64,000 nt of DNA from Polynucleobacter sp. MWH-Jannik1A5 (GTDB lineage Bacteria > Pseudomonadota > Gammaproteobacteria > Burkholderiales > Burkholderiaceae): positions 345,275 through 409,274 of the forward strand of contig NZ_JACVPQ010000001.1 of assembly GCF_018881795.1 (NCBI RefSeq). The letters are read 5' to 3'. Under the pieces are notes generated by a model, which searched no databases, had not been told where the DNA came from, and saw only the letters and a list, made by a program, of their open reading frames with translations. Position numbers and translations under genes: made by a program. Below, in pieces: positions 1 through 64,000 of the stretch (the stretch's first letter is position 1; each line of letters begins with the position of its first letter).

Positions 1-1
1 C

Positions 2-886
2 AGCTCTAAAGGCTATGGTGTTAAGCAGCAGCTATTTCTAGATGGTCTTAATGACCAAGGTCTCAGCTTATCTGGTAACGAGATAACTCCAACCACCTCG
101 ATGACTTTGGGATCGGATAATTCGAAGATTCTCTCCGGTCAACTTTTTAGCACTTGGGTGCTTGGAAACTTTAAAACGGTTGATGAAGTTAGGAAAGTTT
201 TATCTAGTGGTGCCGTACAGGTTTGGTTACCAGATGTTAAATTGTTTGACAACCTTCCCGTCCCACTTCACTATGCAATTCACGATAAAAGTGGCGGCGC
301 AATTGTGATTGAGTTTGCAAATGGCTTGGCCAATATCTATGACAACCCTGTTGGCGTTTTAACTAATGGACCTCATTTCCCATGGCATCTCGAAAACCTG
401 AACAACTATACATTTAATAATGTTGATAAAAACACAGGGCAGTTAGGGAAACTGAAATTAGCCACAGCGGATTCCGGCAATGCAATTGCAGGCCTTTCTG
501 CTGCGAATACCTCACAGGGACGCTTTGTTAAAGCAGCTTTTTATGCAAACTACGTAACAAAAGGCACAACACCGGATCAGGCCATCAATCAACTTGGCCA
601 CATTATGAATAATTTTGATCGTCCTGACGGTCTTACTGTTGATCCTGCAGGCAGCAAAGGCGATGGTGGTGCTAGCAGCAGTAAATCATCAAGCGAAGTT
701 TCTGATTTCACTGTAATGAAAGATCTTTCACGCGGTAAATATTACATTCGTAGTATTAACAATTCCCTGAATTGGGCTGTAGTTGATCTAGCTGCATTGA
801 AGAATCTAAAAGAGATTAAGGCACTCCAAGCGTATGGAATAAATAATGCCGGCCCTCAGGATTTATCTTCTTCATTTTTGAAATAA
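2..886 (+). CDS. Choloylglycine hydrolase / penicillin V acylase family protein (5' end outside window)
   Basis: The frame is open from base 2, so the gene begins upstream and only the last 294 codons are visible. The first in-window ATG at 101 is internal. The segment VLTNGPHFPWHLENLNNY, followed by a GRFVKAAFY stretch, is typical of linear-amide C-N hydrolases (Ntn hydrolases: bile salt hydrolase, penicillin V acylase, acylhomoserine-lactone acylase relatives). The conserved Asn (VLTN) and Arg (GRF) belong to the active-site set. The nucleophilic N-terminal Cys would lie outside the window. Substrate cannot be told; penicillin V or N-acyl homoserine lactones are typical in Gram-negatives. 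A Ser/Gly-rich insertion (SKGDGGASSSKSSSE) precedes the last strands. A strong terminator follows. Confidence 0.85.
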   Translation, partial: SSKGYGVKQQLFLDGLNDQGLSLSGNEITPTTSMTLGSDNSKILSGQLFSTWVLGNFKTVDEVRKVLSSGAVQVWLPDVKLFDNLPVPLHYAIHDKSGGAIVIEFANGLANIYDNPVGVLTNGPHFPWHLENLNNYTFNNVDKNTGQLGKLKLATADSGNAIAGLSAANTSQGRFVKAAFYANYVTKGTTPDQAINQLGHIMNNFDRPDGLTVDPAGSKGDGGASSSKSSSEVSDFTVMKDLSRGKYYIRSINNSLNWAVVDLAALKNLKEIKALQAYGINNAGPQDLSSSFLK

Positions 887-904
887 TTCAAATTTAGGTG
901 CATT

Positions 905-935
905 AATAAAACCCGCTACGGCGGGTTTTATTTTG
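905..935 (+). terminator. Rho-independent terminator
   Basis: The hairpin AAAACCCGC-tacg-GCGGGTTTT is followed by a T-rich run. It sits 20 bp after the stop of the choloylglycine hydrolase-family gene and closes that transcript. Confidence 0.85.
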
Positions 936-1006
936 TCCACAAGGACTAGAGCAAATTTTGCAATGCTAATATGAGGCCTTGAGCAACCCATTGCAAACCA
1001 AACCTT

Positions 1007-1960
1007 ATGATGCCTTTGAATAACACCCTACACTGCTTAAATGCCAACCTGATGCGGGGCGTTTATTTAGTACTCGCAACTCTTCTAATCTCGTTTGGCC
1101 CTAGCTTTTCAGTGCAAGCTCAAGATAAACCTGAAATTAAATACGCGCCTGTGAATGGCGTGAAGTTAGCCTACTACCTAAAAGGTAAAGGCGATCCTAT
1201 GATTCTCATTATGGGTTACGCAGCCACCATGAGTGCTTGGGACCCCGCCCTTCTTGGCGAATTAGCAAAAAATAATCAACTAATCATTTTTGATAATCGC
1301 GGTGCTGGACTATCTACTGATACCAAAGAAAACAATACAACCATTCCTCAGATGGCAGATGATGCCGCGGGTTTAGTCAAAGCACTGGGCTTCAAAAAGG
1401 TAAACGTATTCTCATGGTCAATGGGCGCTCGAATTGGACAACAACTTGCAATCAGACACCCGGATTTGGTCAGCAAGCTTATTCTTTGCGCCCCAAATCC
1501 AGGTGGAAAGTATCAGATTGCTATTTCTAAAAAGGCTGGGGAGGAGCTCAATAACCCAAGCCTTTCCCCAATGGAAAATTTCGAGTTATTGTTCCCAATT
1601 ACGCCAGAAGGTAAGGCAGCTGCCAAGGTTGTATATGAAAGGTTTATGGCAGCAAAAACAGCAGGAACCATCCCCGATGATTTTGTTATCTCCAAGGAAA
1701 CCAAGGAGCGCCAAGTTCGTGCTCGCATCGCCCTTTGGAATGCCGATAACCAAAATTACAAGGACTTAAAGAATATTAAAGTTCCCGTTCTAGTTGCAGA
1801 TGGTCGTGAAGACATCATCGACAACCCCAAAAACTCAGTTGTTATTGCCAATCAAATTCCTTTTGCTTGGTTGGCGTTTTATGAAGGTGGGCATGCCTTC
1901 TTATTCCAAAGTTACAAGAAACTTTCTGAAACTGTGAATATCTTCCTGCAAAAAGACTAA
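1007..1960 (+). CDS. Exported alpha/beta hydrolase
   Basis: 317 aa with a signal peptide (hydrophobic residues about 17-36, likely cleavage after SVQA) and an alpha/beta-hydrolase fold. The oxyanion-hole strand is LIMGYAATMSAWD and the FDNRGAG loop is typical. The nucleophile elbow is S-W-S-M-G with Ser138, where the first Gly of G-x-S-x-G is replaced by Ser. The acid is probably Asp269 (GREDI) and the base His296 (GGHAF). Substrate is unknown. Two adjacent ATGs (1007, 1010) and an internal Met16 are possible starts, and no clear Shine-Dalgarno is seen. The gene lies between a terminator and a tRNA-Lys 3' fragment, in what looks like an integrated segment. Confidence 0.85.
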   Translation: MMPLNNTLHCLNANLMRGVYLVLATLLISFGPSFSVQAQDKPEIKYAPVNGVKLAYYLKGKGDPMILIMGYAATMSAWDPALLGELAKNNQLIIFDNRGAGLSTDTKENNTTIPQMADDAAGLVKALGFKKVNVFSWSMGARIGQQLAIRHPDLVSKLILCAPNPGGKYQIAISKKAGEELNNPSLSPMENFELLFPITPEGKAAAKVVYERFMAAKTAGTIPDDFVISKETKERQVRARIALWNADNQNYKDLKNIKVPVLVADGREDIIDNPKNSVVIANQIPFAWLAFYEGGHAFLFQSYKKLSETVNIFLQKD

Positions 1961-1996
1961 CCAAATTGCCATGTCCAGGACAATCCAACATCTTCA

Positions 1997-2074
1997 AATC
2001 CGTTGGTCGCGAGTTCGAATCTCGCCCGACCCACCAGTTATACAAAAGCCACCTTCGGGTGGCTTTTTCTTTTC
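1997..2074 (+). repeat. 78-bp direct repeat, copy 1: tRNA-Lys 3' half plus terminator (att-like)
   Basis: 1997-2036 is the 3' part of a tRNA gene: anticodon-stem 3' strand, variable loop, T-arm (GCGAG-TTCGAAT-CTCGC), acceptor strand CCGACCC, then A-CCA. It is followed by the hairpin AAAGCCACC-ttcg-GGTGGCTTT with a T-run. No D-arm or 5' acceptor strand precedes it, so it is a fragment and not a functional gene. The same 78 bp recur at 3629-3706 with two mismatches. Duplicated tRNA 3' ends are the classic product of tyrosine-recombinase integration. Confidence 0.85.
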
Positions 2075-2106
2075 CTAATTAATCAAGCCCTAAGTTTTCG
2101 GAAAAA

Positions 2107-3450
2107 TCACAGCGTATTTTTATAAATCTTGCCATCTTTCATGATGATGCGGAAATTCTTGGCAGGGTCAGCAATGATGTCTAAGTTTTGCGTAGGATCG
2201 CCGTCAACCAATAATAAGTCAGCATAAGCACCCTCTTGAACTACCCCTAGTTTTCCAGGATAGGGATTACGGATACCAGACATTGCCATCAATTGTGCGT
2301 TGTCATGAGTAGCCATTTTTAACGCCCTAGCCGGTGACATCCATTTTTTCAACTTAGCTAACTGTTTATTTTGCTCAACACCATAGGTTTCGAAGAAAAA
2401 ATCAGAGCCCCACGCCATTTTGACGTTGTATTTGATTGCCCATTTAAAGACATCGCTTTCACCCATAACAACCTGATGTTCTTTATGACGCTGAAGTGGT
2501 GAGTATGTATTATCGAACTCCTCAAATACTTGGGTGCTAAGCCATACATCTTTATTTTTTAAATACTTTACTGTTGCTTCATCGAGCAGCTGCCCATGTT
2601 CAATAGACTTGACCCCAGCATCCACAGAGCGACGAACAGATTTTGTGTTGTATGCATGGGTTGAAACATAAGTACCAAGATCAGTAGCCGCCTCTACTGC
2701 AGCCTTAATTTCATCGGCCGTATATTCTTGCACTGTTACAGGATCACTTGGAGAAGCAACACCGCCTCCCGTTGCTAATTTAATTTGCGAGGCGCCATTG
2801 CGAATATTAAAACGAACTGCGGTTAGGACTTGATTTCGGCCATCAGCTAAAGTGGAAATTCGGTATACCTCTCCTATAGAAAGTGGACCACCAAAACTTC
2901 TTGGCAGAGCCTCAGGTGCACTATAGTCTCCATGACCCGATGTTTGGATAATCATGGTGCCGCTTGGGTAAACACGTGGACCCGGTGCTTTAGCAGCATC
3001 AAATTCACTTTTAAATTTAAACATCGGTCCACCCATATCTCTTACAGTGGTAAATCCAGACATGAGAGTAGCTTTTGAAGATTCATAAGCCTTTTGATCA
3101 AGCAATGCTGGTGTAGTGGCTGGATCAAAAAGCAGGCTTTGAGGCACACCGAGATACAAGTGAGCATGAGCATCTATAAGACCAGGCATTAAAGTACGAC
3201 CATCACCAGCAATACGGGTGGCAACTATGCCCTGCGGAATTTCAATTGGCTTGCTAGATATAGTTTTAATGGTATTGCCAACAACCAGGACATTGGTTGG
3301 TTGAGTTAACTTATTGGCAGTGCCGTCAAATACTCGAACATTTTCATAGAGGGTTGCTGTCTGGGGCGCTGTTTGAAGATTGGTTTGAGTGAAACCCAAA
3401 TTTGCATAAAGGGTGGCACAAACCGCGAGTAACTTAATTGAGAGATTCAT
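2107..3450 (-). CDS. Exported imidazolonepropionase-like amidohydrolase
   Basis: 447 aa with a signal peptide (about residues 1-21). It is a metal-dependent amidohydrolase of the COG1228 type. Metal ligands are visible: H95-x-H97 in GLIDAHAHLY, a probable carboxylated Lys224 in SQIKLATGGG, His265 (STHAYN), His285 (IEHGQ) and Asp350 (AWGSDFF). Relatives include exported Xaa-Pro dipeptidases, peptidase-like and organophosphate-degrading amidohydrolases, so substrate cannot be assigned. It is the only gene between the two tRNA-Lys-derived direct repeats and is therefore probable cargo of an integration event. Upstream DNA (3451-3600) is very AT-rich with no Shine-Dalgarno. TATAGC lies 6 nt before the ATG, a borderline -10. 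Confidence 0.87.
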   Translation of the reverse strand: MNLSIKLLAVCATLYANLGFTQTNLQTAPQTATLYENVRVFDGTANKLTQPTNVLVVGNTIKTISSKPIEIPQGIVATRIAGDGRTLMPGLIDAHAHLYLGVPQSLLFDPATTPALLDQKAYESSKATLMSGFTTVRDMGGPMFKFKSEFDAAKAPGPRVYPSGTMIIQTSGHGDYSAPEALPRSFGGPLSIGEVYRISTLADGRNQVLTAVRFNIRNGASQIKLATGGGVASPSDPVTVQEYTADEIKAAVEAATDLGTYVSTHAYNTKSVRRSVDAGVKSIEHGQLLDEATVKYLKNKDVWLSTQVFEEFDNTYSPLQRHKEHQVVMGESDVFKWAIKYNVKMAWGSDFFFETYGVEQNKQLAKLKKWMSPARALKMATHDNAQLMAMSGIRNPYPGKLGVVQEGAYADLLLVDGDPTQNLDIIADPAKNFRIIMKDGKIYKNTL

Positions 3451-3628
3451 AATTTAGCTATAAATTTAATGGTGAATACGTAATAATATCTGCAAATGTA
3501 TACAATAAATTTATGATAATAAATACATAGATTAACCGGATGACCAATCGCGCACTCAATCGCACAGTCATTTTTTTGACTTTCAGGCTATTGATTTATA
3601 TAGAGTTTTAAGAGCCATAACCTCTTTT

Positions 3629-3706
3629 AATCCGTTGGTCGCGAGTTCGAATCTCGCCCAACCCACCAGTTATACAAAAGCCACCTTCGGGTGACTTTTT
3701 CTTTTC
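3629..3706 (+). repeat. 78-bp direct repeat, copy 2: tRNA-Lys 3' half plus terminator (att-like)
   Basis: Second copy of the repeat at 1997-2074, exactly 1632 bp downstream, with changes at 3660 (G to A in the acceptor strand) and 3694 (G to A in the terminator stem). Here the tRNA homology reaches further 5', including a complete anticodon loop CTTTTAA (3624-3630, anticodon TTT), so similarity begins at the anticodon loop. Such crossover points are typical of phage and island integrases. The 3' CCA ends at 3668. Confidence 0.85.
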
Positions 3707-3712
3707 TTCAAT

Positions 3713-4264
3713 TTAAGGGGCAACCCATTGTTTTTTTAAGACCCGTCTAACTATTGGATCAAATGTAGAGAGCGGCTCACTTTTGTAATTGGGGTCAAAA
3801 GAAATTTCGTCGTACTTGGCGCAAAACTCTACCGTTTGCTCATAGGCAGGATCAGACTTGTATTGATCACGTTGATTGGGATCTACGCCAATCTTGTCAC
3901 CATAAAAATATGTCTGGAATAAGCCATGCTGAACCAGCATCCAATAATTATTTCTAGAAATAAAAGGATGCAAAATTGAAGCGATCACCTCGCCATGATT
4001 AAATGGCGCCAAAGGCTCTGCAATATCATGGAATAGAGTCACTACGACATACTCATCATCGCGGTTGTCACGTAAGGCTCTGGTGGCAGCCTGGAGGCAA
4101 TGGTCTTTACGTGTAATGTTATAGGCGGTATCTTTGGCTAGATCTTCCAACAAAGCATAAAGTCTGTCAGGAAGATTTGCCAAGGCTCTTTCGTGAACCC
4201 CGTTCATGACCTCAAAGTCAGCCGCAGTTCCTTGGTCCATTCTAGTGAAGTGCATTTTTTCCAT
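3713..4264 (-). CDS. HD-domain protein (MIOX/PhnZ-like or phosphohydrolase)
   Basis: 183 aa from the ATG at 4264, which has an AAAGG Shine-Dalgarno 7 nt upstream; an in-frame TTG at 4282 is less likely. HD signature residues are His55, then His79-Asp80 (LFHDIAE), with further His at 90, 99 and 113 and a KYDE acid near the end. The 24-residue gap between the first His and the HD pair resembles the diiron oxygenase branch (PhnZ, TmpB, inositol oxygenase) as well as small HD phosphohydrolases. An oxidative role in organophosphonate or lipid metabolism is possible but unproven. The stop codon lies 6 bp from the second tRNA-Lys repeat. Confidence 0.7.
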   Translation of the reverse strand: MEKMHFTRMDQGTAADFEVMNGVHERALANLPDRLYALLEDLAKDTAYNITRKDHCLQAATRALRDNRDDEYVVVTLFHDIAEPLAPFNHGEVIASILHPFISRNNYWMLVQHGLFQTYFYGDKIGVDPNQRDQYKSDPAYEQTVEFCAKYDEISFDPNYKSEPLSTFDPIVRRVLKKQWVAP

Positions 4265-4372
4265 GAGCGGCCTTTCAATCAATAAAATTAATAATTAGCA
4301 ATATACCTAGATTCATATCTTCTGGGGAATTTTCGGTAGATTCATTCAATACCACCCCCAGTCGCCTCTTCT

Positions 4373-4750
4373 TCAAATCCCCATCTCTTTAAACACTTCC
4401 TTAGCCACGCGGAAACTATCAATAGCTGCAGGGACACCGCAGTAAATCGCTACTTGCATAAATACTTCGCGGATTTCTTCTTTAGTTATGCCATTGTTGA
4501 TGGCACCACGAACGTGTAATTTCAATTCATGCGGACGGTTTAAGGCAGCAATCATTGCTAAGTTTAAAAAGCTGCGGGTTTTTCTCTCAAGTCCAGGTCG
4601 ATTCCAGATTTCATTCCAGCAATACTCTGTGACCAACTCTTGCATTGGCATATTAAAGTCATCTGCATTTTTTAATGAAGTCTCTACATATTCAGCTCCC
4701 AAAACCTCTTTGCGTGTTTTTAGGCCTTTTTCAAATAGTTCGCGGTTCAT
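4373..4750 (-). CDS. Carboxymuconolactone decarboxylase family protein (PcaC-like)
   Basis: 125 aa. The start at 4750 is fixed by an AGGAGA Shine-Dalgarno 6 nt upstream; a longer frame to 4786 lacks this. The body matches gamma-carboxymuconolactone decarboxylase / AhpD-fold proteins: EYCWNEIWNRPGL, RSFLNLAMIAALNR and HVRGAINNG, close to the PcaC active-site region. There is no AhpD-type CxxC pair, so a decarboxylase-like rather than peroxidase role is expected. No other beta-ketoadipate genes are near, so the physiological substrate is open. Confidence 0.85.
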   Translation of the reverse strand: MNRELFEKGLKTRKEVLGAEYVETSLKNADDFNMPMQELVTEYCWNEIWNRPGLERKTRSFLNLAMIAALNRPHELKLHVRGAINNGITKEEIREVFMQVAIYCGVPAAIDSFRVAKEVFKEMGI

Positions 4751-4840
4751 GTGTTCTCCTATGTTTATCGATGAATTTAAAAACAATATACCCTAATCAA
4801 AGCAATCCTTTTACACGGAAAGCGGCAGCCATGCTGTACA

Positions 4841-4876
4841 TAAAAAAGCCCCCAAACTTGCATTCGGGGGCTTTAT
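4841..4876 (-). terminator. Rho-independent terminator
   Basis: The stem AAAGCCCCC / GGGGGCTTT (4845-4853 with 4866-4874) is followed, on the minus strand, by a T-run (the plus-strand A-run at 4842-4847). It closes transcription of the membrane-protein gene ending at 4919. Confidence 0.8.
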
Positions 4877-4918
4877 TGAGAAATCTCATCTCCTTATTTC
4901 TATCGAAGCATCCAACTA

Positions 4919-5539
4919 TTAGTGCTTATGGCTTTGCTTTCCCATGGGCATTGGAGAAGAGGATGCGCTTCCATTAATCATTTTTTGATGATCGCCCATC
5001 ATCTGTTGGTGCATGGCGGGATCACAATGCTCATAGTCTTTTAATCCACCCATTTGATGAGTGTCGGCACCCTTATAACCAAGAATACTAGGGTCAGCCA
5101 TGCCGGCAATCATAGCGATATGCCCAAACACCAGGAATAGAGCTACACATATCGCATGGATTTTCAGTCTACCCATTTGATCAAGCGCCTTATTAACAAA
5201 CCCTAACTCTTGCAAGGCGATCCAAATTAATGGCAAGCCAGCAATCACATAAGTAAATACTGCAATGACATCAATCATCGTTCTCCACTCACCTGCTTTA
5301 GTAATGGGAATGATGGCATTGGTCACAATGTAGTAAATGATGCCAATAAAGTAGATGCCTACTGCTATCCCCGCAAATCGATTGAGGTAATAGACTGCCC
5401 CATCAAACTTACGGGTAAACAGTAGATATAACTCCGTAATGGCTAAGGTCTCAGCCAAAATGACCGGGATAGCCATAAAGATAATTAAATTCCAAGGCTG
5501 GTTAACAGCCAATAACTCCATGTAGTGAGTCATGTTCAT
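4919..5539 (-). CDS. Membrane protein with Met/His-rich C-terminal tail
   Basis: 206 aa with about five predicted transmembrane segments (near residues 18-38, 53-72, 88-108, 128-148). The soluble tail is rich in His and Met (HQMGGLKDYEHCDPAMHQQMM, then PMPMGKQSHKH), a composition typical of copper or other soft-metal binding. It may be the family catalogued as DUF6803, but I am not certain. The start is set by GGAG upstream of the ATG at 5539. It is followed by a terminator and preceded by another small metal-ligand-rich exported protein. A role in metal handling is inference from composition only. Confidence 0.7.
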   Translation of the reverse strand: MNMTHYMELLAVNQPWNLIIFMAIPVILAETLAITELYLLFTRKFDGAVYYLNRFAGIAVGIYFIGIIYYIVTNAIIPITKAGEWRTMIDVIAVFTYVIAGLPLIWIALQELGFVNKALDQMGRLKIHAICVALFLVFGHIAMIAGMADPSILGYKGADTHQMGGLKDYEHCDPAMHQQMMGDHQKMINGSASSSPMPMGKQSHKH

Positions 5540-5608
5540 TGTATTTCTCCAAAATAGGTGTGTGACTAGATGTCACAGATCAAGCTATGCGTGATGCAAA
5601 AAAATAGC

Positions 5609-5962
5609 TTAGGCTTTTGGAGGCTTATAGATGTAATTGATCATCGACTGAAGCGCCAATGAAGAATAATTTAAGGCGGAGCTTGCAGTGAAATCCACTG
5701 GGATCATTATTGCCATGGGTGCAATAAAGACCAATCCCAAGCAACATTGATAGCTATCTCCGTTACAAAGCGGCTTGCTATTGCTATCCGATGTATTGCT
5801 AGCCACTTCATCACAATGGTGTGCTGAGTTATCAACTGCAGCAACTTGATGATGGGCCTGGGAAACTGATGATTGAGAAGCAGGTTGCTCAATAGGCATC
5901 ACTGCCGCATGAATCAAGCTGGCAAATAAGCTAAAGCAAAGAGCGATACATATCTTTCTCAT
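5609..5962 (-). CDS. Small exported His/Cys-containing protein, unknown function
   Basis: 117 aa with a signal peptide (MRKICIALCFSLFASLIHAA). The mature part has HH pairs (AHHQ, AHHCDE), CNGDSYQCC and a hydrophobic segment (LGLVFIAPMAIMIPV). It resembles small periplasmic proteins found near copper genes (DUF2946- or CopL-like in style), but I do not recognise a definite family. There is no Shine-Dalgarno; a TAGAAT hexamer lies exactly 6 nt before the ATG, with a GCGACA -35 candidate 17 nt further up, so the mRNA is probably leaderless. It lies 69 bp upstream of the Met/His-rich membrane protein gene, same strand. Confidence 0.6.
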   Translation of the reverse strand: MRKICIALCFSLFASLIHAAVMPIEQPASQSSVSQAHHQVAAVDNSAHHCDEVASNTSDSNSKPLCNGDSYQCCLGLVFIAPMAIMIPVDFTASSALNYSSLALQSMINYIYKPPKA

Positions 5963-5968
5963 TCTTTG

Positions 5969-5974
5969 ATTCTA
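5969..5974 (-). promoter_or_regulatory. -10 hexamer TAGAAT, leaderless start candidate
   Basis: TAGAAT on the minus strand, 6 nt before the ATG at 5962. A -35-like GCGACA (5992-5997) is 17 nt upstream. Transcription would begin at or next to the start codon. Confidence 0.6.
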
Positions 5975-6043
5975 TGCCTATTTGGTAGTTTTGTCGCTTG
6001 AGTAATATCGTCATAGCAGGCAGATAGAAGATCTATTACTCGC

Positions 6044-6682
6044 TTACTGGGTCAAACTAGGAACGGCTCCAGTAAGAATCACATAAAAACAATAGGCTGA
6101 TCCCAGGATAAGCAACAGCCCAATCAAATACTGAGGAAACCGAATGGCTTGTTCAGGTAAGCCCTGTTTTTTGCCGGTCACCATTGATCTGACTAGATTC
6201 TCTTTTTGCAGCAAGCTCATGATGATCGCAGCAGCAATGTGGATGACAACTGCTGCTAAGGCTAAGCTAGCAATCGCTTCATGTGCTTCACCCATCAAAT
6301 CTCCCAAAAACTCCTTCACACTGAAGTAGCCTGTGAGACCGATCAATAGAATCAGCAGCATGAGACCAACCATCACAATGCCGCCTACTGGATTATGCCC
6401 AACCGTGTTGTGCGGGTTGCTACTCAATAATCCCTTAGCATGACTCATCATTTCTGCTGGGCCCTTAAGAAATTGGGTAAAGCGCGCATATCGTGTGCCT
6501 ATGAAACCCCAGACCACTCTAAAGATCACCAAAACGCATGCTGAATAACCAAACGCGTAGTGAATCATCTGTAGGCGCTCGCTCTCAGAAGTTAGCCATG
6601 CACCAGCAAAACAAATAACTAATAGCCAATGAAAAACACGCGTGGGGATATCCCACACTAAGATGGATTGTTTATTACTCAT
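6044..6682 (-). CDS. Cytochrome b561-type membrane subunit of the SHP/DHC operon
   Basis: 212 aa, four or more transmembrane helices, PF01292-type (bacterial b561 / Ni-hydrogenase cytochrome b). Candidate heme ligands are His18 (RVFHWLL), His41 (MIHYAFGY) and the later helix His residues (GEAHEAIA, VVIHIAAA). Its ATG overlaps the stop of the diheme cytochrome gene (ATGA), so the two are translationally coupled. In this operon type the membrane cytochrome b is thought to pass electrons from the quinone pool to DHC and then SHP. Confidence 0.9.
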   Translation of the reverse strand: MSNKQSILVWDIPTRVFHWLLVICFAGAWLTSESERLQMIHYAFGYSACVLVIFRVVWGFIGTRYARFTQFLKGPAEMMSHAKGLLSSNPHNTVGHNPVGGIVMVGLMLLILLIGLTGYFSVKEFLGDLMGEAHEAIASLALAAVVIHIAAAIIMSLLQKENLVRSMVTGKKQGLPEQAIRFPQYLIGLLLILGSAYCFYVILTGAVPSLTQ

Positions 6683-7137
6683 TTAGCGGGAATGGAAATA
6701 CTTTTTTCGCTGAAGATACCCTCAGCTGCTGTGGTGTGACAGGCTCCGCAGTTGGCCGCGCTCTTAATGCCTGCCCTTTTCCAGACATCGGCTTTGATCT
6801 CATCATGCTCACGAATAAACCAGGGTGTTTTGGTAATGCGATTGTCTGGCGCCACTACGTTATATTTTTGTTTAGTGGCGGCATTCTTCTGCAGCCAGGA
6901 TGAGATTTCTTTTTGATCCTTTGCGTCAAGACTTGCATCAGCCCCGAAATGTTTATTCAGTCCGCTCATGACGTTTTGCCAACTCTTCTCGCCAAGCAAT
7001 CCTGGAGGGTAGGCCATATGACAACTAGCGCATTCAGACTCATAGGATTTGGGCGCATCAGATGGCATGGGCATCTTCGCTGCTATAGCTGGTGTAATTG
7101 CCAAAATAGCCATCATTAACGTAAAAAGTTTCTTCAT
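6679..7137 (-). CDS. dhc: Diheme cytochrome c, DHC family
   Basis: 152 aa with a signal peptide (cleavage near AIAA-KMP). Two heme-binding motifs are visible: CASCH (36-40) and CGACH (130-134). Length and layout fit the DHC family, the electron donor of the oxygen-binding cytochrome SHP. The gene sits 7 bp after shp and overlaps the cytochrome b gene by 4 bp. Function in vivo is not settled for the family. Confidence 0.88.
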   Translation of the reverse strand: MKKLFTLMMAILAITPAIAAKMPMPSDAPKSYESECASCHMAYPPGLLGEKSWQNVMSGLNKHFGADASLDAKDQKEISSWLQKNAATKQKYNVVAPDNRITKTPWFIREHDEIKADVWKRAGIKSAANCGACHTTAAEGIFSEKSISIPAK

Positions 7138-7144
7138 TGGTATC

Positions 7145-7543
7145 TCACTTAACCGTCATTAGCCAGGCAAGGACATCTGCTTTTTCTTGAGCAGTGCAGT
7201 CACGCCCCAGGACATCATTACAGTTCCGCTTAAACCACTTATCCGCTTTCGCTTCGTCAGTAAAGCGCGCTGGATTAGCATTGGGGGATAAAGGCTTAAT
7301 GACCTTGCCAGTCACAATGTGCTTAGTGTCGTGATTCGGTGGATTGTCATGGCAGGAAGCACAGCTCCACTCTTTGCCATGCTTCGCATTGAAAAACTGC
7401 TCACCTCTGACTGGGGAAGCTTTGCCAGATTGCGCTTCATAGGTCTTTAAAAGCTCCTGCGGAGTAGCTGCCTGTACTAGTCCGCTCAAACCCAAAGTTA
7501 AAGCTACTGTTAAAACTCTTAATATCGTTAATTCTGTTCTCAT
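7145..7543 (-). CDS. shp: Oxygen-binding monoheme cytochrome c, SHP family (DUF1924)
   Basis: 132 aa with a signal peptide (cleavage after LVQA). One heme site CASCH (61-65). The C-terminal KWFKRNCNDVLGRDC segment carries the family's unusual features: an Asn (Asn107) expected as the displaceable distal heme ligand, and a probable disulfide Cys108-Cys116 beside it. Rhodobacter SHP binds O2, NO and other small ligands. The two-component regulators found next to shp in some species are not present here. The ATG follows GAGGG directly, too close for a Shine-Dalgarno; CATACT lies 6 nt upstream. Confidence 0.88.
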   Translation of the reverse strand: MRTELTILRVLTVALTLGLSGLVQAATPQELLKTYEAQSGKASPVRGEQFFNAKHGKEWSCASCHDNPPNHDTKHIVTGKVIKPLSPNANPARFTDEAKADKWFKRNCNDVLGRDCTAQEKADVLAWLMTVK

Positions 7544-7549
7544 CCCTCA

Positions 7550-7555
7550 AGTATG
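7550..7555 (-). promoter_or_regulatory. -10-like CATACT before shp
   Basis: CATACT on the minus strand, 6 nt before the shp ATG, in the pattern seen at other leaderless candidates. The first base deviates from TATACT and no good -35 is evident. Confidence 0.4.
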
Positions 7556-7615
7556 CGCTCTTAAGATGACCGCCCAGAATACATCAGGAAATTACTCGGG
7601 TTTAGTAGGGCCCAG

Positions 7616-7645
7616 TAAAAAGCCACCCGAAGGTGGCTTTATTAA
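7616..7645 (-). terminator. Rho-independent terminator
   Basis: The hairpin AAAAGCCACC-cgaa-GGTGGCTTTT (about 7618-7641) ends in a T-run on the minus strand. It lies 26 bp past the stop of the dehydrogenase gene that ends at 7671. Confidence 0.85.
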
Positions 7646-7670
7646 GCAACTAGGCACTGCTCAATCTAAC

Positions 7671-8540
7671 TTACTTGATGTAGCGTGTATAGATCACTTG
7701 CGTACCATCACGTGAGCAACCTTTAGCAACCAATTCATCGTAGAGCTTCTTCGCTAAGGCTAAGGCAGGCAATTCTAATTTCACTTTGTCGGCCTCTTCC
7801 AATGCGATACCTAAATCTTTCAAGAAGTGCTCTACATAGAATCCTGGAGCATAGTCACCAACAATCATCTTCGCACCCAGATTGAGCAACTGAAAGCCAG
7901 ATGCAGCACCGCCACCAATCGACTCCATCACCGTCTCAGGATTAAGACCTACTGATTTAGCGTAACCCAGACCTTCACCCACGCCCATGATGGTTCCAGC
8001 AATCACGATCTGGTTACACATCTTGGTATGCTGTCCAGCACCAGGGCCACCCTGCAAGACCACATTGGCACCCATGATTTTTAGAATCGGGAGCACTGCG
8101 TCAAAGTCAGCCTGCTTGCCACCAACCATGATGGAGAGCTTGGCATTACGTGCACCAATATCACCACCAGATACAGGTGCATCCAAACTATGGCAGCCAC
8201 GCTTTTCTGCTTCATCGGCAATTTTCTTAGCCAAGGATGGGCTAGAAGTTGTCATATCAATGAGATAGGCATTCTTGGCGCGATCCAAAATATTACCAGC
8301 CCCGAAGTACACTTCTTCAACATCAGATGGGTAACCCACCATCGTGATGATGACATCAGACTCAGCAGCAAGATCACCAATGGTGTCAAACCACTTGGCA
8401 CCCTTAGCCACCAAACCATCAGTCTTAGCTTTTGAGCGATTAAATACATTTAAAGGGTGGCCAGCAGCCAATATATGCCCCGCCATGCTTTGACCCATAA
8501 TGCCAAGGCCAATAAAGCCCACTCTTAACTTATTACTCAT
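7671..8540 (-). CDS. NAD(P)-dependent beta-hydroxyacid dehydrogenase (tartronate semialdehyde reductase-like)
   Basis: 289 aa from the ATG at 8540, which has AAGGG at a proper distance; the ATG at 8549 abuts it and is less likely. Rossmann motif GFIGLGIMG at the N-terminus; substrate signature DAPVSGG (119-125); catalytic Lys173 and Asn176 in GQHTKMCNQ. The family includes 3-hydroxyisobutyrate dehydrogenase and 2-hydroxy-3-oxopropionate (tartronate semialdehyde) reductase. The second is favoured by overall likeness to GarR/GlxR, but the gene is monocistronic with its own terminator and has no glyoxylate-carboligase neighbour. Confidence 0.85.
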   Translation of the reverse strand: MSNKLRVGFIGLGIMGQSMAGHILAAGHPLNVFNRSKAKTDGLVAKGAKWFDTIGDLAAESDVIITMVGYPSDVEEVYFGAGNILDRAKNAYLIDMTTSSPSLAKKIADEAEKRGCHSLDAPVSGGDIGARNAKLSIMVGGKQADFDAVLPILKIMGANVVLQGGPGAGQHTKMCNQIVIAGTIMGVGEGLGYAKSVGLNPETVMESIGGGAASGFQLLNLGAKMIVGDYAPGFYVEHFLKDLGIALEEADKVKLELPALALAKKLYDELVAKGCSRDGTQVIYTRYIK

Positions 8541-8615
8541 TGATGTCATCCCTTAGTAGTATTTTTAGGTAATTTCTATACCTGCTAATTATATTGTTCT
8601 ACTGGGAATTCGTGT

Positions 8616-8801
8616 TTATTCATCCCAAGGGAATCGAGCACGTGATAGCTCTTCCATGATTTCACGTTTACTGAGATTTTTCTTTCGGGAGTCGTAAGAG
8701 CTCACTTGAGCCTCATCTACTTTTTTTGGGGGTTCTGGCAAAGAACTCTCCTTTTGGAGCTCTTCCCCATCTTTAGAGTCTCTTTCAGAATGATTGGTCA
8801 T
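8616..8801 (-). CDS. Small charged hypothetical protein
   Basis: 61 aa, hydrophilic, no signal or membrane segment, Lys/Glu/Ser-rich with a conserved-looking end (REIMEELSRARFPWDE). Not recognised. It lies between the dehydrogenase and VOC genes on the same strand with little spare sequence and no competing frame, so it is probably real. A Shine-Dalgarno is weak (GAG); CATACT lies 5 nt before the ATG. Confidence 0.5.
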   Translation of the reverse strand: MTNHSERDSKDGEELQKESSLPEPPKKVDEAQVSSYDSRKKNLSKREIMEELSRARFPWDE

Positions 8802-8832
8802 AACTCAGTATGCAATATTGATTTATAGGCAA

Positions 8833-9225
8833 TTAGATTAACTCAGAAATTTCAATCAGGTTTTGATCTGGATCTCGCACATATACCGAGTTAATCTTTT
8901 GTGTCGCACCAGTGCGTATTACTGGGCCTTCAATAATGGGCCAAGCTTCGGCTTTGAGTTGTTCAATCACCTTTGTCAATGGGCGATCAGCAATAAAACA
9001 AAGATCTAATGCTCCAGACGTCGGAATATCGGCCTTAGGCTCAAACTCTTTACCCTTAATGTGTAAGTTGATTTTTTGATTTCCGAACTTAAATGCCTTG
9101 CGCTCTACTGGTGGTGTACCGCCAATAAAAGATTCCAATTTCATACCCATGACTCGGGTATAAAAATCTACGCACTCTGCTTCCTTGGCAGTGGTGAGTA
9201 CTAAGTGATCTAAATGGTCAATCAT
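8833..9225 (-). CDS. VOC (glyoxalase/bleomycin-resistance fold) family protein
   Basis: 130 aa with the two beta-alpha-beta-beta-beta modules of the vicinal oxygen chelate fold. The N-terminus HLDHLVLTT carries a metal-ligand-type His, NLHIKG a middle His, and the C-terminal strand is RDPDQNLIEISE with the conserved Glu. It resembles the 'VOC family virulence protein' group. It begins 14 bp after the HMG-CoA-lyase-like gene ends and is preceded by AGGGGATAG, so it is probably in that operon. Substrate unknown. Confidence 0.85.
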   Translation of the reverse strand: MIDHLDHLVLTTAKEAECVDFYTRVMGMKLESFIGGTPPVERKAFKFGNQKINLHIKGKEFEPKADIPTSGALDLCFIADRPLTKVIEQLKAEAWPIIEGPVIRTGATQKINSVYVRDPDQNLIEISELI

Positions 9226-9239
9226 GATCTATCCCCTAT

Positions 9240-10175
9240 TTATTGAGCGCGACGTAATTCATCTACGTAACTTGGCTCTGGATGCAATGTGTAAGTACTA
9301 CCTGCCTTAGCCACTTGGCCAGGAACCTCATGCCCGACAATCTTTGGCAACTCTTTTGCGAGCTGTAACAACTTAGGAATGTTCATGCCAGTGTCATACC
9401 CCATGGCATCAAGCATATGAATGGCATCTTCACTGGAGATGTTGCCGCTGGCTCCAGGTGCATATGGACATCCACCTAAGCCACCTAAGGAACCATCAAA
9501 GCGGACAATGCCAGATTGCACTGCGGCCAGCACATTCGCTAAACCCATTCCTCGAGTGTTATGAAAGTGCAAAGTGAGCTGTAGATTAGGAAAACGTTTT
9601 TGCAATGCCTCGCTCATCTTTTTCACTTGCTCAGGATTGGCCATTCCCGTTGTATCGCAAATGGTTAGCCCTCTCACGCCCAGATCGGCAAAGCGTTGTG
9701 CAAATTTCTCAACTACCGTTTGAGGAACTTCGCCTTCCATGGGGCATCCAAAGCAAGTTGATAGCGAAACATTAATAGGCGTTCTGCCGTCAACATATTG
9801 AATGACTTCGGCGAGTCCGGCAAAGCTTTTTTCTCTACCCATTCTGAGATTAGCTAAGTTATGTGTCTCAGATGTAGACATGACAAGATTGAATTCATCG
9901 GCTTTAGATTCAAAGGCGCGTTCTGCACCTCTTAAATTAGGAACTAGCACGGTGTACTCGACTCCCGGTACTCGTTTAATACGACCCATCACCTCTTCAG
10001 CGTCACGCAGCATAGGAATTGCCTTGGGAGAAGTAAATGAGGTCACTTCAATTTTGGCAAAACCACAATCACTGAGCTCATTGACTAACTTCACTTTGTC
10101 ATCGGTCGGAATAAAGTGAGGCTCAATCTGAAAGCCATCTCTGGTTACTACGTCATTAAAATAAATTCTGGTCAT
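9240..10175 (-). CDS. Hydroxymethylglutaryl-CoA lyase-like protein
   Basis: 311 aa TIM-barrel of the HMGL-like family. Near the N-terminus DVVTRDGFQ carries the catalytic Arg-Asp; metal-binding His residues are in LHFHNTRG; the HMG-CoA lyase signature loop GLGGCPYAPGASGN with its reactive Cys is intact. It cleaves a 3-hydroxy-3-methylacyl-CoA to acetyl-CoA plus a keto acid. The adjacent family III CoA transferase suggests a transferase-then-lyase pathway for a branched dicarboxylic acid, as in itaconate/citramalate or HMG use. The specific substrate is inference. Confidence 0.85.
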   Translation of the reverse strand: MTRIYFNDVVTRDGFQIEPHFIPTDDKVKLVNELSDCGFAKIEVTSFTSPKAIPMLRDAEEVMGRIKRVPGVEYTVLVPNLRGAERAFESKADEFNLVMSTSETHNLANLRMGREKSFAGLAEVIQYVDGRTPINVSLSTCFGCPMEGEVPQTVVEKFAQRFADLGVRGLTICDTTGMANPEQVKKMSEALQKRFPNLQLTLHFHNTRGMGLANVLAAVQSGIVRFDGSLGGLGGCPYAPGASGNISSEDAIHMLDAMGYDTGMNIPKLLQLAKELPKIVGHEVPGQVAKAGSTYTLHPEPSYVDELRRAQ

Positions 10176-10245
10176 ATTTTTCTCTTTGCTTATCTATTTC
10201 TTCATTGCTTTTTGGTTTTTGGTTTTTACTTTGTTTTTTGTTCTT

Positions 10246-11439
10246 TTATTTCGTAAATGCAATGCCGCGCTCTTTTAAAGAAGCGACCTGATCGTTGGTT
10301 AGGCCGATACTCTTTAAGATCTCATCAGTGTTCTGACCAATATCCGGAGCAAGCGTCTTAATGGATCCTGGTGTGCGAGATAGCTTGGGAATGACCCCAG
10401 GCACATCAAGCTTCGAGCCATCTTGCATCTGAATAGTCTGAATATTCTCTCTGGCTTTGTAATGTGGATCGCTAGCGATATCAGCAACGGTATAAATCCG
10501 CCCCGCCGGCACAGCCATTGCATCGAGAGCCTCTAATGCCTGCGCAGTGCTTACTGTTTTAGTCCATTCACCAATTGCATGATCCAACTCAGCTACTCGC
10601 TTCACGCGACCATCGTTATTCTCTAATTGCGGATCATTACCCAAATCATCGCGGCCAATCACAGTCATCAAGCGTTTGAAAATACTATCGCCGTTCCCAG
10701 CAACCAATACGTAGCCGCCGTCTGCGCACTGATAGGCGTTGGTTGGAGCTATACCTGGCAAGGCACTGCCTGCTGCCTGGCGCACTTCACCAAACGCACT
10801 GTACTCAGGTAGGAGGCTCTCCATGCAGTTAAATACCGCCTCATATAAAGCGATATCAATAATTTGACCTTTGCCACTATTGTGTCGCTCTTGCAGCGCC
10901 AACAAAATACCAATCACGCCATGCAAAGAGGCCAAGGTATCGCCAATACTGATGCCTACACGAACTGGCACCCTGCCAGGCTCAGCAGTGAGGTGACGTA
11001 AGCCACCCATGGCTTCCGCTACAACACCAAAGCCCGGTTTATCCTTATAGGGACCAGTCTGACCGTAACCGCTAATACGAAGAACAATCAACTTCGGATT
11101 GAGCTCAAGTAATTTTTCCGGATCAAGACCCCAACCTTCCAATGTTCCAGGACGAAAGTTTTCAATTAACACATCAGCTTCTTTAACTAAAGTTCTAACA
11201 ATGTCCTGCGCTTCTATTTGCCTTAAGTCCAAAGAGAGGGAACGTTTATTGCGTGACTGCACTTGCCACCAAACAGATGTGCCATCTTTTAATAGTCGCC
11301 ACTTACGCAATGCATCTCCAACTTTAGGTGGCTCGATCTTAATGACATCGGCCCCAAAATCTGCCAATGTTTTAGCGGCAAATGGCCCAGCAATAAGCTG
11401 CCCCATTTCCACCACCTTTAACTTTGCTAATGGCTCCAT
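10246..11439 (-). CDS. Family III CoA-transferase (CaiB/BaiF)
   Basis: 397 aa. N-terminal VVEMGQLIAGPFAAKTLADFGADVIKIEPP and the NKRSLSLDLR strand are diagnostic of the CaiB/BaiF fold. The catalytic Asp lies in IENFRPGTLEGWGLD or just beyond. It moves CoA from one acyl-CoA, usually succinyl-CoA, to an organic acid. A good Shine-Dalgarno (GAGGGG) precedes the ATG at 11439. It leads an operon with the HMGL-like lyase and is divergent from a LysR gene that probably controls it. The 70-bp spacer to the lyase is very A-rich in the mRNA. Confidence 0.9.
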   Translation of the reverse strand: MEPLAKLKVVEMGQLIAGPFAAKTLADFGADVIKIEPPKVGDALRKWRLLKDGTSVWWQVQSRNKRSLSLDLRQIEAQDIVRTLVKEADVLIENFRPGTLEGWGLDPEKLLELNPKLIVLRISGYGQTGPYKDKPGFGVVAEAMGGLRHLTAEPGRVPVRVGISIGDTLASLHGVIGILLALQERHNSGKGQIIDIALYEAVFNCMESLLPEYSAFGEVRQAAGSALPGIAPTNAYQCADGGYVLVAGNGDSIFKRLMTVIGRDDLGNDPQLENNDGRVKRVAELDHAIGEWTKTVSTAQALEALDAMAVPAGRIYTVADIASDPHYKARENIQTIQMQDGSKLDVPGVIPKLSRTPGSIKTLAPDIGQNTDEILKSIGLTNDQVASLKERGIAFTK

Positions 11440-11513
11440 TACTTCCCCTCAAATCGGTTTTATAGAAAGTTACCCCTCTTCAATAGAGCTGAAAATTGCT
11501 ATTTTGAGGTCTA

Positions 11514-11534
11514 ACCTTCTCATTTTGCGAAGGT
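11514..11534. promoter_or_regulatory. Inverted repeat ACCTTC-N9-GAAGGT, candidate LysR operator
   Basis: A perfect 6-bp inverted repeat with a 9-bp spacer in the 112-bp divergent region between the CoA-transferase and lysR genes. Its left arm overlaps the presumed -35 of lysR (TTCTCA, 11517-11522), consistent with autorepression. A second inverted repeat GGGTA-gaat-TACCC (11537-11550) directly precedes the lysR ATG. Confidence 0.55.
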
Positions 11535-11539
11535 ATGGG

Positions 11540-11545
11540 TAGAAT
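11540..11545 (+). promoter_or_regulatory. -10 hexamer TAGAAT of the lysR gene, leaderless start candidate
   Basis: TAGAAT exactly 6 nt before the ATG at 11552, with TTCTCA 17 nt upstream as -35. No Shine-Dalgarno is present. Confidence 0.6.
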
Positions 11546-11551
11546 TACCCC

Positions 11552-12454
11552 ATGAAATCGCCGCTAAACCCCGCCAGAGTTGACTTTGTTACCCTAAAGC
11601 TCTTCTGCGCCATTGTTCAATCTGGCAGCATTACCAAGGGCGCGAATGAGTGCAACCTAGCCCTGTCAGCAGCCAGCAGACGGATATCTGAGTTTGAAGA
11701 AACTGTCGGTATGGCGCTTCTGGATCGATCCGTCAAAGGTGTCACCCTGACGCATGCAGGCCACGCCGTAATGCAACATGCTTTGCGCTTGTTTCAGGGT
11801 TTTGAGCAACTCAGTAATGAATTGAGTGAATACTCCAAGGGCATTAAGGGTCATGTAAGACTTTGGGCCAATATGTCCGCCTTAACGGAGTTTCTGCCAT
11901 CCGCTTTAGCAAGCTTCTTAAAAGACTATCCAGAAATACAGGTTGAAGTGGAAGAGCAACTCAGCGGCGATATCGTAAGAGCACTCATGGATGGTATTGC
12001 GGATATTGGTGTATTTGCTGAGGGCCCCATTACCACGGGATTAGAAACTCACATCATGGGCAAAGATCAACTGGTAATTGCCTGCAGTAAGGATCATCCT
12101 TTAAGTAAAAGAAAAAGCATTTCATTTGAAGAATGTCTTAAATATGATTTTGTAGGACTCAATCGAGGCAGCTCACTTCTTGAGCTCACTTCACGTAGCG
12201 CCGAGAAATTAGGCAAGCAAATGAGTTTACGTATCCAGGTTCGTAGCTACGATGCTATGTGCCAGATGATTGCTGTCAATCTAGGAATTGGTGTGTTACC
12301 TATTCAGGCATGCGCTGCTCAAATCAAGGCTATGGGCTTGAAGACTGTTGAATTGGGAGATGCATGGGCAAAACGCAACTTATTAGTAGCGACCAAGGCG
12401 GGAATTAACCATTCTCCGGCAACCAAACTACTCAGCCAGCACCTGCTGGGGTAA
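11552..12454 (+). CDS. LysR-family transcriptional regulator
   Basis: 300 aa. Winged helix-turn-helix in residues 10-70 (FVTLKLFCAIVQSGSITKGANECNLALSAASRRISEFEE), followed by a substrate-binding domain (from about residue 95) with the usual FAEGP, DHPLSKR and GIGVLP strands. It is divergent from the CoA-transferase/lyase operon, which it most likely regulates in response to a pathway acid. The ATG has no Shine-Dalgarno and a -10 hexamer 6 nt upstream. Confidence 0.92.
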   Translation: MKSPLNPARVDFVTLKLFCAIVQSGSITKGANECNLALSAASRRISEFEETVGMALLDRSVKGVTLTHAGHAVMQHALRLFQGFEQLSNELSEYSKGIKGHVRLWANMSALTEFLPSALASFLKDYPEIQVEVEEQLSGDIVRALMDGIADIGVFAEGPITTGLETHIMGKDQLVIACSKDHPLSKRKSISFEECLKYDFVGLNRGSSLLELTSRSAEKLGKQMSLRIQVRSYDAMCQMIAVNLGIGVLPIQACAAQIKAMGLKTVELGDAWAKRNLLVATKAGINHSPATKLLSQHLLG

Positions 12455-12525
12455 TAGAGTTCCTTGTAAATGCTTGAGTGAATTTATCAAGCGCTTATTT
12501 TCAGGGCGCTGCCATTAAATAGGCA

Positions 12526-12531
12526 TAAGAT
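12526..12531 (+). promoter_or_regulatory. -10-like TAAGAT, leaderless start candidate
   Basis: TAAGAT exactly 6 nt before the ATG at 12538. No convincing -35 is seen. Confidence 0.45.
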
Positions 12532-12537
12532 GAAGTC

Positions 12538-12774
12538 ATGACCATTCTTTTGTTATTGCTCTCTCCCGCACTATTTGCCTTATTTTGGATCATCCGCTTT
12601 CAGATCTGTAGTGCTCGTCGTAGACGTCTCGTGGACACTTATGGCATTGACTCCAAAAAGCTCAGAAAGTTGAGCTGCAAGGAGGTCACCAAACTCCGCA
12701 AGCAGATCCAAACGCTGGAGGAAAAGCAGGATACCCATGGACTTGAATCGATTGTTCGGCCATACAGGCCATAA
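12538..12774 (+). CDS. Small single-pass membrane protein
   Basis: 78 aa. Residues 2-22 form a hydrophobic helix (ILLLLLSPALFALFWIIRF) followed by a basic RRRR cluster, so the C-terminus should be cytoplasmic. The tail is a short Lys/Glu/Gln-rich coiled-coil-like helix (KEVTKLRKQIQTLEEKQ). Function not recognised. It lies alone between lysR and the universal stress gene. Confidence 0.55.
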   Translation: MTILLLLLSPALFALFWIIRFQICSARRRRLVDTYGIDSKKLRKLSCKEVTKLRKQIQTLEEKQDTHGLESIVRPYRP

Positions 12775-12852
12775 AACAGCCCACAATCATTGTTGGCATG
12801 CTCTATTTGACTTAAACTGAGCAAAAGTAATTTAAATAAAGAAAGGGTAAAA

Positions 12853-13278
12853 ATGAAAGTACTACTTCCTGTGGATGGCTCTAAATCCTCATTGAACGCC
12901 GCTAAGTATGTTGCCAAAATGGCAAAGAACTCTCGCAGCCCGGTTACAGTCACTTTGGTTAGCGTCCATGACGATATTGGTCTTGGCCACGTTAAACAAT
13001 TCGTAGCTAAAAGCGTAGTTGATGACTACCTACGCGAAGTAAGCGAAAAAGAGTTAAAGCCAGCGCAAAAAGTATTGGATGCGGCTGGGGTTAAACACAA
13101 TATGGCTATTAAACGTGGTCAGATCTCAGCAGAGATCATTGCCCTAGCCAATAAAGATAAAGTAGACATGATTGTGATGGGTGTTAAAGGTCGCAGCGGT
13201 ATTTTGGATGTTCTAATTGGTTCAGTTGCTCAGCGTGTTTCTAGCTCAGCAAAGCAACCTGTTTTATTAGTAAAGTAA
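12853..13278 (+). CDS. Universal stress protein, UspA family
   Basis: 141 aa, one Usp domain. N-terminal MKVLLPVDGSKSSLNAAKYV; C-terminal ATP-binding loop VMGVKGRSGILDVLIGSVAQRVSSSAKQPVLLV, matching G-x2-G-x9-G-S/T, so this is the nucleotide-binding type. The GAAAGGG Shine-Dalgarno is well placed. It is followed by a strong hairpin at 13304. A likely -35 TTGACT occurs near 12808. Confidence 0.92.
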   Translation: MKVLLPVDGSKSSLNAAKYVAKMAKNSRSPVTVTLVSVHDDIGLGHVKQFVAKSVVDDYLREVSEKELKPAQKVLDAAGVKHNMAIKRGQISAEIIALANKDKVDMIVMGVKGRSGILDVLIGSVAQRVSSSAKQPVLLVK

Positions 13279-13303
13279 TTTCTGCTTGTTGAATGTCTAG
13301 CTT

Positions 13304-13328
13304 AGTTGGTCGCCAGTGGCGACCAACT
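13304..13328 (+). terminator. Strong hairpin after the usp gene (terminator-like, weak T-run)
   Basis: Perfect 11-bp stem AGTTGGTCGCC-agt-GGCGACCAACT, 26 bp after the usp stop. No T-run follows, so it may be a transcript-stabilising 3' hairpin or a Rho-dependent end rather than a classic terminator. Confidence 0.5.
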
Positions 13329-13390
13329 GCACTGACCGCACCATTCATCTACAGCGCTAGCCCCTCAAGAAACTCTTACGCGCATAGCAG

Positions 13391-13927
13391 ATGGTGAAAA
13401 TCTCCCCAATCCGTTCAACGCTTGTTTTCATTGACTTACAAAGTCGATTAATGCCCGCTATTCATCTAGGGGAAGATGTTCTCAAACAATGCATCAGGAT
13501 CGCTCAGATCGCCAAGCTATTAGACATCCCCATCATTGGCACTGAACAAAGCCCCCAAAGCCTGGGTCACAACGTTGATGCAATTACCCAATATTGCGAA
13601 ACGACAGTAGCGAAAGAGCATTTTGATGCTTGCCAAGACGGACTAATCAATGCGCTATCCAAAAATAGAGAGCAGCTGATTTTGGCGGGATGTGAGACTC
13701 ACGTATGCGTCATGCAAACTGCTCTAGAACTCTTGCGACAGAACTTTAAGGTTTCGATTTTGGTTGATGCAATTGGCTCACGTCGCTCTCTTGATCGAGA
13801 TATTGCTTTGCATCGACTTGGTTCGGCCGGAGCATCTCTTCTCACGGTTGAGATGCTGGCTTTTGAATGGCTAGGAAGTGCCTCTCATCAATCATTTAAA
13901 AAAGCATTAGAGATTATTAAATCGTAA
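13391..13927 (+). CDS. Isochorismatase-family cysteine hydrolase
   Basis: 178 aa. The family triad is visible: Asp in VFIDLQSRL near residue 15, Lys in VAKEHFDA, and Cys in LAGCETHVCVMQ (the second Cys is in the nucleophile position). It resembles YcaC-like hydrolases. Substrate unknown; nicotinamidase, isochorismatase and carbamoyl-group hydrolases share the fold. No Shine-Dalgarno or promoter is obvious for the ATG at 13391. Confidence 0.88.
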   Translation: MVKISPIRSTLVFIDLQSRLMPAIHLGEDVLKQCIRIAQIAKLLDIPIIGTEQSPQSLGHNVDAITQYCETTVAKEHFDACQDGLINALSKNREQLILAGCETHVCVMQTALELLRQNFKVSILVDAIGSRRSLDRDIALHRLGSAGASLLTVEMLAFEWLGSASHQSFKKALEIIKS

Positions 13928-13953
13928 GCTTAGGTTTGATTGAGTCGGTCGAT

Positions 13954-14277
13954 TTAGCCAGTTGACTTAGCAATAAAGAATGCTTTTGGTACTGGAGTGC
14001 ACCACACGACACCATCACCCACTTGGCCCGTCTGACATACTGTGACGATACGATCCATAAGTACTTCAGCAGCTTCATCATTGCAAATAATCTCTACTCT
14101 CACTTTTGCTGAGTAGTCAGTTAACTCATCTTTGATATTCGCCTTACTGGTTTTTGAAGGCGCGCTACAGCCCTCTACCTTAGTAACTGTCATCCCCGGA
14201 AACCCAGGAGTCTCCATGAGAGCTGTTCTGAGAGCAGGTAATTTATTTGGGCGAATCACCGCCTTGACTTCCATCAT
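13954..14277 (-). CDS. PII-like protein of a metal-efflux operon (PII-NG type)
   Basis: 107 aa with the GlnB/PII fold: MMEVKAVIRPNKLPALRTAL at the N-terminus and the B-loop/C-terminal CQTGQVGDGVVWCTPVPKAF. The T-loop lacks the GlnB uridylylation Tyr context and contains CSAPSKTSKANIK instead. Its ATG overlaps the RND pump stop by 4 bp, so it is the last gene of the efflux operon. A PII subgroup encoded beside CusA/CzcA-type pumps is described (PII-NG). Its ligand and partner are unknown; control of pump activity is inferred. Confidence 0.85.
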   Translation of the reverse strand: MMEVKAVIRPNKLPALRTALMETPGFPGMTVTKVEGCSAPSKTSKANIKDELTDYSAKVRVEIICNDEAAEVLMDRIVTVCQTGQVGDGVVWCTPVPKAFFIAKSTG

Positions 14278-17200
14278 GCTTCCACCTCTTTATCTTCAAA
14301 CCATCTATACAGGACAGGCAATACCAATAAGGTCAAGGCTGTTGAGGTAATTAAACCTGCAATTACCACGGCCGCCAAGGGTCGAGTCACCTCTGAACCA
14401 GGGCCTCCAGAAAACAGCATAGGAACCAGCGCAAGCATTGCTACTGAAGCCGTCATCATGACTGGTCTAAAGCGATGACCGCAACCATGAAGCAAAGCAT
14501 CTTCCATGCTGTATCCGTCTTCACGCAGCTGCTTAATAAAGGAGATCAAGACTACGCCATTAAGCACAGCGATACCCCATAAATTAATAAATCCTACCGC
14601 CGCTGGAACCGATAAATACTCGCCAGTAATAAACAAACCAAATACACCGCCAATCGATGCAAATGGCAGAACCAAAATAATGAGGCCCGCCAAACGTATC
14701 GACTTAAACAACATAAATAACAAGAAGAATATTGCCAAGACCGTTAAAGGAATGATGATCATGAGGCGTGCCATCGCTCTTTGCATGTTTTCAAACTGAC
14801 CACCCCATTGCAAGGTATAACCCTGGGGCAATTCCACATTCTTCGCAATCAACTCTTGAGCTTCTTTTACAAAGCCGCCCAAATCACGACCCTCAACGTT
14901 CACACCCACTACAAGGCGACGTCTACCGGACTCGCGAGAGATTTGGGCCGGGCCTTCTACCAAGGTCACTTCAGCCAAGTCTCGCATCAATACCTGTGCC
15001 CCGTCAGGTGAATGCAAAATAATATTTTCGATTGCATCTATATTATTTCTATAGGAACTCGGGTAGCGCAGTACCAAGGGGAAGCGACGCTCTCCCTCGT
15101 AAATAGTGCTGGCCTGCTTACCGCCAATTGCCGTTTCAATCACTTCATTCACATCTGAAACATTAATGCCATAGCGTGCAATCGCATCACGATCAATTTT
15201 GATGTTGAGATAGTTTTGACCAGAGGCTTGCTCAATACGTAAATCGTTACTACCTTTCATCTTGGTCAAGATTTGACCAATTTGCGAGCCCAGCTTTTGC
15301 AAGACAGGCAGCTCATCACCAAAGATTTTGACCGCTACTTGCGAGCGCACACCAGATACCATCTCATCCACCCTAGCTGCAATCGGCTGAGAAATTGCTA
15401 ACTCAATTCCGGGTAAAGTTTTGAGTTTTTCACGAATTTGTTGTGCAATTTCTTCCTGGCTCAGATCTCGATCACCTAAAGGTTTGAGTGTCACGATTGG
15501 GTCTGATTCATTTGGCTGACCCGGATCTGCTGGTGACTCGCCTTTACCCAGTCGAGATACCGCCATCTCTACACCAGGAATAGTCATGATGCGTTTAATT
15601 GCCTCAAACTCTAATTTAATAGACTCGTCTAAAGAAATATTGGGCGCACGGACAATCACTGGCGTAATGGAGCCTTCTTGCATCACCGGAATAAATGCTT
15701 TACCAAGCAATACAAATCCAACCATGCTAATACCTAGTGCAATGATGGCGCGTTTGACTACTAATTTAGGATTTGCCAAACACCAATGCAACCAGCGCTC
15801 ATATGGTGCGCGCATTTTTTTGACGATCTTCGTATCGTCCTCGCCACCACCCTTCAAAATATAGGAGCACAGGACTGGCGACAGTGTGAATGACAGAATC
15901 AAAGAGATGGTTAAGGCGATAGCAATCGTAATCGCCATCGGTGCAAACATCTTGCCTTCCATACCCTCAAGCGAAAGTAGCGGCATAAAGACCAAAATAA
16001 TGATGCCAACACCAAAGAGCACCGGTTTACCAACTTCAGATGCCGCTTCCAAGATGATCCTGTTTTTGGATTCGCCGCTTTTGAGACGCTCGCCTAATTC
16101 GGCAAACGTGTTTTCTACAACCACGACAGAGCCGTCCACCATAATGCCAATCGCGATGGCAAGACCACCCAAAGACATCAAGTTTGCTGAAATACCATAG
16201 CGATTCATCACCAAAAAGGTTAATAGTGGCGTCAGCAGCAAGGTGGCAACCACAATTAGTGATGAGCGCACATCCCCCAGGAAGAGGAAAAGCAAAATAA
16301 TGACCAGAATGACGCCTTCAACCAAAACTTTTGCCACATTAAACATGGCGGCATTAACTAAATCTGTGCGGTCATAGAAAGGCACAATCTGCAAGCCATC
16401 TGGCAACAGCTTACCTTCGTTAATTTCTTCAACCTTGAGCTTGATGCGATTCACTACATCTCTTGCATTACCACCACGAATCATCTGGATAATGCCGGCA
16501 ACACTTTCGGTATAACCATTCTTAATGGCAGCACCCTGACGAATCTCGCTGCCAATCGTAACTTCAGCCACGTTCCTCACGTATACCGGAATACCTTTCA
16601 CTTCTTTCAGAATAATCTTGCCAATATCTTCTGGCTTAGTAATCAGACCTAAACCACGAATGAGGTAACGCTCTGCATATGTTGGTAACTGACCACCACC
16701 AGAGTTGGCGTTATTTCTTGCAAGCGCTTGATAAACCTCTTGCAAACTAATTTGATAATGGCGTAAGCGCTCAGGATTCACCAATACTTGATATTCTCTG
16801 GCATAACCACCTTGCGTATTAATTTCAGCCACCCCAGGAATAGAGCGGAGCATCGGACGCACAATCCAATCTTGTACAGCACGGCGATCAGAAAGCTCAT
16901 CCACCGATAACTCACGATGACGATCTGATGGGTGATCTAAAGTGTACTGATATACCTCACCTAGACCTGTGGATGGAGGGGCTAAAACAGGCGTGATGCC
17001 AACTGGCATTTTGGAGGCCACTTCAATCAGTCGCTCTGTTACTAATTGACGGGCAAAGTAAATATCAGTTTTTTCTGTAAATACTAAAGTAATAACAGAG
17101 AGGCCATTGCGGTTTAAAGAACGCATTTCTGTTAAACCTGGTAAACCAGTCATCGCTAATTCAACTGGAATTGTGACAAAGCGCTCTACCTCTTCTGGCG

Positions 17201-17369
17201 ATTTTCCTGGAGCCTCAGCAGCCACCTGAACCTGTACGTTGGTGACATCCGGAAATGCATCAACGGACAATCGTTTAGTAGCTAATAGTCCAGCAACAAG
17301 CAATACGATGGCAATAATGACCACCAATAAGCGCTGCTGTAACGAGAGACGAACAATTCTTTCAATCAT
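14274..17369 (-). CDS. Heavy-metal efflux RND transporter, CzcA/CusA family
   Basis: 1031 aa, full length for an HME-RND inner-membrane pump with 12 transmembrane helices and two large periplasmic loops. The helix-4 proton-relay motif reads AIGIMVDGSVVVVEN (near residue 400). It lacks the DFG of CzcA-type zinc/cobalt pumps and the DAA of CusA. The pore-domain segment PVMQEGSITPVIVRAPN lacks the CusA methionines, so copper/silver is unlikely. The leader of the operon is a manganese riboswitch, so Mn2+ or a metal encountered with it is a reasonable guess, not shown. It sits 4 bp downstream of the fusion-protein gene. Confidence 0.92.
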   Translation of the reverse strand: MIERIVRLSLQQRLLVVIIAIVLLVAGLLATKRLSVDAFPDVTNVQVQVAAEAPGKSPEEVERFVTIPVELAMTGLPGLTEMRSLNRNGLSVITLVFTEKTDIYFARQLVTERLIEVASKMPVGITPVLAPPSTGLGEVYQYTLDHPSDRHRELSVDELSDRRAVQDWIVRPMLRSIPGVAEINTQGGYAREYQVLVNPERLRHYQISLQEVYQALARNNANSGGGQLPTYAERYLIRGLGLITKPEDIGKIILKEVKGIPVYVRNVAEVTIGSEIRQGAAIKNGYTESVAGIIQMIRGGNARDVVNRIKLKVEEINEGKLLPDGLQIVPFYDRTDLVNAAMFNVAKVLVEGVILVIILLFLFLGDVRSSLIVVATLLLTPLLTFLVMNRYGISANLMSLGGLAIAIGIMVDGSVVVVENTFAELGERLKSGESKNRIILEAASEVGKPVLFGVGIIILVFMPLLSLEGMEGKMFAPMAITIAIALTISLILSFTLSPVLCSYILKGGGEDDTKIVKKMRAPYERWLHWCLANPKLVVKRAIIALGISMVGFVLLGKAFIPVMQEGSITPVIVRAPNISLDESIKLEFEAIKRIMTIPGVEMAVSRLGKGESPADPGQPNESDPIVTLKPLGDRDLSQEEIAQQIREKLKTLPGIELAISQPIAARVDEMVSGVRSQVAVKIFGDELPVLQKLGSQIGQILTKMKGSNDLRIEQASGQNYLNIKIDRDAIARYGINVSDVNEVIETAIGGKQASTIYEGERRFPLVLRYPSSYRNNIDAIENIILHSPDGAQVLMRDLAEVTLVEGPAQISRESGRRRLVVGVNVEGRDLGGFVKEAQELIAKNVELPQGYTLQWGGQFENMQRAMARLMIIIPLTVLAIFFLLFMLFKSIRLAGLIILVLPFASIGGVFGLFITGEYLSVPAAVGFINLWGIAVLNGVVLISFIKQLREDGYSMEDALLHGCGHRFRPVMMTASVAMLALVPMLFSGGPGSEVTRPLAAVVIAGLITSTALTLLVLPVLYRWFEDKEVEA

Positions 17370-17373
17370 TTAC

Positions 17374-18720
17374 TTATCCGCCACTAAGCTGACGCTTACG
17401 CTCTGTGTTTAAGTGATAAGCACCTTCAATAGCAATCTCTTGGCCTTCTTTGAGTCCTGAAATCACAGGGCGATAGCCTTTGCCTTCTGGACCAAGCTTA
17501 ACGGGGACCATGCGATAAGTATCATCATCTAGCCTCACGAAAACGTGATCATGATTATCTTCGCGAACAATAGCGCCCAAAGGCACTACTAATTTATCCA
17601 CCGGCTGACTCTCAATCAACATGGTTGCCAACATGCCAGGTTTAATTTGCCCTTCTTTATTTGCCAGCTCCATCCGTACCACCACAGTACGGGTTTGTGG
17701 ATTAACAATCGAATCTACATGAGCGACCACACCTTCAATATCTTGATTGCGCAGCGCTGGAATAATGACAGAAGCTTTTTGACCCTTACGGATTAAATAT
17801 GAATTACTTTCTGGCACCTCAGAGATTGCCCAGAGCGAGCTGAGATCAGCAACGGTAAATAAGGCGTCAGCAGGTTGCACTACCTGACCTTTATTAATCT
17901 TGCGCTCTACAATTTCTCCAGGAATTGTGGCAATCACATTATTAATAGATTCAATCACACCCGATTTAGCAAGTCGGTCGATGCTTGCTTGATCCATGCC
18001 CTGCACTCGCAATTGATCATTGGCGGCACGGAACTCTGCTTTGGCGCTACTCGCCTCAGCTTCACGCCTTTGCAACTCAGCCAGAGCAATCACGTCCTCT
18101 TTATAAAGAATTTTTGCACGATTGGCAGCTTGATCAGCCAGCTGACTGGCGCTCTTCGCTTTCAAATACGAAAGTTGCGACTGAGTCAATTCAGTAGAGG
18201 TAATTTTTGCCAAGATATCGCCCTGCTTCACGATCTGACCAGGTACGGCCAGAATCTCTGAAACTCGGCCAGTAACGTTAGCGCCAATTCGAGAAAGATA
18301 GAGCTCATTAAAATCAATTCGACCTGAGGCGCGCAACTCCTCAACAAATGGAGACACTTGAGCTTTGCCGTCCGTAATCATCTTATGCAAATCTTCATTG
18401 ACGATAACCACATTGGGATCTTGCACAGATTTAATGGCGGGACTTCTATCAAATACGTTGAAGTAATTTAGAACAATGATGAATGCGCAGAACCAAGGCA
18501 GATAAAACAACCCACTTTTAAACCATGATGGGGATTTGTCATAGCGACCAGTAATAGCAGGCACATGCTCGCCAAGCCATTGATGGGCCTGAGCATATAG
18601 CTGGTTTTGGGTCTGAATAACTTGGCCGAATAATTCCTTTGAGTGGAATTTAATCTTTCGGACCAAAAAGGTTTTCCAGACCTTGATCTTTTTCAGAATC
18701 GCCGCTAACTCTTGGTTCAT
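17374..18720 (-). CDS. Membrane fusion (periplasmic adaptor) protein of the RND pump
   Basis: 448 aa, HlyD/CzcB type. The start is the ATG at 18720 overlapping the preceding stop (ATGA); the longer frame to 18750 is inside that gene. One N-terminal transmembrane helix (SGLFYLPWFCAFIIVLNYF) is preceded by an unusually long cytoplasmic segment of about 65 residues. A lipoyl/barrel-sandwich half-motif GRVSEILAVPGQIVKQGDIL and a coiled-coil hairpin (SQLADQAANRAKIL...RREAEASSAKAEF) follow, then beta-barrel and membrane-proximal domains ending EGAYHLNTERKRQL. No His-rich metal-binding N-domain is seen. Confidence 0.9.
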   Translation of the reverse strand: MNQELAAILKKIKVWKTFLVRKIKFHSKELFGQVIQTQNQLYAQAHQWLGEHVPAITGRYDKSPSWFKSGLFYLPWFCAFIIVLNYFNVFDRSPAIKSVQDPNVVIVNEDLHKMITDGKAQVSPFVEELRASGRIDFNELYLSRIGANVTGRVSEILAVPGQIVKQGDILAKITSTELTQSQLSYLKAKSASQLADQAANRAKILYKEDVIALAELQRREAEASSAKAEFRAANDQLRVQGMDQASIDRLAKSGVIESINNVIATIPGEIVERKINKGQVVQPADALFTVADLSSLWAISEVPESNSYLIRKGQKASVIIPALRNQDIEGVVAHVDSIVNPQTRTVVVRMELANKEGQIKPGMLATMLIESQPVDKLVVPLGAIVREDNHDHVFVRLDDDTYRMVPVKLGPEGKGYRPVISGLKEGQEIAIEGAYHLNTERKRQLSGG

Positions 18721-19982
18721 TGCATTCCACTTTCTATCTTCGCAAGCCACTCAGGACTTGCTCTTAATCTTTGGATCTCAGTGACTACAGAAGCTAAATC
18801 AAAACGTGCCTTAATCAAATCATTTCGTGCCGCCCGAAAGGTTCTTTGGGCATCCAAATACTCCAACATGCCGCGCTCACCATAGCGATAAGACACCTCA
18901 GCAATCCTTTGCGCACTGCCCGCCAACTGCACTACTTCCTGACTTAAAACTTTTACTTGGTAGCTAGTCATTTGATATAGCTTGTAAGCCGTTTCCATCT
19001 GCTGATCCAAGGTTTGGCTTTGCGCATTCAATTGATTTTTAGCTTTGGAAGCATTTGCTTCTGCCTCAGCAATCTGTCCACCCTTGAAGTCCCAAATCGG
19101 AATGCTTACTTGCAAACCATAGAGACGATCAGTAAAGTTTGGGTCATTGTATTGAGAGGCTTTGAAAGCTAAACGAGGTAAGCGAGAATTTTTTTCAAAG
19201 CTCAACTTAGACTCGGAAGCCTCTACTTCTGCTTTTGCCTTTTGCAGTTCTGGGCTCTGGCTTTGAACCTCATTCAATAGCTGAGTTAGTGAAGGCAACA
19301 CCTCAGGCTTTGGTTGCTCTGCTATCACCGTGTAATCTGCAGGCAACTGATGACCCACCGCTTGGCGCAATTGACTACGAGCCTGCTCTACCCGCAACTT
19401 ACTAGACTCCGCTGTAATTTGTGCGTTAAGAAATTCAGTTTGCACCCGAATCAATTCAAAGCGCGCTGTCTCACCAACGTCATACCGAATTTGCATACGA
19501 TCCCGAATCTGCTTCGTGAGACTCATATCTTCTTCTGCGGCTTTTTGCTCTGCTTCACGGCGCATTAATTCATAAAAGCGCTGTTGAACTCTGGAAATCG
19601 TCTCGACCTCAAATGCAACACGTGTTGCCTCGGCTGCGCGTAAATTTGCTTCCGCTGCATTCACTCGAGGGAAGCGGGTGTAAGGCATATCCAATGGCTG
19701 AGTAACCGCCCATGAAGACACGCTGCCTACTGTCAAAGGGCCCGTAGCGGATCTTTGCTGACCAGTACTGATCTCAAACTCTGGGTTTGGGATGGCTCTT
19801 GCAGTAGATAACTGTCCTTTAATCGCCTTGGACTGATCTCGGGCAGCCAAGACTTGAGGGCTGGACTCTAAAGAGATGGAAATCAAGTCGTTAATAGTGA
19901 ATGACTTTTTAGATTGTGCGCTGACATTTGCCACCATCAGGGTGCTAACAAAAGCAATCGCTATCCATCGGTACCGCGTCAT
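18717..19982 (-). CDS. Outer-membrane factor (TolC/CzcC family) of the RND pump
   Basis: 421 aa from the ATG at 19982, which gives a clean signal peptide (MTRYRWIAIAFVSTLMVANVSAQS). A longer frame starting at a TTG at 20114 would lack one and overlap the leader. Two TolC-type repeats of long helices are rich in Ala/Gln/Glu (AAEANLRAAEATR, QRIAEVSYRYGERGMLEYLDAQR). It is the first gene of the efflux operon. The riboswitch and a roughly 150-nt further leader lie upstream. Confidence 0.88.
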   Translation of the reverse strand: MTRYRWIAIAFVSTLMVANVSAQSKKSFTINDLISISLESSPQVLAARDQSKAIKGQLSTARAIPNPEFEISTGQQRSATGPLTVGSVSSWAVTQPLDMPYTRFPRVNAAEANLRAAEATRVAFEVETISRVQQRFYELMRREAEQKAAEEDMSLTKQIRDRMQIRYDVGETARFELIRVQTEFLNAQITAESSKLRVEQARSQLRQAVGHQLPADYTVIAEQPKPEVLPSLTQLLNEVQSQSPELQKAKAEVEASESKLSFEKNSRLPRLAFKASQYNDPNFTDRLYGLQVSIPIWDFKGGQIAEAEANASKAKNQLNAQSQTLDQQMETAYKLYQMTSYQVKVLSQEVVQLAGSAQRIAEVSYRYGERGMLEYLDAQRTFRAARNDLIKARFDLASVVTEIQRLRASPEWLAKIESGMQ

Positions 19983-20048
19983 ACGCCCAACTTGCAAAGA
20001 GTCTAAACGCAAATTATCCAACCACCCATGTGGAAGAGCAAGGAAATG

Positions 20049-20063
20049 GCCCCAATTTGGGGC
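20049..20063 (-). promoter_or_regulatory. Leader hairpin GCCCCAAATTGGGGC
   Basis: A 15-nt near-perfect palindrome in the leader between riboswitch and first efflux gene, about 67 nt before the ATG. No T-run follows on the minus strand, so it is not a standard terminator. It could protect or gate the mRNA. Confidence 0.35.
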
Positions 20064-20121
20064 GCAAGAGTGCAAAACAATGCCAGAACGAAAGATTTTG
20101 AGATGGAAAGTCAATATTTAG

Positions 20122-20143
20122 CCATTTAGAAAATAGTAAATGG
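20122..20143 (-). promoter_or_regulatory. Hairpin competing with riboswitch P1 (candidate expression platform)
   Basis: On the minus strand CCATTTA-ctattttc-TAAATGG forms a perfect 7-bp hairpin. Its 5' arm is the same sequence (ACCATTTA) that would form the 3' strand of the aptamer's P1 helix. Aptamer closure and this hairpin are therefore mutually exclusive. No U-run follows directly, so how it controls expression is unclear. Confidence 0.45.
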
Positions 20144-20240
20144 TCTTGCCTTAAAAATTACTCACATACCGGGCTTGAAGGCCGTAATGACGATATGTGA
20201 GACCCATTGCTGGGCAGGCTACTCCCCGTTTATTCATCTT
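20136..20240 (-). promoter_or_regulatory. yybP-ykoY manganese riboswitch
   Basis: On the minus strand the order is GGGGAGTAGC (20227-20218), a first hairpin region, the helix CTCACATA (20201-20194), the loop element CGTCATTACG, then CCCGG, the helix partner TATGTGAG (20168-20161), and finally GCAAGACC (20149-20142). These match, in order and spacing, the conserved parts of the Mn2+-sensing yybP-ykoY aptamer (GGGGAGUAGC, CGUCA loop, CCGG, GCAAGACC closing P1). The riboswitch leads into the RND efflux operon that begins at 19982. The assignment is from memory of the consensus; a covariance-model search would settle it. Confidence 0.9.
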
Positions 20241-20276
20241 ATTAGATCACAGTTAGCAATAACACTCTGTTCGCAC

Positions 20277-20609
20277 TCACGCATACACATGGTTAGAGAG
20301 GCGACCATATTTTTGAGCCTTATGAAGCGCTTTTTGCATGTGCTTATAAACCTTCTTTAAGCCCATCTCTAGCGCAGTTCTTCGGTCTCTGGCGGTAAAG
20401 CTCACCTCTATCTGACGATTATCAAAAGTTTGCAATTCAATAATGCAGTTTTGATTACAGCCTGTTTTTGCCTGGGCCACAGAGGAATACTTCACTTTAA
20501 TTTTTCGCACCAACCAAAAGAGTCGCTTGAGAGAAAATTTCACGCGATTCTCAGTGAAGGTTTTGAATTCTGGCTCGATTTGTTCTTTTGCTTCCAATAT
20601 GACATTCAT
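20277..20609 (-). CDS. HPF/RaiA-like ribosome-associated protein
   Basis: 110 aa, highly basic. The beta-alpha-beta-beta-beta-alpha layout with IIELQTFDNRQIEVSFTARDRRTALEMGLKKVYKHMQK resembles the sigma-54 modulation / ribosome hibernation factor family, though the N-terminus is divergent. A clear AGGAGA Shine-Dalgarno precedes the ATG at 20609. It lies between the terC-usp gene (separated by a terminator) and the riboswitch. A stress role is plausible; direct ribosome binding is inferred from the family. Confidence 0.65.
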   Translation of the reverse strand: MNVILEAKEQIEPEFKTFTENRVKFSLKRLFWLVRKIKVKYSSVAQAKTGCNQNCIIELQTFDNRQIEVSFTARDRRTALEMGLKKVYKHMQKALHKAQKYGRLSNHVYA

Positions 20610-20716
20610 GTCTCGTCTCCTTAGTTGAACAACATAGGTTTAATATAAGGTGATCTTTAGTCTTAATAAAGCAGATATTAATTGATTTTAATTCTGTTTT
20701 TTACTGAGTATTAGCC

Positions 20717-20745
20717 TAAAAAAATGCCCTCGGGTAGAGGGCATA
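20717..20745 (-). terminator. Rho-independent terminator of terC-usp
   Basis: Stem TGCCCTC / GAGGGCA (20725-20731 with 20737-20743) followed on the minus strand by seven T's. It is 23 bp past the terC-usp stop. Confidence 0.88.
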
Positions 20746-20767
20746 AAGAGAACCGCAGGTTGTAAAA

Positions 20768-22024
20768 CTAGTCAATCACAGCTGCCATTAAGGCAGTTGC
20801 TGCACCCGCCCCTAAGGCAGGGATGCCCCAACGCTCGAGCGTAGATAAAGACTTGCCAGTCACTACCTCAACAGGAATATCACTGATTTCCAGTAATTTT
20901 GCTGTCGTCGAGTTTTCAAATAAGCGGCTGAGCGTATTTTTCTTAGAGGTTCCAATCACAATTCGATTGCAATCTAAGCGCTGCGCTTCATCTCGTAAAG
21001 CCTCTCCCTTATCGCCAGTCACATATGTAAAGGAGAAATTCACGCCTGCTTTTTCTAGAAATTCGGATGCTGACTTCGCCGCAGTTTTAGCGCGCTCTGC
21101 TTGCCACTCGTTGATTGTTTGCTTACTCAAAAACTTACGTATGTGCGTATACAGGGTAGGCTGCACATTACAGATATGAAACTGTGTTTGACGATCGTTG
21201 CCATACATGTTCACCGCATGTTTTATGGCCATCAAAGCATTATTCGAATCATCAACCGGGATGAGAACTTTATTCATTACTTCACCTCCTACGTTATTAG
21301 ACTGCTTATCGGATACTTCTGTATCAACTACAGCTGGCGCAATTGTCTCCTCCAACGCCAACCTACTCTTCATGAAACCACCAAACAAAACACCAAATAT
21401 CACAAGGGCTTGGACGGCATACCCAAATGCAGGGTTTTGGAATAACTGCATTTCCTTAACTATCGGCTCTGACATCATCATTTTGGCCGCAGTCCATGCC
21501 AATACGCCAGCACCTATATAAGTGATCGATGGATAGCGTTCAACCAACTTCAGAATTTGTGTTGAACCCCAAATTACGATTGGAATACTAATGAGCAAAC
21601 CTAATACAACCAATACATAGCTACCATGAGAGGCGCCAGCCACAGCCAAGACGTTATCTAGACCCATAACTGCATCAGCAATCACAATGGTCTTCATTGC
21701 ACCCCAAAAACTAGTAGAGGCATTGTTATGACCACCATCTTCATCTTTTGCAGGGGTTAGAAGCTTGTAAGCAATCCACACTAGGAGCAGGCCACCAATC
21801 AACATCAAGCCCGGTATCTTAAGTAGATACACCACTACCAGCGTCATTGCGCTTCTCACTGCAATTGCACCAACCGCTCCCCAGACAATCGCTTTCTTTT
21901 GCAAATGGGCTGGCAAATTTCTGGCGGCCATCGCAATGACGATAGCGTTATCGCCAGCCAATACCAAATCAATCACCACAATTGCTAGTAGTGCCGAAAA
22001 AAACTCAGGGCTAAATAGTTCCAA
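20768..22024 (-). CDS. TerC-family membrane protein fused to a UspA domain
   Basis: 418 aa from a TTG codon at 22024 with AGAGGT 6 nt upstream. Residues 1-225 are a TerC/YjbE-type integral membrane domain with the paired acidic motifs VLAGDNAIVIA and VMGLDNVLAVAG. After a linker (about 226-250) a universal-stress domain begins (NKVLIPVDDSNNALMAIKHAV) and runs to about 390, ending IPVEVVTG. A last hydrophobic stretch (IPALGAGAATALMAAVID) may be a further membrane helix. TerC proteins are linked to Mn2+ export and metalation of exported proteins. The fusion suggests a stress-sensing cytoplasmic domain attached to the exporter. Confidence 0.85.
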   Translation of the reverse strand: MELFSPEFFSALLAIVVIDLVLAGDNAIVIAMAARNLPAHLQKKAIVWGAVGAIAVRSAMTLVVVYLLKIPGLMLIGGLLLVWIAYKLLTPAKDEDGGHNNASTSFWGAMKTIVIADAVMGLDNVLAVAGASHGSYVLVVLGLLISIPIVIWGSTQILKLVERYPSITYIGAGVLAWTAAKMMMSEPIVKEMQLFQNPAFGYAVQALVIFGVLFGGFMKSRLALEETIAPAVVDTEVSDKQSNNVGGEVMNKVLIPVDDSNNALMAIKHAVNMYGNDRQTQFHICNVQPTLYTHIRKFLSKQTINEWQAERAKTAAKSASEFLEKAGVNFSFTYVTGDKGEALRDEAQRLDCNRIVIGTSKKNTLSRLFENSTTAKLLEISDIPVEVVTGKSLSTLERWGIPALGAGAATALMAAVID

Positions 22025-22158
22025 TTGAATACCTCTATCTGTTTAAATTAAATAAGCAGCACATGAAATGCCATGACTAACTATGGGGTTAATGTAGGCT
22101 TATTTGTATTTAGCTAAAAGCAGATATATATTGATAGTAATTTCGGAAAAAACTGAAT

Positions 22159-23046
22159 ATGGCCAATACCTATAATTACCGTCACCTCTACTACTTCTGG
22201 GTAGTCGCCAAAGAGGGCAGCATGTCTAAAGCGGCAGAGCGCCTGGATATGGCTATTCAAACCATTAGCGCCCAAGTACATGAATTAGAGAAATCACTGG
22301 GCTACATGCTATTTAAACCTGCTGGGCGAGGGATTGCCCTCACAGAGTCCGGGTTTGCAGCCCTAGAAATTGCCGATCAAATTTTCTCTATCGGAGAGAA
22401 GCTACCCGAAGCAGTTCGCGATGCAGCCAAATCTCCTAGAACCAAAATTACTGTTGGTGTTTCTGATGGTCTTCCCAAATTTGTTACCAGACAAATGTTG
22501 GAGCCTATCCTGAAACACAAAGATGTTCAATTGATTGCTCATGAAGGTGAGTTTGATGATTTATTAGCGGACCTTGCGCTACATCGATTAGATATCGTCT
22601 TAGCCGATCGCCCTGCCCCAAGCAATAAAAACCTGAACGTCTACAGCGAAGAGTTAACAAAAAGTGTTATTGCTTGGTATGCCCCTAAGCAACTTGCCAA
22701 GAAGGCAAAAGCGAATTTTCCTGATTGCTTAAAAGATCTGCCCGTTCTGTTACCTACAGCACACTCCACGGTACGTCCACTCATTGATCAGTGGCTAAAA
22801 AAGCATGACATCCTTCCTAATATTGTGGGAGAGTTTGAGGATAGCGCCTTACTTAAGACCTTTGCAGCTAGTGGGCTGGGCGTCTTTCCTGCGGGCAAGT
22901 TAATCGAGAAAGATCTTAAGGACACCTATGGCATTGAACTTCTGGGTAGTTGCGATGACATATATGAATACTTTTATGCCATTCGCTCAGAAAAGAAAAT
23001 TCAGCACCCTCTTGTTCAGGCCATCATTAAGCAACAAAACCAATAG
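22159..23046 (+). CDS. LysR-family regulator, NhaR-like
   Basis: 295 aa. The N-terminus YNYRHLYYFWVVAKEGSMSKAAERLDMAIQTISAQVHELEKSLG is the NhaR-type HTH. The effector domain carries ITVGVSDGLPKFVTRQMLEPIL and GLGVFPAGKLIEKD. NhaR activates sodium/proton antiport in E. coli. Here the next gene, 11 bp downstream on the same strand, is an SbtA-like sodium-dependent transporter, so Na+-linked regulation of that gene is likely. It is divergent from terC-usp across a 134-bp gap. Confidence 0.9.
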   Translation: MANTYNYRHLYYFWVVAKEGSMSKAAERLDMAIQTISAQVHELEKSLGYMLFKPAGRGIALTESGFAALEIADQIFSIGEKLPEAVRDAAKSPRTKITVGVSDGLPKFVTRQMLEPILKHKDVQLIAHEGEFDDLLADLALHRLDIVLADRPAPSNKNLNVYSEELTKSVIAWYAPKQLAKKAKANFPDCLKDLPVLLPTAHSTVRPLIDQWLKKHDILPNIVGEFEDSALLKTFAASGLGVFPAGKLIEKDLKDTYGIELLGSCDDIYEYFYAIRSEKKIQHPLVQAIIKQQNQ

Positions 23047-23057
23047 ATTCATTAACT

Positions 23058-24026
23058 ATGACTAATTTTCTAGACCCTGCGATTCTATTTTTTATTTTTG
23101 GTGTATTTGCAGGATCCGTAAAGTCCAACCTCGAAATTCCTCCGCAGATTTCTCGGTTTCTATCGCTTTATTTATTAATGGCTCTGGGACTGAAAGGCGG
23201 CTTTGCACTTCATAAGTCCGGGTTTACCGCTGAGATTGCTTTCTCATTAGGCTTGGCAGTATTTCTTGCCGTCATCATCCCTATTATTGGCTACTGGATT
23301 TTAAGAAGAAAGCTCAGCGCATTTGATGCTGCTGCAATTGCCGCCACCTATGGTTCGGTCAGCGCTGTTACCTTTATTACCGCCACACAATATTTAGATC
23401 AGTTCAATATTGCCTATGGCGGCCATATGGCAGCAGCGATGGCGCTCATGGAGTCCCCTGCCATTATTTTGGCCATAGTCCTTGCCAATAAAGCCAGAGC
23501 ATCTATGGCAACAGGTTCAACAGCTAAACATGAGCCTGCTGGAATTTCTAAAATATTGCATGAGTCCTTTACCGATGGCGCGCAACTACTATTGCTGGGA
23601 TCCATGGCGGTGGCATTAGTGAGTGGAGACTCAGGGCAAAAGTTAATGGCCCCTTTTTCAATTGATCTCTTTAAGGGGATGTTGGCTTTCTTCTTGCTAG
23701 ACATGGGACTCATGGCTGCAAGAAACTTCAAGGGCTTAAGAGGTAAGCCACCAATTACTTTGCTCTACGCAATTGGCTCACCACTATCACATGCTCTATT
23801 AGCGCTTGCGCTCTGCAAATTAATTGGACTCCCGTTAGGCAACACTATATTGCTGATGGTGCTGGCATCTAGCGCATCATATATTGCGGTACCAGCGGTT
23901 TTACGTCATGCCTTACCTGAAGTGAACCCTGCCCTCTATATGGGAATGTCCTTGGGGATTACTTTCCCGTTCAACATTATTTTAGGCATTCCGCTTTACA
24001 CCCTGATTGCCACCCAATTGTTATAA
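23058..24026 (+). CDS. SbtA-like sodium-dependent bicarbonate transporter
   Basis: 322 aa, about ten transmembrane helices. The start LDPAILFFIFGVFAGSVKSNLEIPPQISRFLSLYLLMALGLKGG and the inverted-repeat segment GSVSAVTFITATQYLD match the SbtA family (DUF897, PF05982), known from cyanobacterial high-affinity HCO3- uptake. No SbtB gene is adjacent. It is cotranscribed with the NhaR-like regulator. In a heterotroph the bicarbonate may feed carboxylases; that is inference. Confidence 0.88.
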   Translation: MTNFLDPAILFFIFGVFAGSVKSNLEIPPQISRFLSLYLLMALGLKGGFALHKSGFTAEIAFSLGLAVFLAVIIPIIGYWILRRKLSAFDAAAIAATYGSVSAVTFITATQYLDQFNIAYGGHMAAAMALMESPAIILAIVLANKARASMATGSTAKHEPAGISKILHESFTDGAQLLLLGSMAVALVSGDSGQKLMAPFSIDLFKGMLAFFLLDMGLMAARNFKGLRGKPPITLLYAIGSPLSHALLALALCKLIGLPLGNTILLMVLASSASYIAVPAVLRHALPEVNPALYMGMSLGITFPFNIILGIPLYTLIATQLL

Positions 24027-24055
24027 AAGCTCTCTATAGGTAACCGAGATAAGCT

Positions 24056-24898
24056 ATGGGCATCTTTTCTAAACGGTCAGTTAGTCTTTTAACGAAGCAT
24101 GGTAAAGAAAAAGTAATTGCTGAGGTACTCGGCACTCAAGCCTCTTGTTTTGTAATACAAACAGACGCCTATGACACTGATTTATTGGGTACCTTTACAC
24201 AAGAAACTCCTCGATACGGCTCACAGCTTGATGCCGCTAGAAAAAAGGCAGCTATCGGAATGGAGTTACTGAAGCTTGACTTAGGTTTGGCAAATGAAGG
24301 CGCGTTTATTAATGATCCCTACGCTGGCATCATGCCTTGGAATAATGAATTGATAGTTCTAGTAGATCAACAGCACCAGTTAGAAATTACTGGTTTTTCT
24401 AGTGGTCCAGCACAAAATGAGAATGGCTATATAAGCCACTGGGAAGAGCTCGCAAAGTTTGCCGATTCTGCACTCTTTCCTTCGCATTATTTAGTAGTAA
24501 AGCCAACCGATGAATATCACCCCCAATCCAGAAAAGGGATTCAAGATTTAGTGGAGCTGAAAGACGCCTTTGAATGGGCGAAAGGTCTGTCTTCAAAGGG
24601 TATTGTGTATGTAGAAAATGATTTACGTGCGTTTGCCAATCCAACCCGCATGGAAAACATACGCAAAGCTGCGATTGATTTAGCAAATAAAATGAATTCA
24701 GTCTGTCCCGAATGCAGTACACCCGGATTTTGGATTACGGATGTGAAACGGGGGCTTCCATGCAACGCCTGTGGACTAGCAACAGATGAAGAAATAGCCA
24801 AAATCTGGAGCTGCCTTAAATGTGGCTATCAAGAAACTGAGGGAATGAAAGTTCTGAGGTTTGCAGACCCCTCAAAATGCAAGCGCTGCAATCCTTAG
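24056..24898 (+). CDS. Zinc-ribbon-containing protein of unknown function (DUF6671-like)
   Basis: 280 aa, soluble. The N-terminal part (SLLTKHGKEKVIAEVL, then KKAAIGMELLKLDLGLANEGAF) resembles the DUF6671 family. The C-terminus has four CxxC pairs (CPEC, CNAC, CLKC, CKRC) that should form two zinc ribbons. It starts 29 bp after the SbtA-like gene on the same strand and is probably in that operon. Function unknown. Confidence 0.7.
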   Translation: MGIFSKRSVSLLTKHGKEKVIAEVLGTQASCFVIQTDAYDTDLLGTFTQETPRYGSQLDAARKKAAIGMELLKLDLGLANEGAFINDPYAGIMPWNNELIVLVDQQHQLEITGFSSGPAQNENGYISHWEELAKFADSALFPSHYLVVKPTDEYHPQSRKGIQDLVELKDAFEWAKGLSSKGIVYVENDLRAFANPTRMENIRKAAIDLANKMNSVCPECSTPGFWITDVKRGLPCNACGLATDEEIAKIWSCLKCGYQETEGMKVLRFADPSKCKRCNP

Positions 24899-24915
24899 AC
24901 CCCTCTTAAGTCAAG

Positions 24916-25518
24916 CTAATCCCGCCAGACTGGGTGCTTGTGCATAACCGAATTAAATAATTCAGATTCAAGATGTTGAGCCAACCATCTTTTAGTGGAT
25001 GGTATCGGCAATTGCTCAAATCGATTTACATCCACCATGGAAAACTGTCTCACAAAGGGAAAGATCGCGATATCTACCCAGGTCATCTGATCGCCCAGCA
25101 AGTATTGAGTCGCTTGCAAGGATTGCTCCATGGGCAGTAGCATAATTTGCAGCGCCTGTTCTAAAACCGCTTCTTGGTTTAGCTCTGGAAAGCGATTAGG
25201 ATACTTATATTGATCAAGCAGGGCTTTAAACGGTCCATCATTTTTTTCAATCCAAGCTTGTGCAATAGCATCATCAACATTTCCCCATCCAGCAGGGTCA
25301 GATTGATCGATAGCCCATCGCATAATATCGACACTTTGATCCAGAACCTCGTCACCCATACAAAGAACTGGCACCGTACCCTTGGGAGACACCAGCAACA
25401 TGGATTGAGGCTTATTGCGCAACTCAATTTCACGATGTTCAAACTCAATGTTCGCGTACTTTAAGGCCATGCGAGCACGCATTGCATAAGGGCATCTGCG
25501 ATAGGAATACAAAATCAT
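24916..25518 (-). CDS. Glutathione S-transferase family protein
   Basis: 200 aa. Thioredoxin-fold N-domain with a CPYA active-site motif (YSYRRCPYAMRARMAL), the cis-Pro strand GTVPVL and the glutathione gamma-glutamyl-binding LDQSVDIMRW. All-helical C-domain with the N-capping WVDIAIFPFVRQF. The Cys active site makes it closer to glutaredoxin-2/omega-class enzymes with thiol transfer activity. AGGAAC precedes the ATG. It lies downstream of the photolyase module, same strand. Confidence 0.9.
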   Translation of the reverse strand: MILYSYRRCPYAMRARMALKYANIEFEHREIELRNKPQSMLLVSPKGTVPVLCMGDEVLDQSVDIMRWAIDQSDPAGWGNVDDAIAQAWIEKNDGPFKALLDQYKYPNRFPELNQEAVLEQALQIMLLPMEQSLQATQYLLGDQMTWVDIAIFPFVRQFSMVDVNRFEQLPIPSTKRWLAQHLESELFNSVMHKHPVWRD

Positions 25519-25530
25519 TAAATGATGTTC

Positions 25531-25686
25531 CTATGAAATTTTTTTGTTTCTACAGGCATCTGAACAATACTTTACTGATTCCCAGTTTTTTGCCCAAGAC
25601 TTTCTCCAGGTCATTTCTTTTTTGCATACAACACAAACTTTGCTTGGGAGAAAACTTTTATTTCCTTTGAATGATGTCTTAGTCAT
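25531..25686 (-). CDS. DUF2256 zinc-knuckle protein (51 aa), photolyase partner
   Basis: A 51-aa gene below the usual ORF length cut-off. Translated from the ATG at 25686 it contains KSFLPSKVCVVCKKEMTWRK, then KYCSDACR: two CxxC-type pairs that should bind one zinc. This matches the DUF2256 family, very often encoded next to photolyase/cryptochrome genes. Its ATG is 5 bp past the photolyase stop and lacks a strong Shine-Dalgarno, so translation is probably coupled. Function is unknown. Confidence 0.85.
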   Translation of the reverse strand: MTKTSFKGNKSFLPSKVCVVCKKEMTWRKSWAKNWESVKYCSDACRNKKIS

Positions 25687-25691
25687 CGCTT

Positions 25692-27227
25692 TTAAAGGTC
25701 ATTAAGCTGGTTTAATATTTTCTGAGCATGGAGCGTAATTTCTTTTTGATCTTCATCACCAATTCGTTTCAGATTAGCCGTCATTAGCCGCGTTCTTGGG
25801 CTAGCCTCAAACTGATCTCGATGCTTGATCAAAAAATTCCAATATAAAGTGGTGATTGGGCACGCCTCTTCTCCATAGCGTACCTCAGGCTTATATTTGC
25901 AGGAGCCGCAATAGTTACTCATGCGCTTGATATAGGCACCACTGGCTATATACGGCTTACTTGTAAATCGACCCCCATTAGCAAACAAAGCCATACCTGC
26001 TGTATTAGGAAGCTCAACCCATTCGATCGCATCGACATAAATTGCTAAATACCACTCACATACTTCCTGCGGCAGAATTTCTGCCAAGAGTGCAAAGTTA
26101 CCCGTCACCATTAAACGCTGAATATGATGCGCATACCCGTATTGCAGGGTTTGGCCAATCGCATCTTTCATGCAAGCCATTTGCGTCTGCCCGGTCCAGT
26201 ACCACTTTGGTAGTGAACGCTCATGCCGATAGAAGTTATCTTGCGCCATCTTTGGCATATCTAGGTAATACATACCGCGTACGAATTCACGCCAGCCAAG
26301 TATCTGGCGTATAAAGCCTTCGATCGTCGAGAGGTCAAGAGAATACTCTTTCCAAGCAAGCAGAACTGCGTCTACTACTTCACGAGGATTAAGTAACTTA
26401 AGATTTAATGCACTCGATAAAATAGAGTGCCATCCAAATGGCGTATCCGTCCACATTGCATCTTGATAAACGCCAAAGTTTCTTAAGCGGTATTCCACAA
26501 AATATTCCAGAGCCTGGACTGCTTGCTCCCTCGTCACAGCCCAATTAAATGACTCCAGGGACCCTGGATGATCTGGGTAAGTCTTTTGAACCCAGTTCAG
26601 CACTTCTTGCGTAATGGCATCTACTGCAAATGATGCTGGAGCATCAATAATGCCGGGGCCTTTTTTAGGATAGGGCTTGCGGTTATCTTGATCAAAGTTC
26701 CACTGCCCGCCATCAGGATTACCCTCTCGGTCCACCAATATATTGTGCCGCTTACGCATCAGGCGATAGAAATACTCCAGCCTGAACTCTTTTTTATTTG
26801 CTGCCCACTCTACAAACTCTTGGCGGGAACAATAAAAATGCTCATCCTCCCGCATTTCTAATTCAATGCCAAGTTCTTTAGCTAATGCCTCAAGCTCCTG
26901 CTTGAGACGCCATTCGCCGGGCTCAATACAAACCAAGCGCTTCACTTTATTTTTTAGGATTTGCTCTCTCAGAACCTCAACAATTGGCAGTGGGGAACTT
27001 TTAATATAAGTGAGTGGATAGCCCTGCTTTTCTAGCTCAACTGCAAAGTGACGCATTGCAGATAGAAATAAGGCAATTTTGGCTTTATGCGACCAAACAT
27101 ACTGCGCCTCGTTAGCCGACTCGATCATGATGATTTGATCTGCTTGTGAATCGAGATCCCTCAGAGCAGAGCTCTGCAAATCGAGCTGATCACCCAAGAT
27201 CAAAATGAGGCGCTTAGGATGCTTCAT
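25692..27227 (-). CDS. FeS-type cryptochrome/photolyase (PhrB-like)
   Basis: 511 aa of the deoxyribodipyrimidine photolyase-related family (FeS-BCP, prokaryotic 6-4 photolyases). N-terminal Rossmann-like antenna domain (LILILGDQLDLQ), C-terminal FAD domain with GWREFVRGMYY, YGYAHHIQRLMVTGNFALL and WVELPN. Four Cys expected to hold the 4Fe-4S cluster are present (MACMKD, the two in YCGSCK, EEACP). The HH pair in YAHHIQR fits the 6-4 repair active site. Its ATG overlaps the DUF2805 stop by 4 bp. Confidence 0.92.
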   Translation of the reverse strand: MKHPKRLILILGDQLDLQSSALRDLDSQADQIIMIESANEAQYVWSHKAKIALFLSAMRHFAVELEKQGYPLTYIKSSPLPIVEVLREQILKNKVKRLVCIEPGEWRLKQELEALAKELGIELEMREDEHFYCSRQEFVEWAANKKEFRLEYFYRLMRKRHNILVDREGNPDGGQWNFDQDNRKPYPKKGPGIIDAPASFAVDAITQEVLNWVQKTYPDHPGSLESFNWAVTREQAVQALEYFVEYRLRNFGVYQDAMWTDTPFGWHSILSSALNLKLLNPREVVDAVLLAWKEYSLDLSTIEGFIRQILGWREFVRGMYYLDMPKMAQDNFYRHERSLPKWYWTGQTQMACMKDAIGQTLQYGYAHHIQRLMVTGNFALLAEILPQEVCEWYLAIYVDAIEWVELPNTAGMALFANGGRFTSKPYIASGAYIKRMSNYCGSCKYKPEVRYGEEACPITTLYWNFLIKHRDQFEASPRTRLMTANLKRIGDEDQKEITLHAQKILNQLNDL

Positions 27228-27487
27228 TTACTTTTATATTGCGTTGGGCAATAAGCCCGTGTGACATCTTCATTACGCAAAGCACTATGTTTGGTTGCTC
27301 GCCCAGTCACTCTTTTGCGCCAGAGCTCAAATGAGCTGCGTTTGAGCTCTCTTCGCATAATGGCAATCACTTGGGGCTCACCAAGGCCAAAGCTTTTCTC
27401 AATAGCGTCAAATGGGGTGCGATCCTCCCAGGCCATTTCAATCAGGCGAGATAAATCAGGTTCGGAAAGGGTTGCGGATTTTGACAC
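27224..27487 (-). CDS. DUF2805 / TIGR03643 family protein, photolyase partner
   Basis: 87 aa from a GTG at 27487. The core SRLIEMAWEDRTPFDAIEKSFGLGEPQVIAIMRRELKRSSFELWRKRV is a helix-turn-helix-like domain typical of TIGR03643. The basic tail (RATKHSALRNEDVTRAYC) suggests nucleic-acid contact. Overlaps the photolyase gene (ATGA). No Shine-Dalgarno; TAAACT lies 6 nt before the GTG. Confidence 0.85.
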   Translation of the reverse strand: MSKSATLSEPDLSRLIEMAWEDRTPFDAIEKSFGLGEPQVIAIMRRELKRSSFELWRKRVTGRATKHSALRNEDVTRAYCPTQYKSK

Positions 27488-27493
27488 TCAGCA

Positions 27494-27499
27494 AGTTTA
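27494..27499 (-). promoter_or_regulatory. -10-like TAAACT, leaderless start candidate
   Basis: TAAACT on the minus strand 6 nt before the GTG start of the DUF2805 gene. Confidence 0.4.
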
Positions 27500-27563
27500 A
27501 GACTTATTTACTAAACTAGCTTGAGCCCATGACTTTGCACTACAACGCATCCAAAACCCTCAT

Positions 27564-27914
27564 ATGATTGGAAAAATTCGTCAAAAATTGATTGCCTTGG
27601 ATCGGCCTGTTGTACAAAAGTCCCCGGAAATTATTTGCCCCATCTGTGACCGCCCAATCCCAGCCTCCCAGAGGGATGCACATCATCTCGTTCCCAAATC
27701 AAAGGGCGGCAAAATAACTGAATATCTACACCGCATTTGCCACAAGCAAATACACGCTTTATTTACCGAATCTGAATTAGCCCAGCAGTACCATCACGCC
27801 CAGATCCTAAGAGAGCATCCGGAGATGAAGAAATTTATTCAATGGGTGGCAAGCAAGCCCAATGACTTTTATGAAAAGACACGTAAAAGTGCCCGCCTAA
27901 AGTCAGGCAAATAG
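27564..27914 (+). CDS. HNH endonuclease-like protein
   Basis: 116 aa. A zinc/HNH motif is visible: CPICDRPIP, DAHHLVPKSKGG and LHRICHKQIHALFTE. The His pair and the later N/H positions fit a stand-alone HNH nuclease domain. Divergent from the photolyase module across 76 bp; whether it works with it is unknown. A short inverted repeat TTGCAC-N7-GTGCAA (27918-27936) follows the stop. Confidence 0.8.
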   Translation: MIGKIRQKLIALDRPVVQKSPEIICPICDRPIPASQRDAHHLVPKSKGGKITEYLHRICHKQIHALFTESELAQQYHHAQILREHPEMKKFIQWVASKPNDFYEKTRKSARLKSGK

Positions 27915-28039
27915 ATATTGCACCGCTTCAGTGCAAGTTGTTACACAAGGGTATCAAGAGCAATCCTCTTTTGGTGCATGTGATTTTGAAACTGTGCAAA
28001 CTCAAATATCGTTCCTATTTTTAAAACTTAAGATAAAGC

Positions 28040-28258
28040 ATGCGTATCAAAATTACAAAGAGTCTGGTATTGCCAGCCCAAATACTCGAGACTGAAAGCA
28101 TTCCTGAAGCCCTGTTTCCGGAAGGGGACTATCTTGCTAACCTCACGCCAGAGGGAAAGATTGAAGTAATTAACACCAGAAAAATTAAAGCCCTTTTCTC
28201 TTTCTCCCAATTTAGGGAGAAGGTATCGCTAGGGGAATTTATTGTGATGGAGGCCTAA
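28040..28258 (+). CDS. Small hypothetical protein
   Basis: 72 aa, mixed alpha/beta, no signal or membrane segment. It contains ALFPEGDYLANLTPEGKIEVINTRKIKALFSF. Not recognised. TAAGAT lies 5 nt before the ATG and no Shine-Dalgarno is present. Convergent with the next minus-strand gene, 9 bp apart. Confidence 0.5.
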   Translation: MRIKITKSLVLPAQILETESIPEALFPEGDYLANLTPEGKIEVINTRKIKALFSFSQFREKVSLGEFIVMEA

Positions 28259-28267
28259 TCCAAGAAA

Positions 28268-28642
28268 TCAATGGGTCAAATCCAAACTTTCTACCACTGA
28301 CGTCAAAGCAGCAACCGAAGTGAAAGCTTTTGCACTGGCTCCACTTAAATCTAAATCCTCCCAATTAAATTCGAGGGAGAAATGAGCAGACTCCACAATT
28401 AACTCATAACTGGTTGAGGGTTTATTGCTACTCTCCTTATGCTCTTCGCTAACTGGTACCCTCAAAGACTCAATGGCGGCAATTAAAGTGCTGACCTCAT
28501 TTCCCGTTAACTCTCTTGTTCGCAGCACATCGTCTGTTCTCTTGATGGAAATCTTAGAAACCTCATCAATCGTCACTTCATATTGATTTAGACCAAGCTC
28601 CATCCATACGGTTAATTCAAGGGCAATAGGATATGTCTTCAT
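28268..28642 (-). CDS. Hypothetical protein
   Basis: 124 aa, acidic, beta-rich, cytoplasmic. Segments SYELIVESAHFSLEFNWEDL and TGNEVSTLIAAIESLRVP suggest a small alpha/beta fold. Not recognised. Its ATG overlaps the preceding stop (TAATG), so the two genes form a coupled pair. Confidence 0.6.
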   Translation of the reverse strand: MKTYPIALELTVWMELGLNQYEVTIDEVSKISIKRTDDVLRTRELTGNEVSTLIAAIESLRVPVSEEHKESSNKPSTSYELIVESAHFSLEFNWEDLDLSGASAKAFTSVAALTSVVESLDLTH

Positions 28643-28869
28643 TAATCCACCTCATCAATATGCGGTTCATCAAAATGTTTTTGGGTTGGCTTGAGGCTTG
28701 CCTCTAGCTGAGCCCATCTACCTTGGTTTATTCGATAGGCGCAATCTTTAGCATGATTCTCGAGTAAGCCAAAAATAGTAGTTGTAGGGATTTTGCAATG
28801 AAGGCATCGATAAGCATGCTGGTGCTCTTCAATTTTTTCTTGTGGGTAATCGATATAAAACGGTCGCAT
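28642..28869 (-). CDS. Small zinc-finger-like hypothetical protein
   Basis: 75 aa from the ATG at 28869 (AAGGG upstream; a longer frame begins at 28893). A C2HC-type finger is visible: CLHC, then LLENHAKDC. Function unknown. Coupled by TAATG overlap to the gene at 28268. Confidence 0.6.
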   Translation of the reverse strand: MRPFYIDYPQEKIEEHQHAYRCLHCKIPTTTIFGLLENHAKDCAYRINQGRWAQLEASLKPTQKHFDEPHIDEVD

Positions 28870-29049
28870 AACAAACCCTTCTATCAAGATCAAGCTATGG
28901 AATGATCTTACACCTGCATTCTGTGGTTTGTGTACACAATTAAAGGCCTGATGCTAAGCCCTCCCTCGTCACCTAGTGAAAGTGCCGATAGGCTTAATCT
29001 CTACTTTGGTTAGACTAGGTCTTTATCTATCTTAGCAACTTAATACAAT

Positions 29050-29691
29050 ATGATTTGGTTAGGCCTTGCAGTAGCTATTTTTCTGGGCGCATTCATTGCC
29101 AGCCCACCCCATATATTCAAAAACTCGCCCCTAACCTGGCTGGCACCTACAGTCATTCTGTTTTTAGCAATCGCCTGGAACATCTCACCAAGTCTTCCAG
29201 GCCAACCTGCTGGAAAATTTTATGGCTTGATCTTTCACTTTTACGGAGCCTCATTATTAACAGCAATGTTTGGGCCAGCCATTGCTCTTTCCATATTATT
29301 TCCAGTAGCATTTCTAGGGGTCTATGTAGTTCAAGGAAATTATGAGGCAGCATCTCAGCACTACTTAATGGTCTGCGTATTGCCGACTTTCTTTGCCTAT
29401 CTATCCATACAGATTATTCAACGCTTCATACCAAAGCATTTATTTGTTCTCATTCTAGGAAACGGCTATGTGGCTGCGTTTATGAGCGTCATTCTGTCTG
29501 GCACTTTCTTGCTGGTCGCCAAAATGTTAATGGGAGAAGCGGGTCAACTAGATATTGAAGGTTGGTTACTTGGTCTAATTATTATTGCGTTTATGGAAGG
29601 TTCTTTGTCTGGCATGCTTTTAGCAATCATGCTTATTTTCAGGCCACACTGGGTTTCCACCTACAATGAAGAAGCTTATATGAGTCGATAG
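29050..29691 (+). CDS. CbiM-like ECF permease-type membrane protein
   Basis: 213 aa, about six transmembrane helices. The layout and segments LPTFFAYLSIQIIQRFIPKHLFVLILGNGYVAAFMSVILSGTFLL and EGSLSGMLLAIMLIFRPHW fit PF01891 (CbiM), the substrate component of cobalt/nickel ECF transporters. No CbiQ/CbiO partners are nearby and the N-terminal metal-binding His of CbiM is absent, so metal transport is uncertain. The 156-bp region upstream has a small AAGCC/GGCTT inverted repeat near 28957-28996 but no riboswitch I can recognise. TACAAT abuts the ATG. Confidence 0.55.
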   Translation: MIWLGLAVAIFLGAFIASPPHIFKNSPLTWLAPTVILFLAIAWNISPSLPGQPAGKFYGLIFHFYGASLLTAMFGPAIALSILFPVAFLGVYVVQGNYEAASQHYLMVCVLPTFFAYLSIQIIQRFIPKHLFVLILGNGYVAAFMSVILSGTFLLVAKMLMGEAGQLDIEGWLLGLIIIAFMEGSLSGMLLAIMLIFRPHWVSTYNEEAYMSR

Positions 29692-29724
29692 TTGTCGATT
29701 TAAATTTATCGAGAGAAGATCAAT

Positions 29725-30390
29725 ATGCTCCCATGCATTGAAATAGAAACCAGCCCAAACCCAACAGCAGCGGTAATCTGGCTCCATGGCCTTGGTGCCG
29801 ATGGCAATGATTTCGTTCCTATCATTCCTGAATTAAAACTCACCGGATGCCCAGGGATTCGCTTTGTATTTCCTAGTGCACCCAGTATGCCCGTCACCGT
29901 CAATGGTGGCTATGTGATGCCAGCTTGGTACGACATCATCGGCAGAAATCTCATGGATCAAGAAGATGCAGCAGGTATTCAAAAATCAGCAGCATCCATT
30001 GTCGAGCTCATTGATAAAGAAGCGAGCCGAGGCATTGCATACGACAAAATTGTGATTGCGGGCTTTTCACAAGGCTGTGCGATGGCTTTACATATTGGTT
30101 TACGTTTTCCACATAAGTTGGCAGGCATCATCGCTTTGTCAGGTTACTTGCCTCTTGCAATGAGTGCCAATATAGAAAAGCATTCAGCCAATTCCAATAC
30201 CCCTATTTTTATGGCGCACGGGACTTATGACCCAGTAGTGACCCTGGATCGGGCACAAGCATCTCATGCTCTGCTTGAAACAATGGGATATCAAGTTGAC
30301 TGGAACGAATATCCAATGGAGCACTCCGTCAATCATGAAGAACTCATGGATATCTCGCGCTTTTTACAGCAAGTTCTAAAAACTACATAA
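29725..30390 (+). CDS. Carboxylesterase / lysophospholipase-like hydrolase
   Basis: 221 aa alpha/beta hydrolase of the phospholipase/carboxylesterase family. WLHGLGADGNDFVPI oxyanion segment, nucleophile GFSQGCAMA, Asp in HGTYDPVV, His in MEHSVNHEE. GAGAGAAG is a good Shine-Dalgarno. Convergent with the TauE-like gene, whose end overlaps by 8 bp. Confidence 0.9.
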   Translation: MLPCIEIETSPNPTAAVIWLHGLGADGNDFVPIIPELKLTGCPGIRFVFPSAPSMPVTVNGGYVMPAWYDIIGRNLMDQEDAAGIQKSAASIVELIDKEASRGIAYDKIVIAGFSQGCAMALHIGLRFPHKLAGIIALSGYLPLAMSANIEKHSANSNTPIFMAHGTYDPVVTLDRAQASHALLETMGYQVDWNEYPMEHSVNHEELMDISRFLQQVLKTT

Positions 30391-31168
30391 GCCCATCAGC
30401 AATCAACTTAATACTAGCAATCAGCAAAAAGAATCTTACGGTTCGGTAATACCATTTCATAGAGATTTTTTTTGCTAAATAGAAGCCAAAGTAGACGCCA
30501 ATAGGCACGCAAGGCAATAAGATGATGGAAGTTGCTAGCTGCGGGTAGTTCAGCAGATCCAAATATGCATATGGCCCCAACTTCCCAAAATTAATAATGG
30601 TGAAAAAGATTCCCAAGGTTGATGTGTACGCCATTGGCAATAGCTTCTCTCTCAACATGTAGACCGTAATTGGTGGCCCACCGATATGCGCAACAAAAGA
30701 AGTAAAGCCAGAGATCAACCCCATTGCGCGCCCAAGCCAGGGATAAGGCTTGGTCTCTTGCATATCCATGCGCGACATAGCTAGGTTCTGAATTAAAAAG
30801 AGTAAGGTAAAAATACCGATTGAGAGCGTCAGAACCTGCGGAGTAATAGCAGTAAAGAAAACCATTCCCAATAAAAGTCCCACAATCGCTGGTGGAGAAA
30901 TAATTTTCAAAATCCGCCAATTAGCATTGCGAATAAATCTGCGCATACCAACTAAATCGATTGCAATCAGCAGTGGTAGCAAAATAGCCAGTGCTTCATT
31001 AATACTGGATTGACTTGCCATCAAGGGTAGCGACAGAATACCAAGCCCAGCTCCAAAGCCACTCTTTGATATCCCAACAATAATCACGCTCATGACTGCA
31101 AACACAAAAAATGTGAATGAATGTGCATGAAACGATTGAATTATCGAAGGTAGGATCACATCAAACAT
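30383..31168 (-). CDS. TauE/SafE-family sulfite or anion exporter
   Basis: 261 aa, about eight transmembrane helices in two repeats. VGISKSGFGAGLGILSLPLMA and GFTSFVAHIGGPPITVYMLR are the two signature halves of the TauE/SafE (PF01925) family. Substrate, often sulfite, sulfonate or another small anion, is not shown by context. Confidence 0.9.
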   Translation of the reverse strand: MFDVILPSIIQSFHAHSFTFFVFAVMSVIIVGISKSGFGAGLGILSLPLMASQSSINEALAILLPLLIAIDLVGMRRFIRNANWRILKIISPPAIVGLLLGMVFFTAITPQVLTLSIGIFTLLFLIQNLAMSRMDMQETKPYPWLGRAMGLISGFTSFVAHIGGPPITVYMLREKLLPMAYTSTLGIFFTIINFGKLGPYAYLDLLNYPQLATSIILLPCVPIGVYFGFYLAKKISMKWYYRTVRFFLLIASIKLIADGLM

Positions 31169-31195
31169 GGCTTGATACCAACAAAGGTAGGCGCC

Positions 31196-31226
31196 TTAAA
31201 AAGAAACAGGGCTCACTAGGAGCCCC
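31196..31226 (-). terminator. Rho-independent terminator
   Basis: Stem GGGCTC / GAGCCC (31209-31214 with 31220-31225) followed on the minus strand by TGTTTCTTTTT. Closes the TRAP binding-protein gene. Confidence 0.75.
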
Positions 31227-31246
31227 ATCGCGGCAAGATACTCTTT

Positions 31247-32329
31247 TCAAAGTTTCTTATTAAAACTGTATTGTGAAAATGCTTGTTCAGCCACATTAAA
31301 CCATTGAGCTTCCATGTTTCTGAAGGCGCGATAGTCTTCAAAAATCTTTTTGAATTGTGGATTCTTTGCGGACTCTTCCGCATAGGTTTCTTGACTCGCT
31401 TTAAAGCAGGCGTCCAAGATCGAAGTATTGAACTTACGGAGTACTGCCCCATTCTGTAGTAGACGTTGTAATGCTGGTGGATTGAGCGCATCATACTTTG
31501 CGCACATATCAGTGTGCGCCTCAAAACAGGCTGCTTCCCATGCCGCTTGATAAGACGGTGGCAATGAATCCCACTGCTTCTTATTCACCAGGAAAGATAA
31601 TCCGGCAGCACCTTCCCAAAAAGCAGGGTAATAATAATTTTTAGCCACTTTGGCTAGGCCCAACTTCTCATCGTCGTATGGACCAACAAACTCTGCAGCA
31701 TCAATGGTTCCTTTTTCTAGAGCAGAATAAATCTCACCAGCAGGCAACTGCTGTGGAACAACCCCCAGTTTTGCGAGTACTTGCCCGGCAAAGCCTGCGA
31801 TGCGGAATTTCAGACCCTTTAAGTCTTCTGTAGATTTAATTTCTTTACGAAACCAACCGCCCATTTGTGTACCGGTTTGACCACCGAGGAAATTGACAAT
31901 GTTGTAGCTAGCATAGAGTTCACGCATTAACTTCATCCCATTGCCATGCAGCATCCAAGCCGTCTGCTGTCTAGCTGTCATGCCAAAAGGAGCCGCTGTA
32001 TCAAAGATAAACGCACTATTCTTACCAAGATAGTAATAACTCGCTGTATGTCCGCATTCAACTGTGCCGTTTTGTACCGCATCTAACACTTGAAGTGCAG
32101 GTACTACTTCGCCAGCTGCAAATACTTTGACATTAAATTTGCCATCTGTTGCTTTACGCAAAGCATTCGCAAACACTTCAGGAGTACCAAACAAAGTATC
32201 TAATGATTTAGGAAAACTCGATACTAGGCGCCAATTCAAGGTTGGCAAGCTTTGCGCGATCGATGGCGCTGCAAGTGCTGCGGCACCAGCACCAATTGTG
32301 GCTTTCTTTAAAAATGAACGTCTTTGCAT
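31247..32329 (-). CDS. TRAP transporter solute-binding protein (DctP family), orphan
   Basis: 360 aa from the ATG at 32329, preceded by GAGGGAG; the 32353 start lacks this. A twin-arginine signal (MQRRSFLKKATIGAGAAALAAPSIAQ) is present. The body is a type II TRAP binding protein (GEVVPALQVLDAVQNGTVECGH, then FRIAGFAGQVLAKLGVVPQQLPAGEIYSALEKGTIDAAEFVGPYDD), similar to TakP-like proteins for 2-oxo acids; the conserved Arg in RIAG is the expected carboxylate ligand. No DctQ or DctM genes flank it, so membrane subunits must be elsewhere. Confidence 0.9.
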   Translation of the reverse strand: MQRRSFLKKATIGAGAAALAAPSIAQSLPTLNWRLVSSFPKSLDTLFGTPEVFANALRKATDGKFNVKVFAAGEVVPALQVLDAVQNGTVECGHTASYYYLGKNSAFIFDTAAPFGMTARQQTAWMLHGNGMKLMRELYASYNIVNFLGGQTGTQMGGWFRKEIKSTEDLKGLKFRIAGFAGQVLAKLGVVPQQLPAGEIYSALEKGTIDAAEFVGPYDDEKLGLAKVAKNYYYPAFWEGAAGLSFLVNKKQWDSLPPSYQAAWEAACFEAHTDMCAKYDALNPPALQRLLQNGAVLRKFNTSILDACFKASQETYAEESAKNPQFKKIFEDYRAFRNMEAQWFNVAEQAFSQYSFNKKL

Positions 32330-32397
32330 CTTCGTCTCCCTCTTAAAAATCATCAGTCTGTATTAATTTATCCAGCTACTGCGTACGCTTACTCAGT

Positions 32398-33744
32398 TTA
32401 CTTTCCACCAACCGTCATAGATCCTAGCAATATCGACCCCGTTTCCTTGGTGCCACGAATCAGTGTATCGCTACCGATAAGTTGAATATCCATCAGCATA
32501 TCGCGCAAATTACCGGCAATCGTCACTTCCTCAACAGGGTATTGAATCTCGCCATTTTCTACCCAATAACCAAATGCGCCGCGCGAATAATCACCCGTCA
32601 CATAATTGACGCCCTGACCCATTAGCTCAGTGACTAACAAGCCAGTACCCATCTCTTTTAACAAAGCAGGCAAACCACCCTTTGGTGTTTTTTTACTCTG
32701 CAAAGTCAGATGATGAGAGCCGCCGGCATTGCCGGTAGTCTTCATGCCTAATTTGCGGGCCGAATAGGTTGACAAGAAATAACCTTCCAGCATCCCTTTG
32801 TCTACTACAGTACGAGCGGATGTTTTGACACCCTCTTCATCAAATGGAGCGCTACCCGTCATGGACATTAAGTGCGGGTCTTCAAATAAGCTGACATGTT
32901 TTGGAAGGACTTGTTTACCAAGGCTATCAAGCAAAAAGCTGGAGCGACGATATAAAGCGCCACCCGAAACTGCTTGCACCAAGCCCCCCAATAATCCTGC
33001 AGCTAATGGGGCTTCGAAGATTACCGGACAACGTCGAGTAGTCAATGATCTTGCCTTGAGGCGTGATAGGGCTCGCTGCGCTGCATATTTACCAATCGCA
33101 GCAGGATCAGCTAACTCCTCAGGAATGCGTGAACTGGAATACCAATCATCCCGCTGCATATGCGCTTTCTTGCCGCCCTCACTTGCTATGGGCGCACAAG
33201 AAATGTAGTGGCGTGAGAATGGGTAACCACCCATAAAACCGTGAGACGTACCCATCATAAAATGCGCATGATGGGCAGATACAGATGCGCCATCACTATT
33301 TTGTATTTGCTTACTGACAGCGAATGCCGCACCTTCTGCAGAACGCGCGATCTCAACAGCCGCAGCTGCATCAATTTTCCATGGATGAAACAAATCTAAA
33401 TCTAATGGGTTTTTTTCTAGGAGCTCAGCTTCTGCAGGACCAGCGCAGACATCTTTTGCCGTGTGTTGAGCAATATGGAATGCGGCATCCACCGTTGCTT
33501 TCAGGGACTCTTTAGAAAAGTCACTCGTACTAGCATTGCCACGATGGTGGCCCAAAAATAATGTCACGCCCACTTGCTTATCTAGACTTTGCTCAATGGT
33601 CTCAACCTCGCCCTTGCGAACGGTTACAGAGAGGCCCTGGCCTTCTGACACCTCAGCAACGGCATCTGAGGCACCCCTTCTTTTGGCCTCTTTAAGCATG
33701 AAATCGATGATTTCTTGAAACTGATTGGATGTGTATGTAAACAT
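32398..33744 (-). CDS. pmbA: Metalloprotease subunit PmbA/TldE
   Basis: 448 aa, full-length TldD/PmbA family. N-terminal AKRRGASDAVAEVSEGQGLSVTVRKGEVE; C-terminal NAGGSHHLTLQ, TGDYSRGAFGYWVENGEIQYPVEEVTIAGNL is diagnostic. PmbA lacks its own HExxxH and forms a heterodimer with TldD to degrade peptides or antitoxins. It is divergent from mogA with only 26 bp between start codons and has TATTAT 6 nt before its ATG. Confidence 0.93.
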   Translation of the reverse strand: MFTYTSNQFQEIIDFMLKEAKRRGASDAVAEVSEGQGLSVTVRKGEVETIEQSLDKQVGVTLFLGHHRGNASTSDFSKESLKATVDAAFHIAQHTAKDVCAGPAEAELLEKNPLDLDLFHPWKIDAAAAVEIARSAEGAAFAVSKQIQNSDGASVSAHHAHFMMGTSHGFMGGYPFSRHYISCAPIASEGGKKAHMQRDDWYSSSRIPEELADPAAIGKYAAQRALSRLKARSLTTRRCPVIFEAPLAAGLLGGLVQAVSGGALYRRSSFLLDSLGKQVLPKHVSLFEDPHLMSMTGSAPFDEEGVKTSARTVVDKGMLEGYFLSTYSARKLGMKTTGNAGGSHHLTLQSKKTPKGGLPALLKEMGTGLLVTELMGQGVNYVTGDYSRGAFGYWVENGEIQYPVEEVTIAGNLRDMLMDIQLIGSDTLIRGTKETGSILLGSMTVGGK

Positions 33745-33750
33745 ACCCTA

Positions 33751-33756
33751 ATAATA
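33751..33756 (-). promoter_or_regulatory. -10 TATTAT of pmbA, leaderless start candidate
   Basis: TATTAT on the minus strand, 6 nt before the pmbA ATG, two bases from the oppositely oriented -10 of mogA. Confidence 0.6.
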
Positions 33757-33758
33757 GC

Positions 33759-33764
33759 TAGAAT
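33759..33764 (+). promoter_or_regulatory. -10 TAGAAT of mogA, leaderless start candidate
   Basis: TAGAAT 6 nt before the mogA ATG, with no Shine-Dalgarno. It is face to face with the pmbA -10. Confidence 0.6.
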
Positions 33765-33770
33765 AGAAAC

Positions 33771-34394
33771 ATGAAGCATACCGAAGCCCTAAAACGAAAT
33801 AGCCCAAATGAGGTCAAAATTGGCCTCATTTCCATCTCGGATCGCGCCAGTAAAGGCGTATATCAAGATGAAGGCATCCCAGCACTACAAGCCTGGCTGA
33901 TGAAAGCCATCACTAATCCATGTGTCTTTCATGAACGCTTGATTGCCGATGAATCTGAAGTCATTACGGAAACCATTGTTGAGCTGGTGGATGAGCTAGG
34001 TTGCGATCTAGTGCTAACAACAGGCGGCACAGGCCCCTCAAGAAGAGATGTCACCCCTGAGGCTACCCGCGACGCTGGAACCCGCGAAATGCCCGGTTTT
34101 GGTGAGCAGATGCGTCAAATTAGCTTGAACTTTGTACCCACCGCAATTTTGTCCAGACAAACTGCCGTTCTCAGAGAAATTGATAGTCACGCAGCTTTGG
34201 TAATTAACCTGCCCGGCCAACCTAAAGCGATTGCCGAAACCCTAGAAGGCCTTAAAGATGAGAACGGCAAGTCGATTGTTCCTGGTATCTTTGCTGCCGT
34301 GCCTTACTGCATTGACCTCATCGGTGGACCTTATATTGAAACTGATGAAGCGGTGATTAAGGTCTTTAGACCTAAGAGTGCCATTAAAAAGTAA
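33771..34394 (+). CDS. mogA: Molybdopterin adenylyltransferase
   Basis: 207 aa, MoaB/Mog fold. KIGLISISDRASKGVYQDEGIPAL at the N-terminus and the nucleotide/MPT loop LVLTTGGTGPSRRDVTPEAT are diagnostic. INLPGQPKAIAETLEGL and IFAAVPYCIDLIGGPY complete the fold. It activates molybdopterin with AMP before Mo insertion. The only upstream ATG is at 33771. Confidence 0.92.
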   Translation: MKHTEALKRNSPNEVKIGLISISDRASKGVYQDEGIPALQAWLMKAITNPCVFHERLIADESEVITETIVELVDELGCDLVLTTGGTGPSRRDVTPEATRDAGTREMPGFGEQMRQISLNFVPTAILSRQTAVLREIDSHAALVINLPGQPKAIAETLEGLKDENGKSIVPGIFAAVPYCIDLIGGPYIETDEAVIKVFRPKSAIKK

Positions 34395-34424
34395 GAAGAA
34401 AAATATCTGGCTGTTAGCAAATAA

Positions 34425-34455
34425 ACAAAAGGTCCGCAATGCGGACCTTTTTTAT
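34425..34455. terminator. Bidirectional terminator between mogA and orn
   Basis: AAAGGTCCGC-aat-GCGGACCTTT (about 34428-34450) with T-runs on both strands, in the convergent gap between mogA (+) and orn (-). Confidence 0.88.
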
Positions 34456-34472
34456 TCCTGCCTTAGATCTTC

Positions 34473-35069
34473 TTATTGAGGCAGCGGTACGATAAATTTC
34501 TCACGGTAGTACTTGAGCTCTTCTATCGACTCCTCGATATCAGCCAAGGCTGTATGCGCTTGCTTCTTAGTAAAACCTTTGACTAACTCGGGATGCCAAC
34601 GCTTACATAACTCTTTTAAAGTAGAAACATCGATATTCCGATAATGAAAGTAAGCCTCTAACTTCGGCATGTACTTAGCCATAAAACGTCTGTCTTGACC
34701 AATCGTATTGCCACACATTGGCGCAATACCCGCTTTAATATATTTCTTCAGAAATGCAATGCATTGCGCTTCGACAGTAGCCTCATCCAAAGTAGATGCT
34801 TTTACCTTGTCGATTAAACCGGAGCGGCCATGGGTACCTTTATTCCAAGCGTCCATCGCATCCAAAACCGCATCCTCTTGATGTACGACCCAGACGGGTG
34901 CCGTGGCGATGGTATTGAGATGGGCATCCGTAACAATGATGGCAATCTCTAAAATTCGCTCAGTTTCAGGGTTTAGACCCGACATCTCCATGTCCACCCA
35001 AATGAGGTGCTCATTGGCTGGCGCCACTTTGGCTCCAGGTGTTGCTGCTGTGTTAGTTTGCTCGCTCAT
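34473..35069 (-). CDS. orn: Oligoribonuclease
   Basis: 198 aa. DEDDh exonuclease: first motif [20 protein letters not shown], second [12 protein letters not shown], third [18 protein letters not shown]. It degrades RNA dinucleotides and pGpG. There is a 15-residue low-complexity N-terminal extension before the first motif. Divergent from the M48 protease gene with 15 bp between start codons. Confidence 0.95.
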
Positions 35070-35072
35070 ATC

Positions 35073-35078
35073 TATAAT
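35073..35078 (+). promoter_or_regulatory. -10 TATAAT of the M48 protease gene, leaderless start candidate
   Basis: A consensus TATAAT exactly 6 nt before the ATG at 35085 and no Shine-Dalgarno. The promoter reads out of the orn 5' end; the -35 is poor. Confidence 0.6.
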
Positions 35079-35084
35079 GATCTC

Positions 35085-36338
35085 ATGACATTCACAATTA
35101 TTTTTCTAATCGCCTTTATTGCTAGTTTTGGCTTGCGCCACTGGCTGTCCCAACGTCAAATTCGCTACGTGGCAAAGCATCGAAATGCCGTGCCCGCTGA
35201 ATTCGCTGAAAAAGTGACTTTAGCCGAACATCAAAAAGCCGCTGACTACACCATTGCTAAATTACGTCTAGGCATTATAGAAAATGGGGTCAGCGCCATC
35301 ATTTTAATTGGCTTCACCCTCCTGGGCGGTTTGCAAATTCTGAACATGGCATTACTGCAACTTTTGGGTGAGGGCATCCCCCAACAAATGGCCCTGCTTG
35401 TTTCAATTGTGCTCATCTCCGGAATCCTCGATATCCCATTCTCTTGGTATAAACAGTTCCACCTAGAAGAGCGCTTTGGCTTTAATCGGATGACTAAAAA
35501 ACTATTCTTCTCGGATATGTTTAAAGGTATATCGGTTGGCAGCGCCATTGGCGTGCCCTTGCTTTGGGTCATCTTATCCTTGATGGAAAAAGCAGGAGAT
35601 TTATGGTGGTTGTGGGCATGGGCAGTATTAACTGTATTTAGCCTGCTCATGCAGTGGGTCTTCCCTACTTTTATTGCACCAATGTTTAATAAATTCCAAG
35701 CCCTCGATGAAGGTCCATTAAAGACGCAGATTGAATCGCTCCTGAAGCGCTGCGACTTCGCAAGCCAAGGTCTATTTGTTATGGATGGCAGTAAGCGTAG
35801 CGCTCATGGCAATGCATTTTTTGCTGGTATGGGTAAAGCCAAACGCATTGTATTTTTTGACACCCTCATTGAGAAACTCAACCCAGGCGAAGTAGAGGCA
35901 GTACTCGCTCACGAGCTTGGTCATTACAAATGCAACCATATTCGTAAGCGACTCTTGGTTTCCTTTGCGCTGAGCTTTGCTATGTTTGCCCTCTTAGGCT
36001 GGATTAGCACGAAAGTCTGGTTCTATACAGACTTAGGTGTTATGCCTAACCTGAATGGCTATAACGGTGGACTTGCATTAGCACTCTTTATGTTGGTCTC
36101 ACCTGTATTTAGCTTTTTCTTCACACCACTCTCTAGCCTAGCATCGCGCAAACACGAGTACGAAGCTGATGGCTTTGCTGCTGAAAAATCTTCTGCAAAA
36201 GATTTAGTGACCGCACTAGTGAAGCTATATCAAGATAACGCATCAACCCTTACGCCAGATCCGATCTACACCGCTTTCTACAGCTCGCATCCGCCTGCGC
36301 CATTACGCATTGCCAACTTGCAACGGTTTAGCTCATAA
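35085..36338 (+). CDS. M48-family membrane metalloprotease (Ste24-like)
   Basis: 417 aa from the ATG at 35085; the longer frame to a GTG at 35007 would run inside orn. N-terminal transmembrane helices, then HELGH in [13 protein letters not shown] as the zinc site, with the downstream Glu in HEYEADGFA as third ligand. The layout matches Ste24/HtpX-like CAAX-protease relatives used in bacterial membrane protein quality control. rsgA follows 2 bp later. Confidence 0.92.
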
Positions 36339-36340
36339 CG

Positions 36341-37354
36341 ATGGAACAGTTTCACGCGCTACTGATCGCCTCCTACGGAAGGCATTATTTAGCGCAGCGT
36401 TTGATTGCAGACGCCCATGGTAATGAGTCGCCTGATGGTCCACTCATTCAGGTTAGTACGCCAGCCAAGCAACATATCGGCGCAGTGGGTGATCGCATGT
36501 TGCTAGAAATGACTTCGGCAGATCAAGCGCGCATTATTCAAATTAAGCCTCGAGAAAATCTTCTCTATCGCTCAGATGCTTTTAAGAGCAAACTCATTGC
36601 TTCAAACGTGGATCAAATCTTGGTAGTGCTTGCAACTCAACCTGCTTTCTCACCAGATTTGTTGGGTAGAGCAGTTGTCGCTGCAGAAGCCAATCAAATT
36701 GGCTTACATATCCTACTTAATAAATGTGATCTCAAAGATAACTTGGAGCATGCTCGAAAAATTATCGCTCCCTATGCTCGCATGGGCTATCAAGTAAGTG
36801 AGGTATCTGCTAAATTTGATCCAACCTCAATTGATGCATTGCGCACAACCTTACAAGGCAAGGTTTCTGTTTTTGTTGGTCAATCCGGAATGGGTAAATC
36901 CAGCCTACTCAATGCCTGGATTCCTAATGCAGCGGCGTTGACCCAAGAATATTCAGTGCGCTTGGATACCGGCAAACATACCACCACCGCCTGTCGTTAC
37001 TTTGAGCTGCCAGAAGCCTGGGGTAGAGATGAGACGGGTAAGTTGGGTGCCCTAATAGATTCGCCAGGCTTTCAGGAGTTTGGTTTAGCACATATGTCTG
37101 TGAGCGAATTACAGCACGCTTTTAGAGAATTTAAAGACTTACTGGGAAAGTGCCGCTTTCTTAATTGCGCGCATTTATCTGAGCCTGAATGTGCGGTGCG
37201 AGATGCAGTAGACAGAAATGAAATAGCGCCAGAAAGACTGGCGCTATTTAGACAACTACACTCCGACTCAAAAACAGCGGATGTTCAAATTCAGGGAATT
37301 AGCCAAGCCAAAGAGCGATGGTCAGCATTAGCAACAAAGCCATCCAAGCGATAA
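36341..37354 (+). CDS. rsgA: Small ribosomal subunit biogenesis GTPase RsgA
   Basis: 337 aa. An N-terminal OB-like domain is followed by the circularly permuted GTPase order typical of YjeQ: G4 (LLNKCDL) precedes G1 (VGQSGMGKSSLLN) and G3 (DSPGFQEFG). The C-terminal zinc finger has CRFLNCAHLSEPEC. It is 2 bp after the protease gene and its 3' end overlaps the convergent cobD-like gene by 56 bp. Confidence 0.95.
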   Translation: MEQFHALLIASYGRHYLAQRLIADAHGNESPDGPLIQVSTPAKQHIGAVGDRMLLEMTSADQARIIQIKPRENLLYRSDAFKSKLIASNVDQILVVLATQPAFSPDLLGRAVVAAEANQIGLHILLNKCDLKDNLEHARKIIAPYARMGYQVSEVSAKFDPTSIDALRTTLQGKVSVFVGQSGMGKSSLLNAWIPNAAALTQEYSVRLDTGKHTTTACRYFELPEAWGRDETGKLGALIDSPGFQEFGLAHMSVSELQHAFREFKDLLGKCRFLNCAHLSEPECAVRDAVDRNEIAPERLALFRQLHSDSKTADVQIQGISQAKERWSALATKPSKR

Positions 37355-38258
37355 CTAGGCGCCATACCAATCCCACTGCAGAGCGCATTGTGCGTTCGGT
37401 AGGCTCAAGACCCACCTCATAAACTACTGGCTCACCTGCCTCCGCCATACGCAATGCTTCATCGCTATCAGGCTCACTCATTGGCTCACCTAGACGAACA
37501 CCCAGCGCTCCGCTACCGGCAGCCAAGATCACTGCGGATAAAGAGTCAGACCATTTTTGTGTCAGGTAACGCCAACCATAAACCGCACCTTCGAAGTTAC
37601 CGACAATCGCAAAGCCCATCGCAGTAATACGAGCAGGCACCCAATCTAATACATAGAAGAAATGGCGTGCCGCTTCACTCAAGTTGAAGTCGCCGCGCTC
37701 AGACCAACGCTGTGCAGCAATATCTGCCAAGCGATAGAGAACAACACCTGCAGGACCCATTGGCATCATGAACCAGAACAATACGCCAAAGACATGGTGA
37801 TGTGAGCCGATGATGGCGCGCTCTAAGGCCAAAGAAATCACCTCAGTCTCAGTGAGGTTAGAAGTATCTAATTCGGGGCCGTACCACTCACCTAAGGCAG
37901 CACGCGCTCCTGGCAAGTCATGCGCTTCAATCGCTTCATGCACAGCAGTAAAGGAATGGCTGAACTGACGAAAGCCAAAAAACAAATACGCAATGACGAT
38001 GTTCCAAATAAATCCGAGGATGGGGTAAGTCACCATGCAAACGACATACACCATGAACACTAGGAAGGTTGGCAAGATGAAGGCAACCAAACAGGCCATA
38101 CGTGCGCCTACAGGGCTTGCGCCTTCTTCAGTCTTGCCACCGAATTCAGCGGCAACCCAATCTAACCAGCGGGCACAAACACGCGCAATCCAATGGCTTG
38201 AAGTTACTGGGCGATATTGCTCAGCAATGAGGGCGAAGAGAATAGAAAAGAAAGTCAT
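37299..38258 (-). CDS. CobD/CbiB-family membrane protein
   Basis: 319 aa, four to five membrane helices. EQYRPV near the N-terminus, ARAALGEWYGPELDTSNLTETEVISLALERAIIGSHHHVFGVLFWF and LYRLADIAAQRW resemble CobD/CbiB (adenosylcobinamide-phosphate synthase) and AmpE. No other cobalamin genes are near, so a role in cobamide assembly is uncertain. It overlaps the NUDIX gene by 4 bp (ATGA) and rsgA by 56 bp at its 3' end. Confidence 0.8.
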   Translation of the reverse strand: MTFFSILFALIAEQYRPVTSSHWIARVCARWLDWVAAEFGGKTEEGASPVGARMACLVAFILPTFLVFMVYVVCMVTYPILGFIWNIVIAYLFFGFRQFSHSFTAVHEAIEAHDLPGARAALGEWYGPELDTSNLTETEVISLALERAIIGSHHHVFGVLFWFMMPMGPAGVVLYRLADIAAQRWSERGDFNLSEAARHFFYVLDWVPARITAMGFAIVGNFEGAVYGWRYLTQKWSDSLSAVILAAGSGALGVRLGEPMSEPDSDEALRMAEAGEPVVYEVGLEPTERTMRSAVGLVWRLVIAWMALLLMLTIALWLG

Positions 38259-38992
38259 ACTTTTAATAAATGATAAAGGTTACGCAACATTCCCGCAGTA
38301 GCACCCCAAATAAAGCGGTTCTCATAAGGCATCGAATAAAAACGTCGTCCGCCCTGCTCACTTTGCCACAGTCTAACCTGATGATTAGCAGGATCAAGCA
38401 AAAAACTCAGGGGCACTTCAAAGACATCAGCTACTTCAAACTCATCCAAGACATATTCTGCCTGAGCCTGGACTAATCCTACTACTGGGGTCACGCTATA
38501 GCCAGATACCGTCAAATACTGAGGCAAGTGCCCAATAATCTCCACTCGATTGGGGTCCAAACCAATTTCTTCCTGACTCTCCCGTAAGGCAGTGTCATTT
38601 GGACTCCGATCTTCAGGATCCATCCGACCCCCTGGAAAACTAATCTGCCCCGCGTGATCATGCAAATGATTGGTTCTTTGAGTAAGCAACACTGATAATC
38701 CCTCTTCTTTTAGTAGGAGAGGAATTAGCACTGCTGCTTGAGTCACTTTTCCGGCGGCCTGTCGCTTGGTAATAATGTCTGCCGCAATGACATGACGGTT
38801 TTCATCGGTAATCTCTGGCCGCCACTCTGGTGGAGACTGCAAACGAGCCCTTAAACCAGCCGGCTCAAGAAATTCTTTTGCCACCCTCTTTTCATCAGCA
38901 CACACTTGATGAATCGGAACTGCTTGCGCATCAAATCCTGGAGGCGCAGCAACATTCATTGCGTAGTCTTCAGGGCTTGGTGTCTTGGGCAT
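38255..38992 (-). CDS. NUDIX CoA pyrophosphatase (NudL-like)
   Basis: 245 aa from the ATG at 38992; an ATG two codons earlier (38998) is also possible, but TAGAAT lies exactly 6 nt before 38992, favouring it as a leaderless start. NUDIX box GGRMDPEDRSPNDTALRESQEEIGL fits GX5EX7REUXEEXGU with one change at the first Glu (GGRMDPED). The LLTQRT strand and the HAGQISFPGG context match CoA/ADP-ribose-type family members such as NudL. Coupled to the cobD-like gene. Confidence 0.88.
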   Translation of the reverse strand: MPKTPSPEDYAMNVAAPPGFDAQAVPIHQVCADEKRVAKEFLEPAGLRARLQSPPEWRPEITDENRHVIAADIITKRQAAGKVTQAAVLIPLLLKEEGLSVLLTQRTNHLHDHAGQISFPGGRMDPEDRSPNDTALRESQEEIGLDPNRVEIIGHLPQYLTVSGYSVTPVVGLVQAQAEYVLDEFEVADVFEVPLSFLLDPANHQVRLWQSEQGGRRFYSMPYENRFIWGATAGMLRNLYHLLKV

Positions 38993-38998
38993 ATTCAT

Positions 38999-39004
38999 AT
39001 TCTA
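38999..39004 (-). promoter_or_regulatory. -10 TAGAAT of the NUDIX gene, leaderless start candidate
   Basis: TAGAAT on the minus strand, 6 nt before the ATG at 38992 and just past the rplS terminator, so this gene needs its own promoter. Confidence 0.55.
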
Positions 39005-39009
39005 AGGCA

Positions 39010-39040
39010 ACAAAAAAGGCGACCGAGGCCGCCTTTTTTA
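39010..39040 (-). terminator. Terminator of the rpsP-rimM-trmD-rplS operon
   Basis: AAAAAAGGCG...CGCCTTTTTT hairpin (about 39012-39039) with an 8-nt loop, 15 bp beyond the rplS stop; T-run on the minus strand. Confidence 0.88.
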
Positions 39041-39054
39041 CTTCAAGCCGACAT

Positions 39055-39450
39055 TTATTCTGCGGCCGGAGCTGCTGCTGCAGTCTTACGTGCAGGCAAC
39101 TTCTCTTTAATACGTGCAGACTTACCTGAACGATCGCGCAAGTAGTACAACTTCGCACGACGTACATCACCGCGTCGCTTCACTTCAATACCAGCGATCA
39201 ATGGTGAGTAAGTTTGGAATGTACGCTCTACACCTTCGCCAGATGAAATCTTGCGAACGATAAAGCTGGAATTGAGTCCGCGATTGCGCTTAGCAATCAC
39301 AACGCCTTCAAAGGCCTGGGCACGCTTACGTGTACCCTCAACTACGTTTACGCTAACAACTACTGTGTCGCCAGGAGCAAAGCTTGGCAATACTTTGTTA
39401 GCACTTAAGCGAGCAATTTCTTCTTGCTCAATTTTTTCAATTAAATTCAT
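39055..39450 (-). CDS. rplS: 50S ribosomal protein L19
   Basis: 131 aa. [62 protein letters not shown] and [20 protein letters not shown] are the L19 core. It has an Ala-rich tail ([11 protein letters not shown]). AGGA Shine-Dalgarno. Last gene of the rpsP operon. Confidence 0.97.
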
Positions 39451-39583
39451 TTTTAATCCTTAAACATCGTATTAGCGTTTAATCCCGAAACCAAAGTTAA
39501 CGGACCTAATAGAGGATGCAGTTAAAACAATTTCACTAAACCAAAAACCAAACCACCTATTCACTACTGCACACTAAAAGTAT

Positions 39584-40330
39584 TTACAGAGAGCGAAGAA
39601 ATTGTTCATCTTCTCGGGTTAGTAACCCTTTGGCTCTAGCCGATTCAATTAAGTCCGGCCTTAACCTGAACGTCAGCTCTAAAGACTTCTGCCGACGCCA
39701 ATCCGCTATTTTAGCGTGATGTCCGCCTAAAAGCACGTCCGGAACCGATAAATTTTCATATATTTCAGGTCTGGTGTAGTGCGGGTAGTCTAAAAGACCA
39801 TTCATAAAGCTATCTTGGGTAGCAGATTCACCGTCTCCGAGAGCTCCAGGAATCAGCCTAATCACCGCATCCATCATGGCCATAGCGGGTATTTCGCCCC
39901 CAGAAAGCACAAAATCCCCAATAGAAAGCTGTAAATCGACGTTTCGGTCAACAAAACGCTGGTCTACAGCTTCATATCGACCACAAATGAAGCTTAAATT
40001 GCCGTAATTGAGGATATCTGTCGCTATCTTCTGAGAAAAACGCTCGCCCTGGGGTGCCAATAAGCAAATTGGGCCGCTTTTAATGCCAGCAGCCTCATGG
40101 GATGCCTTGATTCCAGCAACAGTATCTTCCAGTGGTTTGGCCATCATGACCATTCCAGGACCGCCGCCATAGGCGCGATCATCCACGGTCTTGCGTGGAT
40201 CCGAGCAAAAGTCCCGGGGATTCCACAGATGAACGCTAGCCAGGGATTGTTCACAAGCACGACCGGTAATGCCCCACTGCGTTAAAGCAGAGAACATCTC
40301 TGGGAACAAGGTCACAACATCAAAGCGCAT
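39584..40330 (-). CDS. trmD: tRNA (guanine-N1-)-methyltransferase
   Basis: 248 aa from the ATG at 40330 (MRFDVVTLFPEMF, the usual family start); a longer frame to 40378 overlaps rimM. SPOUT knot: LLAPQGERFSQ, CGRYEAVDQRFVD, IGDFVLSGGE and the GLLDYPHYTRPE substrate loop. It makes m1G37. 22 bp after rimM. Confidence 0.96.
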   Translation of the reverse strand: MRFDVVTLFPEMFSALTQWGITGRACEQSLASVHLWNPRDFCSDPRKTVDDRAYGGGPGMVMMAKPLEDTVAGIKASHEAAGIKSGPICLLAPQGERFSQKIATDILNYGNLSFICGRYEAVDQRFVDRNVDLQLSIGDFVLSGGEIPAMAMMDAVIRLIPGALGDGESATQDSFMNGLLDYPHYTRPEIYENLSVPDVLLGGHHAKIADWRRQKSLELTFRLRPDLIESARAKGLLTREDEQFLRSL

Positions 40331-40352
40331 ATTCGTAACTATTTTTGAATTT

Positions 40353-40919
40353 CTACTGCCAGTCAGATTGCCAGTCAAGCGTAATCGTTTTATTTGGCAG
40401 GTCGACGTTTTGCACTACCTCTTTTACAAAAGGCACTAAATATTTAATTGTCTTTGTTTGTGCATCGCCAATTGCAATCACACCATGAGCACCGTTCTCA
40501 GTGACATCAATCACTTCACCAAGAATTTCATCTTGCAAATTGATGGCGTTACATCCAATCAGATCCACCCAGTAATACGAATCACTTTCCACTTTTGGAA
40601 AAGCATCACGTGCAACCAATATTCGGGCGCCCTTTAATGCAAGCGCTTGATCGCGATCACTGATACCCTCAAGCGCCATCACGACATTACCGCTGTGCAT
40701 CTTGGCGCTCTTCACTTTGTATTGAGTCAAAGAGGCTTGTTCAGTGGACGCAGAAACACCTGCATCCCTACGCGGGATCAGAGAAAGCCAAATCAATTTT
40801 GATGAGAGAAGTGCTACGGGCTCAGAAGAGTGAGGCCTAACCTTCACTTGACCCTGCAAGCCTTGTGCCTCAGATATGGCACCAAGTTCAATCAAATCAT
40901 TCAGGGAAGGTGCGCTCAT
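40353..40919 (-). CDS. rimM: 16S rRNA processing protein RimM
   Basis: 188 aa from the ATG at 40919, preceded by AAGGTG. N-terminal barrel IELGAISEAQGLQGQVKVRPHSSEP and C-terminal PRC barrel (SYYWVDLIGCNAINLQDEILGEVIDVTENGAHGV) ending VPFVKEVVQNVDLPNKTITLDW. Second gene of the rpsP operon. Confidence 0.95.
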   Translation of the reverse strand: MSAPSLNDLIELGAISEAQGLQGQVKVRPHSSEPVALLSSKLIWLSLIPRRDAGVSASTEQASLTQYKVKSAKMHSGNVVMALEGISDRDQALALKGARILVARDAFPKVESDSYYWVDLIGCNAINLQDEILGEVIDVTENGAHGVIAIGDAQTKTIKYLVPFVKEVVQNVDLPNKTITLDWQSDWQ

Positions 40920-41011
40920 TTGTAAGACACCTTGTTTTCCCAAAATAAAACTACTAGAAATCCTGCCACTAAAAACTCCACCAACTAGATGAAGTCTTTA
41001 GCAATCGAATA

Positions 41012-41257
41012 TTAAACAGCTGGATTGTTTTTAATCAAACGAACTACTGTTGGAGAGATTTGCGCGCCAACACCAGTCCAGTAAGTTAAACGGTCTTGAG
41101 CAATACGCATTGCTTGCTCAGTAGCCGCTGCTTGTGGATTGAAGTAACCAATACGCTCGATAAAGTTCGAGTCACGACGGTTGCGCTTATCAGTAGCAAC
41201 GATGCTGTAAAAAGGGCGCTTCTTAGAACCGCCGCGTGCCAGTCGAATGACGACCAT
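41012..41257 (-). CDS. rpsP: 30S ribosomal protein S16
   Basis: 81 aa. [41 protein letters not shown] is the S16 core. AGGAA Shine-Dalgarno. First gene of rpsP-rimM-trmD-rplS. The 224-bp gap upstream to the divergent lipoprotein gene should hold both promoters; a plus-strand TAGAAT at 41425-41430 is a -10 candidate for the lipoprotein. Confidence 0.97.
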
Positions 41258-41481
41258 ACTTATTCCTTAAAATCTAAAATGAAAACAGGTTGATTACAAC
41301 CCAATGAAATTTCTACAAAAAATCTTGGGCTCCAGCTCACCAAATACAGATACGGTAGAGCGGAAAACCTCATATTCTAGACGAAAACCCCTACTTCTTC
41401 CACCTATTTAAGCAGTCAAGCCAGTAGAATAGAATTCAGCCAGATGTAAAAAATACTTTAAAAACAATAACTTAGATAAAT

Positions 41482-42006
41482 ATGCCCTTTAAATATAGCT
41501 TTTCAGCCCCTCTCAGAGGCCGTCTAAATAGACTGTTTCTAGCGCTTTCTTGCTTGGGCTTAGGTCTTTTAACTGGCTGCGCCAATGTCATCCCCCCTTG
41601 TGGCGCTAAAACTAGCCCGCCAAGTAGTGAGCTCAAAAATACTAAATGGGAGCTTACTCGCTGGAACTTGCCTCCTAAAGACAATGGCGAGGTACGTGCG
41701 CGCCAAATTCCTCAGGGCGATGCCAGCAACCCCATTCAAATCATTTTCGATGCCAATGGTCAGCGCCTCAGTGGGTCGACGGGCTGCAATCGCTTCACTG
41801 CAACACTCGACGAAGATGCCCGTGGTTTCACCCTCAAACAAATCGCCAGCACCAAAATGGCTTGCAGTCCGCAGCGCATGGAATTAGAAAATGATTTTCT
41901 TTATCAGCTAAACGACTATCGCAGCATTGTGCGCAATGGTGACCAACTACTCATGATTGGCGCTGATCGCGAAGTATTGAGCTTTACTCAAAAACCAATT
42001 AAATAA
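41482..42006 (+). CDS. META-domain lipoprotein
   Basis: 174 aa. N-terminal basic and hydrophobic segment ending with lipobox LLTGC, so probably lipid-anchored (mature Cys near residue 33). The META/HslJ-type domain (LKNTKWELTRWN, then IIFDANGQRLSGSTGCNRFTATLDE, IASTKMACSPQRMELENDFLYQL) follows. The family has envelope-stress or heat-resistance links but no known activity. Followed 26 bp later by a membrane protein. Confidence 0.88.
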   Translation: MPFKYSFSAPLRGRLNRLFLALSCLGLGLLTGCANVIPPCGAKTSPPSSELKNTKWELTRWNLPPKDNGEVRARQIPQGDASNPIQIIFDANGQRLSGSTGCNRFTATLDEDARGFTLKQIASTKMACSPQRMELENDFLYQLNDYRSIVRNGDQLLMIGADREVLSFTQKPIK

Positions 42007-42032
42007 CTTTCAGCATCGCTACTGACATTCAT

Positions 42033-42479
42033 ATGAAAAAATCGAAACTCTTATTTTGCGCACTCGGATTAATCCTACCTGGAAGCGGGCTCAACTGCTT
42101 TTACCTTCAGGGCTTGAAATCCTTTTGGGCATGGGTACAGCTATTTGCATTCATTGGCGGCGCTGCTGGCTGGGTGATTTTAAAAAATGCTCATTTTCAT
42201 TCTGCGCCAGGATGGGTTCTTGTGACTTTTGGATTTATCGCGATTGAAGCAAGTTGGTTAACGACGATTGCTTTCGGTCTTCGCCTAGATGAAAAGTGGG
42301 ATGCACAATTTAATCCCGGTATTGAAGAGCATCGGCGCAGTCGCTCTGGCTGGTTGGTAATCTTGACGGTCATCTTCTCCCTTGTATTTGGGGCTGGTGT
42401 CATGATGACTTTTTTTGCCGTTGCTTTTGAGCAATTTTTCATCTCACAGATCTATGAAGCAAAAAAGCTATCCCAATAA
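42033..42479 (+). CDS. Four-helix membrane protein of unknown function
   Basis: 148 aa with about four transmembrane helices (near 7-27, 33-52, 61-82, 108-130) and a charged loop (RLDEKWDAQFNPGIEEHRRSRSG). Not recognised; the N-terminal part with its short GL-rich helix hairpins vaguely recalls TM2-type proteins. Probably cotranscribed with the META lipoprotein. Its last codons and stop lie within a terminator hairpin. Confidence 0.7.
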   Translation: MKKSKLLFCALGLILPGSGLNCFYLQGLKSFWAWVQLFAFIGGAAGWVILKNAHFHSAPGWVLVTFGFIAIEASWLTTIAFGLRLDEKWDAQFNPGIEEHRRSRSGWLVILTVIFSLVFGAGVMMTFFAVAFEQFFISQIYEAKKLSQ

Positions 42480-42500
42480 TTGCAGATAGCTTTTCTTTTG
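42461..42500. terminator. Terminator overlapping the end of the membrane protein gene
   Basis: AAAAAAGCTATC (42461-42472) pairs with GATAGCTTTT (42485-42494); the stop codon at 42477-42479 is in the loop. T-runs on both strands make it usable from either side. Confidence 0.7.
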
Positions 42501-42503
42501 CAA

Positions 42504-42530
42504 GAGCCGCTCTTAGGAGCGGTTTTTTAT
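42504..42530 (+). terminator. Second terminator in the convergent gap
   Basis: CCGCTC-ttag-GAGCGG followed by TTTTTTA, between the membrane protein gene and the convergent acyl-CoA dehydrogenase gene. Confidence 0.8.
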
Positions 42531-42546
42531 TCTCTTTTAACTCTCT

Positions 42547-44334
42547 TTAGAACTGCTCTACTTCTAATGTATTTGTAGAGTGGCCACTTTCCACAATTGA
42601 GGTAGCGAGTGCCTGGGCTTGGGGCATTAGATTTTCTGCAAAGAAGCGCGCAGTTGCAATCTTGGCATCATAAAAGCTAGGATCGCCATCACGCAAACGC
42701 TCAGCCACCAAAAGCGCTCTAGCCATTTGCCAACCACCCAATACCAAACCCGATAAACGCAAATATGCAAAGCTGCCAGCATAAACAGCCTTGATGTCAG
42801 TCTTTGCATTCGCAACAATATAAGCAACAGCCTGCTCAAAAGCTGCGCGGGCTGCAGTCAATTGTTTAAGCACCGCTTTAGCATCAGCAGACCCGCTTGC
42901 TGCTAATTCTTTTTCGGTAGCAGCAATGCGCTGAGAAAGCTCTTTTGCAACAGCTCCACCATCACGCACTGTTTTTCTGCCAACTAAATCATTTGCCTGT
43001 ATTGCAGTAGTGCCTTCATAAATCGTCAAGATACGGGCATCACGATAATGTTGGGCGGCACCGGTCTCTTCAATGAAGCCCATACCACCATGCACTTGAA
43101 CACCCAGACTGGCAACCTCAATCGACATTTCTGTAGAGAAGCCCTTAACAATTGGCACCAAGAACTCATAAATGGCTTGATTAGATTTACGATCAGCCTC
43201 ACCAGGCGCTGCGTGTTGTGCATCATATGCAGAGGCGGCATAGTAAGCCAATGCGCGTGACGCCTCTGTGTAAGCACGCATTGTCATAAGCATGCGCTTT
43301 ACATCAGGCTGATGAATAATGGCAACCGGACCAGGTGAGCCCGCTAGATCACGACTTTGCACACGGTCTTTCGCATATTGAACTGCCTTTTGATAAGCGC
43401 GCTCTGCTACAGCAATGCCTTGCATGCCTACCGCAAAGCGAGCTGCATTCATCATGACAAACATGTATTCCAGGCCACGATTTTCTTCGCCGACTAAGTA
43501 GCCAATAGCACCACCATGATCGCCAAACTGCAGAACTGCTGTTGGGCTAGCTTTAATGCCAAGCTTATGTTCAATCGAAACGCAATGCACATCATTGCGC
43601 TCACCCAATGAACCATCAGGCTTCACCAAAAATTTAGGCACTACAAATAAAGAAATTCCTTTGACGCCCTCTGGGGCATCAGGTGTTCTTGCCAGCACTA
43701 GATGAACAATATTCTTGGCCATATCGTGCTCACCATAGGTGATATAAATTTTGGTCCCAAAAATCTTATAAGTACCATCACCCTCAGGAACGGCACGAGC
43801 ACGCACCATCGATAAATCAGAGCCCGCTTGTGGCTCTGTTAAACACATTGAGCCAGTCCACTCACCAGAAATCATATTCGGCACAAAACGCTCTTGAAGT
43901 TCTTGGTCAGCGGCTGTCAAAAGCGCTTCAATCGCCCCATCGGTAAGCATTGGGCACAATGCAAATGACAAGCTAGCTGAGTGAACCATCTCAAAGCACG
44001 CAGTAGCAATTAGCTTAGGCAGGCCTTGACCGCCAAATTCTGCAGGATGTACAACGCCTTGCCAACCAGCTGCGCCAAACTGTTCAAAGGCCTCTTTGAA
44101 TCCTTTAGTGGTGGTGACCACACCATCTTTTAAAGAACTTGGATTTTGATCACCAACCCAGTTCAGGGGGGCGACTACATCTTGATTAAATTTTGCAGAC
44201 TCTTCCAAAATGGCAGGCGCCAAATCCACATCTGCACCCGCTTCTGCATAAGAGGGGTAGGCAACAACATCTGATAGCCCAGCTAGTTCATTCATCACAA
44301 ACAACATATCTTTCACTGGGGCTACGTATGGCAT
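42547..44334 (-). CDS. Acyl-CoA dehydrogenase with C-terminal extension (DmdC-like group)
   Basis: 595 aa. The extra N-terminal helix bundle (YVAPVKDMLFVMNELAGL) and C-terminal domain mark the long FadE/DmdC-type subgroup. FAD/substrate motifs: GEWTGSMCLTEPQAGSDLSMVRARA; C-terminal GGMGFIEETGAAQHYRDARILTIYEGTTAIQANDLVGRK with the catalytic Glu in IYEGT. Probably acts with the ETF genes immediately upstream. Substrate could be medium/long acyl-CoA or 3-methylmercaptopropionyl-CoA. AGAGGAG Shine-Dalgarno. Confidence 0.92.
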   Translation of the reverse strand: MPYVAPVKDMLFVMNELAGLSDVVAYPSYAEAGADVDLAPAILEESAKFNQDVVAPLNWVGDQNPSSLKDGVVTTTKGFKEAFEQFGAAGWQGVVHPAEFGGQGLPKLIATACFEMVHSASLSFALCPMLTDGAIEALLTAADQELQERFVPNMISGEWTGSMCLTEPQAGSDLSMVRARAVPEGDGTYKIFGTKIYITYGEHDMAKNIVHLVLARTPDAPEGVKGISLFVVPKFLVKPDGSLGERNDVHCVSIEHKLGIKASPTAVLQFGDHGGAIGYLVGEENRGLEYMFVMMNAARFAVGMQGIAVAERAYQKAVQYAKDRVQSRDLAGSPGPVAIIHQPDVKRMLMTMRAYTEASRALAYYAASAYDAQHAAPGEADRKSNQAIYEFLVPIVKGFSTEMSIEVASLGVQVHGGMGFIEETGAAQHYRDARILTIYEGTTAIQANDLVGRKTVRDGGAVAKELSQRIAATEKELAASGSADAKAVLKQLTAARAAFEQAVAYIVANAKTDIKAVYAGSFAYLRLSGLVLGGWQMARALLVAERLRDGDPSFYDAKIATARFFAENLMPQAQALATSIVESGHSTNTLEVEQF

Positions 44335-44396
44335 TACAACTCCTCTTAATTCAAATTGAATACTTCTAATGTTTGACTAGCATTGCTGCCAACCAC

Positions 44397-45332
44397 TTAT
44401 CCCAAAGCTTTAGTTAACTCTGGAACAGCGGTATTTAAATCTGCAACCAAACCATAATCTGCAACGCCAAAGATTGGCGCTTCTGGATCTTTGTTGATAG
44501 CAACAATCACTTTGGAATCTTTCATGCCAGCTAAATGCTGGATAGCACCAGAGATACCCACAGCAATATAGAGCTGTGGTGCAACTATCTTGCCGGTTTG
44601 GCCCACTTGGTAGTCATTTGGAACATATCCCGCATCAACGGCTGCGCGAGAGGCGCCCAAGGCTGCACCAAGCTTGTCAGCCAAAGGTGTAATGAGCTCT
44701 TGATATTTCTCGCCAGAACCTAAACCACGACCACCAGAGACAATGATCTTGGCAGCAGTCAACTCTGGGCGATCCGATTTAGTTAACTCACGACCAACAA
44801 AAGAGGATTGAGCTTTGCTATCAGCGGCTGCCGCTTTCTCAATGGCAGCTGAACCACCAGTCGCAGCCACTGGATCAAAACCGGTAGTACGTACAGTAAT
44901 CACTTTAACTGGATCGGTAGATTGCACAGTGGCAATCGCATTCCCTGCATAAATTGGACGCTCAAAAGTATCTACTGAAACCACTTTAGTGATGTCAGAT
45001 AACTGAGCCACATCGAGCTTGGCTGCAACGCGAGGCAATACGTTTTTACCATTTGCAGTTGCAGGAGCAAGGATATGGTCATAGCCATTTGCAATTGAGA
45101 GAATTTGTGCCGCCAATGGTTCAGCCAATTGATCAGCTAAATTTGCCGCATCAATTTGAATGACCTTTCGTACACCAGCAATTTGTGATGCCGCAGCTAC
45201 TGCGGCATCAGCACCACTACCAGCAACGAGCACATCTACCTCTGGAGAGCACTGCAAAGCAGCTGCTACAGCATTCAGCGTGGCAGCCTTTAAAGATTGA
45301 TTGTCGTGTTCAGCAATAACAAGAGCAGCCAT
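44397..45332 (-). CDS. etfA: Electron transfer flavoprotein alpha subunit
   Basis: 311 aa. N-terminal [25 protein letters not shown]-terminal FAD-binding signature [53 protein letters not shown]. Carries electrons from acyl-CoA dehydrogenases to ETF-ubiquinone oxidoreductase. Starts directly after etfB (stop and start adjacent). Confidence 0.96.
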
Positions 45333-46088
45333 TTAGATCACCTTCGCTTCATTTTTAAGTTTTTCTACCAAGGCTGCCACATCGGCAACCATCACACCTG
45401 CGCTACGCTTAGGCGGCTCTTCAACTTTAATTGTTTTCAGACGTGGGGCAATATCAACACCCAACTCTTCAGGTTTCACAATATCGATTGTCTTTTTCTT
45501 GGCCTTCATAATGTTTGGCAAAGTGACATAACGTGGTTCATTCAAACGTAAGTCAGTAGTAATGACTGCAGGCAAGGTGAGAGCAACTGTCTCTAAACCG
45601 CCATCCACTTCGCGTGTCACGGTAGCTTTACCGTCAGCCACAACTACCTTAGATGCGAATGTTGCTTGTGGAATATCCATCAGGCTTGCCAACATCTGAC
45701 CAGTTTGATTGCTATCGTCATCAATCGCTTGTTTGCCAAGAATGATGATTTGCGCCTGTTCTTTATCAGAGAGTGCCTTGAGAATCTTTGCAACCGCCAA
45801 AGGCTGCAAGTCGGTATCAGGAGCTGTTTCAACCAAGATAGCGCGATCAGCGCCAATAGCTAAAGCAGTACGCAGTGTTTCTTGGCATTGAGTGGCACCT
45901 GCAGTCACCACCACCACTTCAGTTGCTACGCCTGCTTCCTTTAAGCGTACCGCCTCTTCAACAGCAATTTCATCAAAGGGGTTCATGCTCATTTTGACGT
46001 TAGCCAAATCTACGCCAGAGTTATCTGACTTCACTCGAATTTTGACGTTGTAATCAACAACGCGCTTTACAGCTACTAAGATTTTCAT
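45333..46088 (-). CDS. etfB: Electron transfer flavoprotein beta subunit
   Basis: 251 aa. [54 protein letters not shown] and [20 protein letters not shown] are the ETF-beta signature segments (AMP site). First gene of etfBA; the acyl-CoA synthetase gene ends 56 bp upstream. Confidence 0.96.
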
Positions 46089-46144
46089 TTGGAATTCTCA
46101 ATAAAGATTAATGGTCTATTTTATCCGTCCTAGAGCGCCCTACC

Positions 46145-47797
46145 CTAGACATCAATAGCAGTGGCAGATCCAGCCTGCTTGCGTAACTCAAACTTCTGAA
46201 TCTTGCCAGTAGAGGTCTTGGGTAGCTCGCAGAACACAATCGCCCTAGGAACCTTGAAGCCTGCCAAATGTTGCTTGCAATGGGCAATGATCTCTTCTGG
46301 AGTCACCTCTGACCCTGGCTTAATCTCCAGGAAGGCGCAAGGGGTTTCGCCCCACTTTGGATCTGGTTTAGCAACCACGGCAGCTGCATTCACTGCAGGA
46401 TGGCGATAGAGAACATCTTCCACTTCAACAGAGGAAATATTCTCCCCACCAGAAATAATGATGTCTTTGCTACGATCCTTCATCTTCACGTAGCCATCGG
46501 GATTCATTACAGCCAAGTCACCTGAATGGAACCAGCCACCCTCAAACGCTTCTTGAGTGGCTTTCTCATTCTTCAAGTAACCCTTCATGGCAATGTTGCC
46601 CTTGAACATAATTTCGCCCATGGTTTCACCATCAGCAGGAACTGGTTTCATCGTTTCTGGATCTAGCACTGCAATTGCTTGTTGCATGTGATAACGCACG
46701 CCTTGACGAGCATTCAAACGAGCACGCTCACCGATATCCAAATCATTCCACTCGTCTTGCTTGACGCATACTGAGGCCGGACCATAAACCTCAGTCAAGC
46801 CGTATACGTGAGTTAAGTCAAAGCCTAACTTTTCCATGCCCTCAATAATGGATGCAGGTGGCGCAGCGCCTGCAATCAAGCCCTTGACGCCCGCAGGCAC
46901 GCCGGCCTTCAGCTCATCAGGCGCATTGACCAAGAGGTTATGAACAATAGGAGCAGCACAATAGTGGGTCACGCCATGCTCTTTAATAGCAGCAAAAATA
47001 TGCTGTGCATCGACACGACGTAAGCATACGTTTACACCAGCACGAGCAGCAATGGTCCATGGGAAACACCAGCCATTGCAGTGGAACATAGGGAGAGTCC
47101 ACAAGTACACCGGATGCTTATTGATATCCCAGTCCAACACATTTGAAACGGCATTGATTGCAGCACCACGATGGTGATAGACAACCCCCTTAGGATTGCC
47201 AGTAGTACCAGAGGTGTAGTTCAAGCAAATTGCCTGCCATTCATCGGCAGGCACTTGCCATGCAAAACTAGGATCGCCCTCAGAGAGAAATTTTTCATAA
47301 GTCAGTTTTCCCAACTTCTCACCAGGAACATCAAACTCTTTTTCTTCTACATCGATTACCAATAATTCACGCCCTGATTCTTTTTTTGCAATCTCCAAAG
47401 CCTTCTTCATTACAGCTGAAAACTCAGGGTCAACGATGACTACTTTTGCTTCGCCATGGTTGAGCATAAAGGCAATTGATTCGGCATCTAAACGGGTATT
47501 GAGAGCATTTAATACCGCGCCCGCCATCGGAATACCAAAGTGAGCCTCTACCATTGGAGGGGTATTAGGCAACATCACCGCTACCGTATCGCCCAAGCCA
47601 ATGCCATGCTTTTGCAAAGCGCTTGCTAAGCGACGGCAACGCTCGTACGTTTGCTGCCAAGTCTGGCGCAACTTGCCATGAATAATGGCGGTTTTATTAG
47701 GGTAAATCTCTGCTGAGCGCTCTAAAAAGAGGAGCGGAGTAATTGGAGTGTAATTGGCAGGATTGCGATCCAAGCCTTGTTCATAAATATTTGCCAT
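46145..47797 (-). CDS. Acyl-CoA synthetase (AMP-forming)
   Basis: 550 aa. ANL-superfamily motifs: A3 (LNYTSGTTGNPKGVVYHHRG), A5 (HVYGLTEVYGP), A7 (WFHSGDLAVMNPDGYVKMKDRSKDII) and the C-terminal catalytic Lys in PKTSTGKIQKFELR. Similar to medium-chain/short-chain fatty acid and methylmercaptopropionate ligases (AcsM/DmdB group). With etfBA and the dehydrogenase it makes an activation-and-oxidation module for a small acyl substrate. Confidence 0.92.
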   Translation of the reverse strand: MANIYEQGLDRNPANYTPITPLLFLERSAEIYPNKTAIIHGKLRQTWQQTYERCRRLASALQKHGIGLGDTVAVMLPNTPPMVEAHFGIPMAGAVLNALNTRLDAESIAFMLNHGEAKVVIVDPEFSAVMKKALEIAKKESGRELLVIDVEEKEFDVPGEKLGKLTYEKFLSEGDPSFAWQVPADEWQAICLNYTSGTTGNPKGVVYHHRGAAINAVSNVLDWDINKHPVYLWTLPMFHCNGWCFPWTIAARAGVNVCLRRVDAQHIFAAIKEHGVTHYCAAPIVHNLLVNAPDELKAGVPAGVKGLIAGAAPPASIIEGMEKLGFDLTHVYGLTEVYGPASVCVKQDEWNDLDIGERARLNARQGVRYHMQQAIAVLDPETMKPVPADGETMGEIMFKGNIAMKGYLKNEKATQEAFEGGWFHSGDLAVMNPDGYVKMKDRSKDIIISGGENISSVEVEDVLYRHPAVNAAAVVAKPDPKWGETPCAFLEIKPGSEVTPEEIIAHCKQHLAGFKVPRAIVFCELPKTSTGKIQKFELRKQAGSATAIDV

Positions 47798-47839
47798 CTT
47801 CAGCTTTCGATTTCGTTTTACTAAATTACAGTTACTGCA

Positions 47840-48760
47840 TTAAATGTCTGCCAATGCCTTAACGTGAGCCACAACACTTCGCCCTAATGCTGAGAGGTTG
47901 TAACCCCCCTCTAGACAGCTCACGATGCGACCCTGCGCATAATCATTCGCAATTTCTTTTAAGCGCTTGGTGATCCAGGCATAGTCATCCTCAACTAAAC
48001 CCATCTGACCAAGATCATCTTCGCGATGAGCGTCAAAGCCTGCCGAAATAATAACGAGCTCGGGCTCAAAGTTACGCAAAGCAGGCAACCATCTCTCTTC
48101 CACGATCGAACGAACTACATCGCCACGAGTGGAGGCTGGTAAAGGCACATTAACCATATTATTGGCATGATCAAGCCCACTATAGGGATAAAAAGGGTGC
48201 TGGAAAAAACTGCACATCAATACATTAGGGTCATTGAAAAAAGCAGCTTCAGTACCATTACCGTGATGCACATCAAAATCAATAATCGCTACGCGCTCAA
48301 CGCCATAGGTTTCCATGGCATATCTTGCGGCAATCGCCACGTTATCAAATAAACAAAATCCCATTGAACGGGTTGGCTCGGCATGATGCCCTGGCGGTCT
48401 TACCGCACAAAAGACATTCTCAACTTCGCCCTTCATCACAGCATCAACACCAGCAATCGCTGCGCCAGCAGCTCTGAGCGCCACTCTATAAGTATGGGGA
48501 TTCATGATGGTGTCACCATCGAGCATGAAATACCCACTCTCAGGAGCGCGATCTCTCACAAAAGAAACGTGATCAGGGCTATGCACTAACTCAAGCTGAT
48601 CTTCGGTTGCTAATGGTGCATCCAAGTGATGCAGGAGGCGATCAACACCGCTACGAATTAACTGGTCATTAATCGCTTGAATTCGTTCTGGACACTCTGG
48701 ATGATGGCTTCCCATCTCATGTTTCAGAAAGTCTGGATGAGTTATGTATCCTGTTGTCAT
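47840..48760 (-). CDS. Histone-deacetylase-family hydrolase
   Basis: 306 aa. Zinc-dependent class II-like deacetylase: catalytic HH in RPPGHHAEP, metal ligands in DFDVHHGNGTEA, and Asp in SAGFDAHREDDLG; YHPECPERI-type N-terminus (SHHPECPERIQAI). Bacterial members act on acetylpolyamines or other acetylamides, or regulate acyl-CoA synthetases (AcuC). The neighbouring acyl-CoA synthetase makes an AcuC-like role worth considering. AAGGA Shine-Dalgarno. Confidence 0.92.
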   Translation of the reverse strand: MTTGYITHPDFLKHEMGSHHPECPERIQAINDQLIRSGVDRLLHHLDAPLATEDQLELVHSPDHVSFVRDRAPESGYFMLDGDTIMNPHTYRVALRAAGAAIAGVDAVMKGEVENVFCAVRPPGHHAEPTRSMGFCLFDNVAIAARYAMETYGVERVAIIDFDVHHGNGTEAAFFNDPNVLMCSFFQHPFYPYSGLDHANNMVNVPLPASTRGDVVRSIVEERWLPALRNFEPELVIISAGFDAHREDDLGQMGLVEDDYAWITKRLKEIANDYAQGRIVSCLEGGYNLSALGRSVVAHVKALADI

Positions 48761-48794
48761 TACTCAAAATCCTTAATCACAAATTTATAATTTT

Positions 48795-48800
48795 TATAAT
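48795..48800 (+). promoter_or_regulatory. -10 TATAAT, probable mltB promoter
   Basis: Consensus TATAAT in an AT-rich divergent region between the deacetylase gene and mltB; transcription would start near 48807, leaving a 37-nt leader before the ATG at 48844. Confidence 0.5.
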
Positions 48801-48843
48801 CTGATAAAACGTGCTCAACACTCGAAAATCCAATACCTTTAGC

Positions 48844-50106
48844 ATGAACTTTCGCATCTCCCTCTTACTCTTAATTCTTGCTCTGGCGGGCTGTTCCAGC
48901 ACCCCCACACAGCCTACACAGCCTATACAGCCACACCAGCCTATCCTAAACCAGACTGATGATGCAGTCACTGAAGCGCGTTTTAGTCAAAACCTCAACG
49001 AATTACTGGGGCAGATCTCGCAAACCCAAGAAATACCGCTTTCAGCACTAGAAATGGGCTTCCTTGATGCTAAAACGATTCCCTCGATTCGCAAATTGGT
49101 ATTACCCCCATCGGGAACCTTCAAGAAAAATTGGCTGGCTTACCGGAAGCGCTTTATTGAGCCAGTCCGCCTCAAGGCTGGCAAGGCATTTTGGGACCAA
49201 AATCAGGCCTTTTTGAGTCAAGTCGAGCAAGACTCAGGGGTGCCTGCTGAAATTATTGTGGCCATTATTGGGATCGAAACTATCTATGGGCGCCAAACCG
49301 GTAACTTCAGGGTGAAAGATGTACTTTCCACTCTCGCCTTTAGCTACCCCGAGACCCCTAACAAACCATCACGTGAACAGCTTTTTAAGGACCAACTCAA
49401 AGAACTCATTTTGCTTTGCTGGACCGAGGCAGGCGGCAAACTACCTTCTAAAAATAGCAGTCAAGGTGTCAATAGTGCGCGCTTTAGCAGCTGCTTAAAC
49501 CAAAATAGTTCTTATGCTGGTGCCATTGGCCTGCCGCAGTTTATGCCTGGCAGCATTCGGAGTTTTGCAGTCGATGGCGATGGAGACGGGCGCATCGATC
49601 TTAAAAATAGCCCAAAAGATGCCATTGCTAGCGTAGCCAGTTTTATGAAGAAACATGGCTGGCAACCAGGTATGCCGATCTCGTTTCCAGTTCAAGTCAA
49701 TGGCATTGAAGCCGCTAAGCAGTTGGCTGATGGCGAGCCGCAATTGAAATTCACTGTGCAGGAATTAATTGATAAGGGCATCCTAACCAAACAACAAGGC
49801 GACCTACAAAGTGGTGGCGTAGAACCGCAAAGCAAAGCCTTCATTATTGACTTGCCCTACCCTGATAAAGATGGCACTGATCAAGTCCAATATTTTGTTG
49901 GCTTAAATAATTTTCTGACGATTGTTCAGTACAACCGCAGTTACTTCTATGCGCAAAGCGTTGCTGAATTTGCTGAAGCCTTGGGGTACAAGAATCAAAG
50001 TGTTGTGCCAGCAGAAAGCCTAAGCAAAAATGGAGGGGCTAAAGCTGCTACCGAAAAATCCAAGACTAAGAAATCAAGCCAAAAGAAAAAAGCTAAATCT
50101 ACTTAA
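48844..50106 (+). CDS. mltB: Membrane-bound lytic murein transglycosylase B
   Basis: 420 aa from the ATG at 48844, giving a lipoprotein signal (MNFRISLLLLILALAGCSS). A GTG at 48811 in frame would add 11 residues before it. A repetitive TQP-TQP-IQP-HQP linker follows the lipid anchor. SLT family 3 domain: catalytic Glu in VAIIGIETIYGRQTG, and GAIGLPQFMPGSIRSFAVDGDGDGRIDL. Lys-rich tail (KSKTKKSSQKKKAKST). Convergent with cysM, overlapping by 4 bp. Confidence 0.93.
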   Translation: MNFRISLLLLILALAGCSSTPTQPTQPIQPHQPILNQTDDAVTEARFSQNLNELLGQISQTQEIPLSALEMGFLDAKTIPSIRKLVLPPSGTFKKNWLAYRKRFIEPVRLKAGKAFWDQNQAFLSQVEQDSGVPAEIIVAIIGIETIYGRQTGNFRVKDVLSTLAFSYPETPNKPSREQLFKDQLKELILLCWTEAGGKLPSKNSSQGVNSARFSSCLNQNSSYAGAIGLPQFMPGSIRSFAVDGDGDGRIDLKNSPKDAIASVASFMKKHGWQPGMPISFPVQVNGIEAAKQLADGEPQLKFTVQELIDKGILTKQQGDLQSGGVEPQSKAFIIDLPYPDKDGTDQVQYFVGLNNFLTIVQYNRSYFYAQSVAEFAEALGYKNQSVVPAESLSKNGGAKAATEKSKTKKSSQKKKAKST

Positions 50107-51014
50107 GCAGGAAACACCCCAGTAGATAGGTAGCGGTCGCCGCGGTCGCAAACAATAAATACGATCGTGGCATTTTCAACTTGACGCGCAATGCGTAAGG
50201 CGACTACTAGGGCGCCGCCGGCAGAGATACCACAGAAGATTCCCTCCTCAACAGCGAGACGACGCGCCATCTCTTCAGCATCAGCTTGAGATACGTATTC
50301 AATAAGATCAACCTTATCACCTTGATAGATCTTGGGTAAATACTCAGGAGCCCATTTACGAATTCCCGGAATTTGCGATCCATCCTCAGGCTGTGCTCCG
50401 ATGATCTGAATCGCAGGATTCATAGACTTCAGATAAGTTGACACCCCAGTAATGGTGCCGGTAGTCCCCATCGCTGAAACAAAATGAGTAACTTGACCAT
50501 CGGTATCGCGCCAAATTTCTGGGCCAGTAGTTTCAATATGTGCTCTTGGATTATCTGGATTAGCAAACTGATCAAGCAATCTGCCTCGACCTTCTCGTTG
50601 CAATTGCAAAGCGTAATCTCTAGCAAATTCCATGCCACCAGAAGCTGCCGTCAAAATGAGTTCAGCACCATAAGCCGCCATACTTTGACGGCGCTCAATG
50701 CTTTGATTTTCTGGCATCACTAAAATCATTTTGTAGCCAAGCATGGCAGCAGTCATTGCCAATGCAATACCGGTGTTGCCGCTAGTGGCCTCGATTAATG
50801 TATCGCCAGGTTTAATTTCGCCACGCTCTTGTGCGCGAGAGATCATCGACAGCGCAGGTCGGTCTTTAACCGACCCTGCTGGATTATTCCCCTCTAACTT
50901 ACCTAGAATGACATTGTTACGATTCTCGTTTTCCAGACCAGGAATACGCTGTAAACGAACCAAAGGCGTATTGCCCACTGTCTGTGAAATAGTTAGGTAG
51001 GAAGGTTTGCTCAT
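50103..51014 (-). CDS. cysM: Cysteine synthase B
   Basis: 303 aa PLP enzyme. PLP lysine in NPAGSVKDRPAL; substrate loop EATSGNTGIALAM; phosphate loop GTTGTITGV; C-terminal CGISAGGALV. The CysM-type spacing and length fit O-acetylserine/thiosulfate use. No Shine-Dalgarno; TAAAAT lies 6 nt before the ATG. Confidence 0.94.
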   Translation of the reverse strand: MSKPSYLTISQTVGNTPLVRLQRIPGLENENRNNVILGKLEGNNPAGSVKDRPALSMISRAQERGEIKPGDTLIEATSGNTGIALAMTAAMLGYKMILVMPENQSIERRQSMAAYGAELILTAASGGMEFARDYALQLQREGRGRLLDQFANPDNPRAHIETTGPEIWRDTDGQVTHFVSAMGTTGTITGVSTYLKSMNPAIQIIGAQPEDGSQIPGIRKWAPEYLPKIYQGDKVDLIEYVSQADAEEMARRLAVEEGIFCGISAGGALVVALRIARQVENATIVFIVCDRGDRYLSTGVFPA

Positions 51015-51020
51015 AAGGCC

Positions 51021-51026
51021 ATTTTA
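51021..51026 (-). promoter_or_regulatory. -10 TAAAAT of cysM, leaderless start candidate
   Basis: TAAAAT on the minus strand, 6 nt before the cysM ATG. Confidence 0.55.
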
Positions 51027-51055
51027 GCCATAAGCCGCCTTACACGCGATAGGGC

Positions 51056-51481
51056 TTAATTTCTGCGACCTGCTCCCGCACGCTCCGGCTGATTGCGATG
51101 ACCAGCTTGATTACGAGAATGACGTCTGCTAGAGGTGCTACCCTCCTTTTTGGTTCGGCCATTCGGCTCCCGAAAAGAGCTTGGGGCTTCGATCGTCAAA
51201 CCGTTATCCACCATTTTCTCCACGGATTTCATGCCGATACCACGAACACGCTTTTGCAAATCATTAGCATCTTGAAAGTGTCCGCCATCTAAACGTTCAG
51301 CAATGATGGTTTTGGCTTTAGAAGGGCCAATTCCCTTAATACTCTCCAATTCTGATTGAGTAGCGGTGTTGACATTAATCGGTGAGGCATAAGCTGATAG
51401 AGAACTCGCAGCCAATACTGTGGACACAGCAAGCGCCTTGAATAATCTGTTAAATCTACCTAAGTTCAAATATTGAGTCAT
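51056..51481 (-). CDS. ComEA-like helix-hairpin-helix DNA-binding protein
   Basis: 141 aa from the ATG at 51481, fixed by AGAGGAG; the frame to 51535 has none. Signal peptide (cleavage near AYA-SPI), then the paired HhH domain INVNTATQSELESIKGIGPSKAKTIIAERLDGGHFQDANDLQKRVRGIGMKSVEKM. Basic Arg-rich tail. ComEA-type proteins bind incoming DNA in the periplasm during natural transformation. Confidence 0.9.
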   Translation of the reverse strand: MTQYLNLGRFNRLFKALAVSTVLAASSLSAYASPINVNTATQSELESIKGIGPSKAKTIIAERLDGGHFQDANDLQKRVRGIGMKSVEKMVDNGLTIEAPSSFREPNGRTKKEGSTSSRRHSRNQAGHRNQPERAGAGRRN

Positions 51482-51494
51482 TTTTTCTCCTCTA

Positions 51495-51535
51495 GAAAAT
51501 AAAAAATCCACGGACACAAAGTGCGCGTGGATCAT
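51495..51535 (-). terminator. Terminator of the hldE1-hldD transcript
   Basis: ATCCACG (51506-51512) pairs with CGTGGAT (51526-51532); on the minus strand it is followed by TTTTTTATTTT. It lies between hldD and comEA and reaches close to the comEA ribosome-binding site. Confidence 0.75.
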
Positions 51536-51569
51536 TTACAACGAAGAGAATTTATTCTAGTTGACTACC

Positions 51570-52589
51570 TTACAAAGGGTTAGCCAAGAAACCAGAATTG
51601 GCTTCCAACCACTCGATATATCTTCCTACACCCTGCTCAACAGTGAGGAAGGGCTCTGCGTAACCGGCGGCTCTGAGCTTAGTGAGATCTGCTTGGGTAA
51701 AGCACTGATATTTACCTTTGAGCGCATCCGGAAATGGAATGTACTCAATAGCCTTTTCTTTTACAAGCTCTTGCAAAGATGCTGGTGCTGCTTTATCGAG
51801 CTTGCGCATTGCGTTTGCTACTGCATGAGCAACATCATTAAAGGGTTGCGCACGACCACTGCCCAAATTGAAGATGCCACTGATTTCTGGATGATCCAGG
51901 AAGAACAGGTTAACCTTTACTACATCTTCAACAGATACAAAGTCACGGCTTTGCTCACCAGCGCCATAGCCACCATATTCACCAAAAAGCTTCACATGGC
52001 CATTAGCCTTGTATTGGTGGTACTGATGAAACGCTACGGAAGCCATGCGGCCTTTGTGTGACTCGCGTGGGCCATATACGTTGAAGTAGCGAAAACCAAC
52101 TACTTGTGCTGTATTGGCTTTTTCAGCAAAGCGTTTGCGCATCACTTGATCAAATAAGAACTTGGAGTAGCCGTAAATATTGAGAGGCTTCTCATGCTCA
52201 CGACTTTCAACAAAAACATCCGAACCGCCGTAAGTTGCAGCTGAAGAAGCGTAGAGCAACTGTACTTTTTGCTCGGTGCAGATATCCAACAAATCCATCG
52301 TATAGCGATAGTTATTCGCCATCATGAAAATACCGTCAGTCTCCATCGTATCGGAGCAGGCTCCCTCATGAAAAACTGCTTTAACCTTGCCAAAGCGACC
52401 GCTCCTAAAGGCTTCCAAAAACTCATCTTTATCGAGGTAGTCAACGATATCTAAATCAGCGAGGTTACGGTATTTGTCAGCAGGACGAAGGTCATCGACT
52501 GCGATGATATTTTTCTCACCACGAGCATTGAGTGCCTGAACAATATTGGCACCAATAAATCCAGCAGCACCGGTTACGATAATAGTCAC
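51570..52589 (-). CDS. hldD: ADP-L-glycero-D-manno-heptose 6-epimerase
   Basis: 339 aa extended [18 protein letters not shown] nucleotide loop, [10 protein letters not shown] carrying the catalytic Tyr-x3-Lys, ASSAATYGG and [11 protein letters not shown]. Final step of ADP-heptose synthesis for LPS core. Overlaps hldE1 (ATGA). Confidence 0.96.
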
Positions 52590-53515
52590 TGTAGCTCCTC
52601 TGAAGTAACGGTTGCTGTCCCTAACTTACCAACTACAATGCCGCCAGCACGATTTGCAAGAGCCATTGCTCTCTCTAGGGGCCACTTCGCAGCCAATGCT
52701 ACTGCTAAGGTAGCAATCACGGTATCGCCAGCGCCTGACACATCAAACACTTCACGAGCTTGCGCCTTGACGTGACTCACGCCGGCATCGGTAAATAAAC
52801 TCATACCCTCTTCTGAACGAGTCAAAAGTAAAGCCTGCAGGTTGAGAGACTTTCTGAGCTCTTGGGCTTTATTCGTCAAGTCTTCTTCGCTTGTCCATTT
52901 GCCTACTACCTGACGCAACTCACTGCGATTCGGCGTTAAGACGGTAGCACCACGATACTTTTCGTAATCCTCACCCTTAGGGTCAACCAAAATCATTTTA
53001 TTTTGCGCTCTGGCTTGCTCAATCATATGCGCCACTTGACCTAATGCACCTTTGCCGTAATCAGACAAAATCACAACATCTGCATCACCAACCAGCTTTT
53101 CAAAACGCTCTAGCTTATGAGCGAGCGCTTTTGCACTGGGAGTTTCTTCAAAATCTAATCGAATCAACTGTTGCTGGCGCGCAATCACGCGTAACTTTAC
53201 GATCGTAGGTACGTCAGCATCAATTTCGAGCTGACTATTAACACCGCCTGCTTTTAATAATTCCACCACGCGCTTACCTGGCTCATCATTACCAACCACA
53301 CCTAGAATGGTTGCCTTAGCATCGAGCGCAGCTACGTTGCGCGCTACGTTGGCGGCGCCGCCAAGACGCTCATCGATCTTTCCAACCTGAACTACAGGCA
53401 CAGGTGCTTCTGGAGAAATGCGATTGGTATCACCAAACCAATAGCGGTCCAGCATGACATCGCCTACAACGAGTAAACGGGCTTTAGAAAATTGGTCGCG
53501 ATTGGCTTTTTCCAT
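52586..53515 (-). CDS. hldE: D-glycero-beta-D-manno-heptose-7-phosphate kinase
   Basis: 309 aa PfkB-family kinase (HldE1/RfaE1 domain only, no fused adenylyltransferase). [44 protein letters not shown] and [18 protein letters not shown] with the catalytic Asp. The HldE2 partner must be encoded elsewhere. TAAAGT lies 6 nt before the ATG and no Shine-Dalgarno is seen. Confidence 0.95.
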
Positions 53516-53521
53516 TTGAAT

Positions 53522-53527
53522 ACTTTA
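53522..53527 (-). promoter_or_regulatory. -10-like TAAAGT of hldE1, leaderless start candidate
   Basis: TAAAGT on the minus strand, 6 nt before the hldE1 ATG, in the 40-bp gap after ugd. Confidence 0.4.
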
Positions 53528-53555
53528 TGTATTTTTTCTTTATTTTCAAATCAAC

Positions 53556-54920
53556 TTAATTATGTCGCCCGATGCCATGGTACTCAATACCTAATTCTTG
53601 CATAGAAGCTGGCTCATATAGGTTACGGCCATCAAAAATGATTGGGCGCTTAAGCTTTTGCATCACCTGATCAAAATCTGGGCTTCTAAAGGCTTTCCAC
53701 TCAGTCACGATGACTAGGGCATCAGCGCCATCTAAGGCGCTCATAGGGTCAGAGGTCATCAACACTTGCGCAAGACCGGTTGGGTTATCTTTAAAGTCAA
53801 GCTCTAGAGCATGTTTAGCTTCAGGCATAGCAACAGGGTCATGAGCCACCACCTGGGCACCACGCTTAACCAATTCTTGAATGATCACGCGGCTAGGTGC
53901 TTCACGCATATCGTCAGTATTGGGTTTAAAAGCTAAACCCCACAGTGCAAACTTCATCCCCTTAAGATCTTTACCAAAACGCTTTTCGATCTTTTGAACT
54001 AAGGTGTACTTTTGTAATTCGTTCACGGCTTCTACAGCATCCAGGATCTTGAGATCTCTGCCATGCTCTTTGGCGGTCTTCGATAACGCAGACACGTCCT
54101 TTGGAAAGCATGAGCCGCCATAACCAGTGCCTGGGTATAAAAAGCCAAAGCCAATACGTGAATCTGATCCAATGCCCTGACGAACTGCTTCAATATCTGC
54201 GCCCACCAAGTCAGCTAAATTCGCCAATTCATTCATAAAGGAGATACGGGTAGCTAGCATAGCGTTGGCTGCGTATTTAGTTAACTCAGCACTTCTCACA
54301 TCCATGTAGTAGGTGCGCTCATGATGGCGATTAAAGGGCGCATAGAGTTTACGCATTTGCTCTTTAGCGCGCATTCCTGCTGGCGTATTTTCAGTGCCAA
54401 TCACAATACGATCGGGGCGCATAAAGTCTTCTACGGCAGCGCCCTCTTTAAGAAATTCTGGGTTAGACACTACCGAGCATAGCTCTGGAGATAAACCTCT
54501 TTTTTCCAATTCTTCAGTAATAGCAGTTTGCACCTTATCAGCAGTACCTACTGGTACCGTCGATTTATCAACAATGACTTTAGGGGTGGTCATGTGACGA
54601 CCAATATTGCGGGCAGCAGCTACGACGTATTGCAAATCTGCTGAACCATCTTCATCTGGAGGTGTGCCTACCGCGATGAATTGAATGTCGCCATGAGCTA
54701 CTGAAGCAGCAATATCAGTAGAGAACTGCAAACGACCTGCAGCACGATTACGCTCAATCATCTCTTTGAGGCCAGGTTCATAAATAGGAACACCACCAGA
54801 ATTGAGAATCTCAATCTTTTTGGGATCAACGTCTACGCAAAAAATATTATTGCCTTGTTCCGCAAGGCAGGCTCCCGTAACAAGACCAACGTAACCGCTA
54901 CCGATGATGGTGACTTTCAA
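53556..54920 (-). CDS. ugd: UDP-glucose 6-dehydrogenase
   Basis: 454 aa from a TTG at 54920 with GGAG 7 nt upstream. The protein then begins [24 protein letters not shown], the family's usual start; the longer frame to 55058 would overlap lapB. Catalytic Cys in [16 protein letters not shown]; Lys in [11 protein letters not shown]-terminal NAD domain GRNLYEP. Makes UDP-glucuronate for surface polysaccharide. 19 bp after lapB. Confidence 0.94.
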
Positions 54921-54939
54921 TCTTTCTCTCCAAATTTCT

Positions 54940-56151
54940 TTACATTGAAGGACCGCTTGGAGCGGCACCCTCGCTACGTCTTGGGGAGTATGCCTCCCAA
55001 TGATTACAACCAGGACACTGCCAATAAAATCTTCTCGCTCTAAATCCGCAATTGCCACAAGTGTAGCGAGCCAAGCTTGTTGTGCGCTGACGCAACAAAG
55101 TCAGAATGGATTGCAGCTCCAATAATCTCTCAGGATTAGCGCTGCCCTCTTCCAAGGCAAGACGGGTTTCAGCCAACTTCGATAGAGCAATCAAAGTAGG
55201 CGAATGTTGCATCACCTCAGACAACATCATGTTTGCAGCTTGAGGACCTCGAATTTTCATGAGGTGCTTATGTACGATATCTAGCAATTCGCCAGTAGCT
55301 TGGGTTTTAAGTAATTCACAAAGATGATCTAAACCTTCGCTCTCTTTATCGATAGCAGCATGCGCTAACATCCAGCGGTCTGCCAATAAATGCATATATG
55401 CTGGATGAGAGCTAGCTACTAGACTCCAAGCTTCAATAGCTTGAGTAGGACGATCCATTGCCATTAAATAGTCGCCCTGCAATATTAGTGCTCGTGCATG
55501 ATTGGGAACTGCTTGCAAAGCCCGTTGTATTGATTGCTCAGCTTCTACTAAGTCTTTGCGACGTAATGCCTCTTGGCCTAATTCACAGTGAAACTGAGCG
55601 ATTTCAGTATGGTGCGACTTACCTTGCAGAGTCTCAAGTTCAGTTGCAGCAATGATGGCTTTTTTCCAATCATGCTCAATTTGATACATCTCCAACAAAC
55701 TTTCTTTTGCTGGTTCGGCATACTTTCCAGCACCTACACGATTAAGTGATGCCTCAGCCCGATCCAATAAACCAGCGCGCAAAAAGTCACGGCCTAACTC
55801 ATAGGCAGCATGATCACGATCACGAGGCTTTAGGTCATCACGATTAGCTAAATGCTGATGCACTTTGATAGCGCGCTCAGTCTCACCACGGCGACGAAAT
55901 AAATTGCCCAATGAAAAATGCAGTTCAATAGTTTCAGGATCAAGTTGTGCAATTTTGACCAGCGTTTCAATCGCTTGATCGGGCTGCTCATTTAACAAAA
56001 GACTTAAACCTTTGAATGTTGAACGCTGCTGACGCATACGTTCGCGCTCATCCATACGATTCTCAAGTCGTAGATCCCAACGCGAAGCCAACCAACCAAT
56101 ACCAAACATGACTGGCAGCAACAATAGCCAAGATGTCGCTATCTGAATCAT
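54940..56151 (-). CDS. lapB: Lipopolysaccharide assembly protein B
   Basis: 403 aa. N-terminal membrane helix ([20 protein letters not shown]), tetratricopeptide repeats through the middle ([16 protein letters not shown]-type), and the C-terminal rubredoxin-like metal knuckle [20 protein letters not shown]. It tunes LpxC proteolysis by FtsH. lapA, which normally precedes it, is not present in the 60-bp gap to ihfB. Confidence 0.94.
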
Positions 56152-56211
56152 GGCGTGCAGAATTTAAATAAAAAAATGGCCCGAATGGACCACTGAGGTT
56201 TAGCCTGAATC

Positions 56212-56556
56212 TTAGGCACCAGAACCCTCTTTGGGGCCCGCCTGTTTCAAGGGCTTGTAATCTACTCGCTCACGCAACTCTTTGCCAGGCTTAAAGTGCG
56301 GAACGCGTTTTTCTGGAATCAATACTTTCTCACCAGACTTCGGATTGCGACCAGTACGTGCAGGACGATGATGAAGCACAAAACTTCCCACGCCACGCAA
56401 CTCGATACGCTTACCCTCAGCCAAAGCATGAGTCATTGTGTCCAGCAAAGTTTTTACCGCCAACTCCACATCCCTAGGCAGAAGCTGCGGAAACTGTTCC
56501 GCAAGACTCTCCACTAGTTCGGAGCGGGTAATTGCTTGTTGCTCTTGATCTGTCAT
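56212..56556 (-). CDS. ihfB: Integration host factor beta subunit
   Basis: 114 aa. [37 protein letters not shown] and the DNA-bending arm [24 protein letters not shown] with the intercalating Pro in NPKSGE. The C-terminus is longer than E. coli IhfB by about 20 residues ([16 protein letters not shown]). It lies after the rpsA terminator. Confidence 0.95.
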
Positions 56557-56564
56557 GATCTATC

Positions 56565-56604
56565 AATAAAAAATCGCCGCTCCCCCAATGGAAAGCGGCG
56601 ATAT
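56565..56604 (-). terminator. Terminator/attenuator between rpsA and ihfB
   Basis: ATCGCCGCT (56573-56581) pairs with AGCGGCGAT (56594-56602), followed on the minus strand by TTTTTATT. Some read-through into ihfB is possible. Confidence 0.8.
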
Positions 56605-56608
56605 TGAT

Positions 56609-58282
56609 TTAGCCTTGATTGTCCAATTTTGCTTTTAACAAAGCACCCAAATTGGTAGTGCCAGACTGCGCATCACCTTGGAGCTTGCTCATTGCATCTT
56701 GTTGATCAGAGCTGTCTTTTGCTTTGATTGAAAGATTGATAACACGTGACTTGCGATCAATGTTGATGATCATTGCGGTTACGCTATCGCCTTCTTTCAA
56801 TACATTACGTGCATCTTCAACGCGATCTGTTGAGATCTCAGAAGCACGCAAGTAAGCTTCAACTTCATCAGCCAAGTGAATTGTTGCACCCTTAGCATCA
56901 ACCGCTTTCACAGTACCAGTAACGAGGCTACCCTTGTCGCTGACAGATGTGTAGTTATTGAATGGGTCGCCAGACAATTGCTTGATACCGAGAGAGATAC
57001 GCTCTTTCTCAACATCAATTGCCAATACAGTGGCTTCAACTTCATCACCTTTTTTGTATTTCTTAACAGCTTCTTCACCTGGCTCATTCCATGAGAGGTC
57101 TGAGAGGTGAACTAAACCGTCGATACCACCAGGCAAGCCAATGAACACACCAAAGTCAGTGATTGACTTGATTGCGCCAGTGAGCTTATCGCCTTTTTGT
57201 TGGGCACGTGAAAACTCTTCCCATGGATTAGCTTTGCACTGCTTGATGCCCAAGCTAATACGACGCTTGTCTTCATCAATATCCAGAACCATGACTTCAA
57301 CTTCGGTTCCTAATGCAGTAGCTTTGCTTGGAGCAACGTTCTTGTTAGTCCAGTCCATTTCAGAAACGTGTACCAAACCTTCGATACCAGATTCGATTTC
57401 CACGAATGCGCCGTAGTCAGTCAGGTTAGTTACCTTACCGAATAAACGGGTGTTTGGTGGGTAACGACGAGCGATACCAACCCATGGATCATCACCAAGT
57501 TGTTTCACGCCGAGTGAAACACGGTTCTTCTCTTGATCGAACTTCAAAATCTTAGCGGTAACTTCTTGACCGACAGTCAACATCTCGCTTGGGTGACGCA
57601 CACGACGCCATGCCAAGTCAGTGATGTGCAAGAGGCCATCGATACCGCCGAGGTCAACGAACGCGCCGTAATCAGTAATGTTCTTAACGAGGCCAGTAAC
57701 CACTGCGCCTTCTTTAAGGTTAGACATCAACTTAGCACGCTCTTCACCTTGGCTAGCCTCAACAACTGCACGACGTGACAACACTACGTTGTTACGCTTA
57801 CGGTCGAGCTTGATAACCTTGAACTCCATCGTCTTACCTTCGTAAGGGCTGGTGTCCTTGATTGGGCGTGTATCAACGAGTGATCCAGGCAAGAATGCGC
57901 GGATACCGTTAACCATCACAGTCAAGCCGCCTTTAACCTTACCAGTAACAGTACCGGTAACGATCTCAGCTTGCTCGAGAGCTTTCTCTAAGTTCATCCA
58001 TGAAGCCAAGCGCTTAGCTTTGTCACGGGAAAGGATGGTGTCGCCATAGCCGTTCTCAAGAGCGTCAATAGCAACAGAAACGAAATCGCCAGGAGCTACT
58101 TCAATCTCGCCAGCGTCGTTATGGAATTCTTCAACAGGAATAAACGCTTCAGACTTTAAGCCAGCGTTAACAACGACGAAGTTATGGTCGATGCGAAGAA
58201 CTTCAGCCGAAATAACTTGGCCGGTCTTCATATTCGATCGGGTTAATGATTCTTCAAATAATTCTGCAAATGATTCAGACAT
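56609..58282 (-). CDS. rpsA: 30S ribosomal protein S1
   Basis: 557 aa, six S1 RNA-binding domains (repeats of the [29 protein letters not shown] type). [13 protein letters not shown] start. No Shine-Dalgarno at the ATG, as is usual for autoregulated rpsA. Last gene of the aromatic supraoperon, 145 bp after cmk. Confidence 0.97.
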
Positions 58283-58427
58283 GTGTATTCACTTTTTGCC
58301 GCCAGAAGGCCTGACGGGTTAGGTTAAAAAAGTCTCAAAGAAACACGCTAATGAAAAGGTCGCGTTGTGGAGTTTCTTCAGACACCAAAAACTTCTACTT
58401 ACAGCTAACTACTAAAACAACTACAAA

Positions 58428-59090
58428 CTAGGCAATCGCAGATTGATACCAATCCAAAACTGTCTTAACTGCTTGATCTATCGATAAATCTGAGGTTTCA
58501 AGCACTTTTGCACCATCTGCAACCAACAAGGGTGCGGTACCTCGACTACTATCTCTGGCATCGCGATCTTGCAAATCTTGCAGTAAGTCGGAAAGTTTAG
58601 CAGAAATTCCCTTAGCTATCAATTGCTTATAGCGACGCTCGGCTCTGGCGGCGGCCGTTGCAGTCAAGAAAACCTTCAAAACTGCATCTGGGAATATCAC
58701 GCTGGCCATATCCCGGCCATCAGCCACCAGGCCAGGGGATTGGCGAAAACTGCGCTGCAGACCCACTAAAGCAGACCTTACCTCTGGATGGACCGCTAAA
58801 GCTGAGGCCCTTAAACCAATGTTTTCAGCCCGAATAGCGTCAGTGACATCGTCGCCATTGAGAAATATTTGACTATTTTTGAATGAAATCAATAACTTAG
58901 GAACTAAAAGGCCTAGTTCTGGGCCATTTTTAACGTCAATTCCCTGTTTTTCGCTGGCTAAGGCTACTAAGCGATAGAGTGCCCCACTATCCAAATAATG
59001 AAATCCCAACTTTTCAGCAACCAGCGAAGCAACTGTTCCCTTGCCTGAGGCAGTTGGACCATCAATCGCGATGACCGGAAATGCGCTCAT
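58428..59090 (-). CDS. cmk: Cytidylate kinase
   Basis: 220 aa from the ATG at 59090, 4 bp after aroA; a TTG at 59102 is less likely. P-loop [31 protein letters not shown], the NMP-binding insert and [15 protein letters not shown]. Follows aroA in the supraoperon. Confidence 0.95.
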
Positions 59091-59094
59091 GAAA

Positions 59095-60423
59095 TTAATC
59101 AACTACCTTCGCAAATTCAGCGAAGTAAGTTGGGAATGTTTTCGCTACACAATTCGGGTCGTTGATCTTGAGTGCATTTGGACCAAAGGCGGCAAGCGAG
59201 AAACACATCGCCATACGATGGTCATCATAAGTATCGATACCTTCAGCCGGCGATTTCCAATCAGCTTGTGATGCTGGAGCCTGCACAACAATGTAGTCAG
59301 CCCCTTCTTCAACAATGGCGCCAACTTTTTTCAATTCTTTTGCCATTGCCGCAATACGATCCGTCTCTTTAACGCGCCAACTAGCAATGCTGTTTAATCG
59401 AGTTGGACCCTCAGCAAATAATGCAGCGACTGCAAGCGTCATGGCTGCATCTGGAATTTCTGTGCAATCAATGGTGATGCCATTGAGTTTGCCGTTGGTA
59501 TTTTTCACGCCAGATACTTCAATCCAATCTTCACCAGCATTAATGTTCGCACCCATTAAAGCGAGCGCATCGGCAAAAGCCACATCACCCTGAATGCTGT
59601 CCTTGCCAACACCAAATACCTTCACAGGGCCGCCACCGATAGCCCCGAGCGCTAAGAAATATGAAGCTGAAGAAGCATCACCCTCTACGGATAGCTGGCC
59701 TGGGCTTTTGTATACAGTGTTTGATGTTTTTGCCGGAATAACAAAAGATTGTTTGTCAGGACAGGCGACGTTCACACCAAAGCGTGCCATCAACTTCAAA
59801 GTGATATCAATATAAGGACGAGAAATGAGTTCGCCAATCACTTCAATGCGTACTGGTTCATTCGCCACTAATGGCAAAGCCATTAGTAAGGCAGTTAAGA
59901 ATTGGCTCGATACATCACCACGCACTTTAACGACATCTTTAATCTGAATATCTGCCGCAGATATCTGAATCGGTGGATAACCTTCTTGCAATTCGTATTC
60001 GATCTTCGCGCCCACTTGGCGCAAGCCATCTACTAAATCGCGAATCGGTCTCTCATGCATACGTGCAACACCTGATAAACGGTAGTTACCGCCTTGCATT
60101 GCTAAAGCAGCAGTCAGTGGACGTATCGCAGTACCTGCATTTCCCATAAAGAGGTCGGCTTCGCGCACGGGGAACTGACCACCACAACCCTCAACTACAC
60201 AAACTTTATTCTCTTTATCGATCACAGAGAGGCCGAGTTGGCGCAAGGCATTACGCATCACCTGCGTGTCATCAGCATCTAATAAATTCTTAAGAGTGGT
60301 GGTTCCGGATGAAAGGGCAGCCAACAAGAGAGCCCGATTTGAGATGCTCTTTGAGCCCGGCAACACAATCGAACCTTGCGCTCGCTTAAATGGCCCAATA
60401 GTAATGTCTGGCAAACCGCTCAT
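59095..60423 (-). CDS. aroA: 3-phosphoshikimate 1-carboxyvinyltransferase (EPSP synthase)
   Basis: 442 aa from the ATG at 60423, which shares bases with the tyrA stop (TAATG). [20 protein letters not shown] and [17 protein letters not shown] are the class I signatures; the PEP-binding Arg is in [21 protein letters not shown]. Penultimate step of the chorismate pathway. Confidence 0.96.
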
Positions 60424-61304
60424 TAAAGTGCGTCCAAGTCTTGACGTGCTTTGCTCGCCTTGTTGAATAATTTTTCTAAACCAGCGCCATCGTTTTCGGC
60501 AACGAGTTTGCGCATGTGATTCACGATGAGCAAATACTGATCTAGCTCTTTCAGGATTGCAGTGCGATTGCCAAGGCAGATATCGCGCCACATCTCTGGA
60601 CTGGAGGCGGCGATGCGCGTGAAATCCTTAAACCCTGCGCCAACATGGCTTAGCTTCTGATCGGCATCCTCAGAGTTCACAACGCTTGCCATTAATGCAT
60701 AAGATAGAAGATGTGGGAGATGAGAAACAGCAGCATAGATCGCATCATGCTGCACGACACCAATCTTTTTCACTTCGGAACCAACTGACTCCCAAAAGCC
60801 TGTAATTAAAGCTATATCCTCTGGAGAGTTTTCTTGAAGCGGGCAAATAATAGTTTGCTTCCCCTGAAATAAATCAGCCTTAGCTGCAGCAGCTCCATGC
60901 TGAGCGCCCCCAGCAATGGGATGCGCCGGTACAAATTGACAGGCCTTCTTGCCTAATACTACTTTGGCAGCCACGATCACATCACCTTTGGTGCTACCCG
61001 CATCTGTAATCATGGTGCGAGACTCAAGATGTGGCTCAATCACTTCAAAGGCTGCTCGCATTTGAGCCACTGGCACGCAAAGCACAATCACATCGGATTG
61101 CTTCGCTGCTTCAACCAAATCCACTACACCATCAATCGCACCCATCTTTTGCGCTTGATCTAAATTTTCTTTGCTGCGACCTACGCCCAATACCTTGGCA
61201 GCAACGCCAGCTTGCTTAAGAGCTAAACCCAAAGAGGCGCCAATCAAACCAACACCAACGATGGTGACGGTACCGTAGTTGCTCGCAGGATTAATGATGG
61301 TCAT
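60423..61304 (-). CDS. tyrA: Prephenate/arogenate dehydrogenase
   Basis: 293 aa from the ATG at 61304, overlapping the hisC stop (TAATG). Rossmann motif [19 protein letters not shown], then TDAGSTKG and [18 protein letters not shown] (catalytic His). Makes the tyrosine precursor 4-hydroxyphenylpyruvate or tyrosine itself. A longer frame to 61379 runs inside hisC. Confidence 0.95.
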
Positions 61305-62422
61305 TAGGACAGTATTTCTTTCAAAGCGACAATAAAAGCAGCATTCTCTTCTGGCAAGCCAATGGAAATGCGCAACCATTGCGGTAATCCGTAGTTACCT
61401 ACAGGACGAACAATGATGCCGCGTTTGAGTAATGCCAAGTTAATACGGGCGCCTGCCTGATCATCATCACCCACCTTCACCAAAATAAAATTTCCAGCGG
61501 ATGGTAAATACTTCAGACCCAACTCATCAAAGGCTTTAGTTAATTGAGCATAGCCGGCACGATTGAGGTCAAATCCTTGTTGCAAAAATTCTTGATCCTG
61601 AAATGCGGCAATTGCTGCTGCTTGGGCAAGGCTATTCACGTTAAATGGTTGACGAATGCGGTTCAGCAAATCAGTCAAATGCGGTTGAGAAACTCCATAA
61701 CCAATTCGCAAGCCAGCCAAGCCGTAGGCCTTAGAGAAGCTCCGCGACAAAATCATATTGGGGAAACGCTTTACCCAAGCAATCGCATCGTAGCGCTGCT
61801 CTGGACTGAGGTACTCGTTATAAGCTTCATCAAGCACGACCACAACATGAGATGGTACGGCTGCTAAAAATTCTTCAATTTCTTTAGCTGGCAAATAACT
61901 GCCTGTGGGATTATTTGGATTAGCAACAAAAACAAGTTTCGCTTTTTCACCAGATAACTTAATAGCCGCCAACATCGCCGGCAAGTCATGTCCATAAACA
62001 GCGGTGGCCGCAACTTCAACGGCCTTTGCGCCAACAGCTTGAGTGGCGAGAGGGTAAACGGCAAAAGCATGTTTAGAGAAAATCACCTCATCACCAGCCT
62101 GTGCAACAGCACGAGCAGCTAATTCTAAAATATCGTTACTACCATTACCTAACGTAATCCAGTCAGCTGGCACGCCCAAACGTGCAGCAAGTACATTCTT
62201 GAGTTCAAACCCATTGGAATCCGGATAACGACCTAGATCACTAGCTGCTTTAAGCATGGCATCTTGTGCTGATTTAGGCATGCCCAATGGATTTTCATTG
62301 GACGCCAATTTCACAATCTTGTTTTCATCCAAGCCGTATTCACGTGCAACTTCACTGATTGGTCGCCCACCTACATAAGGGGCAATCGCATGAATATGTT
62401 TTAAGCCAATCTTGGATGTCAT
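61304..62422 (-). CDS. hisC: Histidinol-phosphate / aromatic aminotransferase
   Basis: 372 aa fold type I aminotransferase. PLP site in SRSFSKAYGLAGLRIGYG with Lys; ASNENPLGMP, NPNNPTGSYLPA and LDEAYNEY. In this supraoperon the hisC paralogue usually serves phenylalanine/tyrosine synthesis as well. 66 bp after pheA; ATG without Shine-Dalgarno. Confidence 0.93.
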   Translation of the reverse strand: MTSKIGLKHIHAIAPYVGGRPISEVAREYGLDENKIVKLASNENPLGMPKSAQDAMLKAASDLGRYPDSNGFELKNVLAARLGVPADWITLGNGSNDILELAARAVAQAGDEVIFSKHAFAVYPLATQAVGAKAVEVAATAVYGHDLPAMLAAIKLSGEKAKLVFVANPNNPTGSYLPAKEIEEFLAAVPSHVVVVLDEAYNEYLSPEQRYDAIAWVKRFPNMILSRSFSKAYGLAGLRIGYGVSQPHLTDLLNRIRQPFNVNSLAQAAAIAAFQDQEFLQQGFDLNRAGYAQLTKAFDELGLKYLPSAGNFILVKVGDDDQAGARINLALLKRGIIVRPVGNYGLPQWLRISIGLPEENAAFIVALKEILS

Positions 62423-62488
62423 TCGATTTTTACTAAAGTGATTTGGTAGTTTTTATTTGCTAGTGAAGTTAACTTTTTTTAATCTCAA

Positions 62489-63568
62489 TCATGCAGAGTG
62501 CGGATAAGAACCGAGATTCTTATAGAAAGCAGCAACACCTTTCAGCTCTTCAAGCGCCTTCACTACCTTATCGTCATCGGCATGACCAGCAATATCAATG
62601 TAGAAGTGATACTCCCAAGTACCCTTGCGCGCAGGACGTGATTCAAAGCGATTCATAGAGACGCCATGCTTGGCCAAAGGTGCTAACAAGCGATGTACAG
62701 CACCAGGTTGGTTATCTACAGAAAGAACTAAAGAAGTTTGATCTTTGCCAGTTGATTGACAGGCATAGTTACCCACCACCACAAAACGAGTGCGATTATG
62801 TGGGTCATCCTGAATTTGCGCAGCCACGGCCTGAAGGCCATAAGCTTCTTGCGCAGGATCACCTGCAATAGCAGCTAACGTTGGATCTGCAGCTGCCATA
62901 CGAGCAGCCTCGGCATTACTACTCACCGCTTGACGCTTGAGTTGCGGAGCATGGACGCTCAACCATTGCTGGCACTGCGCTAATGCCTGAGCATGTGCGC
63001 ACACGGTTGTTACACCATCCAAATTGCCGCTCTTGGTCAAAAGATGATGACGAATAGGCAACACCACTTCACCGCTGATGCGCATTGAGGAATCAAGCAG
63101 CAAATCTAAAGTACGTGAGATAGCACCCTCGCTAGAGTTTTCCACAGGCACCACGCCAAATTGCGCCGCGCCCTTCTCTACCGCTTTAAATACTTCATCC
63201 AAACTTGCGCAAGGCAAACCTGCAATTGAGTGACCAAAATAGGTTTGCGCTGCTTGCTCCGAAAACGTTCCAGCTGGACCAAGGTAAGCAATTGTTTGGC
63301 GAGCCTCTAAGGCTCTGCAAGCCGACATCACTTCACGCCAAATTGCGGCAATGCCATCTGGAAGTAAAGGGCCCTTATTAATCTCTTGTAAACGAGCAAC
63401 CACTTGACGCTCACGCTCAGGACGGAAGACTGGTGAAGCGAATCCACCTTTGACATGACCAACTTCTTGCGCAGCTTTTGCACGCTGAGTCAGTAAATCT
63501 AAAATTTGCGCATCCAATGCGTCAATTTTTTCACGCAGGGGAGCTAAGCGCTGTTCTTCAGTACTCAT
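62489..63568 (-). CDS. pheA: Chorismate mutase / prephenate dehydratase
   Basis: 359 aa. N-terminal AroQ mutase (LAPLREKIDALDAQILDLLTQRAKAAQEVGHVKG), then the dehydratase domain (AYLGPAGTFSEQAAQTYFG, VVPVENSSEGAISRTLDLLL, and TRFVVVGN) and the ACT domain (TSLVLSVDNQPGAVHRLLAPLAKHGVSMNRFESRP) that binds phenylalanine for feedback inhibition. Shares TAATG with serC. Confidence 0.96.
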   Translation of the reverse strand: MSTEEQRLAPLREKIDALDAQILDLLTQRAKAAQEVGHVKGGFASPVFRPERERQVVARLQEINKGPLLPDGIAAIWREVMSACRALEARQTIAYLGPAGTFSEQAAQTYFGHSIAGLPCASLDEVFKAVEKGAAQFGVVPVENSSEGAISRTLDLLLDSSMRISGEVVLPIRHHLLTKSGNLDGVTTVCAHAQALAQCQQWLSVHAPQLKRQAVSSNAEAARMAAADPTLAAIAGDPAQEAYGLQAVAAQIQDDPHNRTRFVVVGNYACQSTGKDQTSLVLSVDNQPGAVHRLLAPLAKHGVSMNRFESRPARKGTWEYHFYIDIAGHADDDKVVKALEELKGVAAFYKNLGSYPHSA

Positions 63569-64000
63569 TAAGCCCGCCTTTCAAAATCACGCATGAATTC
63601 AACCAAGGCTTTTACGCCCTCTATTGGCATAGCGTTATAGATACTTGCACGCATGCCACCTGCAGCTTTATGACCCCGCAAGGCAACTAAACCAGCTGCA
63701 TTTGATTGGGCTAAAAACTCTGCGTTTAGGTTCTCATCTTTTAAAAAGAAAGTCACGTTCATGCGTGAGCGATATTCTTTTGTGACGCGATTTTCATACA
63801 AACTGCTTTGATCCAAGAAGTTATAGAGCAAATCAGCTTTTTCTTGATTCCGCTTCTCAATCGCTTTAACACCGCCCTGCTTGAGCAACCATTTAAAACC
63901 TAAGCCAGCCATATAAATCGAAAATGTAGGTGGCGTATTAATCATGGACTGAGTATTGGCTTGCACCGCCCAATCCCAAATCGTTGGGGTGATGCCCATA
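63568..64000 (-). CDS. serC: Phosphoserine aminotransferase (3' part only)
   Basis: The frame is open to the window edge, so only about the last 144 residues are seen. The Met at 63999 is internal. NTPPTFSIYMAGLGFKWLLKQGGV, SRMNVTFFL and GLVALRGHKAAGGMRASIYNAMP are strongly SerC. First visible gene of serC-pheA-hisC-tyrA-aroA-cmk-rpsA. Confidence 0.95.
   Translation of the reverse strand, partial: MGITPTIWDWAVQANTQSMINTPPTFSIYMAGLGFKWLLKQGGVKAIEKRNQEKADLLYNFLDQSSLYENRVTKEYRSRMNVTFFLKDENLNAEFLAQSNAAGLVALRGHKAAGGMRASIYNAMPIEGVKALVEFMRDFERRA

Follow-up and report, generated by a model that had tools for sequence, protein, structure and literature searches.

Riboswitches of the yybP-ykoY class (RF00080) are known to precede genes encoding MntP, TerC/Alx, P-type ATPases and UPF0016 proteins, and the Mn exporters known to be tied to this class work at the inner membrane. 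The published structures of these RNAs provided a model in which loop L1 docks with loop L3. In the betaproteobacterium Herbaspirillum seropedicae such an element is located ahead of mntP (excerpts of PMC7011215). Pumps of the HME-RND family have been divided into classes annotated for Co/Zn/Cd, Co/Ni, divalent cations, monovalent cations, Cu/Ag or Ni; no class is annotated for Mn by name in the excerpts of PMC7060636, which predicts monovalent cations for class HME3b. HmyCBA of Cupriavidus metallidurans CH34 (Rmet_4119-4123) is an HME3b RND system, with an IS1088 insertion between hmyB and hmyA (excerpts of PMC2864759). In Geobacter sulfurreducens, both Co2+ and a shortage of Fe induce an operon composed of a PII-NG gene and czcABC (GSU2134-2137), according to the excerpts of PMC7726332, in which the word "riboswitch" is absent.

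The window examined here is a 64,000-nucleotide stretch of the Polynucleobacter sp. MWH-Jannik1A5 genome (contig NZ_JACVPQ010000001.1, positions 345,275 to 409,274). ORF analysis and Pfam and TIGR profile searches confirmed the gene order proposed in the first-pass annotation, i.e. outer-membrane factor (OMF), membrane fusion protein (MFP), RND permease and PII protein:

20768-22024, minus strand: TerC (YjbE type)-Usp fusion (PF03741 1.2e-49, PF00582 3.1e-18; TIGR03717 above cut-off)
18717-19982, minus strand: OMF, TolC/CzcC type (PF02321 2.6e-42; start taken as ATG 19982)
17374-18750, minus strand: MFP, CzcB/CusB type (PF16576 3.3e-55; TIGR01730 above cut-off)
14274-17369, minus strand: HME-RND permease, 1031 aa (PF00873 5.6e-292; TIGR00914 1112.5 bits)
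13954-14277, minus strand: PII-family regulator (PII-NG-like), 107 aa (PF00543 1.4e-14)

The MFP ORF overlaps the end of the OMF ORF, and a 4-base overlap links the PII gene with the RND stop. The most likely OMF start is ATG 19982, which by eye gives a signal peptide; the 5′ UTR is therefore about 250 nt long. The alternative start TTG 20114 was rejected on inspection, since its frame crosses the leader and would bury the signal peptide inside the protein. The TerC fusion noted close upstream is indeed present, but it forms a separate unit, with a 110-aa ORF between the fusion and the leader of the pump operon.

This leader contains the following elements, with helices named after those of the published yybP-ykoY structures:

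20136-20237, minus strand: aptamer of the yybP-ykoY (Mn2+) riboswitch class, lacking P4 (RF00080 24.3 bits; covariation, n=20; model R1)
about 20232-20226/20143-20137, minus strand: P1
GGAGTA, minus strand: L1
GCCT 20219-20216/AGGC 20151-20148, minus strand: P2
20214-20203, minus strand: P2a, CCCA/TGGG
CTCACATA 20201-20194/TATGTGAG 20168-20161, minus strand: P3
20192-20188, minus strand: L3, CGTCA
GGC 20183-20181/GCC 20174-20172, minus strand: P3.1
20122-20143, minus strand: hairpin CCATTTA-CTATTTTC-TAAATGG, candidate expression platform (predicted function)

The conserved blocks on which the original proposal rested were all found in place and in order (GGGGAGTAGC at 20227-20218, CGTCA, CCGG at 20172-20169 and GCAAGACC at 20149-20142), and the 8-bp helix described with them corresponds to P3. 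The leader has in common with RF00080 the L1 sequences (GGGGAGTAGC...GCAAGACC), L3, CCGG and helices P1, P2, P2a, P3 and P3.1, the order of which was supported by sequence, alignment and pair counts. Helix P4 is absent from the window leader (fold and alignment) and from most of 20 aligned Polynucleobacter leaders; by eye, a short P4 (GGAC-ATA-GTCC) was seen in L074-L076 and a fuller one in several loci outside the genus. L3 reads CGACA in 3 of the 20 leaders (L062, L068, L071).

The expected match to RF00080 was obtained with permissive settings only. At the gathering threshold (curated score 45 bits) the model had no matches within the window, while a local permissive search of the window gave 24.3 bits (E 4.8e-5; 20113-20239, minus strand); when the whole genome (2.0 Mb) was searched, the same leader, with E 8.0e-5, was the sole match at E <= 10. 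The low score fits the absence of the P4 stem, and because 24.3 bits falls short of 45 we describe the leader as a divergent P4-less relative and not as an Rfam-threshold member. The gathering-threshold miss was not read as absence of the element, since permissive searches, the genus model and covariation each recovered it. The element was taken to be beyond chance on two grounds: of 200 shuffles, 4 folded equally well, and across the 20 aligned leaders 92.7% of cells were paired, with 39 both-sided changes compared to 12.7 in shuffles. The covarying helices are P2a, P3 and P3.1; P1 was weak, with 79% of cells paired and no both-sided change. The compensatory changes indicate that the structure is under selection. 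These sequence data confirm the leader (20249-20122, minus strand) as a divergent, P4-less riboswitch of the yybP-ykoY class, which would presumably bind Mn2+ and act as a switch.

The same arrangement was searched for in related genomes, as suggested in the first-pass annotation. The element lies directly ahead of the OMF-MFP-RND operon in 60 of the 70 Polynucleobacter genomes that encode the RND permease (145 searched). Outside the genus, it heads such pump genes at nine loci (including Quisquiliibacterium). Model R1 matches 66 of the 145 Polynucleobacter genomes, and in five an R1-type element precedes TerC (Pfam was run on one). Elsewhere in the order, 12 of 16 R1 matches are ahead of TerC, MntP or GDT1, and the other 4 are ahead of a LysR regulator, not an exporter; the gene after the match is GDT1 in L232 and L241 and LysR in L237 (incomplete loci). 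Since the same class of element fronts TerC, MntP and GDT1 elsewhere, ligand and logic are plausibly shared. At four of the nine outside loci (L243, L259, L262 and L298) TerC is placed between the element and the pump genes. RF00080 matched none of the nine at gathering (L327 was searched at this threshold only), nor L259, L260, L262 and L298 at E <= 1; the tree labels of L260, L262 and L298 rest on a motif script and inspection, not on a model match.

In the RND tree, the outside riboswitch-pump loci are spread over several branches; the label "none" in this tree includes truncated contigs that do not reach the leader (L254, L269, L270 and L274). No element was found with the pump relatives of Cupriavidus-like genomes, Nitrosospira, Zoogloea, Curvibacter and others. 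With so many close relatives devoid of it, the pump subfamily is not tied to the element; the idea that the riboswitch is a trait of the whole subfamily was rejected on the strength of 18 g3/g24 loci without it (R1 applied to 18/18, Rfam gathering to 12/18). When 41 of the 80 loci were scanned loosely for the core, one doubtful match was returned (L258). Among the loci scanned, upstream DNA was short in L254, L256, L268, L312, L320, L323 and L326, and the upstream point was placed by hand or at the MFP gene in L266, L272, L273 and L313; L269, L270, L274, L296, L299, L307, L308, L316, L319 and L329 were left out, mostly for lack of upstream DNA. A GDT1/UPF0016 gene is present in 141 of 145 Polynucleobacter genomes, so replacement of UPF0016 by the RND pump was rejected. 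Several Polynucleobacter pump operons are in decay.

The permease belongs to the HME-RND (CusA/CzcA) family, as shown by its TIGR00914 score (cut-off 701) and an acidic TMH4 motif, AIGIMVDGSVVVVEN (406-420). Near full-length alignments were obtained with the solved permeases ZneA (4k0e; E 2.2e-199) and CusA (3k07; E 2.2e-182). It is neither a standard CzcA nor a standard CusA, as had been anticipated. The three-Met site of CusA, which we take to be Met573/623/672, aligns with V571, E621 and E669; Glu in place of Met would suit a harder ion. In close pump relatives from loci without the riboswitch, the putative site residues are identical. TMH4 reads AIG-VDGS-VEN, which differs from the DFG-DGA-VEN motif of the CzcA/CnrA type (HME1/2; excerpts of PMC3637150), and ZneA has DFG-VDG-MEN where the window permease has AIG-VDG-VEN. 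Among the named proteins of the plasmid collection, HmyA of Cupriavidus is the closest to it (63-64% identity); Cupriavidus-like pumps are placed on another branch of the RND tree. HmyCBA shares the OMF-MFP-RND order. Locus L332 was identified as HmyCBA because the IS1088 gap reported in the excerpts of PMC2864759 fits a minus-strand transposase-like ORF seen there by eye. In 12 Cupriavidus-like (g3) loci neither an R1 match nor a PII match was detected.

The PII-domain gene is linked to an HME-RND pump, as is characteristic of PII-NG. This linkage is seen in Polynucleobacter and, in a set of 80 loci, at 27 that lie outside the genus. The combination of pump and PII is not in itself new, since PII genes beside such pumps have been described as PII-NG (excerpts of PMC7726332); the Geobacter operon has its PII gene first, whereas in the window operon it is last. 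The riboswitch class, otherwise known to precede the exporters listed above, here precedes an RND operon. The literature searched contained no report of a Mn riboswitch with an RND pump, two key 2015 papers lying outside that search.

Taken together, the riboswitch core with its covariation, the conserved operon order and the repeated linkage of the element to pump and TerC suggest that a Mn2+-sensing riboswitch probably switches on the co-transcribed OMF-MFP-RND-PII operon and that the pump is a trans-envelope Mn2+ exporter; ligand identity, the ON direction, substrate, direction of transport and the role of PII are the predicted parts of this reading. At high cytosolic Mn2+ the ion would dock L1 with L3 and stabilize P1. 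The downstream hairpin and P1 are mutually exclusive, because one and the same strand serves as the 5′ arm of the hairpin and as the 3′ strand of P1; formation of P1 would make the CCATTTA strand unavailable to the competing hairpin and raise expression. This hairpin (-6.2 kcal/mol; equally stable in 0 of 200 shuffles) is present in 19 of the 20 Polynucleobacter leaders and in L243, and is weak at the other eight outside loci. In the window it lacks a 3′ T-run and is a poor intrinsic terminator; a terminator scan of the window returned only GCCCCAAATTGGGGC at 20063-20049. The RND complex would take Mn2+ over the outer membrane, probably from the periplasm, which inner-membrane Mn exporters (GDT1/UPF0016, TerC) would supply, and the PII-NG-like protein may be a cytosolic regulator of the pump. 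Several results count against the exporter reading: RF00080 scores below gathering, element-free close relatives of the pump with identical site residues, the widespread GDT1/UPF0016 genes, LysR as the gene after 4 of the 16 order-wide matches, the weak P1, the poor terminator, the second promoter candidate listed below and the decaying operons. More tentatively, these parts could form a two-stage relay under one Mn2+ riboswitch, with TerC (or GDT1) transferring Mn2+ from the cytoplasm to the periplasm, a dedicated HME-RND complex exporting it over the outer membrane, and a PII-NG protein gating the pump by nucleotide or metal state.

It is also conceivable, though rather unlikely, that the riboswitch is real and Mn2+-responsive while the pump mainly exports another divalent ion (Fe2+, Co2+, Zn2+ or Ni2+) or some compound that is troublesome at high Mn. 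Such a substrate would agree with the absence of Mn from the HME classes in the excerpts of PMC7060636, with the response of the Geobacter operon to Co2+ and Fe limitation (excerpts of PMC7726332) and with the identical site residues of riboswitch-less relatives, but the riboswitch class otherwise fronts MntP, GDT1 and TerC here, and TerC is part of the same gene run at four loci.

Two promoter candidates bear on whether the riboswitch controls the pump:

20241-20249, minus strand: extended -10 element TGATCTAAT, kept ahead of the aptamer in 16 of 20 leaders
20013-20041, minus strand: possible second promoter TTGCTC-17-GATAAT, 3′ of the aptamer (GATAAT kept in leaders)

In those 16 leaders TGATCTAAT is located 12-15 bases ahead of GGGG; TGTTTTAAT (17 bases) is found in 3 and ATGCTAAT (10 bases) in 1. 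Transcription is expected to start at about 20234, just 5′ of the aptamer; a consensus scan did not identify a full -35/-10 pair. In 14 of the 20 leaders, GATAAT occurs about 129 bases past the aptamer's AGACC, so riboswitch control may be non-exclusive, since a promoter at this site would act independently of it. The -35 part of this candidate appeared variable by eye. The element could be a relic or minor control left from TerC, with the pump expressed mainly from the GATAAT start or by TerC-Usp read-through. GATAAT also occurs at some loci without a riboswitch (L247, L248 and L078), and TerC adjoins the riboswitch in related arrangements. Yet the compensatory changes, the presence of the element in 60 of 70 pump genomes and the conserved extended -10 immediately ahead of the aptamer make this improbable, as do L065 and L074-L076, in which GATAAT is absent and the likely pump start codon is, by eye, no more than about 60 bases away from the aptamer. 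A chance resemblance to yybP-ykoY, compatible with the RF00080 score below the curated cut-off, is extremely improbable given the whole-genome E-value of 8e-5, the covariation and the recurrence ahead of the same operon in separate lineages.

The yybP-ykoY regulon is probably undercounted, since divergent P4-less riboswitches score below the Rfam cut-off. If the Mn2+ exporter reading is true, Gram-negative bacteria would gain a trans-envelope Mn2+ route besides their inner-membrane exporters, an orphan HME-RND branch close to Hmy (HME3b) would have a candidate substrate, and PII-NG regulators would acquire a testable role. The two-stage relay, if true, would represent, as far as is known, the first Mn-dedicated RND system and also the first case of a metal riboswitch controlling an RND pump, in several lineages of Burkholderiales.

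Inspection of the minus-strand leader of the OMF-MFP-RND-PII operon (outer-membrane factor, membrane fusion protein, HME-RND permease and PII-family gene) revealed the conserved blocks of the yybP-ykoY (Mn2+) aptamer in their usual order, with an 8-bp P3 helix, all as described in the first-pass annotation. The features of this region are:

20277-20609, minus strand: 110-aa ORF, between TerC-Usp and the riboswitch
Between the 110-aa ORF and the OMF gene, minus strand: aptamer blocks GGGGAGTAGC, CGTCA, CCGG and GCAAGACC (sequence reading)
20041-20013, minus strand: possible second promoter, TTGCTC 17 bases upstream of GATAAT (sequence reading)

The 110-aa ORF has no Pfam or NCBIfam match and is retained beside the operon in many Polynucleobacter.

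The proposed check with the Rfam model RF00080 gave a divided result: at the Rfam cut-off there was no match across the 64-kb window, but a permissive search of the stretch produced a full-length match to the element (24.3 bits, E 4.8e-5), and the same place was the sole match in the whole 1,998,283-base genome (E 8.0e-5). Four of 200 shuffles of the element folded equally well. In the window, P3 is followed by a short A/T-rich linker, where RF00080 has a long stem. Most Polynucleobacter leaders in the 20-sequence alignment lack P4; by eye, a short P4 (GGAC-ATA-GTCC) is seen in L074-L076 and P4-like stems in several loci outside the genus. The missing P4 would account for the low RF00080 score, and the leader holds a genuine relative of the Mn2+ riboswitches that lacks P4, with Mn2+ as the presumed ligand.

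The element is selected for as RNA. Besides the window, 26 genomes with an OMF gene were considered; the leaders of 19 were aligned with that of the window, and the GGGAGTAG core was not seen in the loci of the remaining seven. The P1, P2, P2a, P3 and P3.1 structure had 92.7% of cells paired in these 20 leaders, compared to 87.2% in shuffled alignments, and pairing dropped to at most 44% when the structure was slid. Both-sided changes occurred in 9 pairs (6.3 shuffled; 4 of 500 shuffles as high) and in 39 cells (12.7 shuffled; 0 of 500), with no excess of further pair types (24 vs 23.5). The covariation resides in P2a, P3 and P3.1. P2 is almost invariant, and P1, with zero both-sided changes, is poorly paired outside its two G-C pairs (79% of cells).

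A covariance model built from the 20 leaders (R1) matched in 66 of 145 Polynucleobacter genomes (at least 90% complete), and an RND permease (E <= 1e-250) was found in 70. In 60 of these 70 (18 in the R1 training set, 42 outside it) the element lies immediately 5' of the OMF gene. Thirty of the 60 loci end inside the operon; by coordinates, the permease there shares contig and strand with the element in all 30 and lies 2.7-3.3 kb downstream. One match (G257) is weak (26 bits), and some of the operons are broken: the RND gene has internal stops in G094, G269 and G272, and the RND match of G273 is limited to residues 1-856. At E <= 0.01, R1 had no match in eight pump genomes (G201, G220, G252, G256, G281, G292, G300 and G313); in G224 and G234 its match is elsewhere, 5' of TerC. 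Since, by eye, L246 (G292) lacks the aptamer but retains the TGTGATCTAAT promoter, and a damaged 3' portion of the aptamer persists in L247 (G300), secondary loss is suggested. Four genomes have an R1 match and no permease match; the element is 5' of TerC in three (G127, G222 and G259), and the OMF gene is fragmented in G213. The TerC assignment in the five genomes with this gene downstream rests on Pfam for L161 and on sequence likeness for the other four. G074 and G094 (L007, L008) carry a second high-scoring Mn riboswitch, 5' of a GDT1/UPF0016 gene, additional to that heading the RND operon, which is decaying in G094.

RF00080 matched in 162 of 200 genomes of the family. At the 30 best-scoring loci, the next ORF resembles GDT1/UPF0016 or a Na/Ca exchanger (Pfam on three), with zero OMF, MFP or RND relatives. 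The nearest homologs outside the genus in the family (18 loci, RND 62-64%; group g3 without PII, g24 with PII) gave no match to R1, and the 12 scanned with RF00080 gave none at the gathering score. Pump without element and element without pump are thus both common, and their combination is specific. At L002 and about eleven similar loci among L002-L031, a high-scoring RF00080 element stands 5' of a Na+/Ca2+ exchanger family gene (PF01699 at L002, sequence likeness at the others), possibly another Mn exporter.

Across 399 genomes of the order, R1 matched in 19, of which 16 are non-Polynucleobacter. The next ORF at these 16 loci was GDT1/UPF0016 in five (L231, L232, L233, L238, L241), MntP in four (L229, L236, L239, L240), a LysR-type regulator in four (L230, L234, L235, L237) and TerC in three (L227, L228, L242); Pfam was applied to those of L229, L230 and L240 and to the TerC of L243, the extended L228. 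At this last locus (G716), OMF, MFP and RND genes follow TerC on the same strand, and the RND shares 67% identity with that of the window. Of 484 related loci that a search with this RND gave in public genomes, 80 were kept. R1 at E <= 1 matched 27, 22 of them Polynucleobacter or Polynucleobacter-like and five others (21 to 31 bits): L252 (Quisquiliibacterium transsilvanicum), L253, L259, L279 and L327. A motif script added L260, L262 and L298 (cores read by eye). The riboswitch-RND arrangement, for which a search of related genomes had been proposed, is therefore found in 60 of 70 pump-bearing Polynucleobacter and at nine outside loci, L243 included. The element is directly 5' of OMF in five of the nine (L252, L253, L260, L279, L327); TerC or TerC-Usp intervenes in four (L243, L259, L262, L298). 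None of the nine reached the RF00080 gathering score; of the eight searched at E <= 1, L243 (33.4 bits), L252 (25.6), L253 (39.9) and L279 (29.5) matched and L259, L260, L262 and L298 did not.

In a tree of 57 RND proteins (some rows labelled "none" being truncated contigs), the fewest changes in gain or loss of the element number 9, and the starred branches force 8. Since riboswitch-headed pumps stand on several separate branches, either the link was gained repeatedly or it is old, with many losses. The pump operon on L286 (CALPOM020000029.1) is of Polynucleobacter type (RND 88% identity), and this contig, which is filed under a Thermoflexus (Chloroflexota) MAG, is therefore probably mis-binned.

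Mn-riboswitch-like elements also lie directly 5' of LysR-type regulator genes in L175 (8144-8038, minus), L230, L234, L235, L237 and L249-L251; in L249-L251 the regulator gene is oriented divergently to that of a TerC-Usp fusion, which shares 57-64% identity with the fusion of the window. A metal riboswitch over a transcription factor beside TerC would be worth separate study.

Transcription should start at the aptamer, since a conserved extended -10 (TGATCTAAT in 16 of 20 leaders, TGTTTTAAT in three, ATGCTAAT in one) ends 10-17 bases 5' of GGGG. The GATAAT site, retained in 14 of 20 leaders, may provide a second, unregulated start. The 3' strand of P1 has an alternative partner further downstream, with which it can form a hairpin (CCATTTA/TAAATGG in the window; -6.2 kcal/mol, 0 of 200 shuffles as stable). 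A strong hairpin of this kind is seen in 19 of the 20 leaders and also in L243; at the remaining eight loci outside the genus it does not clearly exceed shuffles (33 to 278 of 500 as good). In the simplest reading, Mn2+ would favour P1 and so free expression. The hairpin may act by termination, exposure of Rho sites or masking of the start. Among the leaders, a clear T-run 3' of the hairpin was seen by eye in L074-L076 only. A second pairing, GCCCCAA...TTGGGG (20063-20049, minus), lies between the aptamer and the OMF start and is, by eye, kept in many leaders with very different loop lengths.

Family searches agree with the earlier OMF-MFP-RND labels, the RND being of the CusA/CzcA family with ZneA and CusA as closest solved structures. 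The view that it is not a standard CzcA or CusA also holds: V571, E621 and E669 align with the metal-site methionines of CusA, and TMH4 reads AIG-VDG-VEN, compared to DFG-DGA-VEN in PMC3637150. Among 25 RND rows compared, riboswitch-linked or not, E669 is identical in all and E621 in 24 (D in L312). The nearest named homologs in a plasmid collection are on Cupriavidus replicons, including CH34. The CH34 homolog is most likely HmyA, because a transposase-like ORF separates its MFP and RND genes, in line with PMC2864759, where IS1088 is described as inserted between hmyB and hmyA. HmyA is an HME3b protein with no known role according to PMC7060636.

The first-pass annotation stated that a trans-envelope manganese pump with a PII-type regulator would be new. 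The PII gene is not a novelty, as PII-family genes next to pumps of the HME-RND type go by the name PII-NG in PMC7726332. No report of a Mn riboswitch-RND pump link was found in a full-text literature search at the level of titles and abstract openings, with subscription journals mostly outside coverage, so that absence from print is not established. The tripartite HME-RND operon of Polynucleobacter, with its PII gene, is headed by an element that is related to the Mn2+ riboswitch and lacks P4; comparable elements stand at the head of pumps of this type in other lineages, with or without TerC between. The best reading, in which we infer the metal of both ligand and pump, is that of a Mn2+-induced exporter.
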